From Synechococcus sp. MVIR-18-1 (GTDB lineage Bacteria > Cyanobacteriota > Cyanobacteriia > PCC-6307 > Cyanobiaceae): a DNA stretch of 64,000 nt. Where the stretch lies: assembly GCF_014279835.1 (NCBI RefSeq), contig NZ_CP047942.1:2170001-2234000 (forward strand). Reading direction: 5' to 3'. Position 1 is the stretch's first letter. Each line of letters starts with the position of its first letter. This document shows positions 1 to 64,000 of this stretch, piece after piece. The notes under the pieces were generated by a model, which saw only the letters and a list, made by a program, of their open reading frames with translations, had not been told where the DNA came from and did no database searches. A program made the translations under genes and the position numbers.

Positions 1-244
1 GGAGATCAGGGTGGTTGCGTTCTGCCAAGCGCCGCCGCTGGCGTTGATTGCACTGGCCCTCACTGATCACGCCTTCGAGGAAGCGCAGAACAGCCAGGCG
101 ACGGCCAACACCTTCTGGGCCAGCGAAAACATAGGCAGGAGCGAGGCGCCCTTGCATCAGGGCTGCCTTTAAAAGGGTCACAGCCAGAGGCTGGCCCACC
201 AGATCAGCAAACAGATCTTGCTCTTCGAGCAACACGTCGCTCAT
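1..244 (-). CDS. holB: DNA polymerase III delta-prime subunit (partial, runs off left edge)
   Basis: Only about the first 81 codons are visible; the gene continues beyond position 1. The visible N-terminus has the arrangement expected of a clamp-loader AAA+ subunit: an LVGQPLAVTLLKAAL segment, then APAYVFAGPEGVGRR at the P-loop, which is the altered, non-ATP-binding form typical of delta-prime. The protein would work in the replicative clamp loader that places the beta clamp on DNA. The ATG overlaps the tmk stop codon (ATGA, 4 bp), so translation is probably coupled to tmk; tmk-holB pairing is a common bacterial arrangement. The assignment rests on this short N-terminal piece plus the tmk context. 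Confidence 0.8.
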   Translation of the reverse strand, partial: MSDVLLEEQDLFADLVGQPLAVTLLKAALMQGRLAPAYVFAGPEGVGRRLAVLRFLEGVISEGQCNQRQRRRLAERNHPDL

Positions 245-891
245 CGCTGCCAAGACGCCGCTCGGGTAAGCAACGCGGTTTGAATCGCCTCAGCAACCTC
301 CAAAAGCGGACGGTCAGCCATAACCGACACCCAGCCATGCGCCTTAGCCAAGTTAGAAAAACCATTGGAAACACGCTCTAAGAAAGCAAAACCTTCCGCT
401 TCGATGCGGTCTTCCTCGCGACTACCGCGTCGCTGAACACTCAATGCCAAAGGGATATCAAGCCAAACCGTCACATCGGGGCTGAGCCCTCTCGTGGCAA
501 TGCGCTCGAGATCAGTGATGAGCTCCCGATCGAGACCTCGTCCGTATCCCTGATAAGCCATCGTCGATCCCGTGAAGCGATCACTGAGCACCCAATCACC
601 CCTCTCCAAGGCAGGCTGAATGACTCGGTCTACGTGTTGGGCACGATCCGCTGCATACATCAACAACTCTGCTGTTGGACCCGGGTCAGCATCTTGAGGG
701 GGGTGGAGCAGAAGCTCACGCAGGCTTTTTCCCAAGGCCGTTCCTCCCGGTTCTCGAGTCACAATCAGCTGAGACCCCGCGGGCATCAGTCCGCTCGTCG
801 GGAGCCAACTGGACAGCTGCTGAAGCTGGCTGGTTTTTCCACAACCATCAATGCCCTCCAGCACCAGCAGTCGTCCCTTGCTCCTGGCCAT
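241..891 (-). CDS. tmk: Thymidylate kinase
   Basis: Phosphorylates dTMP to dTDP with ATP in the cytoplasm, the last step specific to dTTP synthesis. The 216-residue protein has the P-loop GIDGCGKTSQ close to the N-terminus, the DR motif in SDRFTGSTMAYQGYGRG, and an arginine-rich lid segment (QRRGSREEDRIE). Length matches bacterial Tmk (about 205-215). It starts 2 bp after the stop of the upstream copper ATPase gene and overlaps holB by 4 bp, so the three probably form one minus-strand transcript. Nothing unusual was seen. Confidence 0.95.
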   Translation of the reverse strand: MARSKGRLLVLEGIDGCGKTSQLQQLSSWLPTSGLMPAGSQLIVTREPGGTALGKSLRELLLHPPQDADPGPTAELLMYAADRAQHVDRVIQPALERGDWVLSDRFTGSTMAYQGYGRGLDRELITDLERIATRGLSPDVTVWLDIPLALSVQRRGSREEDRIEAEGFAFLERVSNGFSNLAKAHGWVSVMADRPLLEVAEAIQTALLTRAASWQR

Positions 892-893
892 GG

Positions 894-3239
894 TTAACGA
901 AGCCGCAAGCTGAGGGCATTCAGCACAACAGACACCGAGCTAAACGCCATAAGCAGTGCTGCCAGGGGAGGTGACAACAAAAGACCAAATCCGGGCAAAA
1001 GCACACCAGCCGCAATCGGCAAGGCAATGAGGTTGTAACCAAAAGCCCAAATCAAATTCTGACGAATCTTGGACATCGTTCGCCTGGCCAAGCAAAGCGC
1101 CTCAGGCACAGCCTCAAGCCGATCTCCGAGCAGCACCAGATCGGCCGTGTCCTGAGCGATCTGAGTTCCTGTGCCGACTGCAATGCCGAGGTCTGCTGCC
1201 GCCAAAGCGGGGGCATCGTTGATTCCGTCACCCACCATCGCTACAGAACCCTGCTCTCGCAAAAGCTCAAGGCGTTCAAGTTTTTGATGCGGCAACAGTT
1301 GCCATGCCAAATCGGCGTCGGCGAAACCAAGCTCACGCCCCACCCGTTCAACGGTCTGGCGACGATCGCCACTCAACATGGCAACCGACTGACCCTGGTC
1401 TCGTAAGCGCTGGATGGCGAGCGATGCATCCGGGCGAAGTCGATCGTCAACAGTCACGAGGCCAAGCGGAGTCTCAGCCAAAGCAACAGCCACTAACGAC
1501 TGCCCACGCTGCACAACCGAATCAAGCGCTTGTTGCTGTTGCTCCGTCCAGAACACACCTTGATCACGCAGCCATTCCGGTGAGCCAACACGCACCAGGC
1601 CATCCACGCCTTGCAACCGACCTTCCATCCCTGCACCAGGAGTGGTGCGGCTGGATTCAACCCCTAAAAGAGGCAACTGAAGCCTTTGTGCCTCCTGCAG
1701 CAACGCATGGGCGAGTGGATGCCGGCTCGTCTGTTCAAGGCTTGCCGCCAGCTGAAGCGCTTGAGGGGGATCCTCGCTGGCCAACACCGAATCAACCAGG
1801 GGCCGCCCGAGCGTGAGCGTGCCTGTTTTATCGAACACCATGCGCTGGACAGAGGCTGCTAACTCGATCACATCTCCACCTCGAAACAACCAGCCCTGCT
1901 TCGCTGCCAAACCTGAGGACACGGTGATCACGGTGGGAGTGGCCAATCCCAAAGCACAAGGGCAAGCCACAACAAGCACCGCAATGGAGAGTTGGAGAGC
2001 GAGACCAAGCGACGTCTCAGCTCCCGCACCAAGAGAGCCATGCAGACCATGCGCATGGCCGTGATCCATCAACGCGACAGGCACATCAAGGACATGAGGC
2101 CAAAGTCGACAACCGACCTGCCACCAAAACAGGAACGTGAGAATGGCAAAACTCACCACCGCATAACAAAACTGGCCTGCCACGCGATCGGCAAGACCCT
2201 GAATCGGTGCCTTCCTTGCTTGGGCCTGCTCCACCAAATCAATGATCCGAGCAAGAGCGGTTTCACGACCAATCCGCTGCACCTCAACGATCAAGGTGGC
2301 CTCAAGATTGAGGCTGCCTGAACTGAGCTCAGCGCCTGGAGAGGCATCCAAAGGCAAGGGTTCCCCAGTGAGGCTGGAAAGATCCACAGCCGAATGCCCT
2401 TCACGCACGATTCCGTCCACCGGGACGCGGTCGCCAGCCAGGAGCTGCACACACTCTCCTGGGCGCAGCGCCGAAACCGATACTTCACGGATCGTGCCAT
2501 CGTCCATCAACAGTCGAGCACCATCTGGCTGGAGAGCCGCTAGGTCCTGCAGTGCTCGGCCCGTGCGACGGCGCGCCCGCTCTTCAAGAAAGCGTCCCAG
2601 CAACACAAAACCCAAGAGCATCACCGGCTCGTTAAAGAAGCAGGGCCAACCCACCTGAGGCCAAACCAAAGCGACCAAGCTGGCCAGGTAGGCACTTCCA
2701 ACACCAAGGCTCACCAAGGTGTCCATCGTTGGCACCCCCATGCGAGCGGATCGCCAACCTGCGATCAGGATGGGTCGGCCCGGTCCCACCAAAGCAACAG
2801 TGGCCAAACCGGCATGAAAAGGAAGCGAACCAAGTGGTGGAACCTGGACAGTTCCGGCTTCAGCCAGGTGACCCACCACGGACAACACGAGCAGGACCAG
2901 CGCGACGATTAGCTGACGCCACTGCTGCCACCAACCCCAGCTGCGATCTGCCTCAACCGATGAACCAAATGCATCAGTCTCTCGAGGATGGGCACTAAAA
3001 CCTCGCGCCGTTAAAGCCTCAACGACGCCAGCAAGATCAGCAACGGCATCTTCTTCAAAGCGAAGCCAAGCACTGCGAGTGACCAGATTCACGCTGGCTT
3101 CGCACACCCCGGGTTGATCCAGAAGCGTGCGCTCGACCGAACGCACGCAACCACCGCACTTCATGCCATCCACGTCTAAAAGCATCGTGGGGGACGACTT
3201 TGTGGCGTTAGCGGAATTTGTCACAACTGCAGAACGCAT
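894..3239 (-). CDS. Copper-transporting P-type ATPase (P1B-1, CtaA/PacS type)
   Basis: ATP-driven copper transport across the plasma or thylakoid membrane. An N-terminal heavy-metal-associated domain carries GMKCGGC (Cys about 28 and 31). The actuator loop has LTGEP, the transmembrane metal site has ACPCALG, the phosphorylation site is DKTGTLT, and the hinge is GDGINDAP. Downstream, YN in RQNLIWAFGYN and MAFSS near the C-terminus complete the P1B-1 copper signature. A short His-rich stretch (DHGHAHGLHG) lies in the loop before the CPC helix. An ATG at 3239 is preceded by an in-frame TTG; a later Met at 3185 sits just before the metal domain. In cyanobacteria such pumps feed plastocyanin and cytochrome oxidase; CtaA versus PacS cannot be decided here. 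Confidence 0.93.
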   Translation of the reverse strand: MRSAVVTNSANATKSSPTMLLDVDGMKCGGCVRSVERTLLDQPGVCEASVNLVTRSAWLRFEEDAVADLAGVVEALTARGFSAHPRETDAFGSSVEADRSWGWWQQWRQLIVALVLLVLSVVGHLAEAGTVQVPPLGSLPFHAGLATVALVGPGRPILIAGWRSARMGVPTMDTLVSLGVGSAYLASLVALVWPQVGWPCFFNEPVMLLGFVLLGRFLEERARRRTGRALQDLAALQPDGARLLMDDGTIREVSVSALRPGECVQLLAGDRVPVDGIVREGHSAVDLSSLTGEPLPLDASPGAELSSGSLNLEATLIVEVQRIGRETALARIIDLVEQAQARKAPIQGLADRVAGQFCYAVVSFAILTFLFWWQVGCRLWPHVLDVPVALMDHGHAHGLHGSLGAGAETSLGLALQLSIAVLVVACPCALGLATPTVITVSSGLAAKQGWLFRGGDVIELAASVQRMVFDKTGTLTLGRPLVDSVLASEDPPQALQLAASLEQTSRHPLAHALLQEAQRLQLPLLGVESSRTTPGAGMEGRLQGVDGLVRVGSPEWLRDQGVFWTEQQQQALDSVVQRGQSLVAVALAETPLGLVTVDDRLRPDASLAIQRLRDQGQSVAMLSGDRRQTVERVGRELGFADADLAWQLLPHQKLERLELLREQGSVAMVGDGINDAPALAAADLGIAVGTGTQIAQDTADLVLLGDRLEAVPEALCLARRTMSKIRQNLIWAFGYNLIALPIAAGVLLPGFGLLLSPPLAALLMAFSSVSVVLNALSLRLR

Positions 3240-3303
3240 CAAGGAACGCTAGGCAGGGCTGCTGATTCCAGTCAGGATGGAGTCACACCTTTTTTGGCTT
3301 CCT

Positions 3304-3824
3304 GTGCCGCGCAGCAACCGAAACGACAATTTTATCGACAAAAGCTTCACGGTCATGGCCGATCTCATCGTGAAGCTACTGCCGATTAACGCCCGTGCCA
3401 AAGAAGCTTATGTGTATTACCGCGACGGGCTCTCAGCCCAGAACGACGGTGATTACGCGGAAGCCTTGGAAAACTACGAGGAAAGCCTGAAGCTGGAGGA
3501 GAACGCGATCGACAGGGGCGAAACCCTTAAAAACATTGCCATCATCTATATGAGCAATGGAGAAGAAGAGCGAGCGCTGGAGACCTACCAAAAGGCCTTG
3601 GAGGAGAACCCCAAGCAACCGTCATGCCTGAAAAACATGGGCCTGATTTATGAAAAACGCGGTCGCACGGCGGAAGAAGATGGTCGTCGTGATGATGCGG
3701 ATGGCTGGTTTGACTTAGCAGCAGATGTTGGACCCAAGCCGTCAGGCTGAATCCAGGTGGCTATCTCGATATCGAAAACTGGCTGAAATCAACCGGCCGC
3801 AGCAACGTGGACGTGTATTTCTGA
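3304..3824 (+). CDS. ycf3: Photosystem I assembly protein Ycf3, with an apparent 1-nt frameshift near the 3' end
   Basis: TPR-repeat chaperone that helps assemble photosystem I subunits at the thylakoid membrane. Read from GTG at 3304, the product begins [20 protein letters not shown], the family N-terminus, followed by TPR units ([21 protein letters not shown] and following). In this frame it stops early at 3748-3750 after [10 protein letters not shown]. Shifting frame at 3729 gives [18 protein letters not shown] followed by a further stretch ending at 3822-3824, which is the conserved Ycf3 C-terminus. Adding one T (GTT GGA to GTT TGG) near 3728 restores about 173 residues, the normal family length. 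An upstream in-frame ATG at 3277 exists but extends past the family start. The restored stop lies 4 bp from the convergent radA stop. Confidence 0.92.
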
Positions 3825-3827
3825 CGG

Positions 3828-5225
3828 TCATGCTTGGTCATCGGAAGGGTTAACACCAAGGGCAAGGACCAGCGCTTCCGTGATCGAACCAGCTTCGTGC
3901 AGCTCCAAGTTCAAGCTGGCCTCCCCCTTTCCGAGTCCGCACCCTTTCGGAACCACCGCTCGTCTGAAGCCAAGACGGACCGCCTCTTGCAAGCGCAACT
4001 CCAACTGACCAACAGGCCTGAGCTGCCCACCAAGGCCAAGTTCACCTAGCAGGACGGTGCCTGCCGGCAAGATGAGATCGCGATAACTCGCAACTACAGC
4101 TGCAGCTACGCCCAAATCAGCCGCAGGCTCCTCCACATCGAGACCACCCGCTACAGCGAGGTAACAGTCGAAACGGGACAGCGGCAGGCCCATGTGCTTT
4201 TCCAGCACCGCCAAGATCTGATGCAAACGATTCACAGCAATCCCTGTGGCCGTCCTTCTGGGGCTCGCATAGCTCGTGGTACTGACCAAAGCCTGCAGAT
4301 CCACAACAAGAGGCCTGGTGCCTTCACAGGCCACAATCGTGGCGACTCCGCTGGCCTCATCTCCACTCAGGAATAACTCGCTCGGGTTATTAACCTCAAC
4401 AAGACCTTGGCCCTGCATTTCAAACACGCCAAGTTCATGGGTAGCGCCAAAACGATTTTTAACGGCACGCAGGAGTCGATGACTGGCAAAACGATCCCCC
4501 TCAAAGGTGAGCACGGCATCTACCAGATGTTCGAGAACCTTCGGTCCTGCCAACATCCCCTCTTTAGTGACGTGGCCGACAAGCAGCAAAGCCGTGTTCT
4601 GTCGCTTGGCTAATCGCTGCAGAGACGCGGCACATTCCCGCACTTGAGCCACTGATCCCGGAGCGCTCGACAGGTTGGCGTCATGCAACGCCTGAATGCT
4701 GTCGATGATCGCCACATCGGGCCGTAGAGCCTCGAGCTCTTCCAACACCAACTCCAGATCTGTTTCAGCAAGCAGTTGGAGCCCCTCGCTCTCTCCACCC
4801 AAACGCAACCAGCGCAACTTCACTTGCTGGGCTGATTCCTCAGCGCTGACATACAAAACGGACAGGCGGTTCGCCATGACTGATGCGCTTTGCAGAAGCA
4901 GCGTGCTTTTGCCGATCCCTGGGTCACCCCCAACGAGCACGAGCGAGCCGGGTACAACGCCACCGCCCAAGACTCGATCCAATTCTGGGTAACCGCTCTC
5001 AAGGCGTTGAATCGGCCGATCACCCAGATCGGCCATGGCGGTGGAACGTCGCGCCACTGGCGCTGCTGCTGACTCAGCAGGAGCGCGTCTGCGCCGGCCG
5101 TCGGGTTTCGGAGCGGTTTGTTCGACCAGAGAATTCCAGCTGCCGCAACTGCTGCAGCGACCAAAAAACTGCCGTGTCTGCGCACCACAGCTCTGGCAAA
5201 CGAAGATTGAAACGGGTCGGGACAC
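3828..5225 (-). CDS. radA: DNA repair protein RadA/Sms
   Basis: RecA-like branch-migration ATPase acting in recombinational repair. The N-terminal zinc finger has CQSCG and CSSCG (Cys 10, 13, 24, 27). The Walker A motif is GGDPGIGKST at about residue 100, the RadA-specific KNRFG motif is present (VKNRFGAT), and the C-terminal third is the Lon-like domain (CYLAVAGGLDVEEPAADL). At 465 residues it has the family length. The start is GTG at 5225. It is divergent from rpaB and convergent with ycf3. No oddities were seen. Confidence 0.95.
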   Translation of the reverse strand: MSRPVSIFVCQSCGAQTRQFFGRCSSCGSWNSLVEQTAPKPDGRRRRAPAESAAAPVARRSTAMADLGDRPIQRLESGYPELDRVLGGGVVPGSLVLVGGDPGIGKSTLLLQSASVMANRLSVLYVSAEESAQQVKLRWLRLGGESEGLQLLAETDLELVLEELEALRPDVAIIDSIQALHDANLSSAPGSVAQVRECAASLQRLAKRQNTALLLVGHVTKEGMLAGPKVLEHLVDAVLTFEGDRFASHRLLRAVKNRFGATHELGVFEMQGQGLVEVNNPSELFLSGDEASGVATIVACEGTRPLVVDLQALVSTTSYASPRRTATGIAVNRLHQILAVLEKHMGLPLSRFDCYLAVAGGLDVEEPAADLGVAAAVVASYRDLILPAGTVLLGELGLGGQLRPVGQLELRLQEAVRLGFRRAVVPKGCGLGKGEASLNLELHEAGSITEALVLALGVNPSDDQA

Positions 5226-5316
5226 GTAGAACTATGAAGAAAGTTGGCTTTCGGTGAATGAACGGGGCCTCCGTCCATTTATCTGTAAGCAATACCAGTA
5301 CGAAATAAGTTCGGAT

Positions 5317-6063
5317 ATGACGGCCACAGCCGCCAGCAAAGAAACCATTCTCGTTGTCGACGACGAGGCCAGTATTCGACGCATTCTGGAAACTCGTCTG
5401 TCGATGATTGGTTACAACGTAGTAACCGCCTGCGACGGCACTGAAGCTCTCGAAAGCTTTGAAAAGTGCAATCCAGATCTGGTGGTCTTGGACGTGATGA
5501 TGCCAAAGCTTGACGGCTACGGCGTCTGCCAAGAGTTGCGCAAGGAGTCGGATGTTCCGATCGTGATGCTCACCGCCTTGGGTGACGTCGCAGACAGAAT
5601 TACTGGCCTTGAACTCGGTGCTGACGACTATGTCGTCAAACCGTTTAGTCCCAAAGAACTTGAAGCAAGAATCCGCTGCGTTCTTCGCCGAATTGAGAAA
5701 GAACAAGTCGCTGGCATCCCCAACTCTGGGGTGATTCAAGTGGCAGATCTACGCATCGACACCAATAAGCGTCAGGTGTTCCGGGCGGATGAACGGATTC
5801 GCCTCACCGGAATGGAGTTCAGCCTCCTTGAATTGCTCGTGGGTCGCTCCGGTGAGCCATTCAGCCGCGGAGAGATCTTGAAGGATGTGTGGGGATATAC
5901 ACCTGAACGTCACGTGGACACCAGGGTCGTGGATGTTCATATCTCACGGCTTCGCTCCAAACTCGAAGACGATCCGGCCAATCCCGAGCTAATCCTGACG
6001 GCTCGGGGAACCGGTTACTTGTTCCAGCGCATCATCGATTCCGTTGCACCCGAAGGATCCTGA
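5317..6063 (+). CDS. rpaB: OmpR-family response regulator RpaB
   Basis: DNA-binding response regulator known in cyanobacteria to control photosynthesis and high-light genes through HLR1 sites, usually with the kinase NblS/Hik33. The 248-residue product has a receiver domain with DDEAS (acidic pair at about 15-16), the phospho-acceptor Asp about 59 in VLDVMMPK, Thr about 86 and Lys about 108 (VVKPFS). A winged-helix output domain follows, with GEILKDVWGYTPERHVDTRV and HISRLRSKLEDDP. The ATG at 5317 starts directly with the receiver domain; an in-frame upstream start at 5254 would add 21 residues with no family support. A possible plsX start lies inside its last codons. The sensor kinase gene is not in this window. 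Confidence 0.92.
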   Translation: MTATAASKETILVVDDEASIRRILETRLSMIGYNVVTACDGTEALESFEKCNPDLVVLDVMMPKLDGYGVCQELRKESDVPIVMLTALGDVADRITGLELGADDYVVKPFSPKELEARIRCVLRRIEKEQVAGIPNSGVIQVADLRIDTNKRQVFRADERIRLTGMEFSLLELLVGRSGEPFSRGEILKDVWGYTPERHVDTRVVDVHISRLRSKLEDDPANPELILTARGTGYLFQRIIDSVAPEGS

Positions 6064-7384
6064 ATTCAGCCCGGCCGACGAAGCCCGGAGCAAAGCACGC
6101 CGATCCAAGGCGGTGAGAAGACTTGTGATTTGGTATCGGCGCAATAGCGCCGTGACCAGTCTCGTCGACACCGCTACCACCTCTGCCAACGCTGCAGGGA
6201 ACGTGGCTGAATCGGTCGGATCGATGGCAGGAAGCGTCGTCACCAACGCGGGGAGCATGGCTGGACAGATGCTCCAACCGGTGATGGACCCTCTGCGCCG
6301 CCTGCAAACCACAGAGACCGGTGATGACAGACTGATCAATGACAGTGATCGCCTTTGGGTCGCGGTGGATGGGATGGGTGGAGACCATTCCCCTGGGCAG
6401 ATTCTGGAGGGCTCTCTTCAAGCCATCGATCGGCTTCCTTTGCGGATTCGCTTTGTGGGCGAAACCAACCGGATCATGGAGGCGGCTGAGACCTATGGAC
6501 TCACAGAACCGCTCAACAACGCGATCAATGCCGGGCACCTGGAGCTGATCCCCAGCGGACCTTCAGTGGAGATGCACGAGGAAGCCACTGTTGTGCGCCG
6601 GAAGCGTGATGCCAGCGTCAATGTGGCCATGGATTTAGTGAAACGCGGAGACGCCTTAGCGATTTACTCCGCGGGAAATTCTGGTGCTGTGATGGCTTCG
6701 GCCATCTTTCGCCTCGGTCGCCTAGCCGGGATCGATCGACCCGCCATTGGAGCCCTGTTCCCCACCAAGGACCCCGGCCAGCCAGTCCTGGTGCTGGATG
6801 TGGGAGCAAATATGGATTGCAAGCCTACCTACATGCATCAATTTGCTTTGCTCGGCAACATTTATTGCCGCGACGTCCTCCAAGTCGATCGCCCTCGCGT
6901 TGGCTTACTCAACATTGGCGAAGAGGAATGCAAGGGCAATGAACTAGCTCTACGCACCCACGAATTACTCCGGGAGGAAACCCGTCTTCATTTCGCAGGA
7001 AATTGCGAAGGAAGAGATGTTCTATCCGGTGAATTTGATGTGGTGGTTTGCGATGGCTTTACGGGCAATGTGCTGCTGAAATTCCTTGAATCCGTCGGCA
7101 GTGTTCTGCTCGGCGTGCTCAGGGCTGAATTACCCAGGGGACGCCGCGGCAAAGTTGGTTCAGCCTTCCTACGCAGCAATCTCAAACGCATCAAAAAACG
7201 ACTCGACCATGCTGAACATGGCGGAGCTCTTCTCCTTGGGGTGAATGGGATTTGCGTTATTGGTCATGGAAGCAGCAAAGCCCTATCCGTGGTGAGCGCT
7301 CTGCGCTTAGCTCACTCCGCTGCAAGTCATGGCGTGATGGACGATCTCGCCGAACTCAGCAAGCCAGCACCTGTCAAAAGCTGA
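6044..7384 (+). CDS. plsX: Phosphate acyltransferase PlsX with N-terminal extension
   Basis: Makes acyl-phosphate from acyl-ACP at the start of phospholipid synthesis, feeding the PlsY/PlsC route. The catalytic core starts at about residue 106 with LWVAVDGMGGDHSPG and continues through VVRRKRDASVNVAMDLVK, YSAGNSGAVM, VLDVGANMDCKP and VCDGFTGNVLLKF. About 100 residues precede the core; they are rich in Ala, Gly, Ser, Val and Met, with two GSMAG repeats. The longest reading starts at a TTG at 6044 inside rpaB; a GTG at 6113, 50 bp after the rpaB stop, would still leave a long extension (from VRRLVIWYRR). It heads a lipid operon with fabH, fabD and plsC. The core assignment is secure; the start is not. 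Confidence 0.93.
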   Translation: MHPKDPEFSPADEARSKARRSKAVRRLVIWYRRNSAVTSLVDTATTSANAAGNVAESVGSMAGSVVTNAGSMAGQMLQPVMDPLRRLQTTETGDDRLINDSDRLWVAVDGMGGDHSPGQILEGSLQAIDRLPLRIRFVGETNRIMEAAETYGLTEPLNNAINAGHLELIPSGPSVEMHEEATVVRRKRDASVNVAMDLVKRGDALAIYSAGNSGAVMASAIFRLGRLAGIDRPAIGALFPTKDPGQPVLVLDVGANMDCKPTYMHQFALLGNIYCRDVLQVDRPRVGLLNIGEEECKGNELALRTHELLREETRLHFAGNCEGRDVLSGEFDVVVCDGFTGNVLLKFLESVGSVLLGVLRAELPRGRRGKVGSAFLRSNLKRIKKRLDHAEHGGALLLGVNGICVIGHGSSKALSVVSALRLAHSAASHGVMDDLAELSKPAPVKS

Positions 7385-7405
7385 AGCACCTTGTCTGGAC
7401 TGTGA

Positions 7406-8455
7406 TTGACTGACGCCACTCAAAGCACTTCCACTTTGGCTGGTTCTCCCCCACCCTTCCGTGGCATGGCTCTGGTCGCAAGTGGCAGCGCCCAGGCGAA
7501 CCAAACCATCAGCAATGCTGCCCTAAGCGAGCGGGTGCAGACCAGTGACGAATGGATTCGCACCCGCACCGGAATCCAGTCTCGGCGCGTCAGCACCCCG
7601 GACGAATCTCTGAACGATCTCGCTGTTCGTGCTGGGCAACAGGCTCTAGCGATGGCCCAGTGGGAGCCAGACAGCCTGGACCTGGTGTTACTTGCCACCT
7701 CCACCCCTGACGACCTGTTTGGATCTGCACCAAGGGTTCAGGCCGGATTGAAAGCGCGCAATGCCGTTGCCTTTGACCTCACAGCGGCCTGCAGCGGCTT
7801 TCTTTTCGCACTCGTGACAGCCGCCCAGTACCTACGCACAGGCGCCATGCAGCGGGTGCTGGTAATCGGCGCCGACCAGTTGAGCCGCTTTGTCGACTGG
7901 GACGACAGGAGCACCTGTGTGCTCTTCGGTGATGGTGCTGGAGCCGTTGCCCTCGAAGCCACCTCTACAGAGGCCGACGGATTACTGGGTTTCCGGTTGC
8001 GCAGCGACGGCAGCCGCGGCCATTCCCTGACCTTGCCGCAGATCCCCACCAGTCTTCCCTTGGTCAACACCACTCGCCATCAATGCGGTGGCTACCTGCC
8101 GATTCAGATGAATGGACAAGAGGTCTACAAATTTGCCGTGCGCGAAGTGCCAGCCATCCTCAAAGAGCTACTAGAGCAAACAGAAACAACCCCGGACCAA
8201 CTGGACTGGCTTCTGCTTCATCAAGCCAACCAGCGCATTTTGGATGCCGTGGCGGATCGCTTTTCCATCCCGCACTCCAAAGTCTTAAGCAACTTGGCGA
8301 ACTACGGCAACACCTCGGCCTCCACGATCCCGCTCATGCTTGACGAAGCCGTGCGCGACGGCCGCGTGGCCCCTGGTCACCTTTTAGCGAGTAGTGGCTT
8401 TGGAGCTGGCCTCAGCTGGGGAGCCGCATTGTTGCGTTGGCAAGGTCCCGCCTAG
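7406..8455 (+). CDS. fabH: Beta-ketoacyl-ACP synthase III
   Basis: Condenses acetyl-CoA with malonyl-ACP to initiate type II fatty acid synthesis. The catalytic triad is complete: Cys129 in LTAACSGFLF, His272 in LLLHQANQRI and Asn302 in LANYGNTSAST. A Gly-rich C-terminal element (ASSGFGAGLSWGA) closes the thiolase fold. At 349 residues it is slightly longer than E. coli FabH because of about 20 residues ahead of the first strand (MALVASGSA). The start used is TTG at 7406, 21 bp after plsX; an ATG at about 7466 is an alternative. Lies in the plsX-fabH-fabD-plsC operon. Confidence 0.95.
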   Translation: MTDATQSTSTLAGSPPPFRGMALVASGSAQANQTISNAALSERVQTSDEWIRTRTGIQSRRVSTPDESLNDLAVRAGQQALAMAQWEPDSLDLVLLATSTPDDLFGSAPRVQAGLKARNAVAFDLTAACSGFLFALVTAAQYLRTGAMQRVLVIGADQLSRFVDWDDRSTCVLFGDGAGAVALEATSTEADGLLGFRLRSDGSRGHSLTLPQIPTSLPLVNTTRHQCGGYLPIQMNGQEVYKFAVREVPAILKELLEQTETTPDQLDWLLLHQANQRILDAVADRFSIPHSKVLSNLANYGNTSASTIPLMLDEAVRDGRVAPGHLLASSGFGAGLSWGAALLRWQGPA

Positions 8456-8482
8456 GCTCCCAGCCATCTCTACCTGCCAACG

Positions 8483-9379
8483 ATGACGATTGCCTGGGTG
8501 TTCCCCGGACAGGGGTCTCAGAAGTCGGGCATGGCTGCGCCCGTGCTGACCCTTCCCGGAGCGGAAGAACGATTTGCACTTGCTTCCCGACTGCTTGGCA
8601 GAGATTTACTGGCGATCTGCCAAGGGGAGGCCGATGCGCAAGCCGATCCCGCTGATCTCAACGACACCCGCAACACCCAGCCAGCACTCTTCGTCGTTGA
8701 AAGCCTGATTGTGGATGAACTGCGCAGGCAGGAGCGCGAGCCAGCGTTTGTCGCTGGCCACAGCCTCGGAGAACTTGTGGCGCTGTACGCCGCCGGTGTC
8801 TTTGATGTGTCCACAGGCCTTGCCTTGATGCAGCGGCGCTCCGAGCTCATGGCAGCCGCTGGAGGAGGGGCGATGACGGCCGTCATCGGTTTTGACCGCG
8901 ATCAGCTTGAAAGCCTTGTCAACAAAACAGATGGCGTGGTGATCGCCAATGACAACAGCGCTGCGCAGGTCGTGATCTCAGGGAACCCTGAAGCTGTGAA
9001 AAGCGTGAGTGAGCAACTCACCTGCAAGCGCGCAATTCCCCTCGCCGTCTCCGGAGCTTTCCACTCTCCCTTGATGGCAGAAGCGGCTGCGGCCTTCAAG
9101 GTCCACCTGGAAGGCCTGGCTTTCGAAGATGCTCGCTTCCCTGTGCTGAGCAACACCGATCCAACCCCCTGCAGCGACGCCTCTCAATTGAAGCAACGCT
9201 TGTCTCAGCAGATGACCACGGGCGTTCGCTGGAGAGAAACCATGGAGACGCTGACATCAGCGGGGGTCGACACTTTGATCGAAGTGGGGCCTGGAAATGT
9301 GCTCAGTGGCCTAGCCAAAAGGGGCATGACGGGTGTCACAACCGTCCAGCTTTCAAGCTCTGCTGATTTAGGTCGCTAA
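8483..9379 (+). CDS. fabD: Malonyl-CoA:ACP transacylase
   Basis: Transfers malonyl from CoA to acyl carrier protein, supplying the extender unit for fatty acid elongation. The N-terminus is MTIAWVFPGQGSQ. The nucleophile Ser94 sits in AGHSLGEL, Arg is in MQRRSELM, and the catalytic His194 is in SGAFHSPLM. The C-terminal IEVGPGNVLSGL is the family ending. Length (298) is normal. It begins 27 bp after fabH and is followed 6 bp later by plsC, consistent with a single lipid-synthesis transcript. Confidence 0.96.
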   Translation: MTIAWVFPGQGSQKSGMAAPVLTLPGAEERFALASRLLGRDLLAICQGEADAQADPADLNDTRNTQPALFVVESLIVDELRRQEREPAFVAGHSLGELVALYAAGVFDVSTGLALMQRRSELMAAAGGGAMTAVIGFDRDQLESLVNKTDGVVIANDNSAAQVVISGNPEAVKSVSEQLTCKRAIPLAVSGAFHSPLMAEAAAAFKVHLEGLAFEDARFPVLSNTDPTPCSDASQLKQRLSQQMTTGVRWRETMETLTSAGVDTLIEVGPGNVLSGLAKRGMTGVTTVQLSSSADLGR

Positions 9380-9385
9380 GAAGCC

Positions 9386-10069
9386 ATGCCCCCTCTTGTG
9401 CCAAGCCCGAGCGACGGCTCTGCTGTTGTGACGTCCGTCACGCCAAAACCGAGCCTGATGTACCAGCTCGTGAGCTACTTGCTTGTGTTTCCTGTCTTTC
9501 GAGGTCTCTTAAGAGGGCACACCAGTGGCAACGCCTTGGTGCCGCTTCAAGGCCCCTTGGTTGTAGTCGCAAATCACGGATCCCATCTCGACCCACCATT
9601 CCTTGGCCACGCACTGGGCCGTCCTGTTGCGTTCATGGCCAAAGCCGAACTGTTCCGAATTCCAATCTTGGGGAGCATTATCCGCGCCTGCGGCGCTTAC
9701 CCGGTGAAACGGGGAGCAAGTGATCGAGAAGCGATCCGTACAGCAACGGCTCGACTTGATGAGGGCTGGGCGATCGGTGTCTTTCTTGATGGCACGCGCC
9801 AATCGGACGGCCGCGTCAATCAACCAAGACCAGGTGCAGCCTTGCTTGCTGCGCGCAGTGGAGCGCCCCTTCTCCCTGTGGCAATCATCAACAGCCATCG
9901 AGTCCTCGGCACAGGGAGGGGCTGGCCAAGGCTTCTTCCCGTTGCCCTTCGCATCGGAGAGCCAATCCCTGCGCCAACCGGTCGGAAAAAGCCTGAGCTA
10001 GAGGCCACCACCCGTGAGCTTCAGCGGCGAATTAATGCCTTAATCGATCAAGGCGTGGGAAATCCCTGA
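9386..10069 (+). CDS. plsC: 1-acyl-sn-glycerol-3-phosphate acyltransferase
   Basis: Acylates lysophosphatidic acid to phosphatidic acid at the membrane. The HX4D acyltransferase motif is NHGSHLD (His64, Asp69). The second glycerol-phosphate-binding motif reads FLDGTR (135-138) where many family members have EGTR, a conservative change. A hydrophobic segment (YLLVFPVFRGLL) lies near residues 31-42. Length is 227. It ends the plsX-fabH-fabD-plsC cluster, and its 3' end overlaps the convergent YdcF-like gene by 22 bp. Family membership is clear; the exact acyl acceptor is inferred from context. Confidence 0.92.
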   Translation: MPPLVPSPSDGSAVVTSVTPKPSLMYQLVSYLLVFPVFRGLLRGHTSGNALVPLQGPLVVVANHGSHLDPPFLGHALGRPVAFMAKAELFRIPILGSIIRACGAYPVKRGASDREAIRTATARLDEGWAIGVFLDGTRQSDGRVNQPRPGAALLAARSGAPLLPVAIINSHRVLGTGRGWPRLLPVALRIGEPIPAPTGRKKPELEATTRELQRRINALIDQGVGNP

Positions 10070-10635
10070 GGCCAATTCCGAAGAGCCCAAGGCTTGAGAT
10101 CTCGACCTGTGATGACCCAGGTCAGCGCTCTGATCCCATCACCCAAGCGCTTGCCTAACGTCTCCTTCCGGCAGGAAGGTTGACAAGCAACGGGCACCCC
10201 AGTGAGACGAATTCCTCGGCTTCCCGCCACCAGCCGTCCCACGGTCATGGCACGGGGCAAATGATCTTCGCTCGTCACCAGATAGACGTGCCTCACACCA
10301 TCGCGTTTCAAGTCATCCACCAAAGATGTGAAATTCGTGAAGGTGTCTTTGGCTCTGTAATCGAGCACAACCCGGCTTTGGTCCATCCCCGCATCCCGTA
10401 AAAGCCATTGCGCATACTCCGGATTACTGCCGCCACTTACCACCAAAGGAAGCTCCAACTGCTGCGCCAAGCGCAGTCCTACCCGTTCGCGATCGAGATC
10501 TCCACCCAGTACGAGGATGCGTTGCGGAGGCTCAACCGTTGAGATGGCCTCACGGAATGGCTTTAAAGGGCCCGCAGTGCTGGCCCACACCAGAGCAGCA
10601 AGGACGACTAGCGAGGAGCGCCAACCTGGGGCCAT
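10048..10635 (-). CDS. YdcF/SanA-like DUF218 membrane-anchored protein
   Basis: Resembles the DUF218 (ElyC/SanA/YdcF) family, proteins linked to envelope integrity whose biochemical activity is not settled. The ATG at 10635 (MAPGWRSSLVV) gives one N-terminal hydrophobic anchor followed by a Rossmann-like domain with ILVLGGDLDRERVGLRLAQQ, LVVSGGSNPEYAQ, the acidic DYRAKDTFTNF segment and LVTSEDHLPRAM. A longer in-frame reading to 10722 runs into tsaB and is not supported. The start overlaps the tsaB stop (TAATG), so it is probably co-translated with tsaB and ycf34. Confidence 0.8.
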   Translation of the reverse strand: MAPGWRSSLVVLAALVWASTAGPLKPFREAISTVEPPQRILVLGGDLDRERVGLRLAQQLELPLVVSGGSNPEYAQWLLRDAGMDQSRVVLDYRAKDTFTNFTSLVDDLKRDGVRHVYLVTSEDHLPRAMTVGRLVAGSRGIRLTGVPVACQPSCRKETLGKRLGDGIRALTWVITGRDLKPWALRNWPQGFPTP

Positions 10636-11258
10636 TAGACGGGTCCCACAGGCGATGTGGGGTAGATGGGCAGAACAGGCTCCCATGGGCCAGGAGTGTC
10701 CTCCAGATCCCATTGGCAACAAAGCTCAAGCAGATGCTGCACATCCGACGCAACATCAAGCTCCATGGTCAACGCAGGAGATGGGTCCTCGTCCTCTCTG
10801 AGTAGACGCGGACGTTCCAGCTCCTCCACAGGATCTGAATTTGAACGCAGGCGGTAGCGCCCAGCTACGCGACCCCGACGGGGAAGGGTCTGCACAATCG
10901 AGAACGGCTCCAATGCCTGACTAGCCGGCAAGGCCACGGATAAGCGTGCGGCCATCAAAGCGAAACTGCTCTCACCATGGAGAGGGCACCCCAACTGCTG
11001 GGCCAGAGTGCGTGCCATCACCACGGTCAAGCGAGTCCCCGTGAACCCTCCCGGACCTGTACTCACTGCCAAACGGCCAATCGAAGCCCATTCCGCGCGA
11101 GGGAGCACTTCCTCGACAGCAGAAATCAAACCATTCGTGAGCTGACGTCCCATCGGGCGAGACAGGATGCGAGTTCCCCCAGCGGGGGCTTCAGCGTCGC
11201 AAACGGCAAGGCCAAGGGTTTCACTCGAGCTATGCATAGCCAGCAGCCAACGACTCAT
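10635..11258 (-). CDS. tsaB: tRNA threonylcarbamoyladenosine biosynthesis protein TsaB
   Basis: Partner of TsaD in forming t6A at position 37 of ANN-decoding tRNAs; TsaB itself is a non-catalytic ASKHA-fold scaffold. The sequence has the N-terminal LLAMHSSSETLGLAVCD strand-turn, GRQLTNGLISAVEEVL, and the signature VSTGPGGFTGTRLTVVMARTLAQ. Length (207) is near the family norm. It overlaps ycf34 by 4 bp (ATGA) on the 5' side and the YdcF-like gene by 1 bp on the 3' side, indicating a compact operon. The other t6A genes are not in this window. Confidence 0.88.
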   Translation of the reverse strand: MSRWLLAMHSSSETLGLAVCDAEAPAGGTRILSRPMGRQLTNGLISAVEEVLPRAEWASIGRLAVSTGPGGFTGTRLTVVMARTLAQQLGCPLHGESSFALMAARLSVALPASQALEPFSIVQTLPRRGRVAGRYRLRSNSDPVEELERPRLLREDEDPSPALTMELDVASDVQHLLELCCQWDLEDTPGPWEPVLPIYPTSPVGPV

Positions 11259-11506
11259 CGAGGCAACTCCTGCTCAGGACGCAATCGCTGCCATCGTCCG
11301 TCATCAGCCTCAAAGCTGGCGCAAGCTCGCACATCCCATTCCACGCCAACGCCACCCCCGCTGAGGTCATGAAGACTGATATGAATGCGTGGATCTTGGG
11401 GACTCACGTCAGGGTTGTTAGTGAGGTGAGCCACACCATGCTGACGTTCCACCGCGTGATAGGCCTGACAACGATCCACCCAGCGGCAATTCACGCAGAT
11501 GCACAT
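11255..11506 (-). CDS. ycf34: Ycf34, iron-sulfur-binding small protein
   Basis: Small cyanobacterial and red-plastid protein. Work on the Synechocystis homologue points to Fe-S binding and a redox-related role in photosynthetic electron transport. Starting at ATG 11506, it reads MCICVNCRWVDRCQAYHAVE with Cys 2, 4, 7 and 13, plus a further Cys in WDVRACASF near the C-terminus. The visible product is 83 residues, near the usual length; a longer upstream reading to 11557 has no family support and would overlap cca. First gene of ycf34-tsaB-YdcF-like; divergent from cca with about 50 bp between the starts. Confidence 0.9.
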   Translation of the reverse strand: MCICVNCRWVDRCQAYHAVERQHGVAHLTNNPDVSPQDPRIHISLHDLSGGGVGVEWDVRACASFEADDGRWQRLRPEQELPR

Positions 11507-11555
11507 GCACCCCACCTCTGTAGAGGACTCCATCTTGGAGGGGGAGGGCGGCCAC

Positions 11556-12716
11556 ATGGCGCGTCAACTTATGACACGGCTGCAGCCGGAACGCTGGCCG
11601 ATCCCACTCGACCGCCTACCCGCAGGGACGGTGCTGGTAGGCGGAGCCGTCCGTGACGGATTGCTGAACCGTTTGCCAGACCATCCAGATCTGGACATGG
11701 TGGTTCCAGCGGATGCGCTGGAACAGGTCCGCAAACTGTCTCGAGAGTTCGGTGGCGCCTGCGTGGTGCTCGATCGTGAAAGAGATATGGCCCGCCTGGT
11801 GCTGGGGAGCTGGACCATCGATCTTGCAAGACAAGACGGTGATGACCTCACCGCTGATCTCTTGCGACGTGATTATCGAATCAACGCGATTGCTCTCACC
11901 CTCACTCCTGACCCAAAGCTCTTGGATCCCAGCGGCGGTCTTGCTGATCTACGCGCTCGACGCATCACTGCTGTCAACGAACAGAACCTGCTGAATGATC
12001 CCCTCCGGCTGTTGAGAGCCCTAAGACTGGCTGCCGAGCTCTCGATGACGATTGACGAGACCACTCTTGAGATGATTGCCCGCCATCGCCACCTCTTACC
12101 CAAAGTGGCACCAGAGCGCATTCAGGCTGAAGTTCTGAAGCTGGTTCAAGCCAACAGCGCCGATCAGGCGATCCATTTGCTGCACTCGTTGCAATTGATC
12201 GCGCCATGGTGCTCCGATCAACCGCAAAGAACGTTCAACGCAGACGCATTGACAAAACAAGAACAACAACTCGCCTTGCCACTCGCACGCTTAACGCAGT
12301 TGCTCAGCGATCAAGGCGTGAACGAATTGCGGTTCAGCCGGAAGCAAATCCAACGCAGTAAGCGACTGCGGAGGTGGTGGATGCGAGATCAACAGCAAGG
12401 CGCCGACACTCTGAATGAGAGGGAGCGATTAATCCTGCATCAAGAGCTTGAAGAAGATCTTCCTGCGTTCACACTGGCTTGGCCCATGGAGCAACAAAGG
12501 GAATGGCTGAGTCGGTGGCGTGATCAGGAAGACAAACTATTTCATCCCAGTGCACCACTCAATGGTCGAACATTGCAGACGAAGCTTGGCTTGCCTCCAG
12601 GGCCCCGATTAGGGGAACTCATTGATCATCTTTGCCTGGAACAAGCCTTTGGTCGAATTCGCAGCCAAGACGACGCCATTCAGTGCGCGCGCGCCTGGAT
12701 TCACAAGCCGCTGTGA
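11556..12716 (+). CDS. cca: tRNA nucleotidyltransferase / poly(A) polymerase family protein
   Basis: Class II nucleotidyltransferase that adds or repairs the CCA end of tRNAs; related poly(A) polymerases share the fold. The head domain has LVGGAVRDGLLNR, the catalytic acid pair DLDMVV, and RRDYRINAIALTL. The RNA-binding neck has DPLRLLRALRLAAEL and VAPERIQAEVLKL. The ATG at 11556 (MARQLMTRLQPERW) leaves room for a divergent ycf34 promoter; an upstream in-frame ATG at 11499 would overlap the ycf34 start. Whether the enzyme adds CCA, CC, A or poly(A) cannot be read from sequence alone. Confidence 0.88.
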   Translation: MARQLMTRLQPERWPIPLDRLPAGTVLVGGAVRDGLLNRLPDHPDLDMVVPADALEQVRKLSREFGGACVVLDRERDMARLVLGSWTIDLARQDGDDLTADLLRRDYRINAIALTLTPDPKLLDPSGGLADLRARRITAVNEQNLLNDPLRLLRALRLAAELSMTIDETTLEMIARHRHLLPKVAPERIQAEVLKLVQANSADQAIHLLHSLQLIAPWCSDQPQRTFNADALTKQEQQLALPLARLTQLLSDQGVNELRFSRKQIQRSKRLRRWWMRDQQQGADTLNERERLILHQELEEDLPAFTLAWPMEQQREWLSRWRDQEDKLFHPSAPLNGRTLQTKLGLPPGPRLGELIDHLCLEQAFGRIRSQDDAIQCARAWIHKPL

Positions 12717-12786
12717 TTAACTGACTTGCCTTAACGACAGCGATCGGCCTGATAGGCAGTTTTCTTCTCTCTCTCCCCCCCGTCTC

Positions 12787-13227
12787 ATGAGCGTGCGTCT
12801 TTACATCGGCAACTTGCCGCAAACCTTTGAAGCGAAAGAGTTGGAAACCCAACTCACCAGCGTGGGAGAGGGAATCCGCTTCAAGACCGTTCTCGATCGA
12901 GAAACGGGCGCATGCCGCGGCTTTGGTTTCGCCAATGTCGACGATGAAAAAGTTGCTGATGCTTTGATCGAGCAATTCAACGGCAAGGACTTCAATGGCA
13001 ACACCCTGCGCGTAGAACGCTCTGAACGACGCGAGAGCAACGCAGGTGGCGCAGGTGGTCGCCGTGGTGGCCCCGGCGGCCCTGGCAACGCCCCAGGCTC
13101 AGCACGCAAGGCCGTGAACAAAGTGGTTCACAGCGACGCCAAAGCCGAATCAGCCCCAGACCCACGCTGGGCCGGAGAATTATCCAAACTTAAGGATTTA
13201 CTCGCGGATCAGAAAACAACAGTCTGA
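12787..13227 (+). CDS. RRM-type RNA-binding protein (Rbp family)
   Basis: Single RNA-recognition-motif protein of the cyanobacterial Rbp type, some of which are cold-responsive or bind photosystem mRNAs. RNP2 is LYIGNLP at the N-terminus and RNP1 is RGFGFANV at about residue 44. After the RRM (to about residue 80) comes a Gly-rich linker (GGAGGRRGGPGGPG) and a C-terminal tail ending in WAGELSKLKDLLADQKT. The 27 nt directly before ATG 12787 are almost pure pyrimidine and contain no Shine-Dalgarno sequence. An 11-bp hairpin lies just after the stop codon. Confidence 0.9.
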   Translation: MSVRLYIGNLPQTFEAKELETQLTSVGEGIRFKTVLDRETGACRGFGFANVDDEKVADALIEQFNGKDFNGNTLRVERSERRESNAGGAGGRRGGPGGPGNAPGSARKAVNKVVHSDAKAESAPDPRWAGELSKLKDLLADQKTTV

Positions 13228-13236
13228 TTTTCTTGA

Positions 13237-13275
13237 GCTTTGTGATCACTTAGCGGGACTGAGCGATCACAAAGC
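13237..13275. terminator. 11-bp hairpin between convergent rbp and crtB
   Basis: GCTTTGTGATC at 13237-13247 is perfectly complementary to GATCACAAAGC at 13265-13275; CTTAG and CTGAG inside the loop can extend the stem with one wobble pair. It begins 10 bp after the rbp stop and covers the crtB stop codon (13250-13252). Neither arm is followed by a clear T-run, so it may act as an mRNA 3'-end stabiliser or processing site for both genes instead of a classical intrinsic terminator. Confidence 0.5.
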
Positions 13276-14158
13276 ATCTCGGAAGTTCGAGGGCTTTACC
13301 TAATTTACCCACAAAAGCACGTTGATTAAAGACGTCATAGTTATTGCGTTCTATTGCGTCCAGGATTCCTCTATAAAGTCGAAGAGAAGTCCAAACAGGC
13401 CAGCGCGCATCGGCAGACAACCAACGCACTCCAGCTTCTGAGCGGACAAACCATTCCCTGGCACGGGACAGTTGAAACGTCATCAGCTCAATCCAGGCCT
13501 CGTTGATCCTTCCAGCCAAGAGATCATCTTCACTCACTCCAAAGTGGCGCAGATCTTCTTGGGGAAGATAGATTCGCCCGCGCGAACGATCTTCTCCTAC
13601 GTCGCGGAGAATATTGGTGAGTTGATTCGCAATCCCCAAAGCAACGGCTGCATCGGAGGGGTCAGGGCATTCACTCCATGGAGCAGATGTATACGCCTCG
13701 TCGACTCCCATGACCCCCTGGGTCATCAAGCCAACTGTTCCAGCCACGCGGTAGCAGTAAAGCTTTAAATCTTCAAAAGTGGGATAGCGAGTCCAAGATA
13801 AATCCATCCGCTGTCCTTCGATCATGTCGAGGTAAGGCTGAATATCCTGCGGAAACTTTTGCAAGGTGTCGAGCATCACCGCATCTAGATCATCTACGAC
13901 ATGGCCGTTAAAAAGTGCTCTGGTTTTTTCTTCCCAACGATTGAGTCGCTCGGCAAGCTCATCAACAGAATGTGATTGAGCCTCCTCGCTATCCATAAGC
14001 TCGTCGGTTCGTCGACACCAGACGTAAATGGCCCAAATCGCACGTCTCTTCTCAAGCGGCAGCAACAAAGTGCCCAAATAAAATGTCTTTGCCCACTCGG
14101 CCGTCTCAGAGCGACAGGCCTCGAAGGCAGCATCGAGATCCGAAGCTGCGAGAGTCAT
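13250..14158 (-). CDS. crtB: Phytoene synthase
   Basis: Joins two geranylgeranyl diphosphates into 15-cis-phytoene, the first committed carotenoid step. The two Asp-rich motifs are present: RRTDELMD at about residues 48-55 and NILRDVGEDRSRGRIYLP at about 185-202. The 302-residue length is normal for cyanobacterial CrtB. It lies 3 bp downstream of crtP on the same strand, the usual cyanobacterial crtP-crtB pair, so synthesis and first desaturation are probably co-transcribed. Its stop codon lies inside a hairpin shared with rbp. Confidence 0.96.
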   Translation of the reverse strand: MTLAASDLDAAFEACRSETAEWAKTFYLGTLLLPLEKRRAIWAIYVWCRRTDELMDSEEAQSHSVDELAERLNRWEEKTRALFNGHVVDDLDAVMLDTLQKFPQDIQPYLDMIEGQRMDLSWTRYPTFEDLKLYCYRVAGTVGLMTQGVMGVDEAYTSAPWSECPDPSDAAVALGIANQLTNILRDVGEDRSRGRIYLPQEDLRHFGVSEDDLLAGRINEAWIELMTFQLSRAREWFVRSEAGVRWLSADARWPVWTSLRLYRGILDAIERNNYDVFNQRAFVGKLGKALELPRCFVIAQSR

Positions 14159-14161
14159 GAC

Positions 14162-15598
<1,437 letters not shown>

Positions 15599-15684
15599 AC
15601 AACCTTAAAAGGATCACGACCCCGTTCGCTTCCTAAAGTCGTCACCAACCGCAAGCGCGGTGTCCTTACGCAATACAAGCCCCC

Positions 15685-16032
15685 ATGGCCGACACCCTGC
15701 TGAAGAGCACCACTCGCCACGTGCGCCTGTTCACAGCTCGCGTGAATGACGGGCGGCTCATACCAGACCCCAATCAGCTCACTCTCGACCTGGATCCAGA
15801 CAATGAATTCCTATGGAACGACAGCTGCGTTCAAACCGTTCAACAACGCTTCCGTGAGCTAGTTGACGCCCATGCCGGCCAGCCTCTGAACGATTACAAC
15901 CTCCGACGGATCGGCTCTGAATTAGAAGGAACGATTCGCCAGCTCCTTCAGGCAGGCCAGCTGAGCTACAACCCTGATTGCCGGGTTCTGAATTACTCCA
16001 TGGGCCTGCCCCGCACACCTGAACTGCTGTGA
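15685..16032 (+). CDS. ndhM: NAD(P)H-quinone oxidoreductase subunit M
   Basis: Oxygenic-photosynthesis-specific subunit of the NDH-1 complex, in the peripheral arm on the cytoplasmic side of the thylakoid; NDH-1 serves cyclic electron flow, respiration and CO2 uptake. The 115-residue protein starts [20 protein letters not shown] and has [29 protein letters not shown] and [12 protein letters not shown], all characteristic of NdhM. The first Met fits the family start. It overlaps the DUF3172 gene by 4 bp (GTGA). It lies apart from the other ndh genes of the window. Confidence 0.94.
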
Positions 16033-16631
16033 GCCGCTCCCCCTACGACCGTCCACGGGGCGGAAATCCACGTCGGCCTGATGAGCGAAGAGGAGCTCGG
16101 TACAGCCCCCCTCCACAGGGCAACAACGATGGTGGCGATGGAGGAGGTCGTTTCAACACCACCAGGATTGCTGTGCTCGCCGGAGTTTTGGTGGTGGGGA
16201 TCGGCATTGGCAGTGCCGTCACGAGCACCACAGGGGGCGATCAAGGCAACATCGCCAGCAGCCAACAGTTGGATATGGCGGTGCCTGATCCGGAGTTTTG
16301 CAGGCAGTGGGGAGCGAGTGCTTTTGTGATGGACATAGAGATGTACACCACACTCAACCCATCCAGCAGCTTTGTCACACAGCCCACCCTCCAGCCTGGC
16401 TGCGTGATTCGCCGAGAAAACTGGTCTGTTTTACGCAAAGAAGGTGCCGTCACCGCTGCTCAGGAAAGGCAGTGCAAACAGAGAATGAACACCTTCGCTT
16501 ACATCGGATCCGTGAGGGACAAACCCGTCGTTCGCTGTGTTTATCAAACCGATATCACACAAAACAAATTTCTGACCAAAGGGATCGCCGACGACACCGT
16601 TGGAATCACGCCGGAAGCTGATCAGTTTTAG
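16029..16631 (+). CDS. DUF3172 family membrane-anchored protein
   Basis: Function unknown; the family is cyanobacterial with plant plastid relatives. A low-complexity basic N-terminus (about 45 residues, rich in Arg, Pro, Gly) is followed by one transmembrane segment ([18 protein letters not shown]). The remaining soluble domain contains [20 protein letters not shown], a conserved pattern of Cys (about 93, 125, 148, 168) and [17 protein letters not shown]. Start is GTG overlapping the ndhM stop. Linkage to ndhM suggests a thylakoid context but does not show one. The 3' end overlaps the rbcR stop region by 4 bp. Confidence 0.75.
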
Positions 16632-17623
16632 GGAGAGTCGAGCTCTGCGACCAAGGGCTCTGTCCCTATGGCCGCAGTCCTTGGCTGACGCAAAGGACTA
16701 TCGGCGCTGGCAAACACCGGCAAAACGTCGCAGCGAAATGCTTCTGCAGCCCGAGAGCAGTAGCGAGCGGGATGGGTAATCAGCCTTAATTGGCGCCGCA
16801 CCTGCAAGCCCACCACTGATGGCTTGTGCAAACTGCCTGCTGTGAGCTCCCGCTCAATCGAAACCACAGGAAGGAAAGCAGCTCCCAAACCCGATTGCAC
16901 AGCATTTTTGATGGCCTCAAGGGAATTGAGCTCCATCTCAATCCTCAACCTCTGCACATCCAAACCAGAACGAGACAGGAGCTGGTCCACCATTTTCCGA
17001 GTGGTGGACTGAGCATCTAAACAAACAAAACCCAATCGATACAGATCTTCCTTGCTGAGTTCTGGCAAGCGAGCCAGGGGATGTTTCACAGGAAGCACAA
17101 GTGCCAATTCATCACTTGCGTAAGGAACCACCTGAAGCAACTCATTCAACTCAGCAGGTAATTCACCGCCGATGATCGCTAAATCGATCTGACCATTCGC
17201 CACGCTCCAGCCCGTTCGTCTCGTGCTGTGAACATGCAGCTGCACTGCCACATCCGGAAATTTTTGCCGAAACAGACCAATCATTCGGGGCATTAAATAG
17301 GTCCCCGTGGTTTGGCTTGCACCCACCACGAGAGATCCGCCCTTCAAGTTATGCAAGTCATCCAAAGCACGACATGCCTCATGGCATTGACTCAGAATTC
17401 GGTCGCAGTAACTCAGAAGCAAGTGACCGGCTTCTGTGAGCTGAGCCTTGCGACCGCCTCGATCAAACAAGGACACCTCAAGTTGCTTCTCCAGGTTCTG
17501 GATCTGCAAACTGACCGCTGGCTGCGTGACGTAAAGACTATCGGCAGCTTTTTTAAAGCTGCCTTCGCTCACGATGGCGCGAAGGATGCGCAGCTGATCC
17601 AGTGTGAAAGGCAGATCGGCCAT
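16628..17623 (-). CDS. rbcR: LysR-type regulator RbcR (Ycf30-like)
   Basis: LysR-family transcription factor; in cyanobacteria this branch controls RuBisCO and carbon-concentrating or NDH genes in response to carbon metabolites. From ATG 17623 it begins [20 protein letters not shown], with the winged helix-turn-helix [20 protein letters not shown]. The effector domain starts with [20 protein letters not shown] and contains [16 protein letters not shown]. Length from this start is 331 residues. A longer reading to 17695 has no family support. Divergent from the zeta-carotene isomerase and ndhF genes, some of which could be targets; no operator was identified. Confidence 0.88.
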
Positions 17624-17737
17624 AAGCGACAGCCGACCCGGCAGGGATAGCTCCAAAACTTTAGAGGGGAGGAACCCACCGCCCTTCAGAATCACCCTTC
17701 ATGCAGCAACTCTTTGGATGAGCTCCTAAGCGGCGGA

Positions 17738-18460
17738 ATGCATCAGTCCAGCTTGGTGATGCTGTTGCTGCTCTTGGTTTTCGCTGTCATTCACAGCGGT
17801 GGGGCTGCCCTTCGCACTCGCGCTGAAGCCAAAATCGGGGCCAGAGCCTGGCGCGTATTGTTCGCCGCCTTGAGCATTCCCTCAGCGATTGTCGTGATCG
17901 GCTATTTCCTTGCCCATCGGTATGACGGCATCAGGCTCTGGAATCTTCAAGGTGTACCTGGCTTGGTACCAGTGATCTGGGTGCTAACGGCCATCAGTTT
18001 TCTGTTCCTGTATCCAGCCACTTACAACCTGCTTGAGATTCCCGCTGTCCTGAAGCCGCAAGTGCGTCTCTATGCCACCGGGATCATCCGGATTAGCCGA
18101 CACCCTCAGGCCGTTGGTCAGGTTCTCTGGTGCTTTAGCCATGCCCTTTGGATCGGAAGCAGCTTCATGGTCGTGACCTGCATCGGCCTGATCGGACATC
18201 ACCTTTTTTCGGTGTGGCATGGAGACCGACGCCTACAGGCTCGATTTGGTGATGACTTCTTAAAGCTGAAACAAAGCACCTCTGTGCTGCCTTTTGCAGC
18301 TGTTTTAGATGGACGCCAGACCCTGGTTTGGAGTGAGTTTCTGCGGCCTGCACAACTCGGCATCGCGATCGCCGTGGGAGTTTTTTGGTGGGCTCATCGC
18401 TTTATCTCCTTAGGAAGCATCGCGTTCCTTCACTCACGACTTGAAGGGCTTTTGAGCTGA
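17738..18460 (+). CDS. 15-cis-zeta-carotene isomerase (Z-ISO; NnrU family)
   Basis: Integral membrane protein of the NnrU family. Compared from memory with plant Z-ISO, the shared blocks are extensive: RYDGIRLWNLQGVPG, LYPATYNLLEIPAVLKP, TGIIRISRHPQAVGQVLWCF, HALWIGSS, LIGHHLFSVWHGDRR and SVLPFAAVLDGRQ. Z-ISO is a haem enzyme isomerising the 15-15' double bond of 9,15,9'-tri-cis-zeta-carotene. Several His are conserved (SRHPQ, SHALW, GHHLF). Six or so hydrophobic helices are visible. Start at ATG 17738; a TTG at 17714 is an alternative. It acts directly after crtP, also in this window, though not next to it. Simple annotation as NnrU would miss this. Confidence 0.82.
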   Translation: MHQSSLVMLLLLLVFAVIHSGGAALRTRAEAKIGARAWRVLFAALSIPSAIVVIGYFLAHRYDGIRLWNLQGVPGLVPVIWVLTAISFLFLYPATYNLLEIPAVLKPQVRLYATGIIRISRHPQAVGQVLWCFSHALWIGSSFMVVTCIGLIGHHLFSVWHGDRRLQARFGDDFLKLKQSTSVLPFAAVLDGRQTLVWSEFLRPAQLGIAIAVGVFWWAHRFISLGSIAFLHSRLEGLLS

Positions 18461-18494
18461 GCTGCCTACACTCAAAACACTCTGCTTCACTCGG

Positions 18495-20498
18495 ATGCCT
18501 TCGGCTGCCGATTTTGCCTGGCTGATCCCAGTGCTCCCTCTCGTTGGGGCATTGATCACAGGGCTTGGTCTGATTAGCTTCAATCGCACCATCAACCGGC
18601 TTAAAAAACCCGTTGCCTTGCTGCTGATCAGCTGCATTGGAGCTGCAGCGGTCATTAGCTATGCCGTTCTGTTCGAGCAGTTGGGTGGAGCACCCCCCGC
18701 AGAGCATCTGTTCATTTGGGCGAGTGCTGGAGACTTCAGCCTTCCGATGGGGTACGTCGTCGACCCTCTTGCAGCTGTGATGCTCGCCTTGGTGACAACG
18801 GTGGCGCTGCTGGTGATGATTTATTCCCACGGCTACATGGCCCACGACAAGGGCTATGTGCGCTTCTTCACCTATCTAGCCATCTTCAGCAGCTCCATGT
18901 TGGGGCTCGTGGTGAGCCCCAATCTTCTGGAGATCTATGTGTTCTGGGAGCTGGTGGGGATGGCGTCCTACCTCCTGGTTGGCTTCTGGTACGACCGCGA
19001 AGGCGCCGCTCATGCAGCCCAGAAAGCGTTTGTCGTGAATCGCGTTGGCGATTTCGGACTTCTGCTCGGCATTCTTGGGCTCTATTGGGCCACCGGAAGC
19101 TTTGGATTCCAAGGCATTGCCGATGGATTATCAGCAGCGGTCAGCAGTGGAGTGGTGCCTGGATGGGCAGCGCTCGCTCTCTGCCTGTTCGTGTTTATGG
19201 GGCCAATGGCCAAGTCGGCCCAATTTCCTCTCCATGTTTGGCTGCCTGATGCCATGGAAGGTCCTACACCGATCTCTGCTTTGATCCACGCGGCCACCAT
19301 GGTCGCTGCAGGCGTTTTCCTTGTTGCCAGGCTGGAACCTCTGTATAGCCAGTTCCCGGCTGTGGGCACGTTCATCGCCGTGATTGGAACGATCACTTGC
19401 TTCTTAGGCGCCTCCATTGCTCTGACCCAGATGGATCTCAAAAAGGGGCTTGCTTACAGCACTGTGTCGCAGTTGGGATACATGATGCTGGCCATGGGTT
19501 GCGGCGCTCCCGTTGCTGGCATGTTCCACCTGGTGACCCATGCCTTTTTCAAAGCGATGTTGTTCCTTGGCTCTGGATCTGTGATCCACGCCATGGAGGA
19601 TGTGGTGGGTCACGAACCTGTCCTCGCCCAAGACATGCGACTGATGGGCGGACTTCGCAAAAAGATGCCGATTACGGCCATCACCTTCTTAATCGGTTGT
19701 GTTGCCATTAGTGGCATCCCACCCCTAGCTGGCTTCTGGAGCAAGGACGAGATCCTTGGCCAAGCCTTCAACAGTTTCCCGTTGCTCTGGGCAGTTGGCT
19801 TTGCCACTGCGGGCATGACCGCCTTTTATATGTTCCGCCTCTACTTCCTCACCTTTGAAGGTGAGTTCCGAGGCAATGATTCAGCTCTGCAACAAGAACT
19901 CATGGCTGCCTCCGGCAAGAACGTCGAAGAGGGTCATGATCACCATGCCGCCGGAAGTGTCCATGAGTCGCCGTGGTCGATGACCCTTCCGCTCGCTGTT
20001 CTCGCGGTTCCCTCAGCCCTGATCGGCTTGCTTGGAACACCCTGGAACAGTCGCTTTGCTGGGCTGCTGAATCCCGAAGAGGCAGCGGAAATGGCCGAAC
20101 ATTTCAGCTGGGGAGAATTCCTTCCGCTCGCAGGCGCCTCCGTCGCCATTTCAGTCACCGGCCTAACAGTGGCCGTCCTCGCCTATGCACTGCGCCGCAT
20201 CGACCTTGGCGAACTGGTTGCCGCTCGCTTCCCAACCATCAACGCCTTCTTGGCAAACAAGTGGTACCTAGATGCCATTAACGAGAAATTGTTCGTTCGC
20301 AGCAGCCGCAAGTTGGCCCGTGAAGTCCTGGAAGTGGATGCAAAGGTTGTGGACGGGGTGGTGAATCTCACCGGTCTGCTCACCCTTGGTAGTGGCGAAG
20401 GTCTCAAATACTTCGAGACCGGCAGAGCCCAGTTCTATGCCCTCATTGTGTTTGGTGGAGTGATTGCCTTAGTGGTCCTCTTCGGGGCCCTGGGCTGA
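18495..20498 (+). CDS. ndhF: NAD(P)H-quinone oxidoreductase subunit 5 (NdhF1 type)
   Basis: Large antiporter-like proton-pumping subunit at the distal end of the NDH-1 membrane arm. The 667-residue protein has multiple transmembrane helices and Nqo12/NuoL hallmarks: WELVGMASYLLVGFWYDR, FVVNRVGDFGLLLGI, PLHVWLPDAMEGPTPISALI, YSTVSQLGYMMLAMGCG and HAFFKAMLFLGSGSVIHAM. The C-terminus carries the extra helices and lateral segment typical of NdhF. Pairing with ndhD immediately downstream and the absence of nearby CO2-uptake cupA/chpX genes suggest the respiratory/cyclic NDH-1L form. A TACACT box lies 22 bp before the ATG. Confidence 0.95.
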   Translation: MPSAADFAWLIPVLPLVGALITGLGLISFNRTINRLKKPVALLLISCIGAAAVISYAVLFEQLGGAPPAEHLFIWASAGDFSLPMGYVVDPLAAVMLALVTTVALLVMIYSHGYMAHDKGYVRFFTYLAIFSSSMLGLVVSPNLLEIYVFWELVGMASYLLVGFWYDREGAAHAAQKAFVVNRVGDFGLLLGILGLYWATGSFGFQGIADGLSAAVSSGVVPGWAALALCLFVFMGPMAKSAQFPLHVWLPDAMEGPTPISALIHAATMVAAGVFLVARLEPLYSQFPAVGTFIAVIGTITCFLGASIALTQMDLKKGLAYSTVSQLGYMMLAMGCGAPVAGMFHLVTHAFFKAMLFLGSGSVIHAMEDVVGHEPVLAQDMRLMGGLRKKMPITAITFLIGCVAISGIPPLAGFWSKDEILGQAFNSFPLLWAVGFATAGMTAFYMFRLYFLTFEGEFRGNDSALQQELMAASGKNVEEGHDHHAAGSVHESPWSMTLPLAVLAVPSALIGLLGTPWNSRFAGLLNPEEAAEMAEHFSWGEFLPLAGASVAISVTGLTVAVLAYALRRIDLGELVAARFPTINAFLANKWYLDAINEKLFVRSSRKLAREVLEVDAKVVDGVVNLTGLLTLGSGEGLKYFETGRAQFYALIVFGGVIALVVLFGALG

Positions 20499-20614
20499 GC
20501 GATCTTCGAATTCCGAGCCTTCAGGGGTGAGGGTTATGTGTGTCAACGCCTATCGAGTGGATGCGCGTTCGCCCAAGATTTCTACACTCCGAGCAGTGGT
20601 GAAAGACCTGTCCC

Positions 20615-22291
20615 GTGCTCGAGTTTGCCGTTAGTGCACCGTTTGATCCGGCATTCGACATCTCAAGCGGTATCGTTCCGGCCACGTTCCCCTGGTTGAG
20701 CCTTTCGATCCTGTTCCCCATCGTTGGGGCCTTCATCGTTCCATTCGTGCCAGACGAGGGTGATGGCAAACAAGTGCGCTGGTTTGCGCTCGGTATTGCC
20801 CTCACCACCTTCCTCATCACTGCTGCGGCCTATCTCACGGGATATGACCCCAGTTACAGCGGACTCCAACTGTCGGAACGGGTGAGCTGGCTGCCCAATC
20901 TTGGGCTCACATGGGCTGTCGGGGCTGATGGCCTCTCGATGCCGCTGATCCTGCTCACAAGCTTCATCACAGCCTTGGCGGTTCTGGCCGCCTGGCCTGT
21001 GACCTTTAAACCCAAGCTGTTCTTCTTCTTGATCCTGGCGATGGATGGCGGCCAAATTGCCGTCTTCGCTGTCCAAGACATGCTGCTTTTCTTCCTCGCC
21101 TGGGAACTAGAGCTGCTTCCGGTTTATCTCTTATTGGCCATCTGGGGCGGAAAGAAACGTCAATACGCGGCTACAAAGTTCATTCTCTACACAGCTGGCA
21201 GCTCACTGTTCATCCTCTTGGCGGCCCTGGCCATGGGCTTTTTTGGCGGTGGAGTGCCCAATTTTGAATACAGCGTTTTAGCCCAAAAGGGATTCAGCAC
21301 TGGATTTGAGCTGCTCTGTTACGCGGGGTTGTTGATTGCATTCGGGGTGAAATTACCGATTGTTCCCCTCCACACCTGGCTTCCTGATGCCCATGGGGAG
21401 GCCACCGCACCAGTACACATGTTGCTGGCAGGCATTTTGCTCAAAATGGGTGGCTATGCATTGATGCGCTTTAACGCCGAAATCCTGCCCGGAGCACATG
21501 CCCAATTCGCACCCCTTCTGGTGGTGCTGGGAGTCGTAAACATCATTTACGCAGCGCTCACATCCTTCGCGCAACGCAACCTCAAACGCAAGATCGCTTA
21601 TAGCTCCATCAGCCATATGGGCTTCGTGCTGATTGGCATTGGCAGCTTCAGCGAGTTAGGGACGAGTGGCGCCATGCTTCAGATGATCAGTCATGGACTG
21701 ATCGGAGCCAGTCTGTTCTTTCTTGTGGGTGCCACCTACGACCGTACCCACACCCTCCAGCTGGATGAAATGGGTGGCATTGGCCAAAAAATGCGCATCA
21801 TGTTTGCCCTCTGGACTGTTTGCTGCCTCGCCTCCCTCGCCCTGCCTGGCATGAGCGGATTCGTCAGCGAGCTGATGGTGTTCACAGGCTTTGCCACCGA
21901 TGAGGCTTACACCCTCAGCTTCCGCATCGTGATTGATGGGTTAGCTGCCATCGGGGTGATCCTGACTCCGATCTACCTGCTGTCGATGTTGAGAGAGATC
22001 TTTTTCGGGAAAGAAAACAGTGAACTGGTGTCTCACTCCAATCTTGTGGATGCTGAGCCCAGGGAGGTCTACATCATTGGTTGCCTGCTCGTTCCAATCA
22101 TTGGGATCGGGCTCTATCCAAAACTGATGACTGACAGCTACAGCAATACGATCTCAGCTCTTGTGAAGCGGGACGTCGATGCGATGGAAAGGATCAAACG
22201 ACCAACAGCACCTTTAATCCGCAGCACTTCCCTTGTGCCAGCGCTGTTCTCAGCACCAAAACTGACAGAGGCCACCCAGCCCATCTCGTAA
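20615..22291 (+). CDS. ndhD: NAD(P)H-quinone oxidoreductase subunit 4 (NdhD1 type)
   Basis: Antiporter-like proton-pumping subunit of the NDH-1 membrane arm. The 558-residue protein shows about 14 helices with MrpD/NuoM hallmarks: [74 protein letters not shown] and [19 protein letters not shown]. Start is GTG at 20615. It is 116 bp after ndhF, and a TACACT box at 20583-20588 resembles the one ahead of ndhF, so it may have its own promoter. A terminator-like hairpin follows its stop. Confidence 0.95.
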
Positions 22292-22316
22292 AGATCTTCG
22301 TCCTTTCTCTGCGAAT

Positions 22317-22349
22317 GCGATTCAGAGCCTGAATCGCTCCTTAATTTTC
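22317..22349 (+). terminator. Terminator-like hairpin after ndhD
   Basis: GCGATTCA (22317-22324) pairs perfectly with TGAATCGC (22330-22337) over a 5-nt loop, followed by the T-rich stretch TCCTTAATTTTC. It begins 25 bp after the ndhD stop and would end the ndhF-ndhD transcription unit before the LapA-like gene. Confidence 0.55.
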
Positions 22350-22376
22350 AGACGCTTGTCGCACACTCTGTTCGCC

Positions 22377-22766
22377 ATGCGTCAGATCAATTTCAGTCTG
22401 ATTTTCATCTTCGGACTCGGCACGGTGTTTTTCACGTTGGAAAACACCAACCCCACCACGGTCAACGTTTTGCCGTGGATGCACTACACCTTGCCTCTGG
22501 CCGCCCTGCTGCTGCTATCGGCGGGCATCGGAGCTGCTGCTGCCTGGCTTTTTGCAAGCTGGAGCGGAATGCTCAACACGGTGGAACGCTTAGGCAAAGC
22601 CACTGACTTCGAAGCCCAGCAGGTTCGCATTCAAGAGCTGGAAACCGACCTCGATCGCTACCGCTCAACGGTGCAGACCCAATTAGGGCTCCTGCCCTCA
22701 GCCAACGCTGAATCGACCTCAAGCTCAACGGTGAATCCGACCGTCGACATCGATTCCCAGTCCTAA
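22377..22766 (+). CDS. LapA-like (DUF1049) small membrane protein
   Basis: Small two-helix membrane protein resembling LapA/DUF1049 proteins, which take part in envelope or lipopolysaccharide assembly in enterobacteria; the role in cyanobacteria is unknown. From ATG 22377 it begins MRQINFSLIFIFGLGTVFFT, the first helix, then the family motif LENTNPTTVNVLPW, a second helix (LAALLLLSAGIGAAAAWLFA) and a C-terminal coiled-coil-like region (EAQQVRIQELETDLDRYRST) ending in a Ser/Thr-rich tail. About 129 residues. The scpA gene follows within 60 bp. Confidence 0.75.
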   Translation: MRQINFSLIFIFGLGTVFFTLENTNPTTVNVLPWMHYTLPLAALLLLSAGIGAAAAWLFASWSGMLNTVERLGKATDFEAQQVRIQELETDLDRYRSTVQTQLGLLPSANAESTSSSTVNPTVDIDSQS

Positions 22767-22823
22767 AGGGGACTGGCATCCACGGGATTGGACCGATACC
22801 TTTCGATCAGATTGAGGTTGTTT

Positions 22824-23726
22824 GTGTCTGATGCCGGCCTGACCTCGAAAGCTGATGCCGGCGCCCGTCTCGCGATCCGTCTTCTTCAGGACGCCGCCCA
22901 AAGCGGCACTCTCGATCCATGGGATGTGGACGTTATTTCGGTCGTAGACGGATTCTTAGATCAACTCAGACAACGCATCGAAGTTCCTAGACGCGTTGCC
23001 GCTCAGCTGGGCCAACAGGGAGGCAGCTACGAGCGTGATTTAGCCGAGAGCAGCGAAGCCTTTCTCGCTGCTTCCGTGTTGGTGGGGCTTAAAGCAGAAG
23101 TGCTTGAAGCCAGCACTCTCCCTCCAGAACCAATGCTGGAAGACGCCTTCGACGCTGACTTGATGGAGCAGGGTTGGCTGGATCCCCGCTTCAATTTGCC
23201 CAGACACCCTGAACGCCACCTTCTAAGGCGTCCTGTTGCTCCACCTCCCCTAAGGCGGCCCGTCACCCTTGGGGAACTGATCGAACAGTTGGAGACCATT
23301 GCCGAGCAATTAGAGACAGACGAACTAGACATGCGCCGGCGGCAGCGGCAAAAGCGCTTCAGCAATCGCGAGGCGATCGCCCAAGTAGCGGCGTTGGCTC
23401 ACCGAGAAAAACTCCCTGAAACCACCGCAGCCTTAGGAATTTTCTTGAAAGGATGGGAGCAGGCCTTGCACTGGATTGATTTCGAGTTTCTTGTCAGCCG
23501 CTGGGCAGAGGCGGCTGAACCTGACCTGGACACCGACCGCGTCGGGGTGTTTTGGGCCCTTTTATTTCTGTCCTCTCAGAGTCAGGTGGAACTAGAGCAA
23601 GTGGGCTCGCTGCATGCACCCATTCGTTTAAAACGACTGCTCGTTGCCGGTGAAATCACTCAGTTGCCGATCAAAAGTCTGGAAGTGCCAGATATCACGC
23701 CGACCTTGCCCGCGATTGCCGCTTAA
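22824..23726 (+). CDS. scpA: Segregation and condensation protein A
   Basis: Kleisin that bridges SMC heads in the chromosome-condensing SMC-ScpAB complex. The N-terminal kleisin signature is ARLAIRLLQDAAQ then LDPWDVDVISVVDGFLDQLR; the middle has AAQLGQQGGSYERDLAESSEAFLAAS; the C-terminal winged helix includes FWALLFLSSQSQVELEQ. The GTG at 22824 (VSDAGLTSKADAG) is preferred because it starts just ahead of the conserved helix; a TTG at 22788 would add 12 residues. scpB and smc are not in this window. Confidence 0.85.
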   Translation: MSDAGLTSKADAGARLAIRLLQDAAQSGTLDPWDVDVISVVDGFLDQLRQRIEVPRRVAAQLGQQGGSYERDLAESSEAFLAASVLVGLKAEVLEASTLPPEPMLEDAFDADLMEQGWLDPRFNLPRHPERHLLRRPVAPPPLRRPVTLGELIEQLETIAEQLETDELDMRRRQRQKRFSNREAIAQVAALAHREKLPETTAALGIFLKGWEQALHWIDFEFLVSRWAEAAEPDLDTDRVGVFWALLFLSSQSQVELEQVGSLHAPIRLKRLLVAGEITQLPIKSLEVPDITPTLPAIAA

Positions 23727-23771
23727 TCACCCTCGTATGTTGAGGAATACGTTTTCAAGCTTGGTACGTCA

Positions 23772-24947
23772 ATGAAGGCCATGATCCTGGCCGCAGGCAA
23801 GGGAACCCGGGTACAGCCGATCACGCATGTGATCCCGAAACCGATGATTCCGATCCTGCAGAAACCGGTGATGGAGTTCCTGCTGGAGCTCCTCAAAGAA
23901 CATGGTTTCACTGAGGTCATGGTCAACGTGTCTCACTTGGCCGAGGAAATAGAGAATTATTTCCGCGATGGCCAGCGCTTCGGGGTTGAAATCGCCTACA
24001 GCTTCGAAGGCAGTATTCAAGATGGTGAACTGATCGGAGACGCCCTGGGGTCTGCGGGAGGCCTCAAAAAAATCCAAGATTTTCAGACCTTTTTTGACGA
24101 CACCTTTGTGGTGTTATGTGGCGACGCTCTGATCGACCTCGACCTCACCGAGGCCGTTAGGCGTCATCGTGCCAAAGGGGCTCTTGCCAGTCTTGTCACC
24201 AAAACGGTCCCCAAGGATCAGGTGAGCAGTTATGGCGTGGTAGTAAGTGATGACGACGGCAAAATCCAAGCTTTCCAAGAGAAGCCAAATGTTGAAGAAG
24301 CTTTAAGCGACACGATTAACACCGGTATCTATCTGTTCGAACCTGAGATTTTTGAGCACATTCCCTCAGGGACATCCTTCGACATCGGAGCTGATCTATT
24401 CCCCGCTTTAGTGAAGCAAGGGGCTCCTTTTTATGCGCTGCCCATGGATTTTGAATGGGTCGACATTGGCAAAGTGCCTGATTACTGGCAAGCCATTCGC
24501 AGCGTTCTCCAAGGAGACGTTCGCCAAGTTGGCGTCCCTGGGAAAGAGGTCAAGCCTGGGGTCTTTACGGGCCTAAACGTGGCGGCCAACTGGGACAAAA
24601 TCAACGTTGAAGGCCCGATCTACGTGGGAGGAATGACCAAAATTGAGGATGGTGCCTCATTGATCGGTCCCACGATGATTGGACCAAGTTGCTACATCTG
24701 CGAAGGCGCAACAATCGACAACTCGATCATTTTTGATTACTCCAGGATCGGGGCAGGCGTGCAATTAGTCGAGAAACTTGTGTTTGGCCGCTATTGCGTT
24801 GACAAAGAAGGCGATCACATTGATCTCCAAGAAGCGGCACTTGATTGGTTGATCACGGATGCACGTCGCCAGGACTTGGTGGAGCCTTCTCCTCAACAGA
24901 AAGCTATGGCAGAACTGCTAGGCACCGATCTCACCCAGGCAAGCTGA
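23772..24947 (+). CDS. NDP-sugar pyrophosphorylase (mannose-1-P guanylyltransferase-like)
   Basis: Nucleotidyltransferase that makes an NDP-sugar from a sugar-1-phosphate and NTP. The N-terminal signature is ILAAGKGTRVQPITHVIPKP; VLCGDALIDLDL holds the metal-binding Asp; AFQEKP and INTGIYLFEPE are further catalytic-domain motifs. The C-terminal part (from about residue 255) has left-handed beta-helix character (VEGPIYVGGMTKIEDGASLI, GPTMIGPSCYICEGATIDNS). Cyanobacterial homologues are usually called mannose-1-phosphate guanylyltransferase; the sugar cannot be read from sequence. Its 3' end overlaps the convergent metF by 17 bp. Confidence 0.85.
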   Translation: MKAMILAAGKGTRVQPITHVIPKPMIPILQKPVMEFLLELLKEHGFTEVMVNVSHLAEEIENYFRDGQRFGVEIAYSFEGSIQDGELIGDALGSAGGLKKIQDFQTFFDDTFVVLCGDALIDLDLTEAVRRHRAKGALASLVTKTVPKDQVSSYGVVVSDDDGKIQAFQEKPNVEEALSDTINTGIYLFEPEIFEHIPSGTSFDIGADLFPALVKQGAPFYALPMDFEWVDIGKVPDYWQAIRSVLQGDVRQVGVPGKEVKPGVFTGLNVAANWDKINVEGPIYVGGMTKIEDGASLIGPTMIGPSCYICEGATIDNSIIFDYSRIGAGVQLVEKLVFGRYCVDKEGDHIDLQEAALDWLITDARRQDLVEPSPQQKAMAELLGTDLTQAS

Positions 24948-25821
24948 CGCCAGCTTGTTTCAAAATCGCTGGGATGCGTTCCTCTGCCTTGATGGCCATT
25001 AAATGAACGCCTTGAGCCACTCCTAGGTATTGCTGAACCTGCTCAGCGGCAATTTGGATTCCCTCTGCCGCAGGGTCTGCTGCGGCCTTTAATCGGGCGA
25101 TCAGGTTCTCGGGAATGCAAGCACCAGGAACCATCCGATTGATGAAACTTGCATTGCGCGCCGACTTCAGCAAGAACACACCAGCGAGGACTGGAAGCTG
25201 CATGGGTTCGGCTATCTCACGGCAAAACCGCTCCAAAACCGCAGCATCCATCACCATCTGCGTCTGAATAAAACGTGCTCCTGCAGCTTTTTTTCGCTGC
25301 ATGCGTCGTACCAAGCCCGACCAGCTCGCACACTGGGGATCAGCAGCCGCTCCAGCGAAGATGTCGGTCGCGCCATCGGCAAGCTGACCCTTCACCGGAT
25401 CATCGCCCCGATTGAAGCTCGTGACCTGCTGTAGCAATCGCACGGATTCCAGTTCATTCACAGGACGTGCTTTGGGCTGATCACCAGCACGAACAGGGTC
25501 ACCTGTGAGGCAAAGAAGATTGCGAATCCCCAAAGCATGGGCACCCAAGAGATCAGCTTGAATCGCTATGCGATTGCGATCGCGACAGGCCATCTGCAGT
25601 ACGGGCTCGATGCCCTCGTCCAACAGGAGGCGAGCCAGCGCAAGACTGCTCATCCGCATGACCGCTCGACTGCCATCCGTGACATTGACGGCATGGACAT
25701 GACCTTTTAAGACCCTTGCCATCTCGAGAGCATGGGATGGGTCTCCACCCCGTGGAGGCATCACTTCAGCCGTAATGGTGACGGTCCCAGCCTCGAGGCT
25801 GCTTTGCAGCGCTGAACTCAA
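24931..25821 (-). CDS. metF: Methylenetetrahydrofolate reductase
   Basis: Flavoenzyme reducing 5,10-methylene-THF to 5-methyl-THF for methionine synthesis. The TIM-barrel protein (296 residues) shows ITAEVMPPRGGDP at the N-terminus, HAVNVTDGSRAVMRMSS, LQMACRDRNRIAIQADLLGA, LCLTGDP and FIQTQMVMDAAVLERF. Length is normal for bacterial MetF. It is divergent from pedR with 108 bp between starts; that gap holds a dyad that could be an operator. Confidence 0.9.
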   Translation of the reverse strand: MSSALQSSLEAGTVTITAEVMPPRGGDPSHALEMARVLKGHVHAVNVTDGSRAVMRMSSLALARLLLDEGIEPVLQMACRDRNRIAIQADLLGAHALGIRNLLCLTGDPVRAGDQPKARPVNELESVRLLQQVTSFNRGDDPVKGQLADGATDIFAGAAADPQCASWSGLVRRMQRKKAAGARFIQTQMVMDAAVLERFCREIAEPMQLPVLAGVFLLKSARNASFINRMVPGACIPENLIARLKAAADPAAEGIQIAAEQVQQYLGVAQGVHLMAIKAEERIPAILKQAGVSLPG

Positions 25822-25846
25822 ATGAACGATCGCTACTACAGAACAC

Positions 25847-25869
25847 TATGGAAGATCAGGTTCTCCATA
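25847..25869. promoter_or_regulatory. Dyad in the metF-pedR divergent intergenic region
   Basis: TATGGA (25847-25852) and TCCATA (25864-25869) form an inverted repeat that extends inward by GA/TC with one bulged A. It lies in the 108-bp region between the metF and pedR starts, a place where a regulator of one or both genes could bind. No experimental or family support is available. Confidence 0.25.
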
Positions 25870-25929
25870 CCTGCTTAAGATGCAAACCATGGTCCAAGAA
25901 GAATGGCCATCGGCTAGGAGCCCTGTTCA

Positions 25930-26181
25930 ATGACTGTTTCCCTCTCCAGCCGCGAAATCGAGATCATCGAACTGGTGGCCGAAGGGCTGACCAATCAAGA
26001 GATCGCTGAACGACTAACGATCAGCAAGCGCACGGTCGACAACCACGTCAGCAACGTGTTCACGAAAACCGGCTCAAAGAATCGAGTGGCCCTGTTGAAC
26101 TGGGCGATGGATCACGGGAAAATTTGTCGAGACGGCTTTAATTGCTGTGTCCTTCCCCCTGATTCCTCCGACGAGACCTAA
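25930..26181 (+). CDS. pedR: Small LuxR-type regulator, PedR-like
   Basis: An 83-residue protein consisting of a LuxR/NarL helix-turn-helix and a short Cys-bearing tail, with no receiver domain. The HTH reads LSSREIEIIELVAEGLTNQE, then AERLTISKRTVDNHVSNVF. The tail WAMDHGKICRDGFNCC carries three Cys. Synechocystis PedR has this architecture and senses photosynthetic electron flow through thioredoxin-dependent disulfide formation at a C-terminal Cys; a similar mechanism here is inference. ATG 25930 gives the family length. Its 3' end overlaps a small minus-strand ORF. Confidence 0.8.
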   Translation: MTVSLSSREIEIIELVAEGLTNQEIAERLTISKRTVDNHVSNVFTKTGSKNRVALLNWAMDHGKICRDGFNCCVLPPDSSDET

Positions 26182-26323
26182 CCGGAAGAGGTTGAGGGAT
26201 GGGGATGTCTGTAAGCGAGCAGCTCGCCAAAGAAAGGCCAAATAAGCTGGCGTAAGCGAGACAGGCTTCTCGATCTAAGCCTGTGAAACGCAGGATGCCA
26301 TCAGAGTCGTAAAGACCAAGCAT
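26138..26323 (-). CDS. Small conserved-looking protein of unknown function
   Basis: I do not recognise a function. From ATG 26323, preceded by a good ribosome site (GAGGGAA, 5 bp spacing), it encodes 61 residues beginning MLGLYDSDGILRFTGLDREA, then CLAYASLFGLSLASCSL and a basic tail. The folded-looking first 40 residues argue for a real gene. An alternative in-frame ATG at 26344 has its own GGAG, which lies inside a strong hairpin. The last 44 bp overlap the 3' end of pedR on the opposite strand. It lies downstream of the CYTH gene on the same strand. Confidence 0.55.
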   Translation of the reverse strand: MLGLYDSDGILRFTGLDREACLAYASLFGLSLASCSLTDIPIPQPLPVRSRRRNQGEGHSN

Positions 26324-26345
26324 GCCGTTTCCCTCGCGAGCCATG

Positions 26346-26387
26346 CTCCAAACCTAAAGGAAATCGAAAGAATTTTTAGGTTTGGAG
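26346..26387 (-). promoter_or_regulatory. Perfect 13-bp hairpin between the CYTH gene and a small ORF
   Basis: CTCCAAACCTAAA at 26346-26358 is fully complementary to TTTAGGTTTGGAG at 26375-26387, with a 16-nt loop. On the minus strand the first arm covers the CYTH stop codon (26378-26376) and the second arm ends one base before the ATG at 26344, burying the GGAG ahead of it. There is no T-run after the second arm, so it does not look like an intrinsic terminator; an mRNA processing, stabilising or translation-gating role is inferred. Confidence 0.5.
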
Positions 26388-26879
26388 GCGATATTGGTCA
26401 ATCCAATCCTTGGGCCACATGGAAAGTGGTTGACAGGCGAGTGCTGCATTGCTCCAGCGCTGATCCCCTGTAATTTCAACGCCACACCAGTCGGGGATGG
26501 TCAAGGGGCTATCCGGGGTCTCGAGCTCAACCTCAGCCAGGATTAAGGGTGAATTACTTCCTTCAAAGCAATCAACGACCCAGTCGCCGCCTTCCTGTTG
26601 AAGGCAGTAGCGCGTTTTAACCACGCGATGGGGCGTCAGTGCCCAAAGCTCCTCCGCATCCCTCTCCGGAATGTCGTATTCGAATTCATGGCGAGCAATC
26701 CCGGCGGCAGGAGCCTTCAACGTCAGCCATGCCCTGCCATCTGCGCGCAAGCGCATGCGAACAGTGAATCCATCGGGCGAGGCGGACAAATATCCCTGTC
26801 GTAGCGCTTGCGGGGGTCCCGCCAGAAGACGCCAACCGGAATTTGCAACCAGGAAGCGCCGTTCAATCTCCAATGCCAT
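26376..26879 (-). CDS. CYTH-domain protein (triphosphate tunnel metalloenzyme family)
   Basis: Belongs to the CYTH/triphosphate tunnel metalloenzyme family, whose bacterial members often hydrolyse tripolyphosphate or related triphosphates with a divalent metal. From ATG 26879 the 167-residue protein starts MALEIERRFLV, the ExEx(K/R) signature with Arg in the last place, and continues with RQGYLS, VRMRLR, WLTLKAP, RHEFEYDIP, KTRYCL, WVVDCFEG and LAEVELETP, alternating charged strands lining the tunnel. It begins 1 bp after the nadK stop, so it is probably co-translated. Actual substrate unknown. Confidence 0.83.
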   Translation of the reverse strand: MALEIERRFLVANSGWRLLAGPPQALRQGYLSASPDGFTVRMRLRADGRAWLTLKAPAAGIARHEFEYDIPERDAEELWALTPHRVVKTRYCLQQEGGDWVVDCFEGSNSPLILAEVELETPDSPLTIPDWCGVEITGDQRWSNAALACQPLSMWPKDWIDQYRLQT

Positions 26880-26880
26880 C

Positions 26881-27828
26881 TCAGTTTGCGGAGGGAGCAC
26901 TATCCAGCAAACTCCCCGCCCAGTGAAGTTTGCGTGACAGCGTTCGGTAATAGGAGGGACTTTGCTCCAACTGCACCATCAGCGCGTGATGAGCGGCCTG
27001 CTGAATCACGCAGCATTCACCTGGACCAAAAACCTCTCCAGCAGACCCATCTTTCCAAAGTTTCACCTGCCGGCTGGCATCACCAAGAGGCCAGATCACA
27101 ACCCTGGATCGGGGAGGCAATACAACAGCACGACTCGACAGACTCATCGGACAAATCGGACTGACGACAATTGCATCGATGCCTGGATGCAAGATCGGGC
27201 CGCCCGCCGCCATCGCATAACCCGTCGAGCCCGTAGGCGAGGCCAAAATCAAACCATCTCCGCGGACTTGGTCAACAACCTCTCCATCAATCTCCATTTC
27301 CAGAATGCAGGTTGGAGACAAATCCTCGTGATAAGGCTTGAGGTAAAGGTCATTCAGGGCCCAGTGAATCTCTTGATGGTCAGAAGGACCAACTTCTATG
27401 TCAGAGGCCCCCTCCGAACCATGCAGATCACCCATGCGCTGGATCACCGCCTGCAACATCATGCGGCGTTCCAAGGCGAAGCGATCTTCCAGCACGCGCT
27501 GCCAGAGCCCTTCACTCCTGAGCAAGCCGGGATCATGCGTCAGAAAGCCAAGATGGCCTCCCACGTTGAAACTCAGAATCGGGACATCAAGAACAGCGAG
27601 GTGTCGGGCAGCACCCAGCACGGTTCCATCACCACCGAGCACCACCGCCAGATCCGGTAGCCGAGGCTCAGAGGCCAGCAGCCCTGGGAAAGGGTCTGCC
27701 GTTAGGCCACTCATCGCCAAGACGCAGGTCACACCGATCGTCTCGAGTTCATCGGCGCATCGACGCGCTTCTTTCAACGCCAGTGGGCTATCTGCGCGAT
27801 ATATCAGCCAGACCCGTTGAAGACGCAT
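26881..27828 (-). CDS. nadK: NAD kinase
   Basis: Phosphorylates NAD to NADP with ATP or polyphosphate. The catalytic GGDG motif is in [17 protein letters not shown]. Other family blocks are [67 protein letters not shown] and SSRAVVLPP. Length 315 is within range for cyanobacterial forms (two paralogues usually exist). It is directly downstream of ndhE and upstream of the CYTH gene, an arrangement that puts NADP supply in the NDH-1 transcription unit. Confidence 0.93.
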
Positions 27829-27843
27829 AACAGCGTGTCGCTT

Positions 27844-28176
27844 TTACCAGCGCAAAAGGTTGAAGCGCTCCATGTCCACAGTGACTCTGTTCCGGTACAG
27901 CGATAACAAGATCGCCAGACCGACCGCAGCCTCAGCTGCTGCAACTGTGATCACAAACACCGAGAAAACTTGGCCACGAATGAGTTGGCCATCCACATAG
28001 GACGAAAACGCCATCAGGTTGATGTTCACTGCATTGAGCATCAACTCAATGCTCATCAACACGCGGACAGCATTACGGCTGTTGATCAGACCCCAGACCC
28101 CTGTACAAAACAGGACTGCCGCCAACAGCAGGTAGGCCTGGAGAGGAACGGAACCGGCAAGAAGCTCAGAGAGCAT
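27844..28176 (-). CDS. ndhE: NAD(P)H-quinone oxidoreductase subunit 4L
   Basis: Small three-helix membrane subunit of NDH-1 near the quinone-proton coupling region. The sequence has [40 protein letters not shown] with the conserved membrane Glu, and [20 protein letters not shown] with the second Glu. ATG 28176 is preferred over the adjacent GTG 28179. The leader is a pyrimidine tract (CCTTTCTTCTTTTTT) with no Shine-Dalgarno. Fourth gene of the ndhA-I-G-E block; nadK follows 15 bp later. Confidence 0.94.
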
Positions 28177-28196
28177 CACAAAAAAGAAGAAAGGAT

Positions 28197-28796
28197 TCAG
28201 GCGCGAGGCTGGTCGACAAGCAAAGGGGTACGTGCCTTCTCAATCAGGCCCTGATCAACCTCTTCACCAGTCACTGGATCCTCCGATTGAACGTCACGAC
28301 GGGCCAGAACAATCGCTCCAATCATGGCCATCAACAATAAAACAGATGCCAACTCAAAAGGCAGCAAATAATCGGTGAACAAGTGCTCACCAATGCGCAC
28401 AGTTGCTTCCTCCCCGATCGGCGTTGGACCCTTGGCCCAGGGAGTGGTGACAACCACACGGGTCAAAAGAGCAAAGAGGCCCAGGCATACACCTCCAGAC
28501 AGAAGACGGCGTATGAGGAGTCCAGGGATCGGAGCTAGATCCTCCTTCTTGTTGACCAGCATGATCGCAAACAGGATCAAGACGTTGACGGCACCCACGT
28601 ACACCAGCACTTGGGCCGCTGCCACAAAACTGGCGTTCAACAGCAGGTAGAGACCTGCCACAGCCAAAAACACACCACCAAGAAGGAAGGCTGAATACAC
28701 GATGTTGCTTAGGAGCACAACACCGAGAGCTCCGAGCACGATGACGGCACTCAGTGCCAAAAAACTAATGAGCTGCGTTGACGCGGCGATCGTCAT
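28197..28796 (-). CDS. ndhG: NAD(P)H-quinone oxidoreductase subunit 6
   Basis: Membrane subunit of NDH-1 (NuoJ/ND6 type). Five hydrophobic helices are visible; the family signature is [20 protein letters not shown] followed by [14 protein letters not shown]. Length is 199 with a charged cytoplasmic C-terminus. Its ATG overlaps the ndhI stop by 4 bp (ATGA), indicating translational coupling, and ndhE follows after 20 bp. Confidence 0.95.
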
Positions 28797-29452
28797 CCTG
28801 CGCTCTCCTCCTCATTGGAAGCTGATGAAGATGATTCTCTCCCATCCTCGGCAACCTTCATGGATCCAGCTGCCTTGAGTTCCTCAAGAATTTGCTCAGG
28901 GAGCTTGCCCGCTCTTGGACGATCAGGAGAAACGCCATGGGGATGAACTTCTCCAGCAGGCAAATACACCAGTTCCCGCAACGGCTGGACCGATGGATCT
29001 GTCGTCACACTGGTAGGCAGGCGACCTAAAGCAACATTGTCGTAATTCAGGCTGTGGCGATCGAAGGCGGCCAATTCATATTCTTCAGTCATCGACAAGC
29101 AATTGGTGGGGCAGTACTCCACACAATTGCCACAGAAAATACAAACTCCGAAATCAATTGAATAGTTGCGTAGCTCTTTCTTCTTCGTCTCCTTGTTCAT
29201 CACCCAATCAACCACCGGGAGATTGATGGGACACACACGCACACAGACCTCACAGGCGATGCACTTGTCGAATTCGTAATGAATACGTCCTCGATACCGC
29301 TCCGAAGGAATCAGCTTTTCGTAGGGGTACTGCACCGTGACCGGACGGCGCTTCATGTGATCGAAGGTGACCGACAGGCCTTGCGTGAGATTACGGGCCG
29401 CATCCACTGCATCCCTGGTGTAATCACCAACCTGTTTAAGGAAGCCGAACAT
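28793..29452 (-). CDS. ndhI: NAD(P)H-quinone oxidoreductase subunit I (2x[4Fe-4S])
   Basis: Ferredoxin-like subunit carrying two [4Fe-4S] clusters that pass electrons toward the quinone site of NDH-1. The two cluster motifs are [20 protein letters not shown] and [20 protein letters not shown]. The N-terminal amphipathic helix ([20 protein letters not shown]) docks the membrane arm. The 219-residue length includes an acidic, Ser-rich C-terminal tail common in cyanobacteria. It follows ndhA after about 80 bp that contain a hairpin. Confidence 0.96.
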
Positions 29453-29487
29453 GGTTTGGAATCGGGGAAGTGAACGATCGAGGAGTC

Positions 29488-29515
29488 AAAACCCGGCTTT
29501 CATGATGCCGCCGGG
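29488..29515 (-). terminator. Intercistronic hairpin between ndhA and ndhI
   Basis: Read on the minus strand, CCCGGC (29515-29510) and GCCGGG (29497-29492) form a 6-bp GC-rich stem over a 12-nt loop, followed immediately by TTTT (29491-29488). It resembles a weak intrinsic terminator or attenuator placed inside the ndhA-I-G-E unit, which may lower expression of the downstream genes relative to ndhA or mark an RNA processing point. Confidence 0.35.
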
Positions 29516-29533
29516 AAAGAAGAAGTGACGAGT

Positions 29534-30688
29534 TCAGCCGCCAAAAGCGACCGGGAAGGCCAGCTTGAGAGCGGCTGTGACCAGGAGGTTGACCAAGGCC
29601 AGAGGCAACAGAAATTTCCAGCCAAGGTCCAATAACTGATCGATCCTGACCCGTGGGGTGGTCCATCGCAAAAGGATTGCGATGAAGACCAGCAGGTAGG
29701 CCTTCAAGACAGTCATCACAATGCCCACAGTGCCTGTGATCAGTTGCACGAGAGGAGCGTCAATAGGCTGACCTAACCACGAAGCAAGCCATTCAACCGG
29801 GATCGGGAAGCCCCAACCACCCAGATAAAGGATGGAAACGAGGAGAGCCGATAGAACGAGATTGATGTAACTGCCCAGATAGAAGAGGGCAAATTTCATT
29901 CCCGAGTATTCGGTCTGATAGCCAGCGACGAGTTCTTCTTCCGCTTCTGGGAGGTCAAAAGGCAAACGCTCACATTCAGCGAGCGCACAGATCCAGAAAA
30001 TCAAGAAGCCCACGGGCTGGCGCCAGATGTTCCAACTCAGAACACCAGCTCCAGTTTGTTGATTGACAATATCGACGGTGCTTAGGGAGTTACTCATCAT
30101 CACGACGGCCAGTACGGCCAACGCGAGGGGGATCTCGTAACTGATCGACTGGGCTGCTGCACGGAGGCCGCCCAACAACGAATATTTGTTGTTTGAGGCG
30201 TAGCCACTCATCAAAAGGCCAATGGGCTGAACGCTGCTGAGCGAGATCCAAAGAAAAATGCCAACGCCCACATCACTGATCAACAGGTTCTGGCCGAAGG
30301 GCACGATCAACCAGGACAAAATGACTGGCACCACCACCAGCACAGGGCCAAGGGTGAAGAGAATGCTGTCTGCGCGATCCGGAATGATGTCTTCCTTAAC
30401 GAGCAATTTGAGGCCATCGGCAAGAGGCTGAAGAACGCCGAGGGCTCCGGCGTACTCAGGCCCAACCCTTTGTTGCACGGCCGCAGAAATTTTTCGTTCC
30501 AGCCACACCGTGACCAGAACCCCAACAACGGCGGCCACAAGGACCAGCAACATCGGGAAGGGAAGCCAGAGCATGCGTGCAGCCTGGGCCGAGAGCCCAA
30601 GACCCTCCAGTGCCTGACTGAAGCTCTGCTCAAGATCAAGACCCGGGCTCACCAGAGCCGGCGCGGTGGTGGCGAGGGAAGTCACCAT
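29534..30688 (-). CDS. ndhA: NAD(P)H-quinone oxidoreductase subunit 1
   Basis: Membrane subunit forming much of the quinone-binding chamber of NDH-1 (NuoH/ND1 type). Diagnostic blocks are [71 protein letters not shown] and [20 protein letters not shown]. Length 384 is slightly above plastid NdhA. First ndh gene in the minus-strand block, starting 25 bp after the gltA start-side neighbour; gltA lies immediately upstream and may share the transcript. Confidence 0.96.
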
Positions 30689-30712
30689 GGTCGGAGAACA
30701 GATTGATGCAAC

Positions 30713-31903
30713 TTAAGCGCCCGCGGCATTCACCCGCTCGTCTGCAGGGACCCAATGACGTGCAGACGAGCCGGTGTAAATCTGAGATGGGCGGAAAATT
30801 CGATTGGCACCGAGCTGTTCCCTCCAGTGGGCCAGCCAACCAGCCACACGGGAAATCGCAAACACAGGGGTGAACAGATCTCTTGGAATCCCAAGTTTCC
30901 GGTAAACAAGGCCTGAATAAAAATCAACGTTGGGATAAATCCCTTTAGGCCCTAGGCGAATGGCGGCAGCCGTCTCAAGGGCATGGGCTACGTCGTAGAG
31001 ATCGTCGTGACCAAACCGAGCAAACAACTCCTCAGCCAAGGACTGAAGGATCACCGCCCGAGGGTCTTTGACTTTGTACTCCCGGTGTCCAAAACCCATC
31101 ACTTTGCGCTTATTTGCCACGGCTGACTCGAGGTAGGAGTCGGCCTGTTCCGGAGTCCCGATCTCCTCCAACATCGCGAGCACATCTTCGTTGGCACCTC
31201 CATGAAGAGGACCCGCCAACGTTCCTACGGCCGATGCCACGACGGCATACGGGTCCGTCAGCGTGCTTGCCGTCACTCTGGCGCTGAAGGTGCTGGCATT
31301 AAGGCTGTGCTCAGCGTGAAGGATCAAACAGCGATCAAAGATTCGAGAGGCAAGAGGGTCGGGCTCTTGTTCCGTAAGCATGTACAAGAAATTGGCGGAG
31401 TACGCCAAGTCGTCACGCGGCTGGATTGGATCCTGGCCCTTACGGATCAACTGGAAGGCCGCCACCATCGTTGGAATCTTGGCAATCAGCCTGACAACAG
31501 CGTCATAGATGTATTGAGGATCATCAATGGCCCGACGGGAATAAAAAAGCCCTAATGACGCCGCGCTCGACTGAAGAGCATCCATCGGATGCCCGTTGGC
31601 AGGGAAGCACTTCATCATGTCGCGCACTCGAAAGCTGACGCGACGATGCATCTGCACTTCGTGCTCGAAATCACGAAATTGCTGAGGTGTTGGCAGTTCC
31701 CCCCAGATCAACAGATACGTGGTCTCCAGGAAACTGCTGTGGACCGCGAGGTCATCAAGGGAGTAGCCCCGATAGGAGAGGCGCCCCTGCAGGCCGTCAA
31801 TGTCGCAAATCGAAGATTGGGTGGCCGGGACACCCTCCAGGCCGGGTCTAAACACCAACCCCGTGCGTTCATGCCTGATTTCGCTCCCGCCGGTCTGACT
31901 CAC
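30713..31903 (-). CDS. gltA: Citrate synthase
   Basis: Condenses oxaloacetate and acetyl-CoA to citrate, feeding the cyanobacterial TCA route to 2-oxoglutarate for nitrogen assimilation. Catalytic-site blocks are present: HAEHSLNASTFSARV, GPLHGGANEDVLAMLEE, MGFGHREYKVKDPRA and YPNVDFYSGLVY. GTG 31903 (VSQTGGSEIRHERTGLVFRP) fits the family N-terminus and lies 32 bp after the sixA stop; a longer reading to 32023 would run through sixA. Sits directly upstream of ndhA on the same strand. Confidence 0.94.
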   Translation of the reverse strand: MSQTGGSEIRHERTGLVFRPGLEGVPATQSSICDIDGLQGRLSYRGYSLDDLAVHSSFLETTYLLIWGELPTPQQFRDFEHEVQMHRRVSFRVRDMMKCFPANGHPMDALQSSAASLGLFYSRRAIDDPQYIYDAVVRLIAKIPTMVAAFQLIRKGQDPIQPRDDLAYSANFLYMLTEQEPDPLASRIFDRCLILHAEHSLNASTFSARVTASTLTDPYAVVASAVGTLAGPLHGGANEDVLAMLEEIGTPEQADSYLESAVANKRKVMGFGHREYKVKDPRAVILQSLAEELFARFGHDDLYDVAHALETAAAIRLGPKGIYPNVDFYSGLVYRKLGIPRDLFTPVFAISRVAGWLAHWREQLGANRIFRPSQIYTGSSARHWVPADERVNAAGA

Positions 31904-31935
31904 CACCACCCACAACGACAACTCATCAACGCAAC

Positions 31936-32421
31936 TTAAACGCAGCCCGGCAACAACAGACGTGGCCTGAGTAACCCCTGCAGCTGCGCTATTCCACGGG
32001 GATCTTGATGGGATGGGTCCCAACGGAGATGGCAGAGCCCTGCCTTGCGCAGGCGCAGGGCATCCGATCGCGCACCTATCAGCTCCGCAGCCAGCTGGCT
32101 CAAATCAGGTTCGTGACCCACAAGCAAACACGAGCCTTGCAAGCTCTGAACCAAGGGCCATGGATCCCCTCCAGGCTCAAGACAACGGACGAGCTCAAGC
32201 TCAGGAGCCAAACCACTTTTCACCGCCAGCTCAGCTGTTTCACGTGCTCGGCGATAAGAACTGCTGTACAAGCGGTCAGCGATCAATCCGAGATCGCGCA
32301 GACGGCAGCACACCTTGAATGTGCGATCGACTCCCAAAGGCGTCAGACAACGATCTGGATGATCCACGCCTTGGTGGCGCTCAACCGCGATGCCGTGACG
32401 CAACAGCAGCAGGTCAACCAA
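31936..32421 (-). CDS. sixA: Phosphohistidine phosphatase SixA-like (histidine phosphatase superfamily)
   Basis: Histidine phosphatase superfamily protein; SixA removes phosphate from His residues of signalling proteins. The catalytic RHG motif is at the N-terminus in LLLLRHGIAVERHQG, the second Arg in YSSSYRRARETAEL, and the distal catalytic His in LLVGHEPDLSQLA. The short form (about 161 residues) matches SixA and not phosphoglycerate mutase. The start is uncertain: a TTG at 32421 gives LVDLLLLRHG directly at the N-terminus and overlaps the DUF3352 stop by 8 bp. Confidence 0.82.
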   Translation of the reverse strand: MVDLLLLRHGIAVERHQGVDHPDRCLTPLGVDRTFKVCCRLRDLGLIADRLYSSSYRRARETAELAVKSGLAPELELVRCLEPGGDPWPLVQSLQGSCLLVGHEPDLSQLAAELIGARSDALRLRKAGLCHLRWDPSHQDPRGIAQLQGLLRPRLLLPGCV

Positions 32422-34033
32422 ATCGCAGCTGAGCGCGGAGTCGTAAGCGGTTAGAGCCTGCTTGACCAGCGCCTTCCTCTTGGTCCGGACCAGCAGCCAA
32501 AGCAAGTTCCTGCACCGCCGGGAGCAGGGGCTGGCCAGCCACCGACTGAATCAAACTCCAGGGCCGCCACTTTTGGAGCTGAGCGCGGCTGGGCTCTGTC
32601 GCCAATGCCAACTGCTGTGCCAGAGGCGCCGCCCCTTCGTCCTGCAAGGCCCGTAGTTGATCCAAACGAGGCTCGAGGGCTGCGTGATCTTGACGCGTTG
32701 TTAAAGCATCTAACGTCTGCCCCCACCAGTCTTGGCCGGATTCACGTTCTAAAGCCACCGCAAGTTGGGCCTGTAGAGAAGCTTCACCCCGCTGCCTCTG
32801 CCGAGCTAGTCGGGTCCACACCTCAAGGGCGGAGCCCTCAGAGGGCAGGGCCGAGCGCACGAGACCCTTGGCCTGGAGGTCCGCATCCACCGCCTCCAAA
32901 CCGGGCTGATCAGAGGATGTTCCCAACAGCCAACCCTCTTCTCCCTGCTCCCAGAGCAGTGGGCCCGCATCCAACCCCACCACAGCTGAAGCCCCCTCGG
33001 CTCCAAGGGTTTGGAGAGTCTCCTTAAGAACAGGCGCTAACCATTGAGCAACGGGGGCGTCACTTTGAGGGCTTAGGAGAGCGGCAGGATCCGAGAGCAC
33101 AGCCAGGGCCGATGCCGACCCACCAGCTGAACGCATCAAGGAATGCGACAGGGTTATCCCATTCCCGGCACTTCCAAGTGGCTGACGGAAACGCAAGACT
33201 GCGTCCAGATTGAGCGCAGTCCCTTTGGGGTCCAGTGCTGCCACTAGACCGACAAGGTCATCGCGATCAGAGATGGAGCTCGGCATTCCAAGCCAGGTCG
33301 CCATCGCAGCGGGATCGGCAGTCAGCAGAGCCGCACCCCGACCGAGCTGCTTCAAATCAGCTTCCAGAGCTAAGTCGCCCAGCTGGTGCAGAGCATCCAG
33401 CTGGGACACATCCAGGGACTGTTCCAACACACCACGACTGGACGCAATCAAAAGCAGGTCATCATCGATTAAGGCTGTAGCGATGGGTTGTGGGTCTCGT
33501 CCGAGCAGCGCTCCGCGGCCGCTGATCACGCCCATTCCCCGATAACGACTGATTTGCAGATCGGTTCCAGCCAAACTCCGCGTTTGCCAAAAGCGTTGGA
33601 GAAAGCGCTTGGCACCGTCTTGATCGAGGCTGGTGAGCGCAAGCACCCAGCCCGCCGGCGCATCGGCGACGGGAGCAAGCAAAGAGAGACTGACCTGAGG
33701 ACCGATCCAATCCGCGAGTTCTCCCACAAAATCCAAGCCCGCCAACGCAAAGGCGCCATCCCGCAATTGCTGCGTGCTGTCCCGTGCTTGGCGACGGCGT
33801 GACACCGGTGCCACCGCTTGGGCATAGGCAGGCATGCGCACAGGATCAGAGAGCCAATGCAAACTGAGCGATGCATCTTTCGGGACGAACCGAGCGGCTC
33901 GTGGCAACACCAGCGCTTGGCCAACAATTTTCAGAGGGCTCTGCTGTGCCATCGCCCACCACAAGCCCAATGCGGTGGTGAGCAGCACTAGCACCGCTGC
34001 AGCGACAGCTAAAAGGAAGGAACGCGCCTTCAT
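32414..34033 (-). CDS. DUF3352 domain protein, N-terminally membrane-anchored
   Basis: Function unknown. This 539-residue cyanobacterial protein family has one N-terminal signal anchor (FLLAVAAAVLVLLTTALGLW) and a long periplasmic or lumenal region with repeated alpha/beta segments: ALVLPRAARFVPKDASLSLH, GPQVSLSLLAP, AGWVLALTSLDQDGAKRFLQ, ADLKQLGRGAALLTADPA and ASAVVGLDAGPLLWEQGEEG. No catalytic motif is evident. ATG 34033 follows a divergent rhodanese gene start (37 bp away). It heads the minus-strand run through sixA and gltA into ndhA. Confidence 0.7.
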   Translation of the reverse strand: MKARSFLLAVAAAVLVLLTTALGLWWAMAQQSPLKIVGQALVLPRAARFVPKDASLSLHWLSDPVRMPAYAQAVAPVSRRRQARDSTQQLRDGAFALAGLDFVGELADWIGPQVSLSLLAPVADAPAGWVLALTSLDQDGAKRFLQRFWQTRSLAGTDLQISRYRGMGVISGRGALLGRDPQPIATALIDDDLLLIASSRGVLEQSLDVSQLDALHQLGDLALEADLKQLGRGAALLTADPAAMATWLGMPSSISDRDDLVGLVAALDPKGTALNLDAVLRFRQPLGSAGNGITLSHSLMRSAGGSASALAVLSDPAALLSPQSDAPVAQWLAPVLKETLQTLGAEGASAVVGLDAGPLLWEQGEEGWLLGTSSDQPGLEAVDADLQAKGLVRSALPSEGSALEVWTRLARQRQRGEASLQAQLAVALERESGQDWWGQTLDALTTRQDHAALEPRLDQLRALQDEGAAPLAQQLALATEPSRAQLQKWRPWSLIQSVAGQPLLPAVQELALAAGPDQEEGAGQAGSNRLRLRAQLRFG

Positions 34034-34069
34034 GAAGCAGCAGGCGTGGGACTGGCCTCATCTTTATTC

Positions 34070-34432
34070 ATGATGAATCCCATGACATCCTCTTCGCCCC
34101 AATCCATAAGCGCCAGAGACCTTCACGAGTGGCTGTCGAGCGGCAGCGCCCTTCAGCTCGTTGATGTTCGCGAGCACTCCGAACTGGAGATCGCGTCCTT
34201 CCCCGGAGAGGTGGAACATCTACCGCTGAGTGAATCCAATCTCTGGCTTTCCGATCTACCCGCAAGGCTGACAACCAACAAACCCATCGTGGTGATTTGT
34301 CATGCCGGGATCCGCAGCAGAAACTTTGGCTGCTGGCTCTTAGAGCAAGGGCCGGATTACGACGTCTGGAACTTAGAAGGTGGCATTCATGCCTGGAGTG
34401 TGGAAGTCGATCCGAGCGTTCCTCGTTACTGA
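34070..34432 (+). CDS. Rhodanese-domain protein
   Basis: Single rhodanese domain, a small sulfurtransferase fold. The active-site loop is CHAGIRS with the catalytic Cys; LQLVDVREHSELEIASFPGE is the family N-terminal block and WNLEGGIHAWSVEVD the C-terminal one. From ATG 34070 it is 120 residues, the size of stand-alone rhodaneses; ATG 34082 is equally possible. No signal peptide. Divergent from DUF3352 and 65 bp before hrcA on the same strand. Physiological sulfur donor unknown. Confidence 0.87.
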   Translation: MMNPMTSSSPQSISARDLHEWLSSGSALQLVDVREHSELEIASFPGEVEHLPLSESNLWLSDLPARLTTNKPIVVICHAGIRSRNFGCWLLEQGPDYDVWNLEGGIHAWSVEVDPSVPRY

Positions 34433-34497
34433 GCAGCGGTTCATGACAACGCCACCAATCCAAGAGAAAACCTCCGTACGATTGATGAGCTGATTGT

Positions 34498-35496
34498 GTG
34501 CATGTGCAGCCGCTGCCCCGCCGACAACAGGAGGTGCTCAAGGCCACGGTGCATCACTACGTTGACACGATTGAGCCAGTAGGGAGCAGAACCCTCGTTC
34601 AGAGGTTTGATCTACAAGCCAGTGCTGCCACGGTGCGTTCAGCCATGGGGGCTCTAGAGCAGCGAGGTCTACTGACCCAACCACATACGTCTGCAGGACG
34701 GGTACCAAGCCCCAGTGGATACCGGCATTACGTGGATTGCCTTCTCCCCAGACCTGGAACGATCGCCCAGCATCTCGATCAGGAATTAACCCAGCTCAGC
34801 CTTCGCTGGGCGGCTCTTGATGATTTGCTCCAAAACATGGCAAGACGGCTCACCGATTTCACGGGACTGATGAGCCTGATCACGCACCCCACCCAGAGGC
34901 AACCCGCGCTGGAAGCCATCCGACTGGTTCGCAGCGAAGAGCGCTTGCTGGTGATGTTGGTGGAGAATTCCAGCCAAGCCAGTCACCTCAACCTGCGGCT
35001 GCCCCACGGCAGTGAACATCAAATTGAAGCGATGGATCAGTGGGCGCGCCGGCAGCTCGATAGCAATGGCAGTTTGAATTGGAATTCACTCCCAAGGGAA
35101 CTGCAGGCCTGCGGCAGGGCTCTCCGCGATGCCATTCACAGTCATCAGACCTTGCAGACCTCTCAAGAGACCAAGGCCTTGTTTCATGGAGTGTCTCGGC
35201 TCGTTGCCGAGCCTGAATTCAGCCAAAGCGCCAAAGTCAGACCACTCCTGGAACTGATGGATCAAAGCCCCGCATCCCTGACCCTCTCCGCTCCCGGTCC
35301 TGGATATGGCGTGTGGATTGGCCAAGAACATCCCGAGCAAGCCCTTCACCACTGCTCAGTGGTCCAAGCCACCTACACAAGCGCCACTGACGGAGTGGGA
35401 TACGTGGCGCTTGTGGGTCCAATGCGCATGGCCTACGCCACAGCCCTTGCTGCTGTGAAGAGTGCTGCTCATCATCTCGACCATCTCCTGAACTGA
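34498..35496 (+). CDS. hrcA: Heat-inducible transcription repressor HrcA
   Basis: Repressor that binds CIRCE inverted repeats upstream of groESL and dnaK operons. The N-terminal winged helix shows LPRRQQEVLKATVHHYVDTI, EPVGSRTLVQRF, SAATVRSAMGALEQRGLL and TSAGRVPSPSGYRHYVD. The C-terminal region has GPGYGVWIGQEHPEQALHHC and GVGYVALVGPMRMAYATALA. Length 332 is normal. GTG 34498 is the first usable start. I found no CIRCE element beside it, so autoregulation is not supported by this sequence, and the dnaK/dnaJ/grpE genes are not here. Confidence 0.93.
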   Translation: MHVQPLPRRQQEVLKATVHHYVDTIEPVGSRTLVQRFDLQASAATVRSAMGALEQRGLLTQPHTSAGRVPSPSGYRHYVDCLLPRPGTIAQHLDQELTQLSLRWAALDDLLQNMARRLTDFTGLMSLITHPTQRQPALEAIRLVRSEERLLVMLVENSSQASHLNLRLPHGSEHQIEAMDQWARRQLDSNGSLNWNSLPRELQACGRALRDAIHSHQTLQTSQETKALFHGVSRLVAEPEFSQSAKVRPLLELMDQSPASLTLSAPGPGYGVWIGQEHPEQALHHCSVVQATYTSATDGVGYVALVGPMRMAYATALAAVKSAAHHLDHLLN

Positions 35497-35908
35497 CATG
35501 CGGTTCCAAGGGGGACGATTCAAAACACGCCACCCCATCGCCCTCAGACTCAGCAGGGCAAGGGCGTTGCTTGACAGGAGTTCAATAACCACCGTTAGAC
35601 CATCGAACGATCCACTAAAAGCTTGGCGTATTCACGAATGGATACGAGCTAGGCAAAAAATATTTTTGACGCAAAGACCTGCATGAAACATATGTTGATT
35701 CACCCCTAGAAGTTCAGAGTCATGCAGAAGATCGGCACCTTTTGATGACCGCCTACGCGCCACAGCATCCCGACCTTCATTGCGAATACGCGGAGTACTC
35801 ATAAACGAACGCAGTATCAAAAAGTGATCAAATCAAGACTTTCTCATCCAAGAAATTGAACAAGAAAGATCTTCGCGAAAGCGATCACAAAACCAGGGGA
35901 GAAGCTTA
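35497..35908. other. Gene-poor spacer between hrcA and trpB (no firm gene)
   Basis: Together with the hairpin described next, this is the only spacer above 300 bp in the window (472 bp between the stops). It is more AT-rich than its surroundings from about 35580 on. Just after hrcA, CGCCCT (35539-35544) and AGGGCG (35561-35566) can pair, a possible hrcA 3' hairpin without a T-run. A TTGACA-like box lies at 35571-35576 but no good -10 box follows at the right spacing. The palindrome AAAAAATATTTTT is at 35655-35667. A 62-codon minus-strand ORF (35632-35820) and a similar plus-strand ORF resemble nothing I know. An sRNA is possible but unproven. Confidence 0.4.
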
Positions 35909-35973
35909 AAAATTAAAAACTAATGTCCAGCTTCTTTGAATCCTTCAACGAACACTGAAGGACAGTCTTCAAA
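35909..35973 (-). terminator. Terminator-like hairpin after trpB
   Basis: TCCTTCA (35941-35947) pairs with TGAAGGA (35956-35962) over an 8-nt loop, and the outer TTTGAA (35935-35940) pairs with TTCAAA (35968-35973), leaving a 5-nt bulge. The outer arm overlaps the trpB stop codon. Continuing on the minus strand, two T-runs (TTTTT at 35919-35915 and again after 35913) follow about 10-15 nt after the stem. The arrangement fits the end of the trpB transcript. Confidence 0.5.
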
Positions 35974-37225
35974 GCTTATTTCCGAGTTTTTCTGCCACAG
36001 TGTTCACATCTTTGTCACCACGACCTGAGCAATTAATCACGATTTCGCTGCCATCGGCAAGCGTTGGGCACAACGTGTCGAGCCAAGCAAACGCATGGGC
36101 CGTTTCTAACGCTGGGATGATTCCCTCCAACTCACTTACGAGCCGTAACGCTGAGATCGCCTCATCGTCCGTCACGGCACCATATTCAGCACGACCAATT
36201 TCCCGCAGATAGCTGTGCTCTGGCCCCACACCGGGGTAGTCAAGGCCGGCGCTGATGGAATGCGCTTCCTGCACCTGGCCGTCCTGATCTTGAAGCAAAA
36301 GGCTCATCGCCCCATGCAACACACCCACGCGACCCTCAGTAATCGTGGCGGCATGACGCCCGGTTGCGACTCCGTCACCAGCAGCCTCAACCCCAATCAG
36401 GCGCACAGAGGTGTCTTGCACGAACGGATGAAATAGACCCATCGCATTGGAACCTCCACCCACACACGCCAACAACACATCAGGGAGCCGCCCAAAGGAC
36501 TCCATGCATTGCTCACGCGCTTCATTGCCGATGACCGCATGGAAGTCACGCACCAACATCGGATAGGGATGGGGACCAGCCACAGATCCAAGGATGTAGT
36601 GGGTGCTTTCCACATTGGTCACCCAATCGCGGATGGCTTCGCTCGTGGCATCCTTCAAAGTTGCGGTCCCTGCCGTGACGGGCTGAACGGTGGCTCCCAA
36701 TAAGCGCATGCGGAAAACGTTTAGCGCCTGACGACGCATGTCTTCTGCACCCATATAAACCACGCACTCCAGGCCAAAACGAGCACAAACCGTTGCCGTG
36801 GCCACGCCATGCTGACCGGCACCGGTTTCAGCAATGATCCGCTTCTTGCCCATACGCAAGGCCAACAAAGCCTGACCGAGGGCATTGTTGATTTTGTGCG
36901 CACCCGTGTGGTTTAGATCTTCTCGCTTCAACCAGATGCGTGGACCACCATCGGAACGGCGGTAGTGAGCGGTTAGACGCTCAGCTTCGTAGAGCGGAGT
37001 GGCTCGCCCTACATACGATTTCAACAGCCGATTTAGCTCAGTCGTGAAGGCTGGGTCCTTCCACGCTTCAGCCGCCGCCTTCTCAAGCTCCGCCAGTGCC
37101 GGCATCAGCGTTTCAGGGACGTACTGCCCCCCATAACGTCCAAACCGGCCATGCGCTTCAGGACGAACCGAAGGCGTCAGGCTGGCGGGGTCGGGTGTGT
37201 TGGCAGTCGGCAGAGTGCTTGTCAC
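35969..37225 (-). CDS. trpB: Tryptophan synthase beta subunit
   Basis: PLP enzyme condensing indole with serine to give tryptophan, working with TrpA. The N-terminus of the conserved fold is [20 protein letters not shown]; the PLP lysine is in [13 protein letters not shown]; the phosphate-binding loop is GGGSNAMG; other blocks are [20 protein letters not shown] and [16 protein letters not shown]. The length of 418 includes about 20 extra residues at the N-terminus. It lies 38 bp after a methyltransferase gene on the same strand. trpA is not in this window; trpG is, 21 kb away. Confidence 0.97.
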
Positions 37226-37263
37226 AGGTCTTGCAGGCCGCTGAAACGGCGTCTTGCGATGCG

Positions 37264-38223
37264 TCAGCGTAAACAGGCGATCACACGATGTCGTGGATCA
37301 CAGGCCTCAATGCGTAGATCTCGAAACCCAGCCTGGAGGAGGGTGGCGTTCATATTCAGACCGAAATAGTCCTCGATGTAAGGCTCCGTACTCTTCAGGA
37401 GGGTTGCAACGGCGGCTGGCAGACGTTGCAACACCGATGACGCTGGATCCTGATCCACCATCAGCAGCACCCCCCCAGGCTTGAGAAGACGCGCTGCTTC
37501 CTCCAGGACCTCACGGGTGGCGTTTTGAGGCAGCTCATGACAGACGAACTGAAGACTGATGAAATCGACCGTCTCGTTCGCCAAAGCGGTGTGTTCGGCA
37601 GCGGCATGGCGCCACTCACTGATCAAATTGTCGCGATCTCTGACCCGTGCCACAGCCAGCATCTCGGGGGAGAGATCTAAACCGGTCAGCCGTGGCCTCT
37701 CCAGGCCCCGTTGATCTGCCCGGTGGTTCAACCAGCGAGCAAGCGCCTGGGTGCTGACTCCAACGGAACAACCCAAATCCAAAACCTCATGGATGGAATC
37801 GCTGAGGAGCGGTTCCACCACTGCATGGATTGCATCGCGGAGTCGTGTTTGAGCCTGCAGCGGTTCAAGCTTTTCCTCTGGCCAAATGCGCAAGGCCATC
37901 GCATCGGTGGCTTGCTCCGCCTCCGCTGCGGCCTGCCAACAGAGGTTGCCCTGCTCATAAGCATGGAAGCGCGCTTGGTAATAGGCGGGAAGAATCACAC
38001 CCTCGCTGCGGCTCTGCGCCAGAAGAGGAGCAGCCGCCTCCCGTAATTCAGACCGTCGCTTTCGCCATGGAATCCCGTTGCGCTCAGCCGTTCGGATGAT
38101 CAGCTGTCGTGCTTGAAAAAACAGCGGTCGACGCAACAGACGTATGCCGATCAACCGTTCAATCCAACGGCCGAGCCCCCGACTGGAATCGGCCCATTGA
38201 GGAGCAGGAGCAGACTCACTCAT
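37264..38223 (-). CDS. Class I SAM-dependent methyltransferase
   Basis: Predicted S-adenosylmethionine-dependent methyltransferase of unknown substrate. The SAM-binding motif I is [20 protein letters not shown], followed by [17 protein letters not shown], a motif II region [12 protein letters not shown] and the post-motif [15 protein letters not shown]. About 130 residues of mostly helical sequence precede the SAM domain ([20 protein letters not shown]). ATG 38223 ([14 protein letters not shown]) is chosen; a longer reading to 38310 would cross the divergent sui1 start. Conserved context in cyanobacteria suggests a housekeeping role, but I cannot name it. Confidence 0.78.
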
Positions 38224-38262
38224 CGTGAGGAGCGGCAGAATAAGAAGGGATGCGAAAGGCTC

Positions 38263-38589
38263 ATGCGCAAGGGAGGTTGGCAAGAATTCAGCAGTGCTGA
38301 CAGTCTGCAACGCCCCGCCGGACCCTCAGCAGGCGTCACACCCAAGGGTGAGCAGGTCGTTCGCGTGCAGCCCACGCGAGGCGGTAAAGGGGGCAAGACC
38401 GTCACGGTGATCCGAGGCCTTGAGTTGGATCCAGATGGCCTGAAAGCCCTTTTGAAAAAGCTGAAAACGCGGATTGGCAGTGGCGGCACCGCAAAGGATG
38501 GGGTGATCGAATTACAAGGTGATCAGGTTGAGCTCAGTCTCGAGTACCTCAAGAAGGAGGGTTACAAACCCAAGAGGGCTGGAGGCTGA
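38263..38589 (+). CDS. SUI1/eIF1-like translation initiation factor (YciH type)
   Basis: Small protein of the SUI1/YciH family; the eukaryotic relative eIF1 aids start-codon selection, and bacterial YciH can bind the 30S subunit. From ATG 38263 it begins MRKGGWQEFSS; the SUI1 core is RGGKGGKTVTVIRGLELDPD, then LLKKLKTRIGSGGTAKDGVI and ELQGDQVELSLEYLKKEGYK. About 108 residues, as in bacterial homologues. A longer reading to 38113 is antisense to the methyltransferase start region and not supported. Confidence 0.88.
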   Translation: MRKGGWQEFSSADSLQRPAGPSAGVTPKGEQVVRVQPTRGGKGGKTVTVIRGLELDPDGLKALLKKLKTRIGSGGTAKDGVIELQGDQVELSLEYLKKEGYKPKRAGG

Positions 38590-38666
38590 AACCTCGCCGG
38601 CTTCGCGCAGAGATTGTGCCGTGATCGTTTGCTCCACGAGACAATGCCATCTTTCGCGTTCCGTTC

Positions 38667-39293
38667 ATGGCCGCCGCCGACAATCCAAAAGCCACCAACA
38701 TCGTTTGGCACCAGGCCTCGGTCGATCGCGACACGCGCGCTGAGCAACGCGGGCACCGCAGTTCGATCCTCTGGTTTACAGGCTTAAGCGGTGCGGGCAA
38801 AAGCACCTTGGCCAATGCCGTGAACGCCGCTTTGTTTGAACGCGGCCTTGCTACCTACGTGTTGGACGGCGACAACGTTCGCCACGGCCTCTGCAAGGAC
38901 TTGGGCTTTTCCGACGCCGACCGAGAAGAAAACATCCGTCGCATCGGCGAAGTAGCCAAACTGTTCCTGGATGCAGGCGTGATTGTGCTGACGGCGTTTG
39001 TGTCCCCTTTTCGGGCTGATCGCGACAAAGCCAGAGCGCTTGTAAGCACGGGAGACTTCATCGAGATCCACTGCGCAGCCGATCTCAGCGTTTGCGAAGA
39101 ACGCGATACCAAAGGGCTCTATGCCAAGGCGCGTACGGGAGAAATTAAAGAATTCACTGGAATCTCCAGCCCCTATGAGGCACCCGAACAGCCTGAGCTC
39201 AACGTCAACACAGGCAACAACAGCCTGGACAGTTGCGTTGAGCAGGTTGTCGCATATCTGGTCGACAAAAAAATCATTCCTGCGCAGAGCTGA
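38667..39293 (+). CDS. cysC: Adenylylsulfate (APS) kinase
   Basis: Phosphorylates adenosine 5'-phosphosulfate to PAPS, in assimilatory sulfate reduction or for sulfation reactions. The P-loop is [17 protein letters not shown]-binding blocks are [20 protein letters not shown] and RREN-like [27 protein letters not shown] and [20 protein letters not shown] complete the family pattern. The 208-residue length is normal. Convergent with the AI-2E-type permease with a 20-bp overlap of 3' ends. Confidence 0.94.
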
Positions 39294-40353
39294 TCGTTCT
39301 TAATGGGAGATCAAAGCCCTGACGATCAGCCCAAGCATCGATCAGGGTTTTGATGCAGCTGGCCACTGGCACGGCTAGCAACAACCCCAGAAGCTCTCCA
39401 AAGCCAAACAAGGCACCCGCTCGCGCACCAAGCGGCAGAGCAATGAGCAGCCAAGCCGGCTGCAAGCCAACGATGCTTCCCATTAAGCGTGGCTGGATCA
39501 CCTGATCCACAATCTGACCCACGCCAATCGCTGCCGCCAAAATGGCGAGGCCCATTCCGGGATCTTGCACTGCCAACAAAACACTCACCGCAACGATGGT
39601 GAATGCACTGGCATAGGGGATCAACGTGGTTAAGCCAATCAAGACGGCAAACAACACGCCATAAGGGATCTTCAGCAACGTGAACACCGCAATCTGACCT
39701 GCGCTCAAAATCAAGGCGAGCACGACCTGACCAGCGAAGTAGCCCCGAAAGGTGCGCGTGATTGTGGTCACAACCAGCTGCCGCCACTCCTGAGGCAACC
39801 AACGCACCAACCCTGCCGTGATGGACTCTCCTCCCAGCAGAAAGAACACCGCCAATACCAGGACGATGACAGTGTTGATCGTGGTGCCGAGGGTTGCACC
39901 AAGGATGCTGAGCAACTGTTGACTGAATTGACTGGCTACGCGACTGGCACGTGTCAGCACATCGCTGCTCAGATCTCCAAATTCACTCGGCAAACCACGG
40001 GCCATTGCCCATTCCTGAAGACGACTGATCAAACCTTGGGATGCTTCAAGCCAACCCGGCAAGGCATTGATCAATTGCGCAAGCTGATCAATCAGTAGGG
40101 GCACCAACGTGATGCCTGAGATCACCAGGATTCCGACAGCCACCAAAAACACAAGGGTGATCGCAAGCCAACCCGGCAGACCCCGAGCACGAAGCCAGCG
40201 GGAGGGGATGTTGAGCAGGAAGGCGATCAGAGCCGCCGTCAAGAACAACCCCGGGAAGGGCGCTAGCGGCACAAGCAGCTGACGCAGCACAAATAAGTTG
40301 AGCGTTAGGAGGGGCAGAGCAAGTCCCCAACGCATCCAGGCAGGACCGAACAT
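39274..40353 (-). CDS. AI-2E family (PerM/YdiK-like) membrane protein
   Basis: Polytopic membrane protein of the AI-2 exporter-like superfamily; family members include proposed autoinducer exporters and Na+/H+ antiporters, so the transported substrate is unknown. Seven or eight hydrophobic segments are visible with a central amphipathic domain ([20 protein letters not shown]) and family blocks [33 protein letters not shown] and [23 protein letters not shown] 40353 is used; an adjacent ATG at 40356 is possible. A plus-strand terminator for cysC lies inside its 3' coding region. Confidence 0.85.
39317..39351 (+). terminator. Intrinsic terminator for cysC, inside the convergent permease gene
   Basis: CCCTGACGAT (39317-39326) pairs with ATCG-A-TCAGGG (39337-39347), a 10-bp stem with one bulged A over a 10-nt loop; AAA before the stem faces TTTT after it (39348-39351). 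It starts 24 bp after the cysC stop codon. It is embedded in the antisense strand of the last codons of the AI-2E-type permease gene, as expected because the two genes overlap at their 3' ends. Confidence 0.6.
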
Positions 40354-40407
40354 CAAACGTTTCGTTGAGAATGAATTGTGAAGCGGACCACGACCAAAGC
40401 TGTGTGA

Positions 40408-40962
40408 TCAGTTACTCGACATGGAATCCAGATACGCGTCAGCACCGAGTGCTTTGAGGCGAGCATCCTTGGCAACCACCACGTCGTGGAGTTGCTGGCG
40501 GTAAGCCTCCAATCGTTCAGAGAGGGCCGAATCACTGATCGCCAGGATCTGAGCGGCCAGCAAACCAGCATTTAATCCTCCGCCGATCGCAACCGTGGCC
40601 ACAGGGATTCCCCCAGGCATCTGAACAATGGAATGCAGGGAGTCCACTCCCGAGAGAGCTGGACTTTTCACAGGAACACCGATCACAGGAAGCGTGGTGA
40701 GTGAGGCCACCATTCCTGGCAGGTGCGCAGCACCACCGGCACCAGCCACGATCACCCGAAATCCCAGATGTTTGGCCTGACGGGCAAAGTCCACCATTTC
40801 GAGCGGAGTGCGATGGGCCGAAAGCACACGCACCTCAACGTTGACGCCTAAATCCTCAAGAGCCGAAACCGCTGGCTTCAGGGTGGGCAAATCAGAGTCA
40901 CTTCCCATGATCACTGCAACACGGGGAGTGACGAAGATTGTGGGCTCCGATGGCTTGGACAC
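40408..40962 (-). CDS. purE: N5-carboxyaminoimidazole ribonucleotide mutase
   Basis: Rearranges N5-CAIR to CAIR in purine synthesis. The family signature starts at [15 protein letters not shown], followed by [57 protein letters not shown] and [16 protein letters not shown] 40962 gives 184 residues with a short leader ([14 protein letters not shown]); ATG 40908 directly at MGSDSD would cut into the first strand. Longer readings run into the divergent nagA gene. Usual partner purK is not in this window. Confidence 0.93.
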
Positions 40963-41019
40963 AGCAAGCTTGCAGCGAGACTGCCATCGTCCCGCACTGG
41001 CATCAAAGGACCATTCCCC

Positions 41020-42171
41020 ATGCGCCGGATCACACACGTCTGCCTGCCCCACAGCACGAGCAAAGACGGGCACTCTCAGCAGTGGTGGCTTCAAATCGAT
41101 CAGCAAGACCGCATTGTTGATCTGGGACTCATGCCTGATGGGTCTGCCCTGGCCGGTGAAAGCTGGAGGGGAGATGTGCTCAGCCCGATGGGTGTGGACC
41201 TCCAGATCAATGGAGGCTTTGGACTGCCGTTCCCAGAGCTGACAGAGGCGGCGTTGCCGCAACTCTTGCAACTCCTCGATCAGCTCTGGCGTGATGGCGT
41301 GGGAGCGATCAGTCCCACTCTGGTGACGTGTGGCGTTGAGCCCTTACGCCGAGCCCTTGCTGTGCTCAGGCAGGCGCGTGGCGCTCACCAGCCCTATCGC
41401 TGCCAGCTGCTTGGTGCCCATTTAGAGGGCCCTTTTCTTGCCGATGCAAGGCGGGGAGCCCATCCACGCCAACACCTCGCCAGCCCAACCGTGGTCGAAC
41501 TCAAGGCACGCATCAGCGGCTTTGAACAGGAGATTGCCCTGGTCACGCTCGCGCCAGAACTCGATGGGGCCGCAGCCGTGATCGAACATCTTTGTGACCT
41601 GGGCATTCGCATAGCCCTTGGTCACAGCACAGCGGATGCAACCACGGCCAATGAAGCCTTTAACAGGGGCGTATCGATGCTGACCCACAGCTTCAATGCG
41701 ATGCCAGGGTTGCATCACCGCAATCCCGGACCGATCGGAGCCGCCTGCCAACGGAATGACATTGCCCTCGGCCTGATTGCTGATGGGGTTCACGTAGACC
41801 CCACGATGGCGGTTCTCTTGCAGCGGCTGGCGGGCGATCAACTCGTGCTTGTCAGCGATGCACTCGCCCCTTATGGATTAGAAGATGGTGTTCACCACTG
41901 GGATGAGCGTGCGCTTCTGGTGGCAGATGGCACCTGCCGGCTTGAGGATGGAACCCTTGCAGGCGTGACCTTGCCGCTGCTTGAAGGAGTAAAGCGGCTC
42001 GCGCGCTGGAGCTCCCATCCAAGTGCTGCAATTTATGCCGCAACCGTTGCACCCAGGAAGGCCTTGAAGTCCCAAGAAACGTTCCAACTGCTGGGACGAC
42101 CTCTAAACGAGCTATTGCGCTGGCATTGGGATGCCGAAACCAACAACCTGAGCTGGCAACACGCTGCCTAA
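41020..42171 (+). CDS. nagA: N-acetylglucosamine-6-phosphate deacetylase
   Basis: Amidohydrolase removing acetyl from GlcNAc-6-phosphate in amino-sugar recycling. Metal- and substrate-binding blocks include [64 protein letters not shown] and the catalytic Asp in [12 protein letters not shown]. Length 383 is normal. ATG 41020 follows the divergent purE start by about 57 bp. No nagB or uptake system was seen nearby. chlM follows 27 bp later on the same strand. Confidence 0.92.
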
Positions 42172-42198
42172 AATTCCGCGACCCTTCTGTCTGATGCC

Positions 42199-42912
42199 AT
42201 GCCACCCGAGTCCCTGCTGGACGACACGCAGGCTGAAAAGCAGGAGGTGAAGGGGTACTTCGAAACCACAGGGTTCGAGCGCTGGAATCGCATCTACAGC
42301 GATACAGATGAAGTGAACAAGGTGCAGCGCAACATTCGCATTGGTCACCAGAAGACTGTGGATCAGGTGTTGAGCTGGATCAAGGAAAGCGGCGAGCTCA
42401 GCAACGTGAGCTTCTGCGATGCGGGGTGCGGAGTAGGCAGTCTTAGCTTGCCTTTAGCAGAGATGGGAGCTGGCTCCATCGATGCCAGCGACATTTCTGA
42501 GGCGATGGCCCAGGAAGCGGAGCGCCGGGCCCGCGACGTCGACCTCGACATGGCCAAGCTGAACTTCTTCGCCAGCGACCTGGAGAGCCTGAGCGGCTCC
42601 TTCCACACGGTGTGCTGCCTGGATGTGTTCATTCATTACCCCCAGCAACCTGCAGAAGAGATGGTGAAACACCTCTGCAGCCTCACGGAGCAGCGTCTGA
42701 TCGTGAGCTTTGCACCGTATACGCCGCTGCTGGCGCTGTTGAAAGGGATCGGCCAACTGTTCCCTGGCCCCAGCAAAACCACCCGCGCTTACACCCTGAG
42801 AGAAGCAGGAATTGTGCAAGCTGCTGAGTCCTGTGGATTCAAATTGGTGCGCCGCAGCTTGAACAAGGCACCCTTCTATTTTTCGCGTCTCGTGGAGTTC
42901 CAAAGGGTCTGA
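42199..42912 (+). CDS. chlM: Magnesium protoporphyrin IX methyltransferase
   Basis: Methylates Mg-protoporphyrin IX to its monomethyl ester, feeding the cyclase step of chlorophyll synthesis. The N-terminal region KQEVKGYFETTGFERWNRIY is diagnostic, followed by SAM-binding SFCDAGCGVGSLSLPLAEMG, DASDISEAMAQEAERRA, VCCLDVFIHYPQ and AYTLREAGIVQAAESCGFKL. The 237-residue length is normal. Its position after nagA is probably a picocyanobacterial arrangement, not a functional link. Confidence 0.95.
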   Translation: MPPESLLDDTQAEKQEVKGYFETTGFERWNRIYSDTDEVNKVQRNIRIGHQKTVDQVLSWIKESGELSNVSFCDAGCGVGSLSLPLAEMGAGSIDASDISEAMAQEAERRARDVDLDMAKLNFFASDLESLSGSFHTVCCLDVFIHYPQQPAEEMVKHLCSLTEQRLIVSFAPYTPLLALLKGIGQLFPGPSKTTRAYTLREAGIVQAAESCGFKLVRRSLNKAPFYFSRLVEFQRV

Positions 42913-42947
42913 TCGCACTGAACTGATTTCAAAAAGCTCGAATCAGG

Positions 42948-43931
42948 TCAACAGCCTGCCTCGAGTTGATCTCTCAACAACTTGGGCGGCTGAGCACGGA
43001 GCAATAGCAACTTGGTAGGCGGCCAAGCCAAACCCTCCAGTCGCCAAGCGTGCAATTGATACCCACCATCACCTGGCGTTGCTGATGCAGACAGCCCCTG
43101 ATCGGATTGATATAAGGGATCTCCGAGCAAGGGGCACCCCTGTTGGGCGAGATGAATGCGGATCTGATGGGGGCGGCCCGTACGGATCAACACTTCAACA
43201 AGATCTCCTGTCTCCCGTCGCTCCCTGAGTTTCACTGAAGAGTGAGCTGATAGGCGCTTACGCAATGGCTCCGGCGTTGTTGGTTCTGGTCCCCAAATCC
43301 AACCGAGCAACGGATGTTGCCTCTCCACAACATCGGTTTGGATGACAAGCGTCTGACCTTGTTGAAGACGTTCCAAACGTTGCGTCAAGGCCAGGTACGT
43401 TTTTCGGCAATCACCCTCAGGTTGAAATTGCTTCGATAAGGCGGCCCGGGTTTCGGGCCGACGGGCACAAACCTGAAGGCCAGAGGTGAACCGTCCGAGG
43501 CGATGAATCGGCTTAGGCACCAAGGCCTCTCCAACAGAGCGGCTCCTCCGCTCCAACAAGGACGTCAGCGTGTGGGAAAGGAAGCCGCCACCTGGCATCA
43601 CCGGCAGTCCTGAGGGCTTATTCACGATCAGCAGATCGCCGTCATCGTGAATGACCTCCCATTGATCGGGAACCGCAGCCTCCACCCAGGGAGGGCGCTG
43701 CCAACGAATCCAATCGCCAGTTTTCACCTCAACGTCATCGGGACAAGCCAAACCATTCAGGGTGATTTCCCCTCTCGCTAAGCGCTGCTGCCAGGTCGCC
43801 GAAGAGGAATGGCGATAGCGGTTTGCCAGCACATCACTCAATCGAGACGACTGCTCCCCTGCTCGAACCCGATCGCAGTACGTCCAGCCGTTGTTCAACG
43901 CAGCCGGCCGCCATCCCGCCGGCTCATCCAT
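42948..43931 (-). CDS. RluA-family pseudouridine synthase-like protein, catalytic Asp replaced by Gly
   Basis: Fold and motifs place it in the RluA pseudouridine synthase family: an S4-like RNA-binding domain (RLSDVLANRYRHSSSATWQQ, ARGEITLNG), then DLLIVNKPSGLPVMPGG, motif II HRLGRFTSGLQV, and TGRPHQIRIHLAQQGCPLLG. In active RluA enzymes the central motif is HRLDRxTSG with the catalytic Asp; here codons CTC GGA CGG read Leu-Gly-Arg. The protein (327 residues) is otherwise intact and reads as a maintained gene. Whether it is catalytically inactive or uses another residue is unknown. Start overlaps the upstream response regulator stop (TGATG). Confidence 0.8.
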   Translation of the reverse strand: MDEPAGWRPAALNNGWTYCDRVRAGEQSSRLSDVLANRYRHSSSATWQQRLARGEITLNGLACPDDVEVKTGDWIRWQRPPWVEAAVPDQWEVIHDDGDLLIVNKPSGLPVMPGGGFLSHTLTSLLERRSRSVGEALVPKPIHRLGRFTSGLQVCARRPETRAALSKQFQPEGDCRKTYLALTQRLERLQQGQTLVIQTDVVERQHPLLGWIWGPEPTTPEPLRKRLSAHSSVKLRERRETGDLVEVLIRTGRPHQIRIHLAQQGCPLLGDPLYQSDQGLSASATPGDGGYQLHAWRLEGLAWPPTKLLLLRAQPPKLLRDQLEAGC

Positions 43932-44644
43932 CAGGTCACAAGGTGATGTTGGAGGGCATAACGCACGAGCTCCGTGCGGCTGGAAGTTTCCGTTTTGATA
44001 AAGAGCCTGCTCACGTATTTCTCCACATTGCGAATCGAGGTCTCGAGCTGGCGCGCGATCTCCTTATTCATCAGGCCCTCAGCCACAAGCTGCAACACGC
44101 TTGCCTCCCTTGGCGTGAAATTGTGTTGGACCGGATCCTGATTGGGTAGGGCATCGGCCTGGGCGAGGAGCGAACGGATCTCTGTGATCTGCTTGGCCAT
44201 CTGGCCCATATCGGTGTCAGCGAAGCGAGCAGCCTCCTGCAACAACCGCTGCTGCCGCTGGGCAACATTTCGGACCCTCGCAACAAGTTCATCAGGATCA
44301 AATGGTTTGGGAATGTAGTCATCCACGCCGGCGAGATAGCCCTGCGTGCGATCCGCCGTCATCCCTTTGGCGGTCAGAAAAATCACTGGCGTTCCCCCCA
44401 AACGCTCGTCTTCGCGGAGCTTACGAAGCAAGCCATAGCCATCGAGGCGAGGCATCATCACGTCACTAATGACGACATCGGGCAGCATTTGCTGGGCTTT
44501 GCTGAATCCTTCTTCCCCGTCCTCGGCCGTTGTGACATCAAACCCTTCATCCTCGAGATAGGCCTGAACGGCAGTGCGCAAACCAGGCTCGTCATCGACG
44601 AGCAGCAACCGTGGGGTCAGAGCCTCGCTTGGGGTCTCCGTCAT
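43931..44644 (-). CDS. NarL/LuxR-family response regulator, Ycf29-like
   Basis: Response regulator with an N-terminal receiver domain and C-terminal LuxR-type HTH. The receiver shows LLLVDDEPGLRTAVQAYLED, phospho-acceptor Asp in VVISDVMMPRLDGYGL, Thr in VIFLTAKGM and Lys in DDYIPKPFDPDEL. The output domain is FTPREASVLQLVAEGLMNKE, then ARQLETSIRNVEKYVSRLF. The 237-residue layout and the long linker helix (QRQQRLLQEAARFADTDMGQ) match Ycf29-type regulators, whose targets are not well defined. No kinase lies beside it; it overlaps the downstream RluA-like gene by 1 bp. Confidence 0.83.
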   Translation of the reverse strand: MTETPSEALTPRLLLVDDEPGLRTAVQAYLEDEGFDVTTAEDGEEGFSKAQQMLPDVVISDVMMPRLDGYGLLRKLREDERLGGTPVIFLTAKGMTADRTQGYLAGVDDYIPKPFDPDELVARVRNVAQRQQRLLQEAARFADTDMGQMAKQITEIRSLLAQADALPNQDPVQHNFTPREASVLQLVAEGLMNKEIARQLETSIRNVEKYVSRLFIKTETSSRTELVRYALQHHLVT

Positions 44645-44677
44645 GGACCTGACGCATCTGCGTGAAATCTAGAGGCG

Positions 44678-45193
44678 CTATTGCATTGGCAACTGCAAAA
44701 TTTCTTGGGATTCCTTTTGGAGGGTGGAGAAGCCCAATGCTTTGGCCTTCTCTGTCAACAGAGAGGGATCTTCACCAGCATGCTTTGGCTCGCAGGCAGC
44801 CCACCACACCAGATGATGCTCCCGATTCGCCGAAGTAATCGAACCGCCAGGGTTGAGTCGGTTTAAGTAGATCGCGGTCTGATCGCGGGTGACACGCATC
44901 GGCTCATTCCGACTGCAACGCACCGATTCCGTTGGGATGATCAGATTCTCAGGCGATTCCCTCCAAAGCTTGTAACCCCTTAAATCAGGATCAGACGAAT
45001 CCACCTGGATGGCAAAAATCCCTAGAAGGGACGTGCCTCCCCGCTCACGCGTCTCGAGCACGACCAGATCGGCAGGCCGCGAGGCCCGCATCTGTTCAAG
45101 GACCTTTTCACGCAGAGACGGCTCTGCCAAGCCTGGCTGCACAGCACTGATCGCAAGCAGACTCAAGCTGGTTATCCAATAAGCCGCACGCAT
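44678..45193 (-). CDS. Secreted/periplasmic protein of unknown function
   Basis: Not recognised. From ATG 45193 it is 171 residues with a clear N-terminal signal peptide (MRAAYWITSLSLLAISAVQP) and probable cleavage near GLAEPS. The mature part is about 145 residues, soluble, with blocks DLVVLETRERGGTSLLGIFA, LRGYKLWRESPENLIIP and SITSANREHHLVWWAACEPK and two Cys (SVRCSRNE, WAACEPK) that could form a disulfide. Divergent from the cysteine desulfurase gene with about 25 bp between starts. A longer reading to 45295 overlaps that gene and is not supported. Confidence 0.6.
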   Translation of the reverse strand: MRAAYWITSLSLLAISAVQPGLAEPSLREKVLEQMRASRPADLVVLETRERGGTSLLGIFAIQVDSSDPDLRGYKLWRESPENLIIPTESVRCSRNEPMRVTRDQTAIYLNRLNPGGSITSANREHHLVWWAACEPKHAGEDPSLLTEKAKALGFSTLQKESQEILQLPMQ

Positions 45194-45217
45194 CAGATAG
45201 GACGACAGACTCACACC

Positions 45218-46399
45218 ATGCTGCCAAGTTCCGACACCGTCTTGACTCAATCGGCACCGATTGCCCTCGACCATCAAGCCACAACCCCATGTCACCCTGA
45301 CGTGATTGAGGCCATGGAGCCCTGGTGGCGTGAACAGTGGGGCAATCCTTCAAGCCGGCAGCATCGGCTCGGGCTCACGGCTGCCGCCGCCGTGCAATTG
45401 GCCCGAGAGCAATTAAGCGATTGCTTGAACTGTTCCAGTGAACAGCTGATCTTCACCAGCGGGGCCACAGAGGCCAACAACATCGCCCTGCTCGGACATG
45501 CGCGAGCCGTGGCACGCCAGAAGGGAAAACCAGGGCATCTGATCAGCATGGTCAGCGAACATCACGCTGTTCTCGACCCCCTGTGGCAGCTTCAGCGCGA
45601 GGGCTTTGGCATCACCCTTCTCTCGCCAGAGCCAGATGGTCTCCTCGACCCCAAAAAGCTTGAGGCCGCCATCACTGAAGACACCCAATTGGTGAGTGTG
45701 ATGCTGGCCAATAACGAAATCGGCGTCATCCAGCCACTCCCTGAAATCGCGGCCATTTGCAGAGATCAAGGGGTATCGCTGCATAGCGATGCCGCACAAG
45801 CCTTCGGCCACATCCCCCTGGACAGCCAACGCCTTGGCGCCGATTTTCTCAGCCTGAGCGCCCATAAACTGAACGGACCGAAAGGGATCGGCGCCCTGAT
45901 CTACAACCCAGATCTAGAGGTGGAGCCGCTGCAATGGGGAGGAGGGCAAGAACGGGGGTTAAGACCTGGCACCTTGCCGGTGCCGTTGATCATCGGATTT
46001 GCCAAAGCGGCCGAGTTGGCACTTAGCGATCTCGCTAGCCGCAGTCAACGCCTCAAAGGTTTGCGCAATCAACTTTGGGAGGGCTTGAAGCAGAGGCAGC
46101 CAACGCTGCTTCTCAATGGACATGCCACGGCTCGACTGCCACACAACCTCAACATCACCATTCCAGATGTCTCCGGAAGCAAGCTGCATCGAGCACTGCG
46201 ATCCCGCGTGTCCTGTAGCAGTGGTTCGGCCTGTAGTCGCGGTGAACCGTCCCATGTGCTGATGGCCTTAGGGCGAAGCCGCCAAGAGGCCGAAGCCTCC
46301 CTGCGACTGAGCCTGGGGCGCAGCAGCACGGAGCACGACATTGACCAAGCCGTGGAGGCCATCAACGACGTCATCCACCAATTGCGTCATAAAGCATGA
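45218..46399 (+). CDS. Cysteine desulfurase (IscS/NifS family)
   Basis: PLP enzyme mobilising sulfur from cysteine for Fe-S clusters and thiolated cofactors. Family blocks: ALDHQATTPCHPDVIEAM at the N-terminus, TSGATEANNIALLG, SEHHAVLDP, LANNEIGVIQPLPEIAAIC, the PLP lysine in LSLSAHKLNGPKGIGAL, and the catalytic Cys in SCSSGSACSRGEPSHVL. Length 393 is normal for IscS-like enzymes. An IscS versus NifS label is not assignable without phylogeny. No scaffold gene (sufBCD, nfu) lies next to it. A membrane protein gene follows 55 bp later. Confidence 0.92.
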   Translation: MLPSSDTVLTQSAPIALDHQATTPCHPDVIEAMEPWWREQWGNPSSRQHRLGLTAAAAVQLAREQLSDCLNCSSEQLIFTSGATEANNIALLGHARAVARQKGKPGHLISMVSEHHAVLDPLWQLQREGFGITLLSPEPDGLLDPKKLEAAITEDTQLVSVMLANNEIGVIQPLPEIAAICRDQGVSLHSDAAQAFGHIPLDSQRLGADFLSLSAHKLNGPKGIGALIYNPDLEVEPLQWGGGQERGLRPGTLPVPLIIGFAKAAELALSDLASRSQRLKGLRNQLWEGLKQRQPTLLLNGHATARLPHNLNITIPDVSGSKLHRALRSRVSCSSGSACSRGEPSHVLMALGRSRQEAEASLRLSLGRSSTEHDIDQAVEAINDVIHQLRHKA

Positions 46400-46454
46400 A
46401 ATATATGGTGCGTGTCGCTACTTTCCGGCCAAGCCTTTCAATCAACATCTGGCA

Positions 46455-47213
46455 ATGAGCGAAATCACGGAGAGCAGCAGGCTCCACGTCCTACAAGCCA
46501 TCGAAGATGGCTGGTCTGGCTTCTGCAAAGCGCCATTGCCCTTTGTGCTTTTCACCCTGTTATCCGGGGCGTTAGGGCTGATCTTTCAGGCGATGAGTCA
46601 TGCAGCCGCCATCAGATCCTCTGCAGGATCAGGCTTCGATCCGGGCACCGTCCTGCTGATGATTGTCTCCGTGATTGGCAGCACCGTGATCAGCCTCTGG
46701 GCGGTCACAGGTCTGATTCGAGGAGCATGGAAGGCCCTTAGTGGCCATAAGCCCTCCTTTAGAGACCTCACCCACTGGGATGGCCAAGCGGCAGGTCGCC
46801 TGTTCATTAACCAGTTGGTGCTGGCCGTTGTTCTTGCGATCATTGTGTTCATCGCCGTTGCCATCGGCACCGGCCTGTTCCAAATCAATCAGGCCTTGGC
46901 CGTGATTCCTGGCCTCGTGGCTGGCATCGTGTTCCTGTATTTGGGAGTGAACCAAAAGTTCCTTCCCTTCATCGCGATCATGGGAGAGGGCAATCCTCTT
47001 CAAAAAATCCAGAGCGGTAGAGCCGTCGTAGATCCCAGCTGGGGGTGGATGCTCTTGCTCCTGATCGTGGAAGTGGTGATCATGGGCATTGGACTCCTAC
47101 TCAATGGAGTGGGCCTCCTGGTTGCTAGCCCCTTGGTGATCTGCATCTCAACAGCGGCCTACCGCCAACTGTTTGGCACAGAAGACCAAACCGGTTTTCT
47201 TAGCGAAGGCTGA
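46455..47213 (+). CDS. Polytopic membrane protein of unknown function
   Basis: I do not recognise a named family with confidence. From ATG 46455 it is 252 residues with about five to six hydrophobic helices: FVLFTLLSGALGLIFQAM, GTVLLMIVSVIGSTVISLWA, LAVVLAIIVFIAVAIGTGLF, AVIPGLVAGIVFLYLGVNQK, and a C-terminal pair from WMLLLLIVEVVIMGIGLLLN. The hydrophilic N-terminus (RLHVLQAIEDGWSGFCKAP) is conserved-looking. Its 3' end overlaps the convergent DUF456 gene by 14 bp and is followed, inside that gene, by a strong plus-strand terminator. Confidence 0.6.
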   Translation: MSEITESSRLHVLQAIEDGWSGFCKAPLPFVLFTLLSGALGLIFQAMSHAAAIRSSAGSGFDPGTVLLMIVSVIGSTVISLWAVTGLIRGAWKALSGHKPSFRDLTHWDGQAAGRLFINQLVLAVVLAIIVFIAVAIGTGLFQINQALAVIPGLVAGIVFLYLGVNQKFLPFIAIMGEGNPLQKIQSGRAVVDPSWGWMLLLLIVEVVIMGIGLLLNGVGLLVASPLVICISTAAYRQLFGTEDQTGFLSEG

Positions 47214-47748
47214 GTCCGACAAAGGCCGCTACACCGAGCAGTGCCAAGAGCAATTGAGCCAGACGACTCACGAGCAGTCCGGCCACTACCGCCAAGCCCA
47301 CCACGGCTCCTTGGCGTAAGGCTTTAAGCCACCCGAAATTCACGGGTGGCTTTTTTTTGACCCAGGTCTCCACCACTAGAGCCCCAAGCCAGGGGCCAAA
47401 TAAGGCCCCAAGCAATGGACCTCCAAAGGGGAGGGCCGGAAGAAGGCCGAACACCCCTAAGAGCAGACCCACCCCCGCCCCCGCCGCTGACCAACGGCTG
47501 GCCTTAAGGCGCATCGAGGCCAGGCCCAATGCCAACAGGTCGGCCACAAGGCCCAGCCCGAACAAGACCAAAGCAACAATGAGCTCAGGCCAGGCCTGTT
47601 GCCAGCCGACAGCAACGGTCCAAATCAATCCGCCTACAGGAAGCCAGATCAAGCCAGGAAGCAGGGGCAAGAGCGTGCCAGGAATCGCCAGCAGCTGCAC
47701 CAACAGAGCAATCCACCACCACCAATCGGAAGACCAAGGGATACTCAT
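47200..47748 (-). CDS. DUF456 family membrane protein
   Basis: Small polytopic membrane protein of the DUF456 family, function unknown. Hydrophobic segments: [77 protein letters not shown] and a C-terminal pair after [18 protein letters not shown]. The Gly-rich [19 protein letters not shown] block is typical. Its start overlaps the rsmH stop by 4 bp (ATGA). A perfect plus-strand terminator lies antisense to the codons for [11 protein letters not shown]. Confidence 0.75.
47326..47358 (+). terminator. Strong intrinsic terminator inside the DUF456 coding sequence
   Basis: AAGCCACCCG (47326-47335) pairs perfectly with CGGGTGGCTT (47343-47352) over a 7-nt loop, and the plus strand runs through eight T residues (47351-47358). 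This is the best intrinsic terminator in the window. It lies 112 bp past the stop of the plus-strand membrane protein gene and is embedded in the antisense strand of DUF456. Read on the minus strand there is no T-run after the stem, so it should be one-directional and not stop DUF456 transcription. Confidence 0.8.
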
Positions 47749-48677
47749 CGCTCAGACCGAGCAGTGTCGGGCCTCCGTCTGGCAATTCGGAGTTTTGCGC
47801 TGCGGCTGCGCGGGTTGTCCGCCTGCTCCTGTTCTGACGCCATCAACGGTTTGCGCGTGACCCGTTCGAGCCGCTCCTCTTGAAGGAAAGCGGTTTTAAC
47901 CCGACGATCTTCCAACGAATGAAAACTGATAATCGCGAGGAGACCGTCAGGCTTCAGCCATCCAGGCGCAATCTGAAGCAATCGGTCCAGCACTCCCAGT
48001 TCATCGTTCACAGCAATCCGCAATGCCTGAAAGGTGCGCGTGGCGGGATGAATCCTTCCCCGCCTGGCTTTCGGGGGGTAACAACCAGCAACGGCATAGG
48101 CCAACGCCGCCGTGCCTGCATAGGCGCCTTCTGCATCCAGATCCGCCTTGATCCGTCGCGCAATCCTGCGAGACAAGCGTTCCTCGCCAAAGGCATAAAT
48201 CAAGTCAGCCAGGGCATTCACATCCAGCCGCTCGATCAGCTCCGCTGCCGTTTCACCCCCAGCCGCTGGGTTCATGCGCATATCTAAGGGCCCGTCCAGC
48301 CGGAAGCTGAATCCTCTGGAAGCCACATCCAATTGGGGACTACTCACCCCAAGGTCTGCCAGCACCAGCGACACCGGTTCCTGTGGTTCAAACGCAGCAA
48401 AGTTGACCGGAACGATCTGGACGCGCTCCAGGAAGGGTTCCAGTCTTGAAGCAGCAGCAGCCCTGGCTGTGGGGTCCTGATCCAAACCAATCAAATGCAC
48501 GCCAGGACAGCGTTCCAGGATGAGTTCGCTATGACCGCCACCGCCAAGAGTGGCGTCAATCACAGCTGTGTTCTGCCAAAGGGATGGGGGCTGCTCAGAC
48601 AAAATCTGCAGCAGCGTTTCAGCCAATACGGGCACGTGGCTGAAGGCCACACCAGAAGACAGCGAGTGATCGGGCAT
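47745..48677 (-). CDS. rsmH: 16S rRNA (cytosine(1402)-N(4))-methyltransferase
   Basis: RsmH/MraW methylates N4 of C1402 in the 16S rRNA P-site. The SAM-binding start is [13 protein letters not shown] then [17 protein letters not shown]; other blocks are [40 protein letters not shown] and [20 protein letters not shown] with the C-terminal [17 protein letters not shown]. Length 310 is normal. It is not next to a mur cluster here, unlike in E. coli. Divergent from ndhH with 45 bp between starts. Confidence 0.95.
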
Positions 48678-48722
48678 CGGTCCTTCCTAAGATCCCGATA
48701 ACGCAATGAACCTCGGCTCACC

Positions 48723-49907
48723 ATGACGCAGCTGGAAACGCGCACCGAGCCGATGGTGGTCAACTTCGGCCCCCATCACCCCTCGATGCATGGGGTGCTG
48801 AGGCTCGTCGTAACCCTGGACGGTGAAGACGTTGTGGATTGCGAGCCGGTGATCGGCTATCTCCATCGCGGCATGGAGAAGATCGCCGAAAACCGCACCA
48901 ACGTGATGTACGTGCCCTACGTGAGCCGTATGGACTACGCCGCGGGCATGTTTTATGAAGCCATCGTGGTGAACGCTCCAGAGCGCCTCGCCAATATCCC
49001 GGTGCCCAAGAGAGCCAGCTACATCAGGGTGTTGATGCTGGAGCTCAACCGGATCGCAAACCATTTGCTCTGGCTTGGCCCCTTCCTCGCTGATGTTGGC
49101 GCTCAAACACCGTTCTTTTACATCTTCCGTGAACGGGAGATGATTTACGACCTCTGGGAAGCGGCCACAGGCCAGCGACTGATCAACAACAACTATTTCC
49201 GCATCGGTGGTGTGGCCGCCGATTTGCCCTGGGGCTGGCTGGAAAAATGTAAGGATTTTTGCGACTGGTTTGGTCCAAAAATCGATGAGTACGAAAAACT
49301 CATCACCAACAACCCAATTTTCCGTCGACGCATTGAAGGGCTTGGCGTGATCGGCCGAGAAGAGGCGATCAATTGGAGCTTGTCAGGTCCAATGCTGCGG
49401 GCTTCCGGTGTGCCGTGGGATCTCCGCAAGGTGGATCACTACGAGTGTTACGACGATTTCGATTGGGATGTGGTCTGCGAGAAGGAGGGTGATTGCTTTG
49501 CTCGCTATCGGGTGCGCATTGAAGAGATGCGTCAATCGCTAAAAATCCTGCGCCAAGCCTGCGACATGATCCCCGGCGGCCCCACCGAGAATCTCGAAGC
49601 CCACCGCATGGCGGAAGGTAAAGAAAGCCCCTTTGCCGGATTCGACTATCAATATGTGGCCAAAAAAGTGGCGCCTACGTTCAAGATCCCGAATGGCGAG
49701 CTGTACACCCGCCTGGAATCAGGCAAAGGCGAAATCGGAGTGTTCATCCAGGGCAACAACGATGTGACCCCCTGGCGCTTCAAGATCAGGGCCGCTGATA
49801 GCAACAACCTCCAGATCCTTCCTCACATCCTCAAGGGACACAAAGTTGCCGACATCATGGCGATCTTGGGCTCCATCGACGTGATCATGGGATCCGTTGA
49901 TCGCTGA
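48723..49907 (+). CDS. ndhH: NAD(P)H-quinone oxidoreductase subunit H
   Basis: 49-kDa-like subunit of NDH-1 that forms, with NdhK, the quinone-reduction site. Diagnostic blocks: [79 protein letters not shown] and [12 protein letters not shown] at the C-terminus. Length 394 is normal. It stands alone in an ndh sense; the NDH-1 genes in this window are spread over four places (ndhM, ndhF-ndhD, ndhA-I-G-E and ndhH). Confidence 0.97.
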
Positions 49908-49936
49908 TCCATCTAGATCCAACTTGTCATTAATCC

Positions 49937-50401
49937 TTGGCTTTTCGATCGCCAGATGAGTGGTTAAAGCTTGAGCGCATCGTGCGTTTTGGCGATACCG
50001 ATGCTGCTGGTGTGATGCACTTCCACCAGCTGTTGCGCTGGTGCCATGAAGCCTGGGAAGACAGTCTTGAGCGCTACGGGATTGCCGCAGCGGATGTTTT
50101 TCCAGGATGCAGGGCAGCAGATGTTCCACCAACCATCGCTTTGCCGGTGGTGCACTGCGCAGCCGATTTTTTACGACCCATCCATGGTGGTGATCACTTG
50201 GTCGTGACACTGAAGCCGACCAGGGTGGATCCCAGCCAATACGAGGTGCGTTTCCTCTTTCAACTCGAGGAAATCGACGTAGCCCAAGGGATCATCCGCC
50301 AGCTAGCAATCCACTCTGAAACGCGCCGGCGCTGTGCCTTGCCAGAAGCAATCGATCGCTGGCTTGAAGCATCAGCAATCGGCACCGTCGGAACGCTCTA
50401 G
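49937..50401 (+). CDS. menI: 1,4-dihydroxy-2-naphthoyl-CoA hydrolase (hot-dog thioesterase)
   Basis: 4-hydroxybenzoyl-CoA-type hot-dog thioesterase matching the cyanobacterial DHNA-CoA hydrolase (Slr0204 type), which releases DHNA for phylloquinone synthesis. The active-site segment is RFGDTDAAGVMHFHQLLRW with the catalytic Asp, followed by CHEAWEDSLERYGI and the C-terminal RRCALPEAIDRWL. TTG 49937 is the probable start; no ATG lies upstream in frame. Convergent with menE, whose 3' end it overlaps by 30 bp; menE, menC, menA and menF next to it make the pathway assignment strong. Confidence 0.85.
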   Translation: MAFRSPDEWLKLERIVRFGDTDAAGVMHFHQLLRWCHEAWEDSLERYGIAAADVFPGCRAADVPPTIALPVVHCAADFLRPIHGGDHLVVTLKPTRVDPSQYEVRFLFQLEEIDVAQGIIRQLAIHSETRRRCALPEAIDRWLEASAIGTVGTL

Positions 50402-51661
50402 ATCCTTGAGCCAGGCCCGCCATCGAGCTCGCTCCCACTTGCCAGCGTTGGTTGACGCAAGCTCAGCACAGTGATGCCATCGCTGGGGGCGCTCTGCAGG
50501 CAACCATCGATCCGTCAAGGCCTTAAGCCGCAGCAGAAACGCGTCTGCGGCTCCGGGCAGATGAGCTGCATCTTGCCAACGCACCAAAACCACCAGACGT
50601 TCTCCCCATTCGGGGTCGTGAACGCCAAGAAACAGCACTGCTTTGAGAGGGAGGCCAACCTCTCGCGCAGCAGCCATCAAGCGAACCTCTAGCTGCTCTG
50701 GAAAGACCGTGACTCCACCGGAGTGAATCGCACCATCGAGGCGGCCCAGCAGCGTGAGCTGTGGAGTTGACGCAGGCCCTTGAAGACGCGCAGCATCACC
50801 AGAGCGCCACCAGCCATCCACATCGGTCAGGGGGCTAACGGACGGCTCCGTTGATCGTTCAGCCAGCGATCCATCCCCATCAGGCTTCCAACGTCCTATT
50901 GCTAAACGCCTGCAACGCACTGCAAGCGCACCATTTCCCTCCACCCGAAGCTCAATGTCATCGAGAGGCTCACCCACTCCTTCTTCCCCATCCAGAAAGC
51001 GCTCAGGGGATTGAGCCACGACCATCGCGGCCGTCTCTGTGGCCCCATAACAAGGCGCCAGCTTGATCCCCAAGGCGCGGGCCCTCTCCGCAAGCTCATC
51101 TGGCAACGCTGCTCCACCCACCCAGATCAGCGCCATCGCTTGCAACCAGCGCACACCTGCCGGATCGGCCAACAAGCGCCCGAGCTGAGTGGGCACGAGC
51201 GAGAGCAACATCGGCATCGAGTCCCAATCCGAACGCTGACAGGACTCCTCCAACAAAGCCTGAGGACTTTTCATCAACGCTGGAGACAGCCAAACATGGG
51301 CCACATTCCACTGCTGAGCTCGCCACCAAGGCATCAAGCCACTGATGTGCTGAAAGGGCAGCGGATTCCAAATGATCACTTCCGATGCATTCAGTCCAAG
51401 CGCATGCAACCAACGGCCTGTCGCCGCGGCCGATTGATCCAAATGGATTGATGGCTGAAGACAAAGCTGTCGGCCACCGCTGCTTCCGCCTGTAGAAAGC
51501 ACCAATCCAGGACCCTCCGGTAGAGCCTTAGGAGCCTCAAGCGGAACATCCTGGGGACCCATTAGACGCACCCAATTTCCCCGCTCGAGAGCAGGCAGGA
51601 GAAATCCAGCAACAATGGATGGGCTCTGTGGATCACAACACAACTGTTCAAGACTGCTCAT
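50372..51661 (-). CDS. menE: o-Succinylbenzoate-CoA ligase
   Basis: Adenylate-forming enzyme activating o-succinylbenzoate for DHNA-CoA formation in phylloquinone synthesis. Motifs of the family: STGGSSGGRQLCLQPS (phosphate loop), IWNPLPFQHISGL, CYGATETAAMVVA (A5), GRWKPDGDGS and DGWWRSGDAARLQ then LLGRLDGAIHSGGVTVFPEQ. The 429-residue size is at the short end, as expected for compact MenE. The ATG overlaps the menC end by 14 bp. Identity rests on the neighbouring men genes as well as motifs. Confidence 0.9.
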   Translation of the reverse strand: MSSLEQLCCDPQSPSIVAGFLLPALERGNWVRLMGPQDVPLEAPKALPEGPGLVLSTGGSSGGRQLCLQPSIHLDQSAAATGRWLHALGLNASEVIIWNPLPFQHISGLMPWWRAQQWNVAHVWLSPALMKSPQALLEESCQRSDWDSMPMLLSLVPTQLGRLLADPAGVRWLQAMALIWVGGAALPDELAERARALGIKLAPCYGATETAAMVVAQSPERFLDGEEGVGEPLDDIELRVEGNGALAVRCRRLAIGRWKPDGDGSLAERSTEPSVSPLTDVDGWWRSGDAARLQGPASTPQLTLLGRLDGAIHSGGVTVFPEQLEVRLMAAAREVGLPLKAVLFLGVHDPEWGERLVVLVRWQDAAHLPGAADAFLLRLKALTDRWLPAERPQRWHHCAELASTNAGKWERARWRAWLKDLERSDGADC

Positions 51662-52670
51662 CGCGCTCCTCGCTCACTTCAGCTGCGGCCAACACATCAG
51701 CCGCGGCCCACACCTCTGCCGGATCGGAACTAAACAACGGGCTAGCCGGACACCACCCTGGAGCCAGCCCAGGCGCCGCCGGTGTTTCCCCTTGAGCCTG
51801 GAGGGCCGCCAAGTGCGCCAACCAGCGCCCACCAATCCCGGTTTCAAACGTGGTGCTCAGCATGAGGCGAGGCTTGCCCCGAAGCAAATCCCGCAAAAGA
51901 GGCCTTGGGTCTCCTTCCAGCAACGGTCGACGCACCTGCCAGCCCTCCCACTGATCGCGCCAGGTGGGATGCACCTGCAAGGACTCATCCAAAGCGACAG
52001 GCACCACAGCAGCGATCGCCTCAAGGCCCTCCCAATCATCAGCGGCAAGCGGTTGCTCGAACCACTCCAGCCGTGAATCCCCGCGCAGCTGCTCCACCCA
52101 TCGCCAAGCCTGCAGCCTGTCCCAGCCGCCATTGGCATCAAGCCGCAATCGCGCTGAAACCGGAAGCTTGTCGAGCAGACCCTGCAGCAAGCCCATCTCC
52201 TCATCGTGGTCGCAGACCGCCACCTTCCACTTCAGCGTGAACGGCAGGTTGGGATCCACTGAGGTCAGCAGGCAATCCAGTGCATCCCGCATCGCGACTC
52301 CTGCCGGCAACAAGAACGCCGAGGTTGGCACCTGTAGCCAACCAGCAGAGGAGGCACTCCCAAGCTGGCCATCCAGCTCAGCCAGGGCAGCCCCAAGGGC
52401 GAAAGCCAACGCCGCTGGAACAGATGCGAGCAAGTGTTCAAGGCTGCTGACAGTCCAGACCACCCCAAGATCCATCATCCGAACCAAGGCGGACTGGCAA
52501 TCCTCATGCTGTTCAGCCTCCAAGGGCGACACCTCTCCCCATCCAAGACGGCCAGCCGAGTCCTCCAAGCGCAACAACCAACCTCGACGCTGCTGCAACA
52601 CCCCGGCAGCGGTGTGCAAAGGCCGGTTGAGCTGGAACCCATAGGGCTTGATCTGCAACCGAAGCTCCAT
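51648..52670 (-). CDS. menC: o-Succinylbenzoate synthase
   Basis: Enolase-superfamily enzyme that dehydrates SHCHC to o-succinylbenzoate. The barrel shows FTLKWKVAVCD (catalytic Lys), LRLDANGGWDRLQAWRWVEQ with the first metal-binding Asp, WFEQPLAADDWEGLEAI with Glu, VALDESL with the third acidic ligand and LMLSTTFETGIGGRW. ATG 52670 (MELRLQIKPYGF) is preferred; a TTG at 52679 overlapping the menA stop would add three residues. Part of the menA-menC-menE minus-strand unit. Confidence 0.92.
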   Translation of the reverse strand: MELRLQIKPYGFQLNRPLHTAAGVLQQRRGWLLRLEDSAGRLGWGEVSPLEAEQHEDCQSALVRMMDLGVVWTVSSLEHLLASVPAALAFALGAALAELDGQLGSASSAGWLQVPTSAFLLPAGVAMRDALDCLLTSVDPNLPFTLKWKVAVCDHDEEMGLLQGLLDKLPVSARLRLDANGGWDRLQAWRWVEQLRGDSRLEWFEQPLAADDWEGLEAIAAVVPVALDESLQVHPTWRDQWEGWQVRRPLLEGDPRPLLRDLLRGKPRLMLSTTFETGIGGRWLAHLAALQAQGETPAAPGLAPGWCPASPLFSSDPAEVWAAADVLAAAEVSEERDEQS

Positions 52671-52675
52671 CCCTT

Positions 52676-53584
52676 TCAACTCAGTAAGGGGCCCAGCGCT
52701 AATCCCGCACTTAAGCCAAGACCGTTGAGAGCCTGAAAACGGAGCGCCAAAAATTTGCTGCCGGCGATTCGATCGGGTTCGGCATGGTGATCACGCAGCA
52801 AACGAATCAGCGCTGCTGCAGCTGGTAGGCCAATCGCGCCAAACAGGGCCGTGAGCGGCCAATCACCGTGAAGAACTGGCACCCATTCGAGCGCAAGAGT
52901 TCCGGCAACAAACCAAGGCACCAAACTCGCAGCTTTGGCCGTACCCAAGCGCACCACTGGGGAGCGTTTGCCATGGGCTGCGTCCTCATCCACCTGATGA
53001 AAATGGGAGCAAAACAACACCAGAGACGTGGCCAACGCAGGTCCTGAGCCAAGCATCAGCGCAAGCTGCCAAGGCACTGCTGCTTGATCAGAAGGAGCCA
53101 GCACCAGCAGTGCAGCCGCCGTTGCAAACGGACCAAAAGCCAACCAACAAATCGGCTCCCCCCATCCCCGATAGGCCAAGCGAAAGGGTGGACCCTGATA
53201 CAGGTATCCGAGTCCACAGCTCACCAGCACAAGGGGGAGCACCACGAACGAGCTGCGCAGGGCGAGGATCAGCATCAGGCCTAAGCCCAGCATCAACGCC
53301 AAACAGGCCCAACGACGGACAGACCTTCGCTGCCCTACCAGCGCCACGATCGAATGGGGCTTGCCAACAACATCCACACCGGTGTCGGCATCAAACAGAT
53401 CATTGCTGAGGTTTTCCCAAAGAAGCAGCAGCACCGCCGCGAGCAAAAAGCCTGAGAACTGGGACCAACGCACCGACTCCTGGGCCCCCAGGCGCCAACC
53501 TGCCGCCAACAGCACGGGCATCACAGCAACCGAGTACATCCGCCACTTGATGGCGGCCTTCCACAAACGTCGGCGATCGGACAT
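52676..53584 (-). CDS. menA: DHNA phytyltransferase (MenA family)
   Basis: UbiA-family membrane prenyltransferase. In cyanobacteria it attaches a phytyl chain to DHNA, giving phylloquinone precursor. The prenyl-diphosphate motif is NLSNDLFDADTGVD, and the second Asp-rich region is FHQVDEDAAHGKRSPVVRLG; about eight hydrophobic helices follow the N-terminal WKAAIKWRMYSVAVMPVLLA. ATG 53584 (MSDRRRLWKAAI) is used; an upstream in-frame ATG at 53620 would abut menF. First gene of the menA-menC-menE run. Confidence 0.92.
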   Translation of the reverse strand: MSDRRRLWKAAIKWRMYSVAVMPVLLAAGWRLGAQESVRWSQFSGFLLAAVLLLLWENLSNDLFDADTGVDVVGKPHSIVALVGQRRSVRRWACLALMLGLGLMLILALRSSFVVLPLVLVSCGLGYLYQGPPFRLAYRGWGEPICWLAFGPFATAAALLVLAPSDQAAVPWQLALMLGSGPALATSLVLFCSHFHQVDEDAAHGKRSPVVRLGTAKAASLVPWFVAGTLALEWVPVLHGDWPLTALFGAIGLPAAAALIRLLRDHHAEPDRIAGSKFLALRFQALNGLGLSAGLALGPLLS

Positions 53585-53618
53585 GGAGTAACGGGTTGCA
53601 ACAGCCTGGGGACCTGGC

Positions 53619-55124
53619 ATGGGCAGGATCCAGACACACTGCGATGTGGCTCATACATTTGAGCAGGACGCTGCACTGATTCGCCGGGCCATGACAGCCG
53701 CACTTCAACAACCAACGGCTGCTCAGCGTTTCGGCACGCTGCTCGACACCGCTCAGCGCGCTTGGAATCAGCGCCAAGTGGAGGAGGGCACATTCAGCAT
53801 CGCCGTGCAGGTTCCCGCTCAGGATCCGCTCAAGCAATTGCCATGCCTGGCGGGAGAAAGCGCTTTCCGGTTCCTATGGGACAGCGCCCCAGGCCTCTGC
53901 CTTGCTGCGGCCGGTCAATGCCAAAACCTTGAGCTAGCAGGTCCGCGGCGATTTGAGCTGGCCCAACGTTTCAGCGACACCACCCTGCAACGCCTGATCG
54001 ATGCCAGCCCTGAGGCGCCGTGCCAGGCCCGCTCCCGGGTTTTGCTCGCCTTCAGTTTTTTCGAGCAGAACCGCGAACAGCAGGGCAGTCTGGACACAGT
54101 CCCCTGCCTGCATGCGCTGCTCCCCCGCTGGCAACTCAGCAGACATGGTCAACAAAGCTGGTTGCGGATGCATGGCCATGCATCCGATGCATCTGATGTG
54201 CGTGTCCTCGTGGAAGCGCTGTGGCAGATGGCCGAAGCGCTCAACACAACGTCGCCTCAAGAGGAGCCAGACGATCCAACAATCCTGGGTACCCCCGTGG
54301 GCTGCTGGCAAGAGCGCTATCAACCAGCACTCGAGCAAGGATTGGCGTTGGTGAATGAGGGAGCCCTACACAAGCTGGTGCTGGCCGTGCGTCAGTCGAT
54401 TGAACTCACCACTCCTCTCTCCCCCTTACCCCTGTTGGAGAGGCTGCGGCATCAGCAAACCGGGAGCTGCCGCTTCCTCTGGCAACGAGGACTCAATGAT
54501 GCTTTTTTTGGAGCCTCGCCAGAGAGGCTGCTCAGCCTGCGCAACGGACGGTTGCGGAGCGATGCCCTAGCCGGCACTGCAGGTCGAGGTGAAGGCGGCG
54601 ACACCCTGATGCAATCGAGCAAGGACCGCCACGAACATGAGCTCGTCGTGAAGGCAATCAGCGAGAGCCTCCGCGAGGAAGGACTGCAACCGCAAAGCCC
54701 TCGGCGGCCCCAATTGTCGCGCCATGGCCAGCTGATCCATTTACACACCCCGATCAGTGCCGATGCTGCAGGGCACCAGGCCCTTGCCCTCGCGGCTGCG
54801 CTTCATCCGACCCCAGCGGTAGCAGGCCTACCAAGGAGAGAGGCCATGCATTGGCTGCAAACACTTGAGCCATTCGAGCGCGGTGGCTATGCAGCGCCCA
54901 TCGGTTGGATCGACAAGGCCGGTGATGCGGAATTGCGCGTTGCCATCCGCTGCGGACACCTGCGCGGCAGCCAACTTGACCTCACCGCAGGAGCTGGCCT
55001 TGTGCGCGGATCGATTGCGGAGCGGGAACTACAAGAGGTCAGCCAAAAGCTGGCCGTCCTCGCCGACCAGCTTGATCTTCACTCAGGGAGCCTGGAGCGA
55101 ACGCAGACGCCACTCCATCGATGA
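53619..55124 (+). CDS. menF: Isochorismate synthase
   Basis: Chorismate-utilising enzyme converting chorismate to isochorismate, the entry step to phylloquinone. The C-terminal catalytic domain shows LHKLVLAVRQSIEL, CRFLWQRGLNDAFFGASPER, the DALAGTAGRGEGGDT block, HTPISADAAGHQALALA, HPTPAVAGLPRREAMHWLQT and ERGGYAAPIGWIDKAGDAE. ATG 53619 has GGGGA 7 bp upstream; a later Met at 53691 is possible. Length 501 is near the usual 470. Divergent from menA with about 34 bp between starts. Confidence 0.93.
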   Translation: MGRIQTHCDVAHTFEQDAALIRRAMTAALQQPTAAQRFGTLLDTAQRAWNQRQVEEGTFSIAVQVPAQDPLKQLPCLAGESAFRFLWDSAPGLCLAAAGQCQNLELAGPRRFELAQRFSDTTLQRLIDASPEAPCQARSRVLLAFSFFEQNREQQGSLDTVPCLHALLPRWQLSRHGQQSWLRMHGHASDASDVRVLVEALWQMAEALNTTSPQEEPDDPTILGTPVGCWQERYQPALEQGLALVNEGALHKLVLAVRQSIELTTPLSPLPLLERLRHQQTGSCRFLWQRGLNDAFFGASPERLLSLRNGRLRSDALAGTAGRGEGGDTLMQSSKDRHEHELVVKAISESLREEGLQPQSPRRPQLSRHGQLIHLHTPISADAAGHQALALAAALHPTPAVAGLPRREAMHWLQTLEPFERGGYAAPIGWIDKAGDAELRVAIRCGHLRGSQLDLTAGAGLVRGSIAERELQEVSQKLAVLADQLDLHSGSLERTQTPLHR

Positions 55125-55151
55125 CTGCTTGAGGATGTCTCCTTCCTGAAA

Positions 55152-56078
55152 TCAGGTCGAAGACGCACTCAGACGAGCAATCACCATGTCGGCCAAGGGC
55201 ACGTTCATCAAACGCTCCACTTCGCGAATACCGGTTGGACTGGTGACATTGATTTCACTCAGCATTCCGCCGATCACATCAATCCCCACAAAAAACAAAC
55301 CCTCCGAACGCAAGGCCGGAGCCAAGGCCTCACAAATCAAGCGTTCACGCTCCGTGAGCTCCGTGGCCTCAGGAAATCCCCCCACAGCCAGGTTGCTCCG
55401 AAACTCCCCCTCTTTGGGCTTGCGGTTCACAGCTCCCAGTGGTTCTCCATCCACGAGCAGGATCCGTTTGTCGCCATCGGTAACGGCCGGTAAAAAACGT
55501 TGAGCCATCACTGGAAGCGAACCCTGTTCCGTCACCAGTTCAAGCAATGCACCGAGTCCGGGTGCTGACGCTGAAACGCGCACAACACCTAAACCAGCCC
55601 GGCCACCGAGGGGCTTCAAAACCACTTCCTCTTGTTCGCGCGCAAAGGCCGATAGCTCCGAAATTCGGCCCGACACCAACGTTGGGGCCATCCAGCGGCT
55701 GAAGCGCAGAGCACCAAGCTTTTCGTTCCAACTGCGCAGCGATGCCGGACGGTTCAGCACCAGGGCACCCGCTCGCTCGGCCACATCGAGCAGATGGGTG
55801 GCATAGAGATAGGCCTCATCAACGGGAGGATCCTTCCGCATCCAGATCGCTCCAAAGCGATTGAGAGGACAGCGTTCTGGTTCGCCGATCTCAATCCAGG
55901 GATCGGGCTGCACTGGCACCGCAACCGCTAAGGGCTCATCACCCAATGCAATCAAATCAGCAGGCGTGGACGCCCAGACCTCATGGCCAGCACGCTGGGC
56001 CGCCTGCATCAAGGCGGCTGTGGAATCTTTTGCAGGGTTGATCCGATCGAGCGGATCCAACACGAAGAGGTGGCGCAT
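55152..56078 (-). CDS. gshB: Glutathione synthetase
   Basis: ATP-grasp ligase adding glycine to gamma-glutamylcysteine. Blocks: [20 protein letters not shown] at the N-terminus, [38 protein letters not shown], the small loop [20 protein letters not shown] and [20 protein letters not shown]. From ATG 56078 it is 308 residues, the usual bacterial size. It follows grxC by 13 bp on the same strand, a common cyanobacterial glutathione pair. Confidence 0.95.
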
Positions 56079-56091
56079 GGCTGACACCGAT

Positions 56092-56355
56092 TCAGGCCTG
56101 ACCGGCGAGCAGGGCATCCAGTTTCCCCGCACGCTCGAGGCCATGAAGTTCGTCGCAGCCCCCTACGTGTTGGTCATCGATAAAAATCTGAGGAACACTG
56201 CGTTTGCCGTTGCCTCGGGCCGCCATCGCATCACGTCCAGGCTCATCCCCATCCACCGAGACTTCGCTGTAGGCCACACCCTTTCGATCGAGCAGACCCT
56301 TTGCGCGCACACAAAACGGACAGGTGCTCCAGGTGTAGATCTCAACCTTGGCCAT
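56092..56355 (-). CDS. grxC: Glutaredoxin
   Basis: Small dithiol glutaredoxin that reduces protein and mixed disulfides with glutathione. The active site is CPFC at residues 12-15 ([19 protein letters not shown]), with the TVP-like cis-Pro segment [20 protein letters not shown]. Length 87 is typical of Grx3-like proteins. Upstream of gshB and divergent from prfB. The substrate is not assignable. Confidence 0.94.
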
Positions 56356-56436
56356 CGAACTGCCGCATGGGAAGGCTGAATCTTATGCAGGACGACCGCG
56401 CTGATAGCGTCAAGTTCCGAAGACTCCCTTGCTCCA

Positions 56437-57565
56437 TTGCTGGACCTCACAGACTTCAAACGCGATCTTTCCGAGCTCACTGACCGCCTGGGCCATGCCC
56501 AGGACTGTCTTTGACGTCCCTGCACTGAACGCCAGGCAGCAAGATCTCGAGCAACTCGCAGCTCAACCCGAGTTTTGGAACGACCAGCAAAACGCCCAGA
56601 AGCAGATGCGGCGCCTGGACGAAGTCAAGGCACAGCTGCAGCAACTGGTGGATTGGCGTGGTGCGATCGACGATGGGCAAGCCACCCTTGAGCTCTATGA
56701 CTTAGAGCCTGACGAAGACCTCCTCGGTGAAGCTCAGCAGGGACTCGATCAGCTGCGACACGCTTTGGATCGCTGGGAGCTGGAGCGCCTGCTCAGCGGT
56801 GAATATGACAAAGAAGGTGCTGTTCTAAGCATCAACGCCGGTGCCGGGGGCACTGACGCCCAGGACTGGGCCCAGATGCTGCTGCGCATGTACACCCGCT
56901 GGGCCGAAGACCAAGGGATGAGCGTGCGCGTCAATGAGTTGTCGGAAGGTGAGGAAGCAGGCATCAAAAGCACCACGATTGAAATCGAAGGTCGTTACGC
57001 CTACGGCTATTTACGCAACGAAAAGGGCACCCATCGGTTGGTGCGGATCTCGCCCTTTAATGCCAATGACAAGCGGCAAACGAGCTTCGCGGGTGTGGAA
57101 GTGATGCCCAAGCTGGATGAAGATGTAGAGCTCAATATTCCTGAAAAAGATCTCGAGGTCACCACCTCCCGCTCCGGCGGGGCCGGTGGGCAGAACGTCA
57201 ACAAAGTGGAAACGGCCGTTCGCATCCTTCACGTACCCACCGGTCTGGCGGTGCGCTGCACCCAAGAGCGCTCCCAGCTTCAGAACAAAGAGAAGGCCAT
57301 GGCCCTGCTCAAGGCGAAGTTGCTGGTGATTGCCCAGGAGCAGCGTGCAGCGGAAATTGCCGACATTCGCGGCGACATTGTGGAAGCCGCCTGGGGAAAT
57401 CAGATCCGCAATTACGTGTTTCACCCGTACCAAATGGTGAAAGACCTGCGCACCCAAGAAGAGACCACAGATGTGCAAGGCGTGATGGATGGAGATCTCA
57501 ACCCCTTCATCCAGGCGTTATTGCGCCAAGGTGTGGATCGCCCAGGCAGCGACGACGACACATGA
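56437..57565 (+). CDS. prfB: Peptide chain release factor 2 with programmed +1 frameshift
   Basis: RF2 terminates translation at UGA and UAA. The zero frame runs from a TTG at 56437 ([20 protein letters not shown]) for 25 codons to CTT TGA at 56509-56514. A +1 shift on CTT T|GAC continues as [20 protein letters not shown], giving a full RF2 with [20 protein letters not shown], which holds the GGQ peptide-release motif. CTTTGAC is the classical autoregulatory RF2 site: the enzyme suppresses its own frameshift when abundant. The upstream stimulatory sequence is weak (CAGGA). A plain ORF call would start about 56429 in the wrong frame. Confidence 0.93.
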
Positions 57566-57771
57566 CTCAGGCTCCCAACAACAACAGCACCCCTTCCACA
57601 GCACAAAGCGACGACAAGGGAGCGCCACCGCCGAGCTTCGTAAAATTGGCCATGCGCAACATGGTGCGCAAAGGGGGGCAGAGCCTGTTCCATTTCGGCC
57701 TGACCGCTGCAGGCTTCATTGGTTTCATTCTTGTGGTGGCCTGGTTGGGGCGACCAACACTCCCGCAATGA
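57562..57771 (+). CDS. DUF3285 small membrane protein
   Basis: Small cyanobacterial protein of unknown function, 69 residues: a polar, Asn/Ser/Thr-rich N-terminus of about 24 residues, then the conserved [20 protein letters not shown], and one C-terminal transmembrane helix ([17 protein letters not shown]). Its ATG overlaps the prfB stop (ATGA) and its stop overlaps the ybeY start (ATGA), so it is locked in a translationally coupled prfB-DUF3285-ybeY string. Conserved in my recollection next to prfB in cyanobacteria. Confidence 0.78.
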
Positions 57772-58301
57772 TCAGCCTCGATCTGGCCTTCAGCCCCGCA
57801 GCCGCTGACCTCATTGATGCAGCGGATGACGAAAGCACGCGCTCGAGGCTGCTACAAGCCAGCGATTGGGAGGGTGAATTAAGCGCCTGGATCGAAGCCC
57901 TTCGTCAGGACCTCGACAACCACTGTCCCGATGCCGTGAGGACCTGCGACACGGTCAGTTTGGGAGTCTCGCTGCTCGATGACGCCAGCATCGCCGAACT
58001 CAATCTGCGCTGGCGCCAGAAAGCCACTCCAACGGATGTGCTCTCCTTTGCTGCTCTGGAGAGTGAAATGCCGATGGGTGCAGGCCAAGAGCTTGAACTA
58101 GGTGACATCGTCGTGTCGGTGCCCACCGCCCGTCGTCAAGCTCTGGAGCAGGAGCATGGCCTGGAACGGGAACTGCGCTGGTTGGTCAGTCACGGGCTTC
58201 TGCACTTGCTGAGCTGGGATCATCCCGATGAAGACTCGCTCGCTGCAATGCTGCAAAAACAGGAGCACCTACTTGGCATGGGCGGTAACGTTCCCTCCTG
58301 A
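57768..58301 (+). CDS. ybeY: Endoribonuclease YbeY (16S rRNA maturation)
   Basis: Metal-dependent RNase of the UPF0054 family needed for 16S rRNA 3'-end processing and ribosome quality control. The zinc motif is VSHGLLHLLSWDH (three His), preceded by RWRQKATPTDVLSFAALE and LELGDIVVSVPTARRQA. From ATG 57768 it is 177 residues, the usual size. A longer reading begins inside prfB and is not supported. Overlaps DUF3285 and is followed by dgkA 13 bp later. Confidence 0.94.
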   Translation: MISLDLAFSPAAADLIDAADDESTRSRLLQASDWEGELSAWIEALRQDLDNHCPDAVRTCDTVSLGVSLLDDASIAELNLRWRQKATPTDVLSFAALESEMPMGAGQELELGDIVVSVPTARRQALEQEHGLERELRWLVSHGLLHLLSWDHPDEDSLAAMLQKQEHLLGMGGNVPS

Positions 58302-58314
58302 GGTGAGATCAACT

Positions 58315-58800
58315 GTGAATCAGCAGATGAAGTCACTGCTGAACCCTGAAGACGGAGCACCGGTGCCTGAGGAGATCAGCCAGCGCAGCACCCAACGCGC
58401 CCATCGCGCAGCCAAACGGGGTGCCTGGCGGATCGCCGGGGACCTCCCCTCGAGCTTCCGATACGCGGCCCAAGGTCTGGGCTACGGCTTCGTGAGCCAG
58501 AGGAACTTCCGGATCCACGTTTGTACGGGAGCTGTGGTCTTAGGGATGGGGATTTGGCTCCAGCTTCCCTCCATCCAGCTGGCGGTGTTGGTGCTCACGG
58601 TGGCTGTTGTGTTGGTGTTGGAGCTGCTCAATACGGCCATCGAAGCTGCGGTGGACTTGGCAATCGGCCGCCGGTTCCATCCCCTTGCCAGGGTTGCCAA
58701 GGATTGTGCGGCTGCCGCTGTTCTCGTCTCTGCAATCAGCTCAATGCTGATCGCGCTCCTGCTTCTCCTTCCACCCCTGATCCTGCGCCTGGGCCTCTGA
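58315..58800 (+). CDS. dgkA: Diacylglycerol kinase / undecaprenol kinase family protein
   Basis: Small integral membrane kinase of the DgkA family, phosphorylating diacylglycerol or undecaprenol. The catalytic helix block is [20 protein letters not shown] with the Glu and Asn of the family, then [20 protein letters not shown]. The N-terminal half is cytoplasmic and polar ([20 protein letters not shown]) and longer than in E. coli DgkA, as in many cyanobacteria. GTG 58315 or ATG 58327 could start it. trpG follows 2 bp later. Confidence 0.88.
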
Positions 58801-58802
58801 CC

Positions 58803-59399
58803 ATGCTCTTGGTTATCGATAACTACGACAGTTTCACCTTCAACCTGGTGCAATACCTGGGGGAGCTCGCCAGCCAGTTCCCGGTGGCCACCGACTGTCG
58901 CGTCGAGCGAAACGACGCCCTCAGCCTTGAGGAGATTCGCGACCTGAATCCATCCGCGATTTTGCTTTCACCTGGCCCAGGCGATCCGGATCAAGCCGGT
59001 GTTTGCCTCGAGGTCTTAAGCCAACTCTCACCCACCATTCCAACCCTTGGCGTCTGCCTCGGGCATCAGTCCATAGCGCAGGCGTACGGCGGACGCGTTG
59101 TGAGAGCCCGCGAACTGATGCATGGGAAAACATCTCCTGTTCAGCATCGCGGTGAAGGCGTCTTCGCGGGGCTCCCCCAACCCCTTACTGCGACCCGGTA
59201 TCACAGCCTGATTGCGGAACGAGACACGCTTCCTGAGTGCCTTGAAGTCACCGCCTGGCTAGAGGATGGAACGATCATGGGTCTGCGCCATCGCGACTAC
59301 CCCCATCTGCAGGGGGTGCAATTCCATCCGGAGAGCGTGCTCACAGAAGCAGGGCACCAGCTGCTGGCCAACTTCCTGCGTCAAGCAGAACCCCAGTGA
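58803..59399 (+). CDS. trpG: Anthranilate/aminodeoxychorismate synthase glutamine amidotransferase
   Basis: Class I glutamine amidotransferase component (TrpG/PabA) providing ammonia for anthranilate or aminodeoxychorismate formation. The N-terminus is [20 protein letters not shown]; the oxyanion strand is [13 protein letters not shown]; the nucleophile Cys is in [16 protein letters not shown]; the catalytic His and Glu are in [14 protein letters not shown]. The same subunit often serves both pathways. ATG 58803 lies 2 bp after dgkA. No trpE or pabB neighbour. Confidence 0.93.
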
Positions 59400-59437
59400 C
59401 ATCACTGCTAGCTTCCTGAGCACAAAGACGAGCAGCA

Positions 59438-60175
59438 ATGTCGGTCCACGAACGGGTTCAGAGTCTTTTCAGCATTGTTGTGCGTGGATCTGCTCTGCTG
59501 GCGATCGGCACGATTGCTCCAGTTCGGGCCGCGGGCGTCAGCGTGACCAATTACGGCCATAGCGCCTTGCTGATCCGCGGAGGCGGCCAATCCGTGATGG
59601 TGAATCCATTTCGGGCCGTGGGCTGCGCCAAAGGACTCGCTGAACCACGCGTGAACGCAACGGTGACTCTTGCCAGTTCGGAATTACCCGATGAGGGGGC
59701 CCGCATCGGTGGAGGCACCTATCTGGTCAAACCCGGTTCCTATCGTGTCGGCGGTCTCAAGATCGAAGGGTTCGCCGCTCCCCACGACCGCGTGGGTGGC
59801 CGTCGTTTTGGCCAAGCCACGGTGTGGCGCTGGCAACAGGCAGGCCTCAGCTTTGCCCATCTCGGAGGCACCGCCGCCACACTCAGCGGTGAGGACAAGG
59901 TGCTTCTCGGTCGCCCCGACGTCTTAATCATCGGCGTCGGCGGCGGCGGCAAGGTCTACAACGCAGAGGAGGCGGCGAAGGTTGTACGGGAACTCAATCC
60001 CCGCAGGGTGATCCCAGTCCAATACGTGAATGGGGAGGCGCCGTCCGGCTGTGACCTCGGCGGAGTCCAGCCTTTTTTGGACGCGATGTCCGGTACAAAG
60101 GTGCGCAAGGTGGGGCCAAACCTCAACCTGCCTGGAACCCTTGGTGACACGACCGTGATCGATGTCATGCGTTGA
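59438..60175 (+). CDS. Metallo-beta-lactamase-fold protein with degenerate metal site
   Basis: UlaG-like MBL-fold protein, probably exported or membrane-attached through an N-terminal hydrophobic segment (SIVVRGSALLAIGTIAPVRA). The fold begins VTNYGHSALLIRGGGQSVMV. Where HxHxDH should be, the sequence is ASSELPDEGA, and the later ligand positions are also altered (FAHLGG, VQYVNG), leaving only isolated His (APHDRV, AHLGG). A normal hydrolase function is therefore unlikely; it may bind something or be catalytically different. Length 245. Convergent with the asparaginase gene, overlapping by 11 bp. Confidence 0.72.
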   Translation: MSVHERVQSLFSIVVRGSALLAIGTIAPVRAAGVSVTNYGHSALLIRGGGQSVMVNPFRAVGCAKGLAEPRVNATVTLASSELPDEGARIGGGTYLVKPGSYRVGGLKIEGFAAPHDRVGGRRFGQATVWRWQQAGLSFAHLGGTAATLSGEDKVLLGRPDVLIIGVGGGGKVYNAEEAAKVVRELNPRRVIPVQYVNGEAPSGCDLGGVQPFLDAMSGTKVRKVGPNLNLPGTLGDTTVIDVMR

Positions 60176-61178
60176 TCGCGACCGACGCCAACAGCGCTGA
60201 CAGCTCGGCTCGCTCCATCCCAGCGATCAAGGACAAAAGCAGCAGAATTCTTGCCTTCTGAGGGCTGAGGGTTCCCGCCGGCAACAAACCAAGTTCGTCC
60301 TGCAGCGCACAGGGATGAACAGGCCCGCTACCGCAACGATTCGCGCGCAGCATCAGGGGCAACACACCTGGCCAGGCTTTGATCGCCTGACGTTCTCCCG
60401 CAGACAACTGACCGGCCCCGGTGCCGGTCCAGACCAGCCCCTTCACCCCTGCATGGGAAAGGGCCGACACCATGGCTAATGGGGGATCCACACAGCCATA
60501 AAGAATGGCCACTTCGGGCCACTGAGGCGGCAAGGCCAGCGTCGCGAAGGGAACGGTACGGGACCCCGACGCCACCGGCACATGCACCCCGCTGTCATCC
60601 ACCCAGCCCAGGGGGCCCACGTCTGGGCTTTGAAAGGCACCCACACCCTGGGTGGCCACCTTGGTGACAGCCCCAGCTCCATGGATCTGGCCATCCATCA
60701 CCACCAGCACCCCGTGGCCACAGGCCTGAGGGCTACAGGCCACTTGCACCGCCTGAAACAGATTCAGCGGACCATCGGCACTGAGCGCTGTAGCCGGACG
60801 CATCGCTCCCACCAACACCACGGGCCGCGGATCATCAATGAGTAACTCCAACAACCAGGCGGTTTCTTCCAAGGTGTTGGTGCCGTGGGTGATCACCACT
60901 CCCACCAGCTCGGGAGACGCAGAAAACGCCTCACGGATGCGCTTCACCAGTTGGATCCAATGCTGAAACTGCAGATCCGCACTATCCAGATTGGTGAGTT
61001 GCTCCACCTGAATCTGAGCCAGCTCCTGCAGCTGCGGCAGCTCCTGGAGCAGTTCCGATCCCGCCATCGCCCCCGCGGTGTAGGCGTTGACAGAGGTGCT
61101 TTTGTCAGCGCGGCCAGCGATCGTGCCGCCCGTGGCAAGCAGGAGCAACTGCGGGGATGATGCGGACTGATCGACCAT
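60165..61178 (-). CDS. L-asparaginase (type I/II family)
   Basis: Hydrolyses asparagine to aspartate and ammonia. The two catalytic threonines lie in LLATGGTIAGRADKST and VITHGTNTLEETAWLLELL; other blocks are VVLVGAMRPATALSADGPLN and VHPCALQDELGLLPAGTLSP. From ATG 61178 it is 337 residues. The start overlaps the HisC-like gene stop (TGATG). No signal peptide is evident, so a cytoplasmic form is likely; I cannot separate type I from II with confidence. Confidence 0.87.
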   Translation of the reverse strand: MVDQSASSPQLLLLATGGTIAGRADKSTSVNAYTAGAMAGSELLQELPQLQELAQIQVEQLTNLDSADLQFQHWIQLVKRIREAFSASPELVGVVITHGTNTLEETAWLLELLIDDPRPVVLVGAMRPATALSADGPLNLFQAVQVACSPQACGHGVLVVMDGQIHGAGAVTKVATQGVGAFQSPDVGPLGWVDDSGVHVPVASGSRTVPFATLALPPQWPEVAILYGCVDPPLAMVSALSHAGVKGLVWTGTGAGQLSAGERQAIKAWPGVLPLMLRANRCGSGPVHPCALQDELGLLPAGTLSPQKARILLLLSLIAGMERAELSALLASVAINA

Positions 61179-62317
61179 CAAGACTCTGAATCGATCGCTT
61201 GATAAGCCTGCCAAAAGCGCTGCATCTGCTCAGTGGTGCCAATGCTGATGCGCAGCGAACCATTGATCTGAGGCTTCCCCGCCATCGATCTCACCAAAAT
61301 CCCTGCCGCCCGCAGCTCCGCTTCAACCGTTTCAGACGAACGATGGGGCCAAAGCAACAGATAATTGCCGCCAGCGGCATGATGAATAGCATGCTGACGC
61401 GTTAGTTGAGTAACGATCCAGTTACGGGCTCGTAACACTTCGGCAACATAGGCATCGGTATAGGGCTGATCGGCCAAAGCCGCCATCGCCGCCGTCACGG
61501 CCAAACTATTGACGTCATAGGGACCCGTGACCCTTCCCACCCGGTCCACGACATCCGGATGGCCAAGGGCAAACCCGATTCGCAAGCCAGCAAGGCCAGC
61601 GGTTTTCGCCAACGACCGGAGCACGAGCAGGTTTGGAACGACGCGAAAATCAACGGACGGCAAGACGCTGTCTCCCGTGAACGCCTCATACAACTCATCC
61701 ACCACCACGAGCGTTTCAGGCGCCGCAGCCGCTAGTTCCAACACTTGAGCCGCCGGCAAACGGGTTCCCGTGGGGTTGTTGGGATTGCAGAGCATCAAGA
61801 TGCGCGGCTTGCGCAACAAAGCGGCGCGAATCGCCTCCATCGGAAACACAAATCCGGGCAGCTCATGGGGCACGGCCTCAATCGCCATCCCCTGCATGCC
61901 CGCACAGGGGGCGTAATACCCAAAGGTGGGACTGGTGGTCAGCAGCGTGTCACCGGCCGCGCCATAGGCATGAATCACGGCATGGATCGCAGCGTCGACC
62001 CCGTTAAAGATCCCAACATGCGCAGCCGATAACGCAGAGGTCAAACCTGCTGGCGACGACACCAGGTTGGCAATCAGGGCTTCGCGGAGGCCGTCGTACT
62101 CGGGATAAATCGCGATCTGATCGGCCGGGAAAGCGCGAATCGCCTCCGTGACCCTGGGACTGGGGCCCATCGTGTTTTCGTTGAAGTCGAGCCGCAACAA
62201 GTCGCGTCGTCCTTCAAGCGGAGCGCTGTAGGCCTTGAGCTGCTCGACCTCGGGCCGGGCGCTGGGTGCATTGCTTTGAGGGTGTCCGTTCACAGCCAAT
62301 CCCAAGTCACGAAACAA
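61178..62317 (-). CDS. HisC-like PLP aminotransferase
   Basis: Aminotransferase class I/II close to histidinol-phosphate aminotransferase; the fold is also shared by threonine-phosphate decarboxylase (CobD), so the substrate is not proven. Blocks: LRLDFNENTMGPSP (N-terminal substrate region), LCNPNNPTGTRLPAAQVLEL, VVDELYEAF, and the PLP lysine in SLAKTAGLAGLRIGFAL, with RISIGTTEQMQRF near the C-terminus. Length 379. No other his gene lies close by. It ends in a 1-bp overlap with the asparaginase gene. Confidence 0.8.
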   Translation of the reverse strand: MFRDLGLAVNGHPQSNAPSARPEVEQLKAYSAPLEGRRDLLRLDFNENTMGPSPRVTEAIRAFPADQIAIYPEYDGLREALIANLVSSPAGLTSALSAAHVGIFNGVDAAIHAVIHAYGAAGDTLLTTSPTFGYYAPCAGMQGMAIEAVPHELPGFVFPMEAIRAALLRKPRILMLCNPNNPTGTRLPAAQVLELAAAAPETLVVVDELYEAFTGDSVLPSVDFRVVPNLLVLRSLAKTAGLAGLRIGFALGHPDVVDRVGRVTGPYDVNSLAVTAAMAALADQPYTDAYVAEVLRARNWIVTQLTRQHAIHHAAGGNYLLLWPHRSSETVEAELRAAGILVRSMAGKPQINGSLRISIGTTEQMQRFWQAYQAIDSES

Positions 62318-62374
62318 TCAAAACGTGAAAACGAATTCGAACCACAGCTGCTGCATTTGGCCAACTTGGTGTCA

Positions 62375-64000
62375 CTACATCCGTTCCAACGTTGCAATGC
62401 CCAATAATCCCAATCCTGAATTCAGGGTATCGGCGGTGAGACGGCACAACGCCAAACGGGATGACAAAGACTTGCCCTCAGCCTTGAGAACTGGAACCTG
62501 GTCATAAAAGCGATTGAACACTTGCGATAACTCGAACAAATAACTGCAGAGGCGATTGGGCAGCAACTCCTCTTCCACCTCGGCGATCACCGCATCGAAT
62601 TTGAGCAGCTCCCGCACCAGGGCCCACTCCTGGGGCTCGCTGAACTGCAGCATTCCGGCCTCGGCCTCAAGGTCTCCACCCTTGCGCGCAATTCCAGCAA
62701 TCCTCACCACCGCATACAGCAGATAGGGGGCTGTGTTGCCTTGTAAGGCCAGCATCCGATCGAAGCTGAACTGGTAATTGGTGATCCGGTTTTGGCTGAG
62801 GTCGGCGTACTTCACCGCCGCCAGCCCCACCGTGCCAGCCACATGCGCAATGAACTGATCGTCCTCGCTACGCCCCTCCTCCTCCAAGCGCCGACGGAGA
62901 TCGGCTTCTGAGCGTTCCACCGCTTCGTCGAGCAGATCCCGCAGCCGAACCGTGTCACCCGAACGGGTTTTGAGTTTTTTGCCGTCTTCGCCCTGGACCA
63001 GCCCAAAGGGCACATGCTCCAGTCGGCCGCCTTCTGGAATCCAATTGGCCCGTTTCGCCACTTGAAACACGCCTGCGAAATGATTCGCCTGACCCGCATC
63101 GGTCACATAAATCACGCGGCGTGCACCATCTCCATCCGAGGCCAGCGCAAAGCGATAGCGGATCGCTGCCAGGTCGGTGGTGGCGTAGTTGAACCCTCCA
63201 TCACTCTTGCGAACAATCACGGGCAAGGGCTTGCCATCCTTCCCATTCACGCCCTCAAGGAAGACACACTCCGCACCGTCATCGGTGACGAGCAAGCCAG
63301 CCTCCTTCAAACCAGTGAGGACTGAGGCCAAATAAGGGTTGTAGAACGATTCGCCCCGTTCGCTCAGACGAATATCAAGCCGGTCGTAAATCTTCTGGAA
63401 CTCACGCCGCGACTGATCACAGAGCAATCCCCACGCCTTGAGTGACACAGGATCGCCGCCTTGAAGCTTCACCACCTCCTCTCGAGACGTGGTCTGAAAG
63501 GCTTCGTCTTCGTCGAAACGCTTCTTGGCCTCGCGATAAAAGGCCACCAAATCACCAAGGTCCACCGCATCGGCCGTGTTGAGGGTCTCGGGGGCTACCT
63601 GTTTGAGATGGGTGATCAGCATCCCGAACTGGGTTCCCCAATCACCCACATGGTTGAGGCGCAGCACCCGATGGCCGCGGAACTCGAGCACCCGAGCCAG
63701 AGAATCGCCAATGATCGTGGAGCGCAGGTGGCCGACGTGCATCTCCTTAGCGATGTTGGGGCTGGAAAAGTCCACCACCACGGCGGCATCGCTGTGCACC
63801 TCAGGCACACCCAGGCGCGGATCGCCCAGCCGTGCTGACACCTCAGCCACTAAGCGCTCCGGCCGAATGGTGAGGTTGATAAATCCAGGACCAGCGATCT
63901 GGGGCTCCAAGCACAGGTCAGTGAACGCTGGATCTGCCTGAAGCGCCTCCACAATCGCCCCGGCAATTTGGCGTGGAGCCTGCTTGAGAGGCTTCGCCAA
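62375..64000 (-). CDS. argS: Arginyl-tRNA synthetase (5' part beyond the right edge)
   Basis: Charges tRNA-Arg with arginine. The visible 541 residues hold the class I HIGH-like motif as [20 protein letters not shown], the arginine-binding region, [20 protein letters not shown] in the KMSKS position, and the C-terminal anticodon-binding DALR-type domain ([40 protein letters not shown], ending LGIATLERM). Roughly 50 N-terminal residues lie beyond position 64000; a TTG at the edge is not a likely true start. Stop is at 62375, convergent-free with the HisC-like gene 57 bp away on the same strand. Confidence 0.93.

Follow-up and report, generated by a model that had tools for sequence, protein, structure and literature searches.

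In Synechococcus sp. MVIR-18-1 the gene for Ycf3 is split over two reading frames by a one-base difference near its end, and the question is whether that base is missing from the chromosome, missing from the sequence only, or made good during translation. In the window, by which we mean the whole stretch of 64,000 nucleotides that was analyzed, the frame opening at GTG 3304 encodes 142 Ycf3-type residues followed by six foreign residues and a TGA at 3748–3750, and the −1 frame from 3729 holds 31 codons up to a stop at 3822–3824 (Table 1). A whole-genome search with the family model NF002725 returned two abutting pieces, 3304–3729 (model positions 1–142, 247.6 bits) and 3720–3821 (positions 140–173, E 2.4e-12), in window coordinates. 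Both the non-family ending of the first frame and the conserved C-terminus in the −1 frame, as given in the preliminary description, were thus borne out by translation and by the model, whose match to the first frame ends at position 142. The 0-frame product alone scores 248.7 bits against a curated cut-off of 143 bits, and no single open frame crosses all 173 positions, 1–142 lying in the 0 frame and 140–173 in the −1 frame. The tail by itself fits the end of the model, and does so exactly at the abutting place, which makes the two-piece match more than chance. The gene belongs to the Ycf3 family by descent, but the product encoded by the present sequence is truncated. A start at GTG 3304 finds support in the aligned codon of 80 relatives (GTG in 61, TTG in 14 and ATG in 5); an in-frame ATG is also present at 3277.

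Table 1. Parts of the ycf3 locus and its flanking genes, in window coordinates
Feature	Coordinates	Strand	Basis or remark
ycf3, first 142 codons, GTG start, 0 frame	3304–3729	+	NF002725 positions 1–142, 248.7 bits
Missing-base site, GTTGG vs GTTTGG in nearest relatives	3727–3731	+	DNA alignments
Non-family residues GPKPSG and TGA stop, 0 frame past the break	3730–3750	+	Translation; absent from 80/80 relatives
Conserved last 31 ycf3 codons and stop, −1 frame	3729–3824	+	NF002725 140–173, E 2.4e-12
Heavy-metal (copper-type) P-type ATPase	894–3242	Opposite to ycf3	Flanks ycf3
RadA	3828–5225	Opposite to ycf3	Flanks ycf3

Alignment of the window with six near relatives left one single-base gap, GTT-GG, at which three of them read GTTTGG, one GTATGG and two GTGTGG, and alignment with four syntenic relatives, covering 61.5 to 63.6 kb of the window, placed the same one-base deletion at 3729. 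The local DNA equals that of the nearest relative (G023) minus one T, and the earlier proposal that one T is missing near 3728 (GTTGG for GTTTGG) agrees with the gap in these alignments. With no more than three consecutive T, this is not a classical site of homopolymer error. We also looked for locally bad sequence around the break, and no cluster of private changes relative to 102 relatives marks the site; residues D126 and L138 are uncommon, yet present in 7 and 8 of the 102, respectively. Judged from its sequence, ycf3 here is an ordinary single-copy gene of a marine Synechococcus-type cyanobacterium, one T short in the assembly at the border of codons 142 and 143.

The break was not met in any other genome compared. 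From 282 pattern matches in the GTDB species collection 235 loci were confirmed, and the best 80 of these served as the named loci. Every one of the 80 is open as far as the conserved end, encoding 173 residues in 75 cases and 172 in five. Family members ending naturally at GPKPSG, which the preliminary description had named as evidence against a frameshift, are absent from these 80 relatives, all of which continue to the conserved end, and when the translations of both frames were compared with relatives, none of those examined shared the shift. In a second comparison, with 109 relatives, 102 were scored, all of them in frame, and 7 were skipped because they matched on the reverse strand of the locus; the genomes behind these seven (G002, G007, G008, G011, G014, G022 and G024) have a full-length gene in the genome search. 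Among the 31 genomes of the genus that were searched, MVIR-18-1 included, 29 gave a match over the cut-off, 28 of them spanning positions 1–173 without a stop and MVIR-18-1 spanning 1–142 only; the exceptions, G003 with no match and G015 with a weak match only, are 80% and 73% complete. The named-locus and genus-genome sets overlap, WH7803 for example occurring in both (L007, G009). A second, rescuing copy of ycf3 was not found in the genome with NF002725, whose other matches are two weak ones at 2039146–2039370 and 2146114–2146299, and none of the papers returned on ycf3, frameshifts and Synechococcus appears to concern such a break. As a side observation, one locus in the collection (L076), on a contig titled Bifidobacterium breve MAG (CALPNT020000104.1), encodes a picocyanobacterial-type Ycf3, and the name of this record looks wrong.

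The age of the lesion can be approached through the codons behind it. The 31 shifted codons differ from those of L002, L003, L004, L083 and L084 by 4–6 synonymous and no non-synonymous changes, and from those of L005, L007 and L085–L088 by 4 to 13 synonymous changes and at most one non-synonymous change; 20 of the 31 lost columns are invariant among 22 relatives. This pattern points to unbroken purifying selection on the shifted tail. A tail long out of use should show amino-acid changes, and since this one differs from its nearest relatives by synonymous codons only, the lesion is either very young or absent from the living cell.

On balance, we infer that the base is probably missing from the sequence only, through an error of base calling, assembly or finishing. 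In that case the cell would produce Ycf3 at its normal length of 173 residues, which acts as a TPR chaperone in photosystem I assembly. This reading is supported by the private nature of the break (80/80, 102/102 and 28/28 relatives intact), by the undecayed tail with its invariant columns, and by the remaining gene content, as the genome keeps two PsaA/PsaB-type genes and one ycf4, all without internal stops, and no other ycf3. It is further supported by genetics: according to a review, knocking out ycf3 in Synechocystis or Chlamydomonas leaves cells that accumulate no photosystem I and show no photoautotrophic growth (PMC11449065). Excerpts of two other papers describe the Synechocystis protein, which has TPRs, as chaperoning nascent photosystem I (PMC9958174) and place Ycf3 of Chlamydomonas in early photosystem I assembly (PMC6015050). 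The same function would hold for the Ycf3 considered here by membership of the family (PMC11449065), and because its loss is reported to abolish photosystem I, the living cell would be expected to have an intact gene. A null ycf3 allele is hard to square with the retention of intact PsaA/PsaB-type genes and ycf4 and with the knockout phenotype. Against an error count the clean one-contig assembly, in which this is the sole such break in about 200 kb of coding sequence, and the presence of only three T at the site.

To assess the quality of the assembly, we compared 264 kb of the genome (the window and 200 kb around it, about 11% of the whole) with the corresponding DNA of three relatives. The reading phase was tracked in every ORF that aligned over at least 90% of its length, and shifts of at least 60 nt were considered. 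Comparing 213, 210 and 211 ORFs per relative (206, 201 and 199 kb), we found ycf3 to be the only ORF in about 200 kb of coding sequence that runs at least 60 nt out of phase against all three relatives. Out-of-phase stretches of this length against at least one relative occur at 13 places: one, ycf3, against three relatives, one against two (the first 86 nt of a 249-aa ORF) and 11 against one, and all of these 11 touch an ORF end, ten the 5′ end and one the 3′ end (2246484, against G013 only). Gaps against all three relatives were also seen at 2056836 (2 bases, in a 141-aa ORF, 15 nt before its 3′ end), at 2081133–2081146 (summing to three bases), at 2125334–2125351 (a cluster summing to whole codons) and at 2257420–2257427 (a cluster at the ORF's 5′ end); no long out-of-phase stretch results at any of these places. 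A generally error-prone assembly is not supported, as ycf3 alone is out of phase over such a length against all three relatives in the sample. The genome is a single contig of 2,451,974 bases and 99.93% complete; an assembly this clean makes an error less likely but does not dismiss it, since one single error suffices. Numbering based on dnaN is a hint only to the sequencing technology, because WH7803, which we take to be an older Sanger genome, starts like this genome, where dnaN begins at base 174, likewise in 5 of the 6 relatives inspected (G013 differs). A Synechococcus genome set with about this numbering rule was, according to an excerpt of its description, produced largely by short-read sequencing and manual finishing (PMC7522525).

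Some other differences were seen in comparisons with relatives. A 34-base deletion at window position 57560 alters the C-terminal part of a 94-aa ORF of G023 and G020 (57521–57768, − strand), which may be no gene. At window position 15679, near the 5′ end of a 123-aa ORF, there is one extra C (nt 20 of 372) relative to G013 and G020, and one close by relative to G012; the extra C is probably upstream of the true start. Outside the window, in region 2080929 of this genome, the first 469 nt of a 553-aa ORF of G023 are out of phase with this genome, which may come from a fusion or from a shift on the side of G023.

A real and recent deletion is a tenable but less probable explanation, according to which the sequenced clone, part of its population or part of its chromosome copies makes a 148-residue Ycf3 (142 residues plus GPKPSG) that works well enough or is carried beside intact copies. 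Chromosome copies may be mixed, some of them intact, and a partly working truncated Ycf3 in the cell is possible. With no other clean frameshift of this kind in the 264 kb compared, an isolated consensus error is less to be expected, and the lack of decay in the tail is what a very young mutation would show. What the truncation would remove was examined on a structure model of Ycf3 from an intact relative (L002; mean pLDDT 86.4), built with 22 of the 80 relatives, with predicted helices at residues 7–25, 30–47, 51–64, 68–84, 88–101, 106–125, 129–149 and 155–164. On this model, the break after residue 142 would cut helix 129–149 after 14 of its 21 residues and remove the C-terminal helix 155–164, while repeats one and two and the larger part of the third would stay in frame, a point in favor of this explanation. 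Concerning the suggested loss of the third TPR region, the break does fall in the last TPR helix, but the whole repeat is not removed. A search of solved structures with the intact relative matched 58 sequences, which are other and designed TPR proteins, and no chain named Ycf3 is among them. Speaking against a real deletion are the knockouts described above, which were reported to lack photosystem I (PMC11449065), the strong conservation of the lost end, and the fact that no relative examined tolerates the truncation. Sequence alone cannot separate an error from a real, recent mutation. Still less likely, and in our view improbable, is a deletion that is both real and fixed, with a photoautotroph assembling photosystem I by means of a Ycf3 without the last part of its third TPR and without its C-terminal helix, this conserved end being dispensable or compensated.

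The slippery motif of programmed −1 frameshifting is X XXY YYZ. After its last stop, at 3711, the −1 frame stays open up to 3824, such that a shift between about 3714 and 3748 reaches the conserved end, and the tail that would be reached is conserved. Between 3600 and 3750, however, no in-register heptamer is present, confirming the earlier impression that a good slippery site is lacking, and the only run of at least four equal bases in 3650–3760 is AAAAA at 3653, outside the workable shift zone. RNA from 3730 to 3824 (95 nt) folds with a z of 0.04 and is equalled or surpassed by 99 of 200 shuffles (pseudoknots are not covered by this value), the split-frame arrangement is kept in 0/80 named loci, 0/28 other genus genomes over the cut-off and 0/102 scored relatives, and the DNA at the break is that of G023 less one T. 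Lacking a heptamer, an unusual downstream fold and conservation, programmed frameshifting is rejected, and any −1 recoding at or near GTT GGA, programmed or spontaneous, that restores full Ycf3 from the shifted gene is very improbable. The preference for error or mutation over programmed shifting in the preliminary description is upheld by the private shift, the missing heptamer and the unremarkable fold.

The break does not point to a new system or mechanism. If it is an error, as we favor, it matters for annotation only, in that a gene needed by the organism would be labeled as broken. A real break would serve as a natural experiment in truncating an assembly factor, one that reportedly cannot be knocked out without abolishing photosystem I. 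As in programmed −1 frameshifting of the dnaX kind, a −1 frame overlaps the first frame at this locus, but unlike that system ycf3 has neither heptamer nor unusual downstream fold nor conservation of the arrangement in relatives. It differs from the Ycf3 genes of relatives (0/80 with the shift) in being one base short, with its last 31 codons in the −1 frame, and resembles them in its start, in its DNA context and in encoding both model positions 1–142 and 140–173 of the 173 of Ycf3 (NF002725 / PRK02603), in order and abutting.
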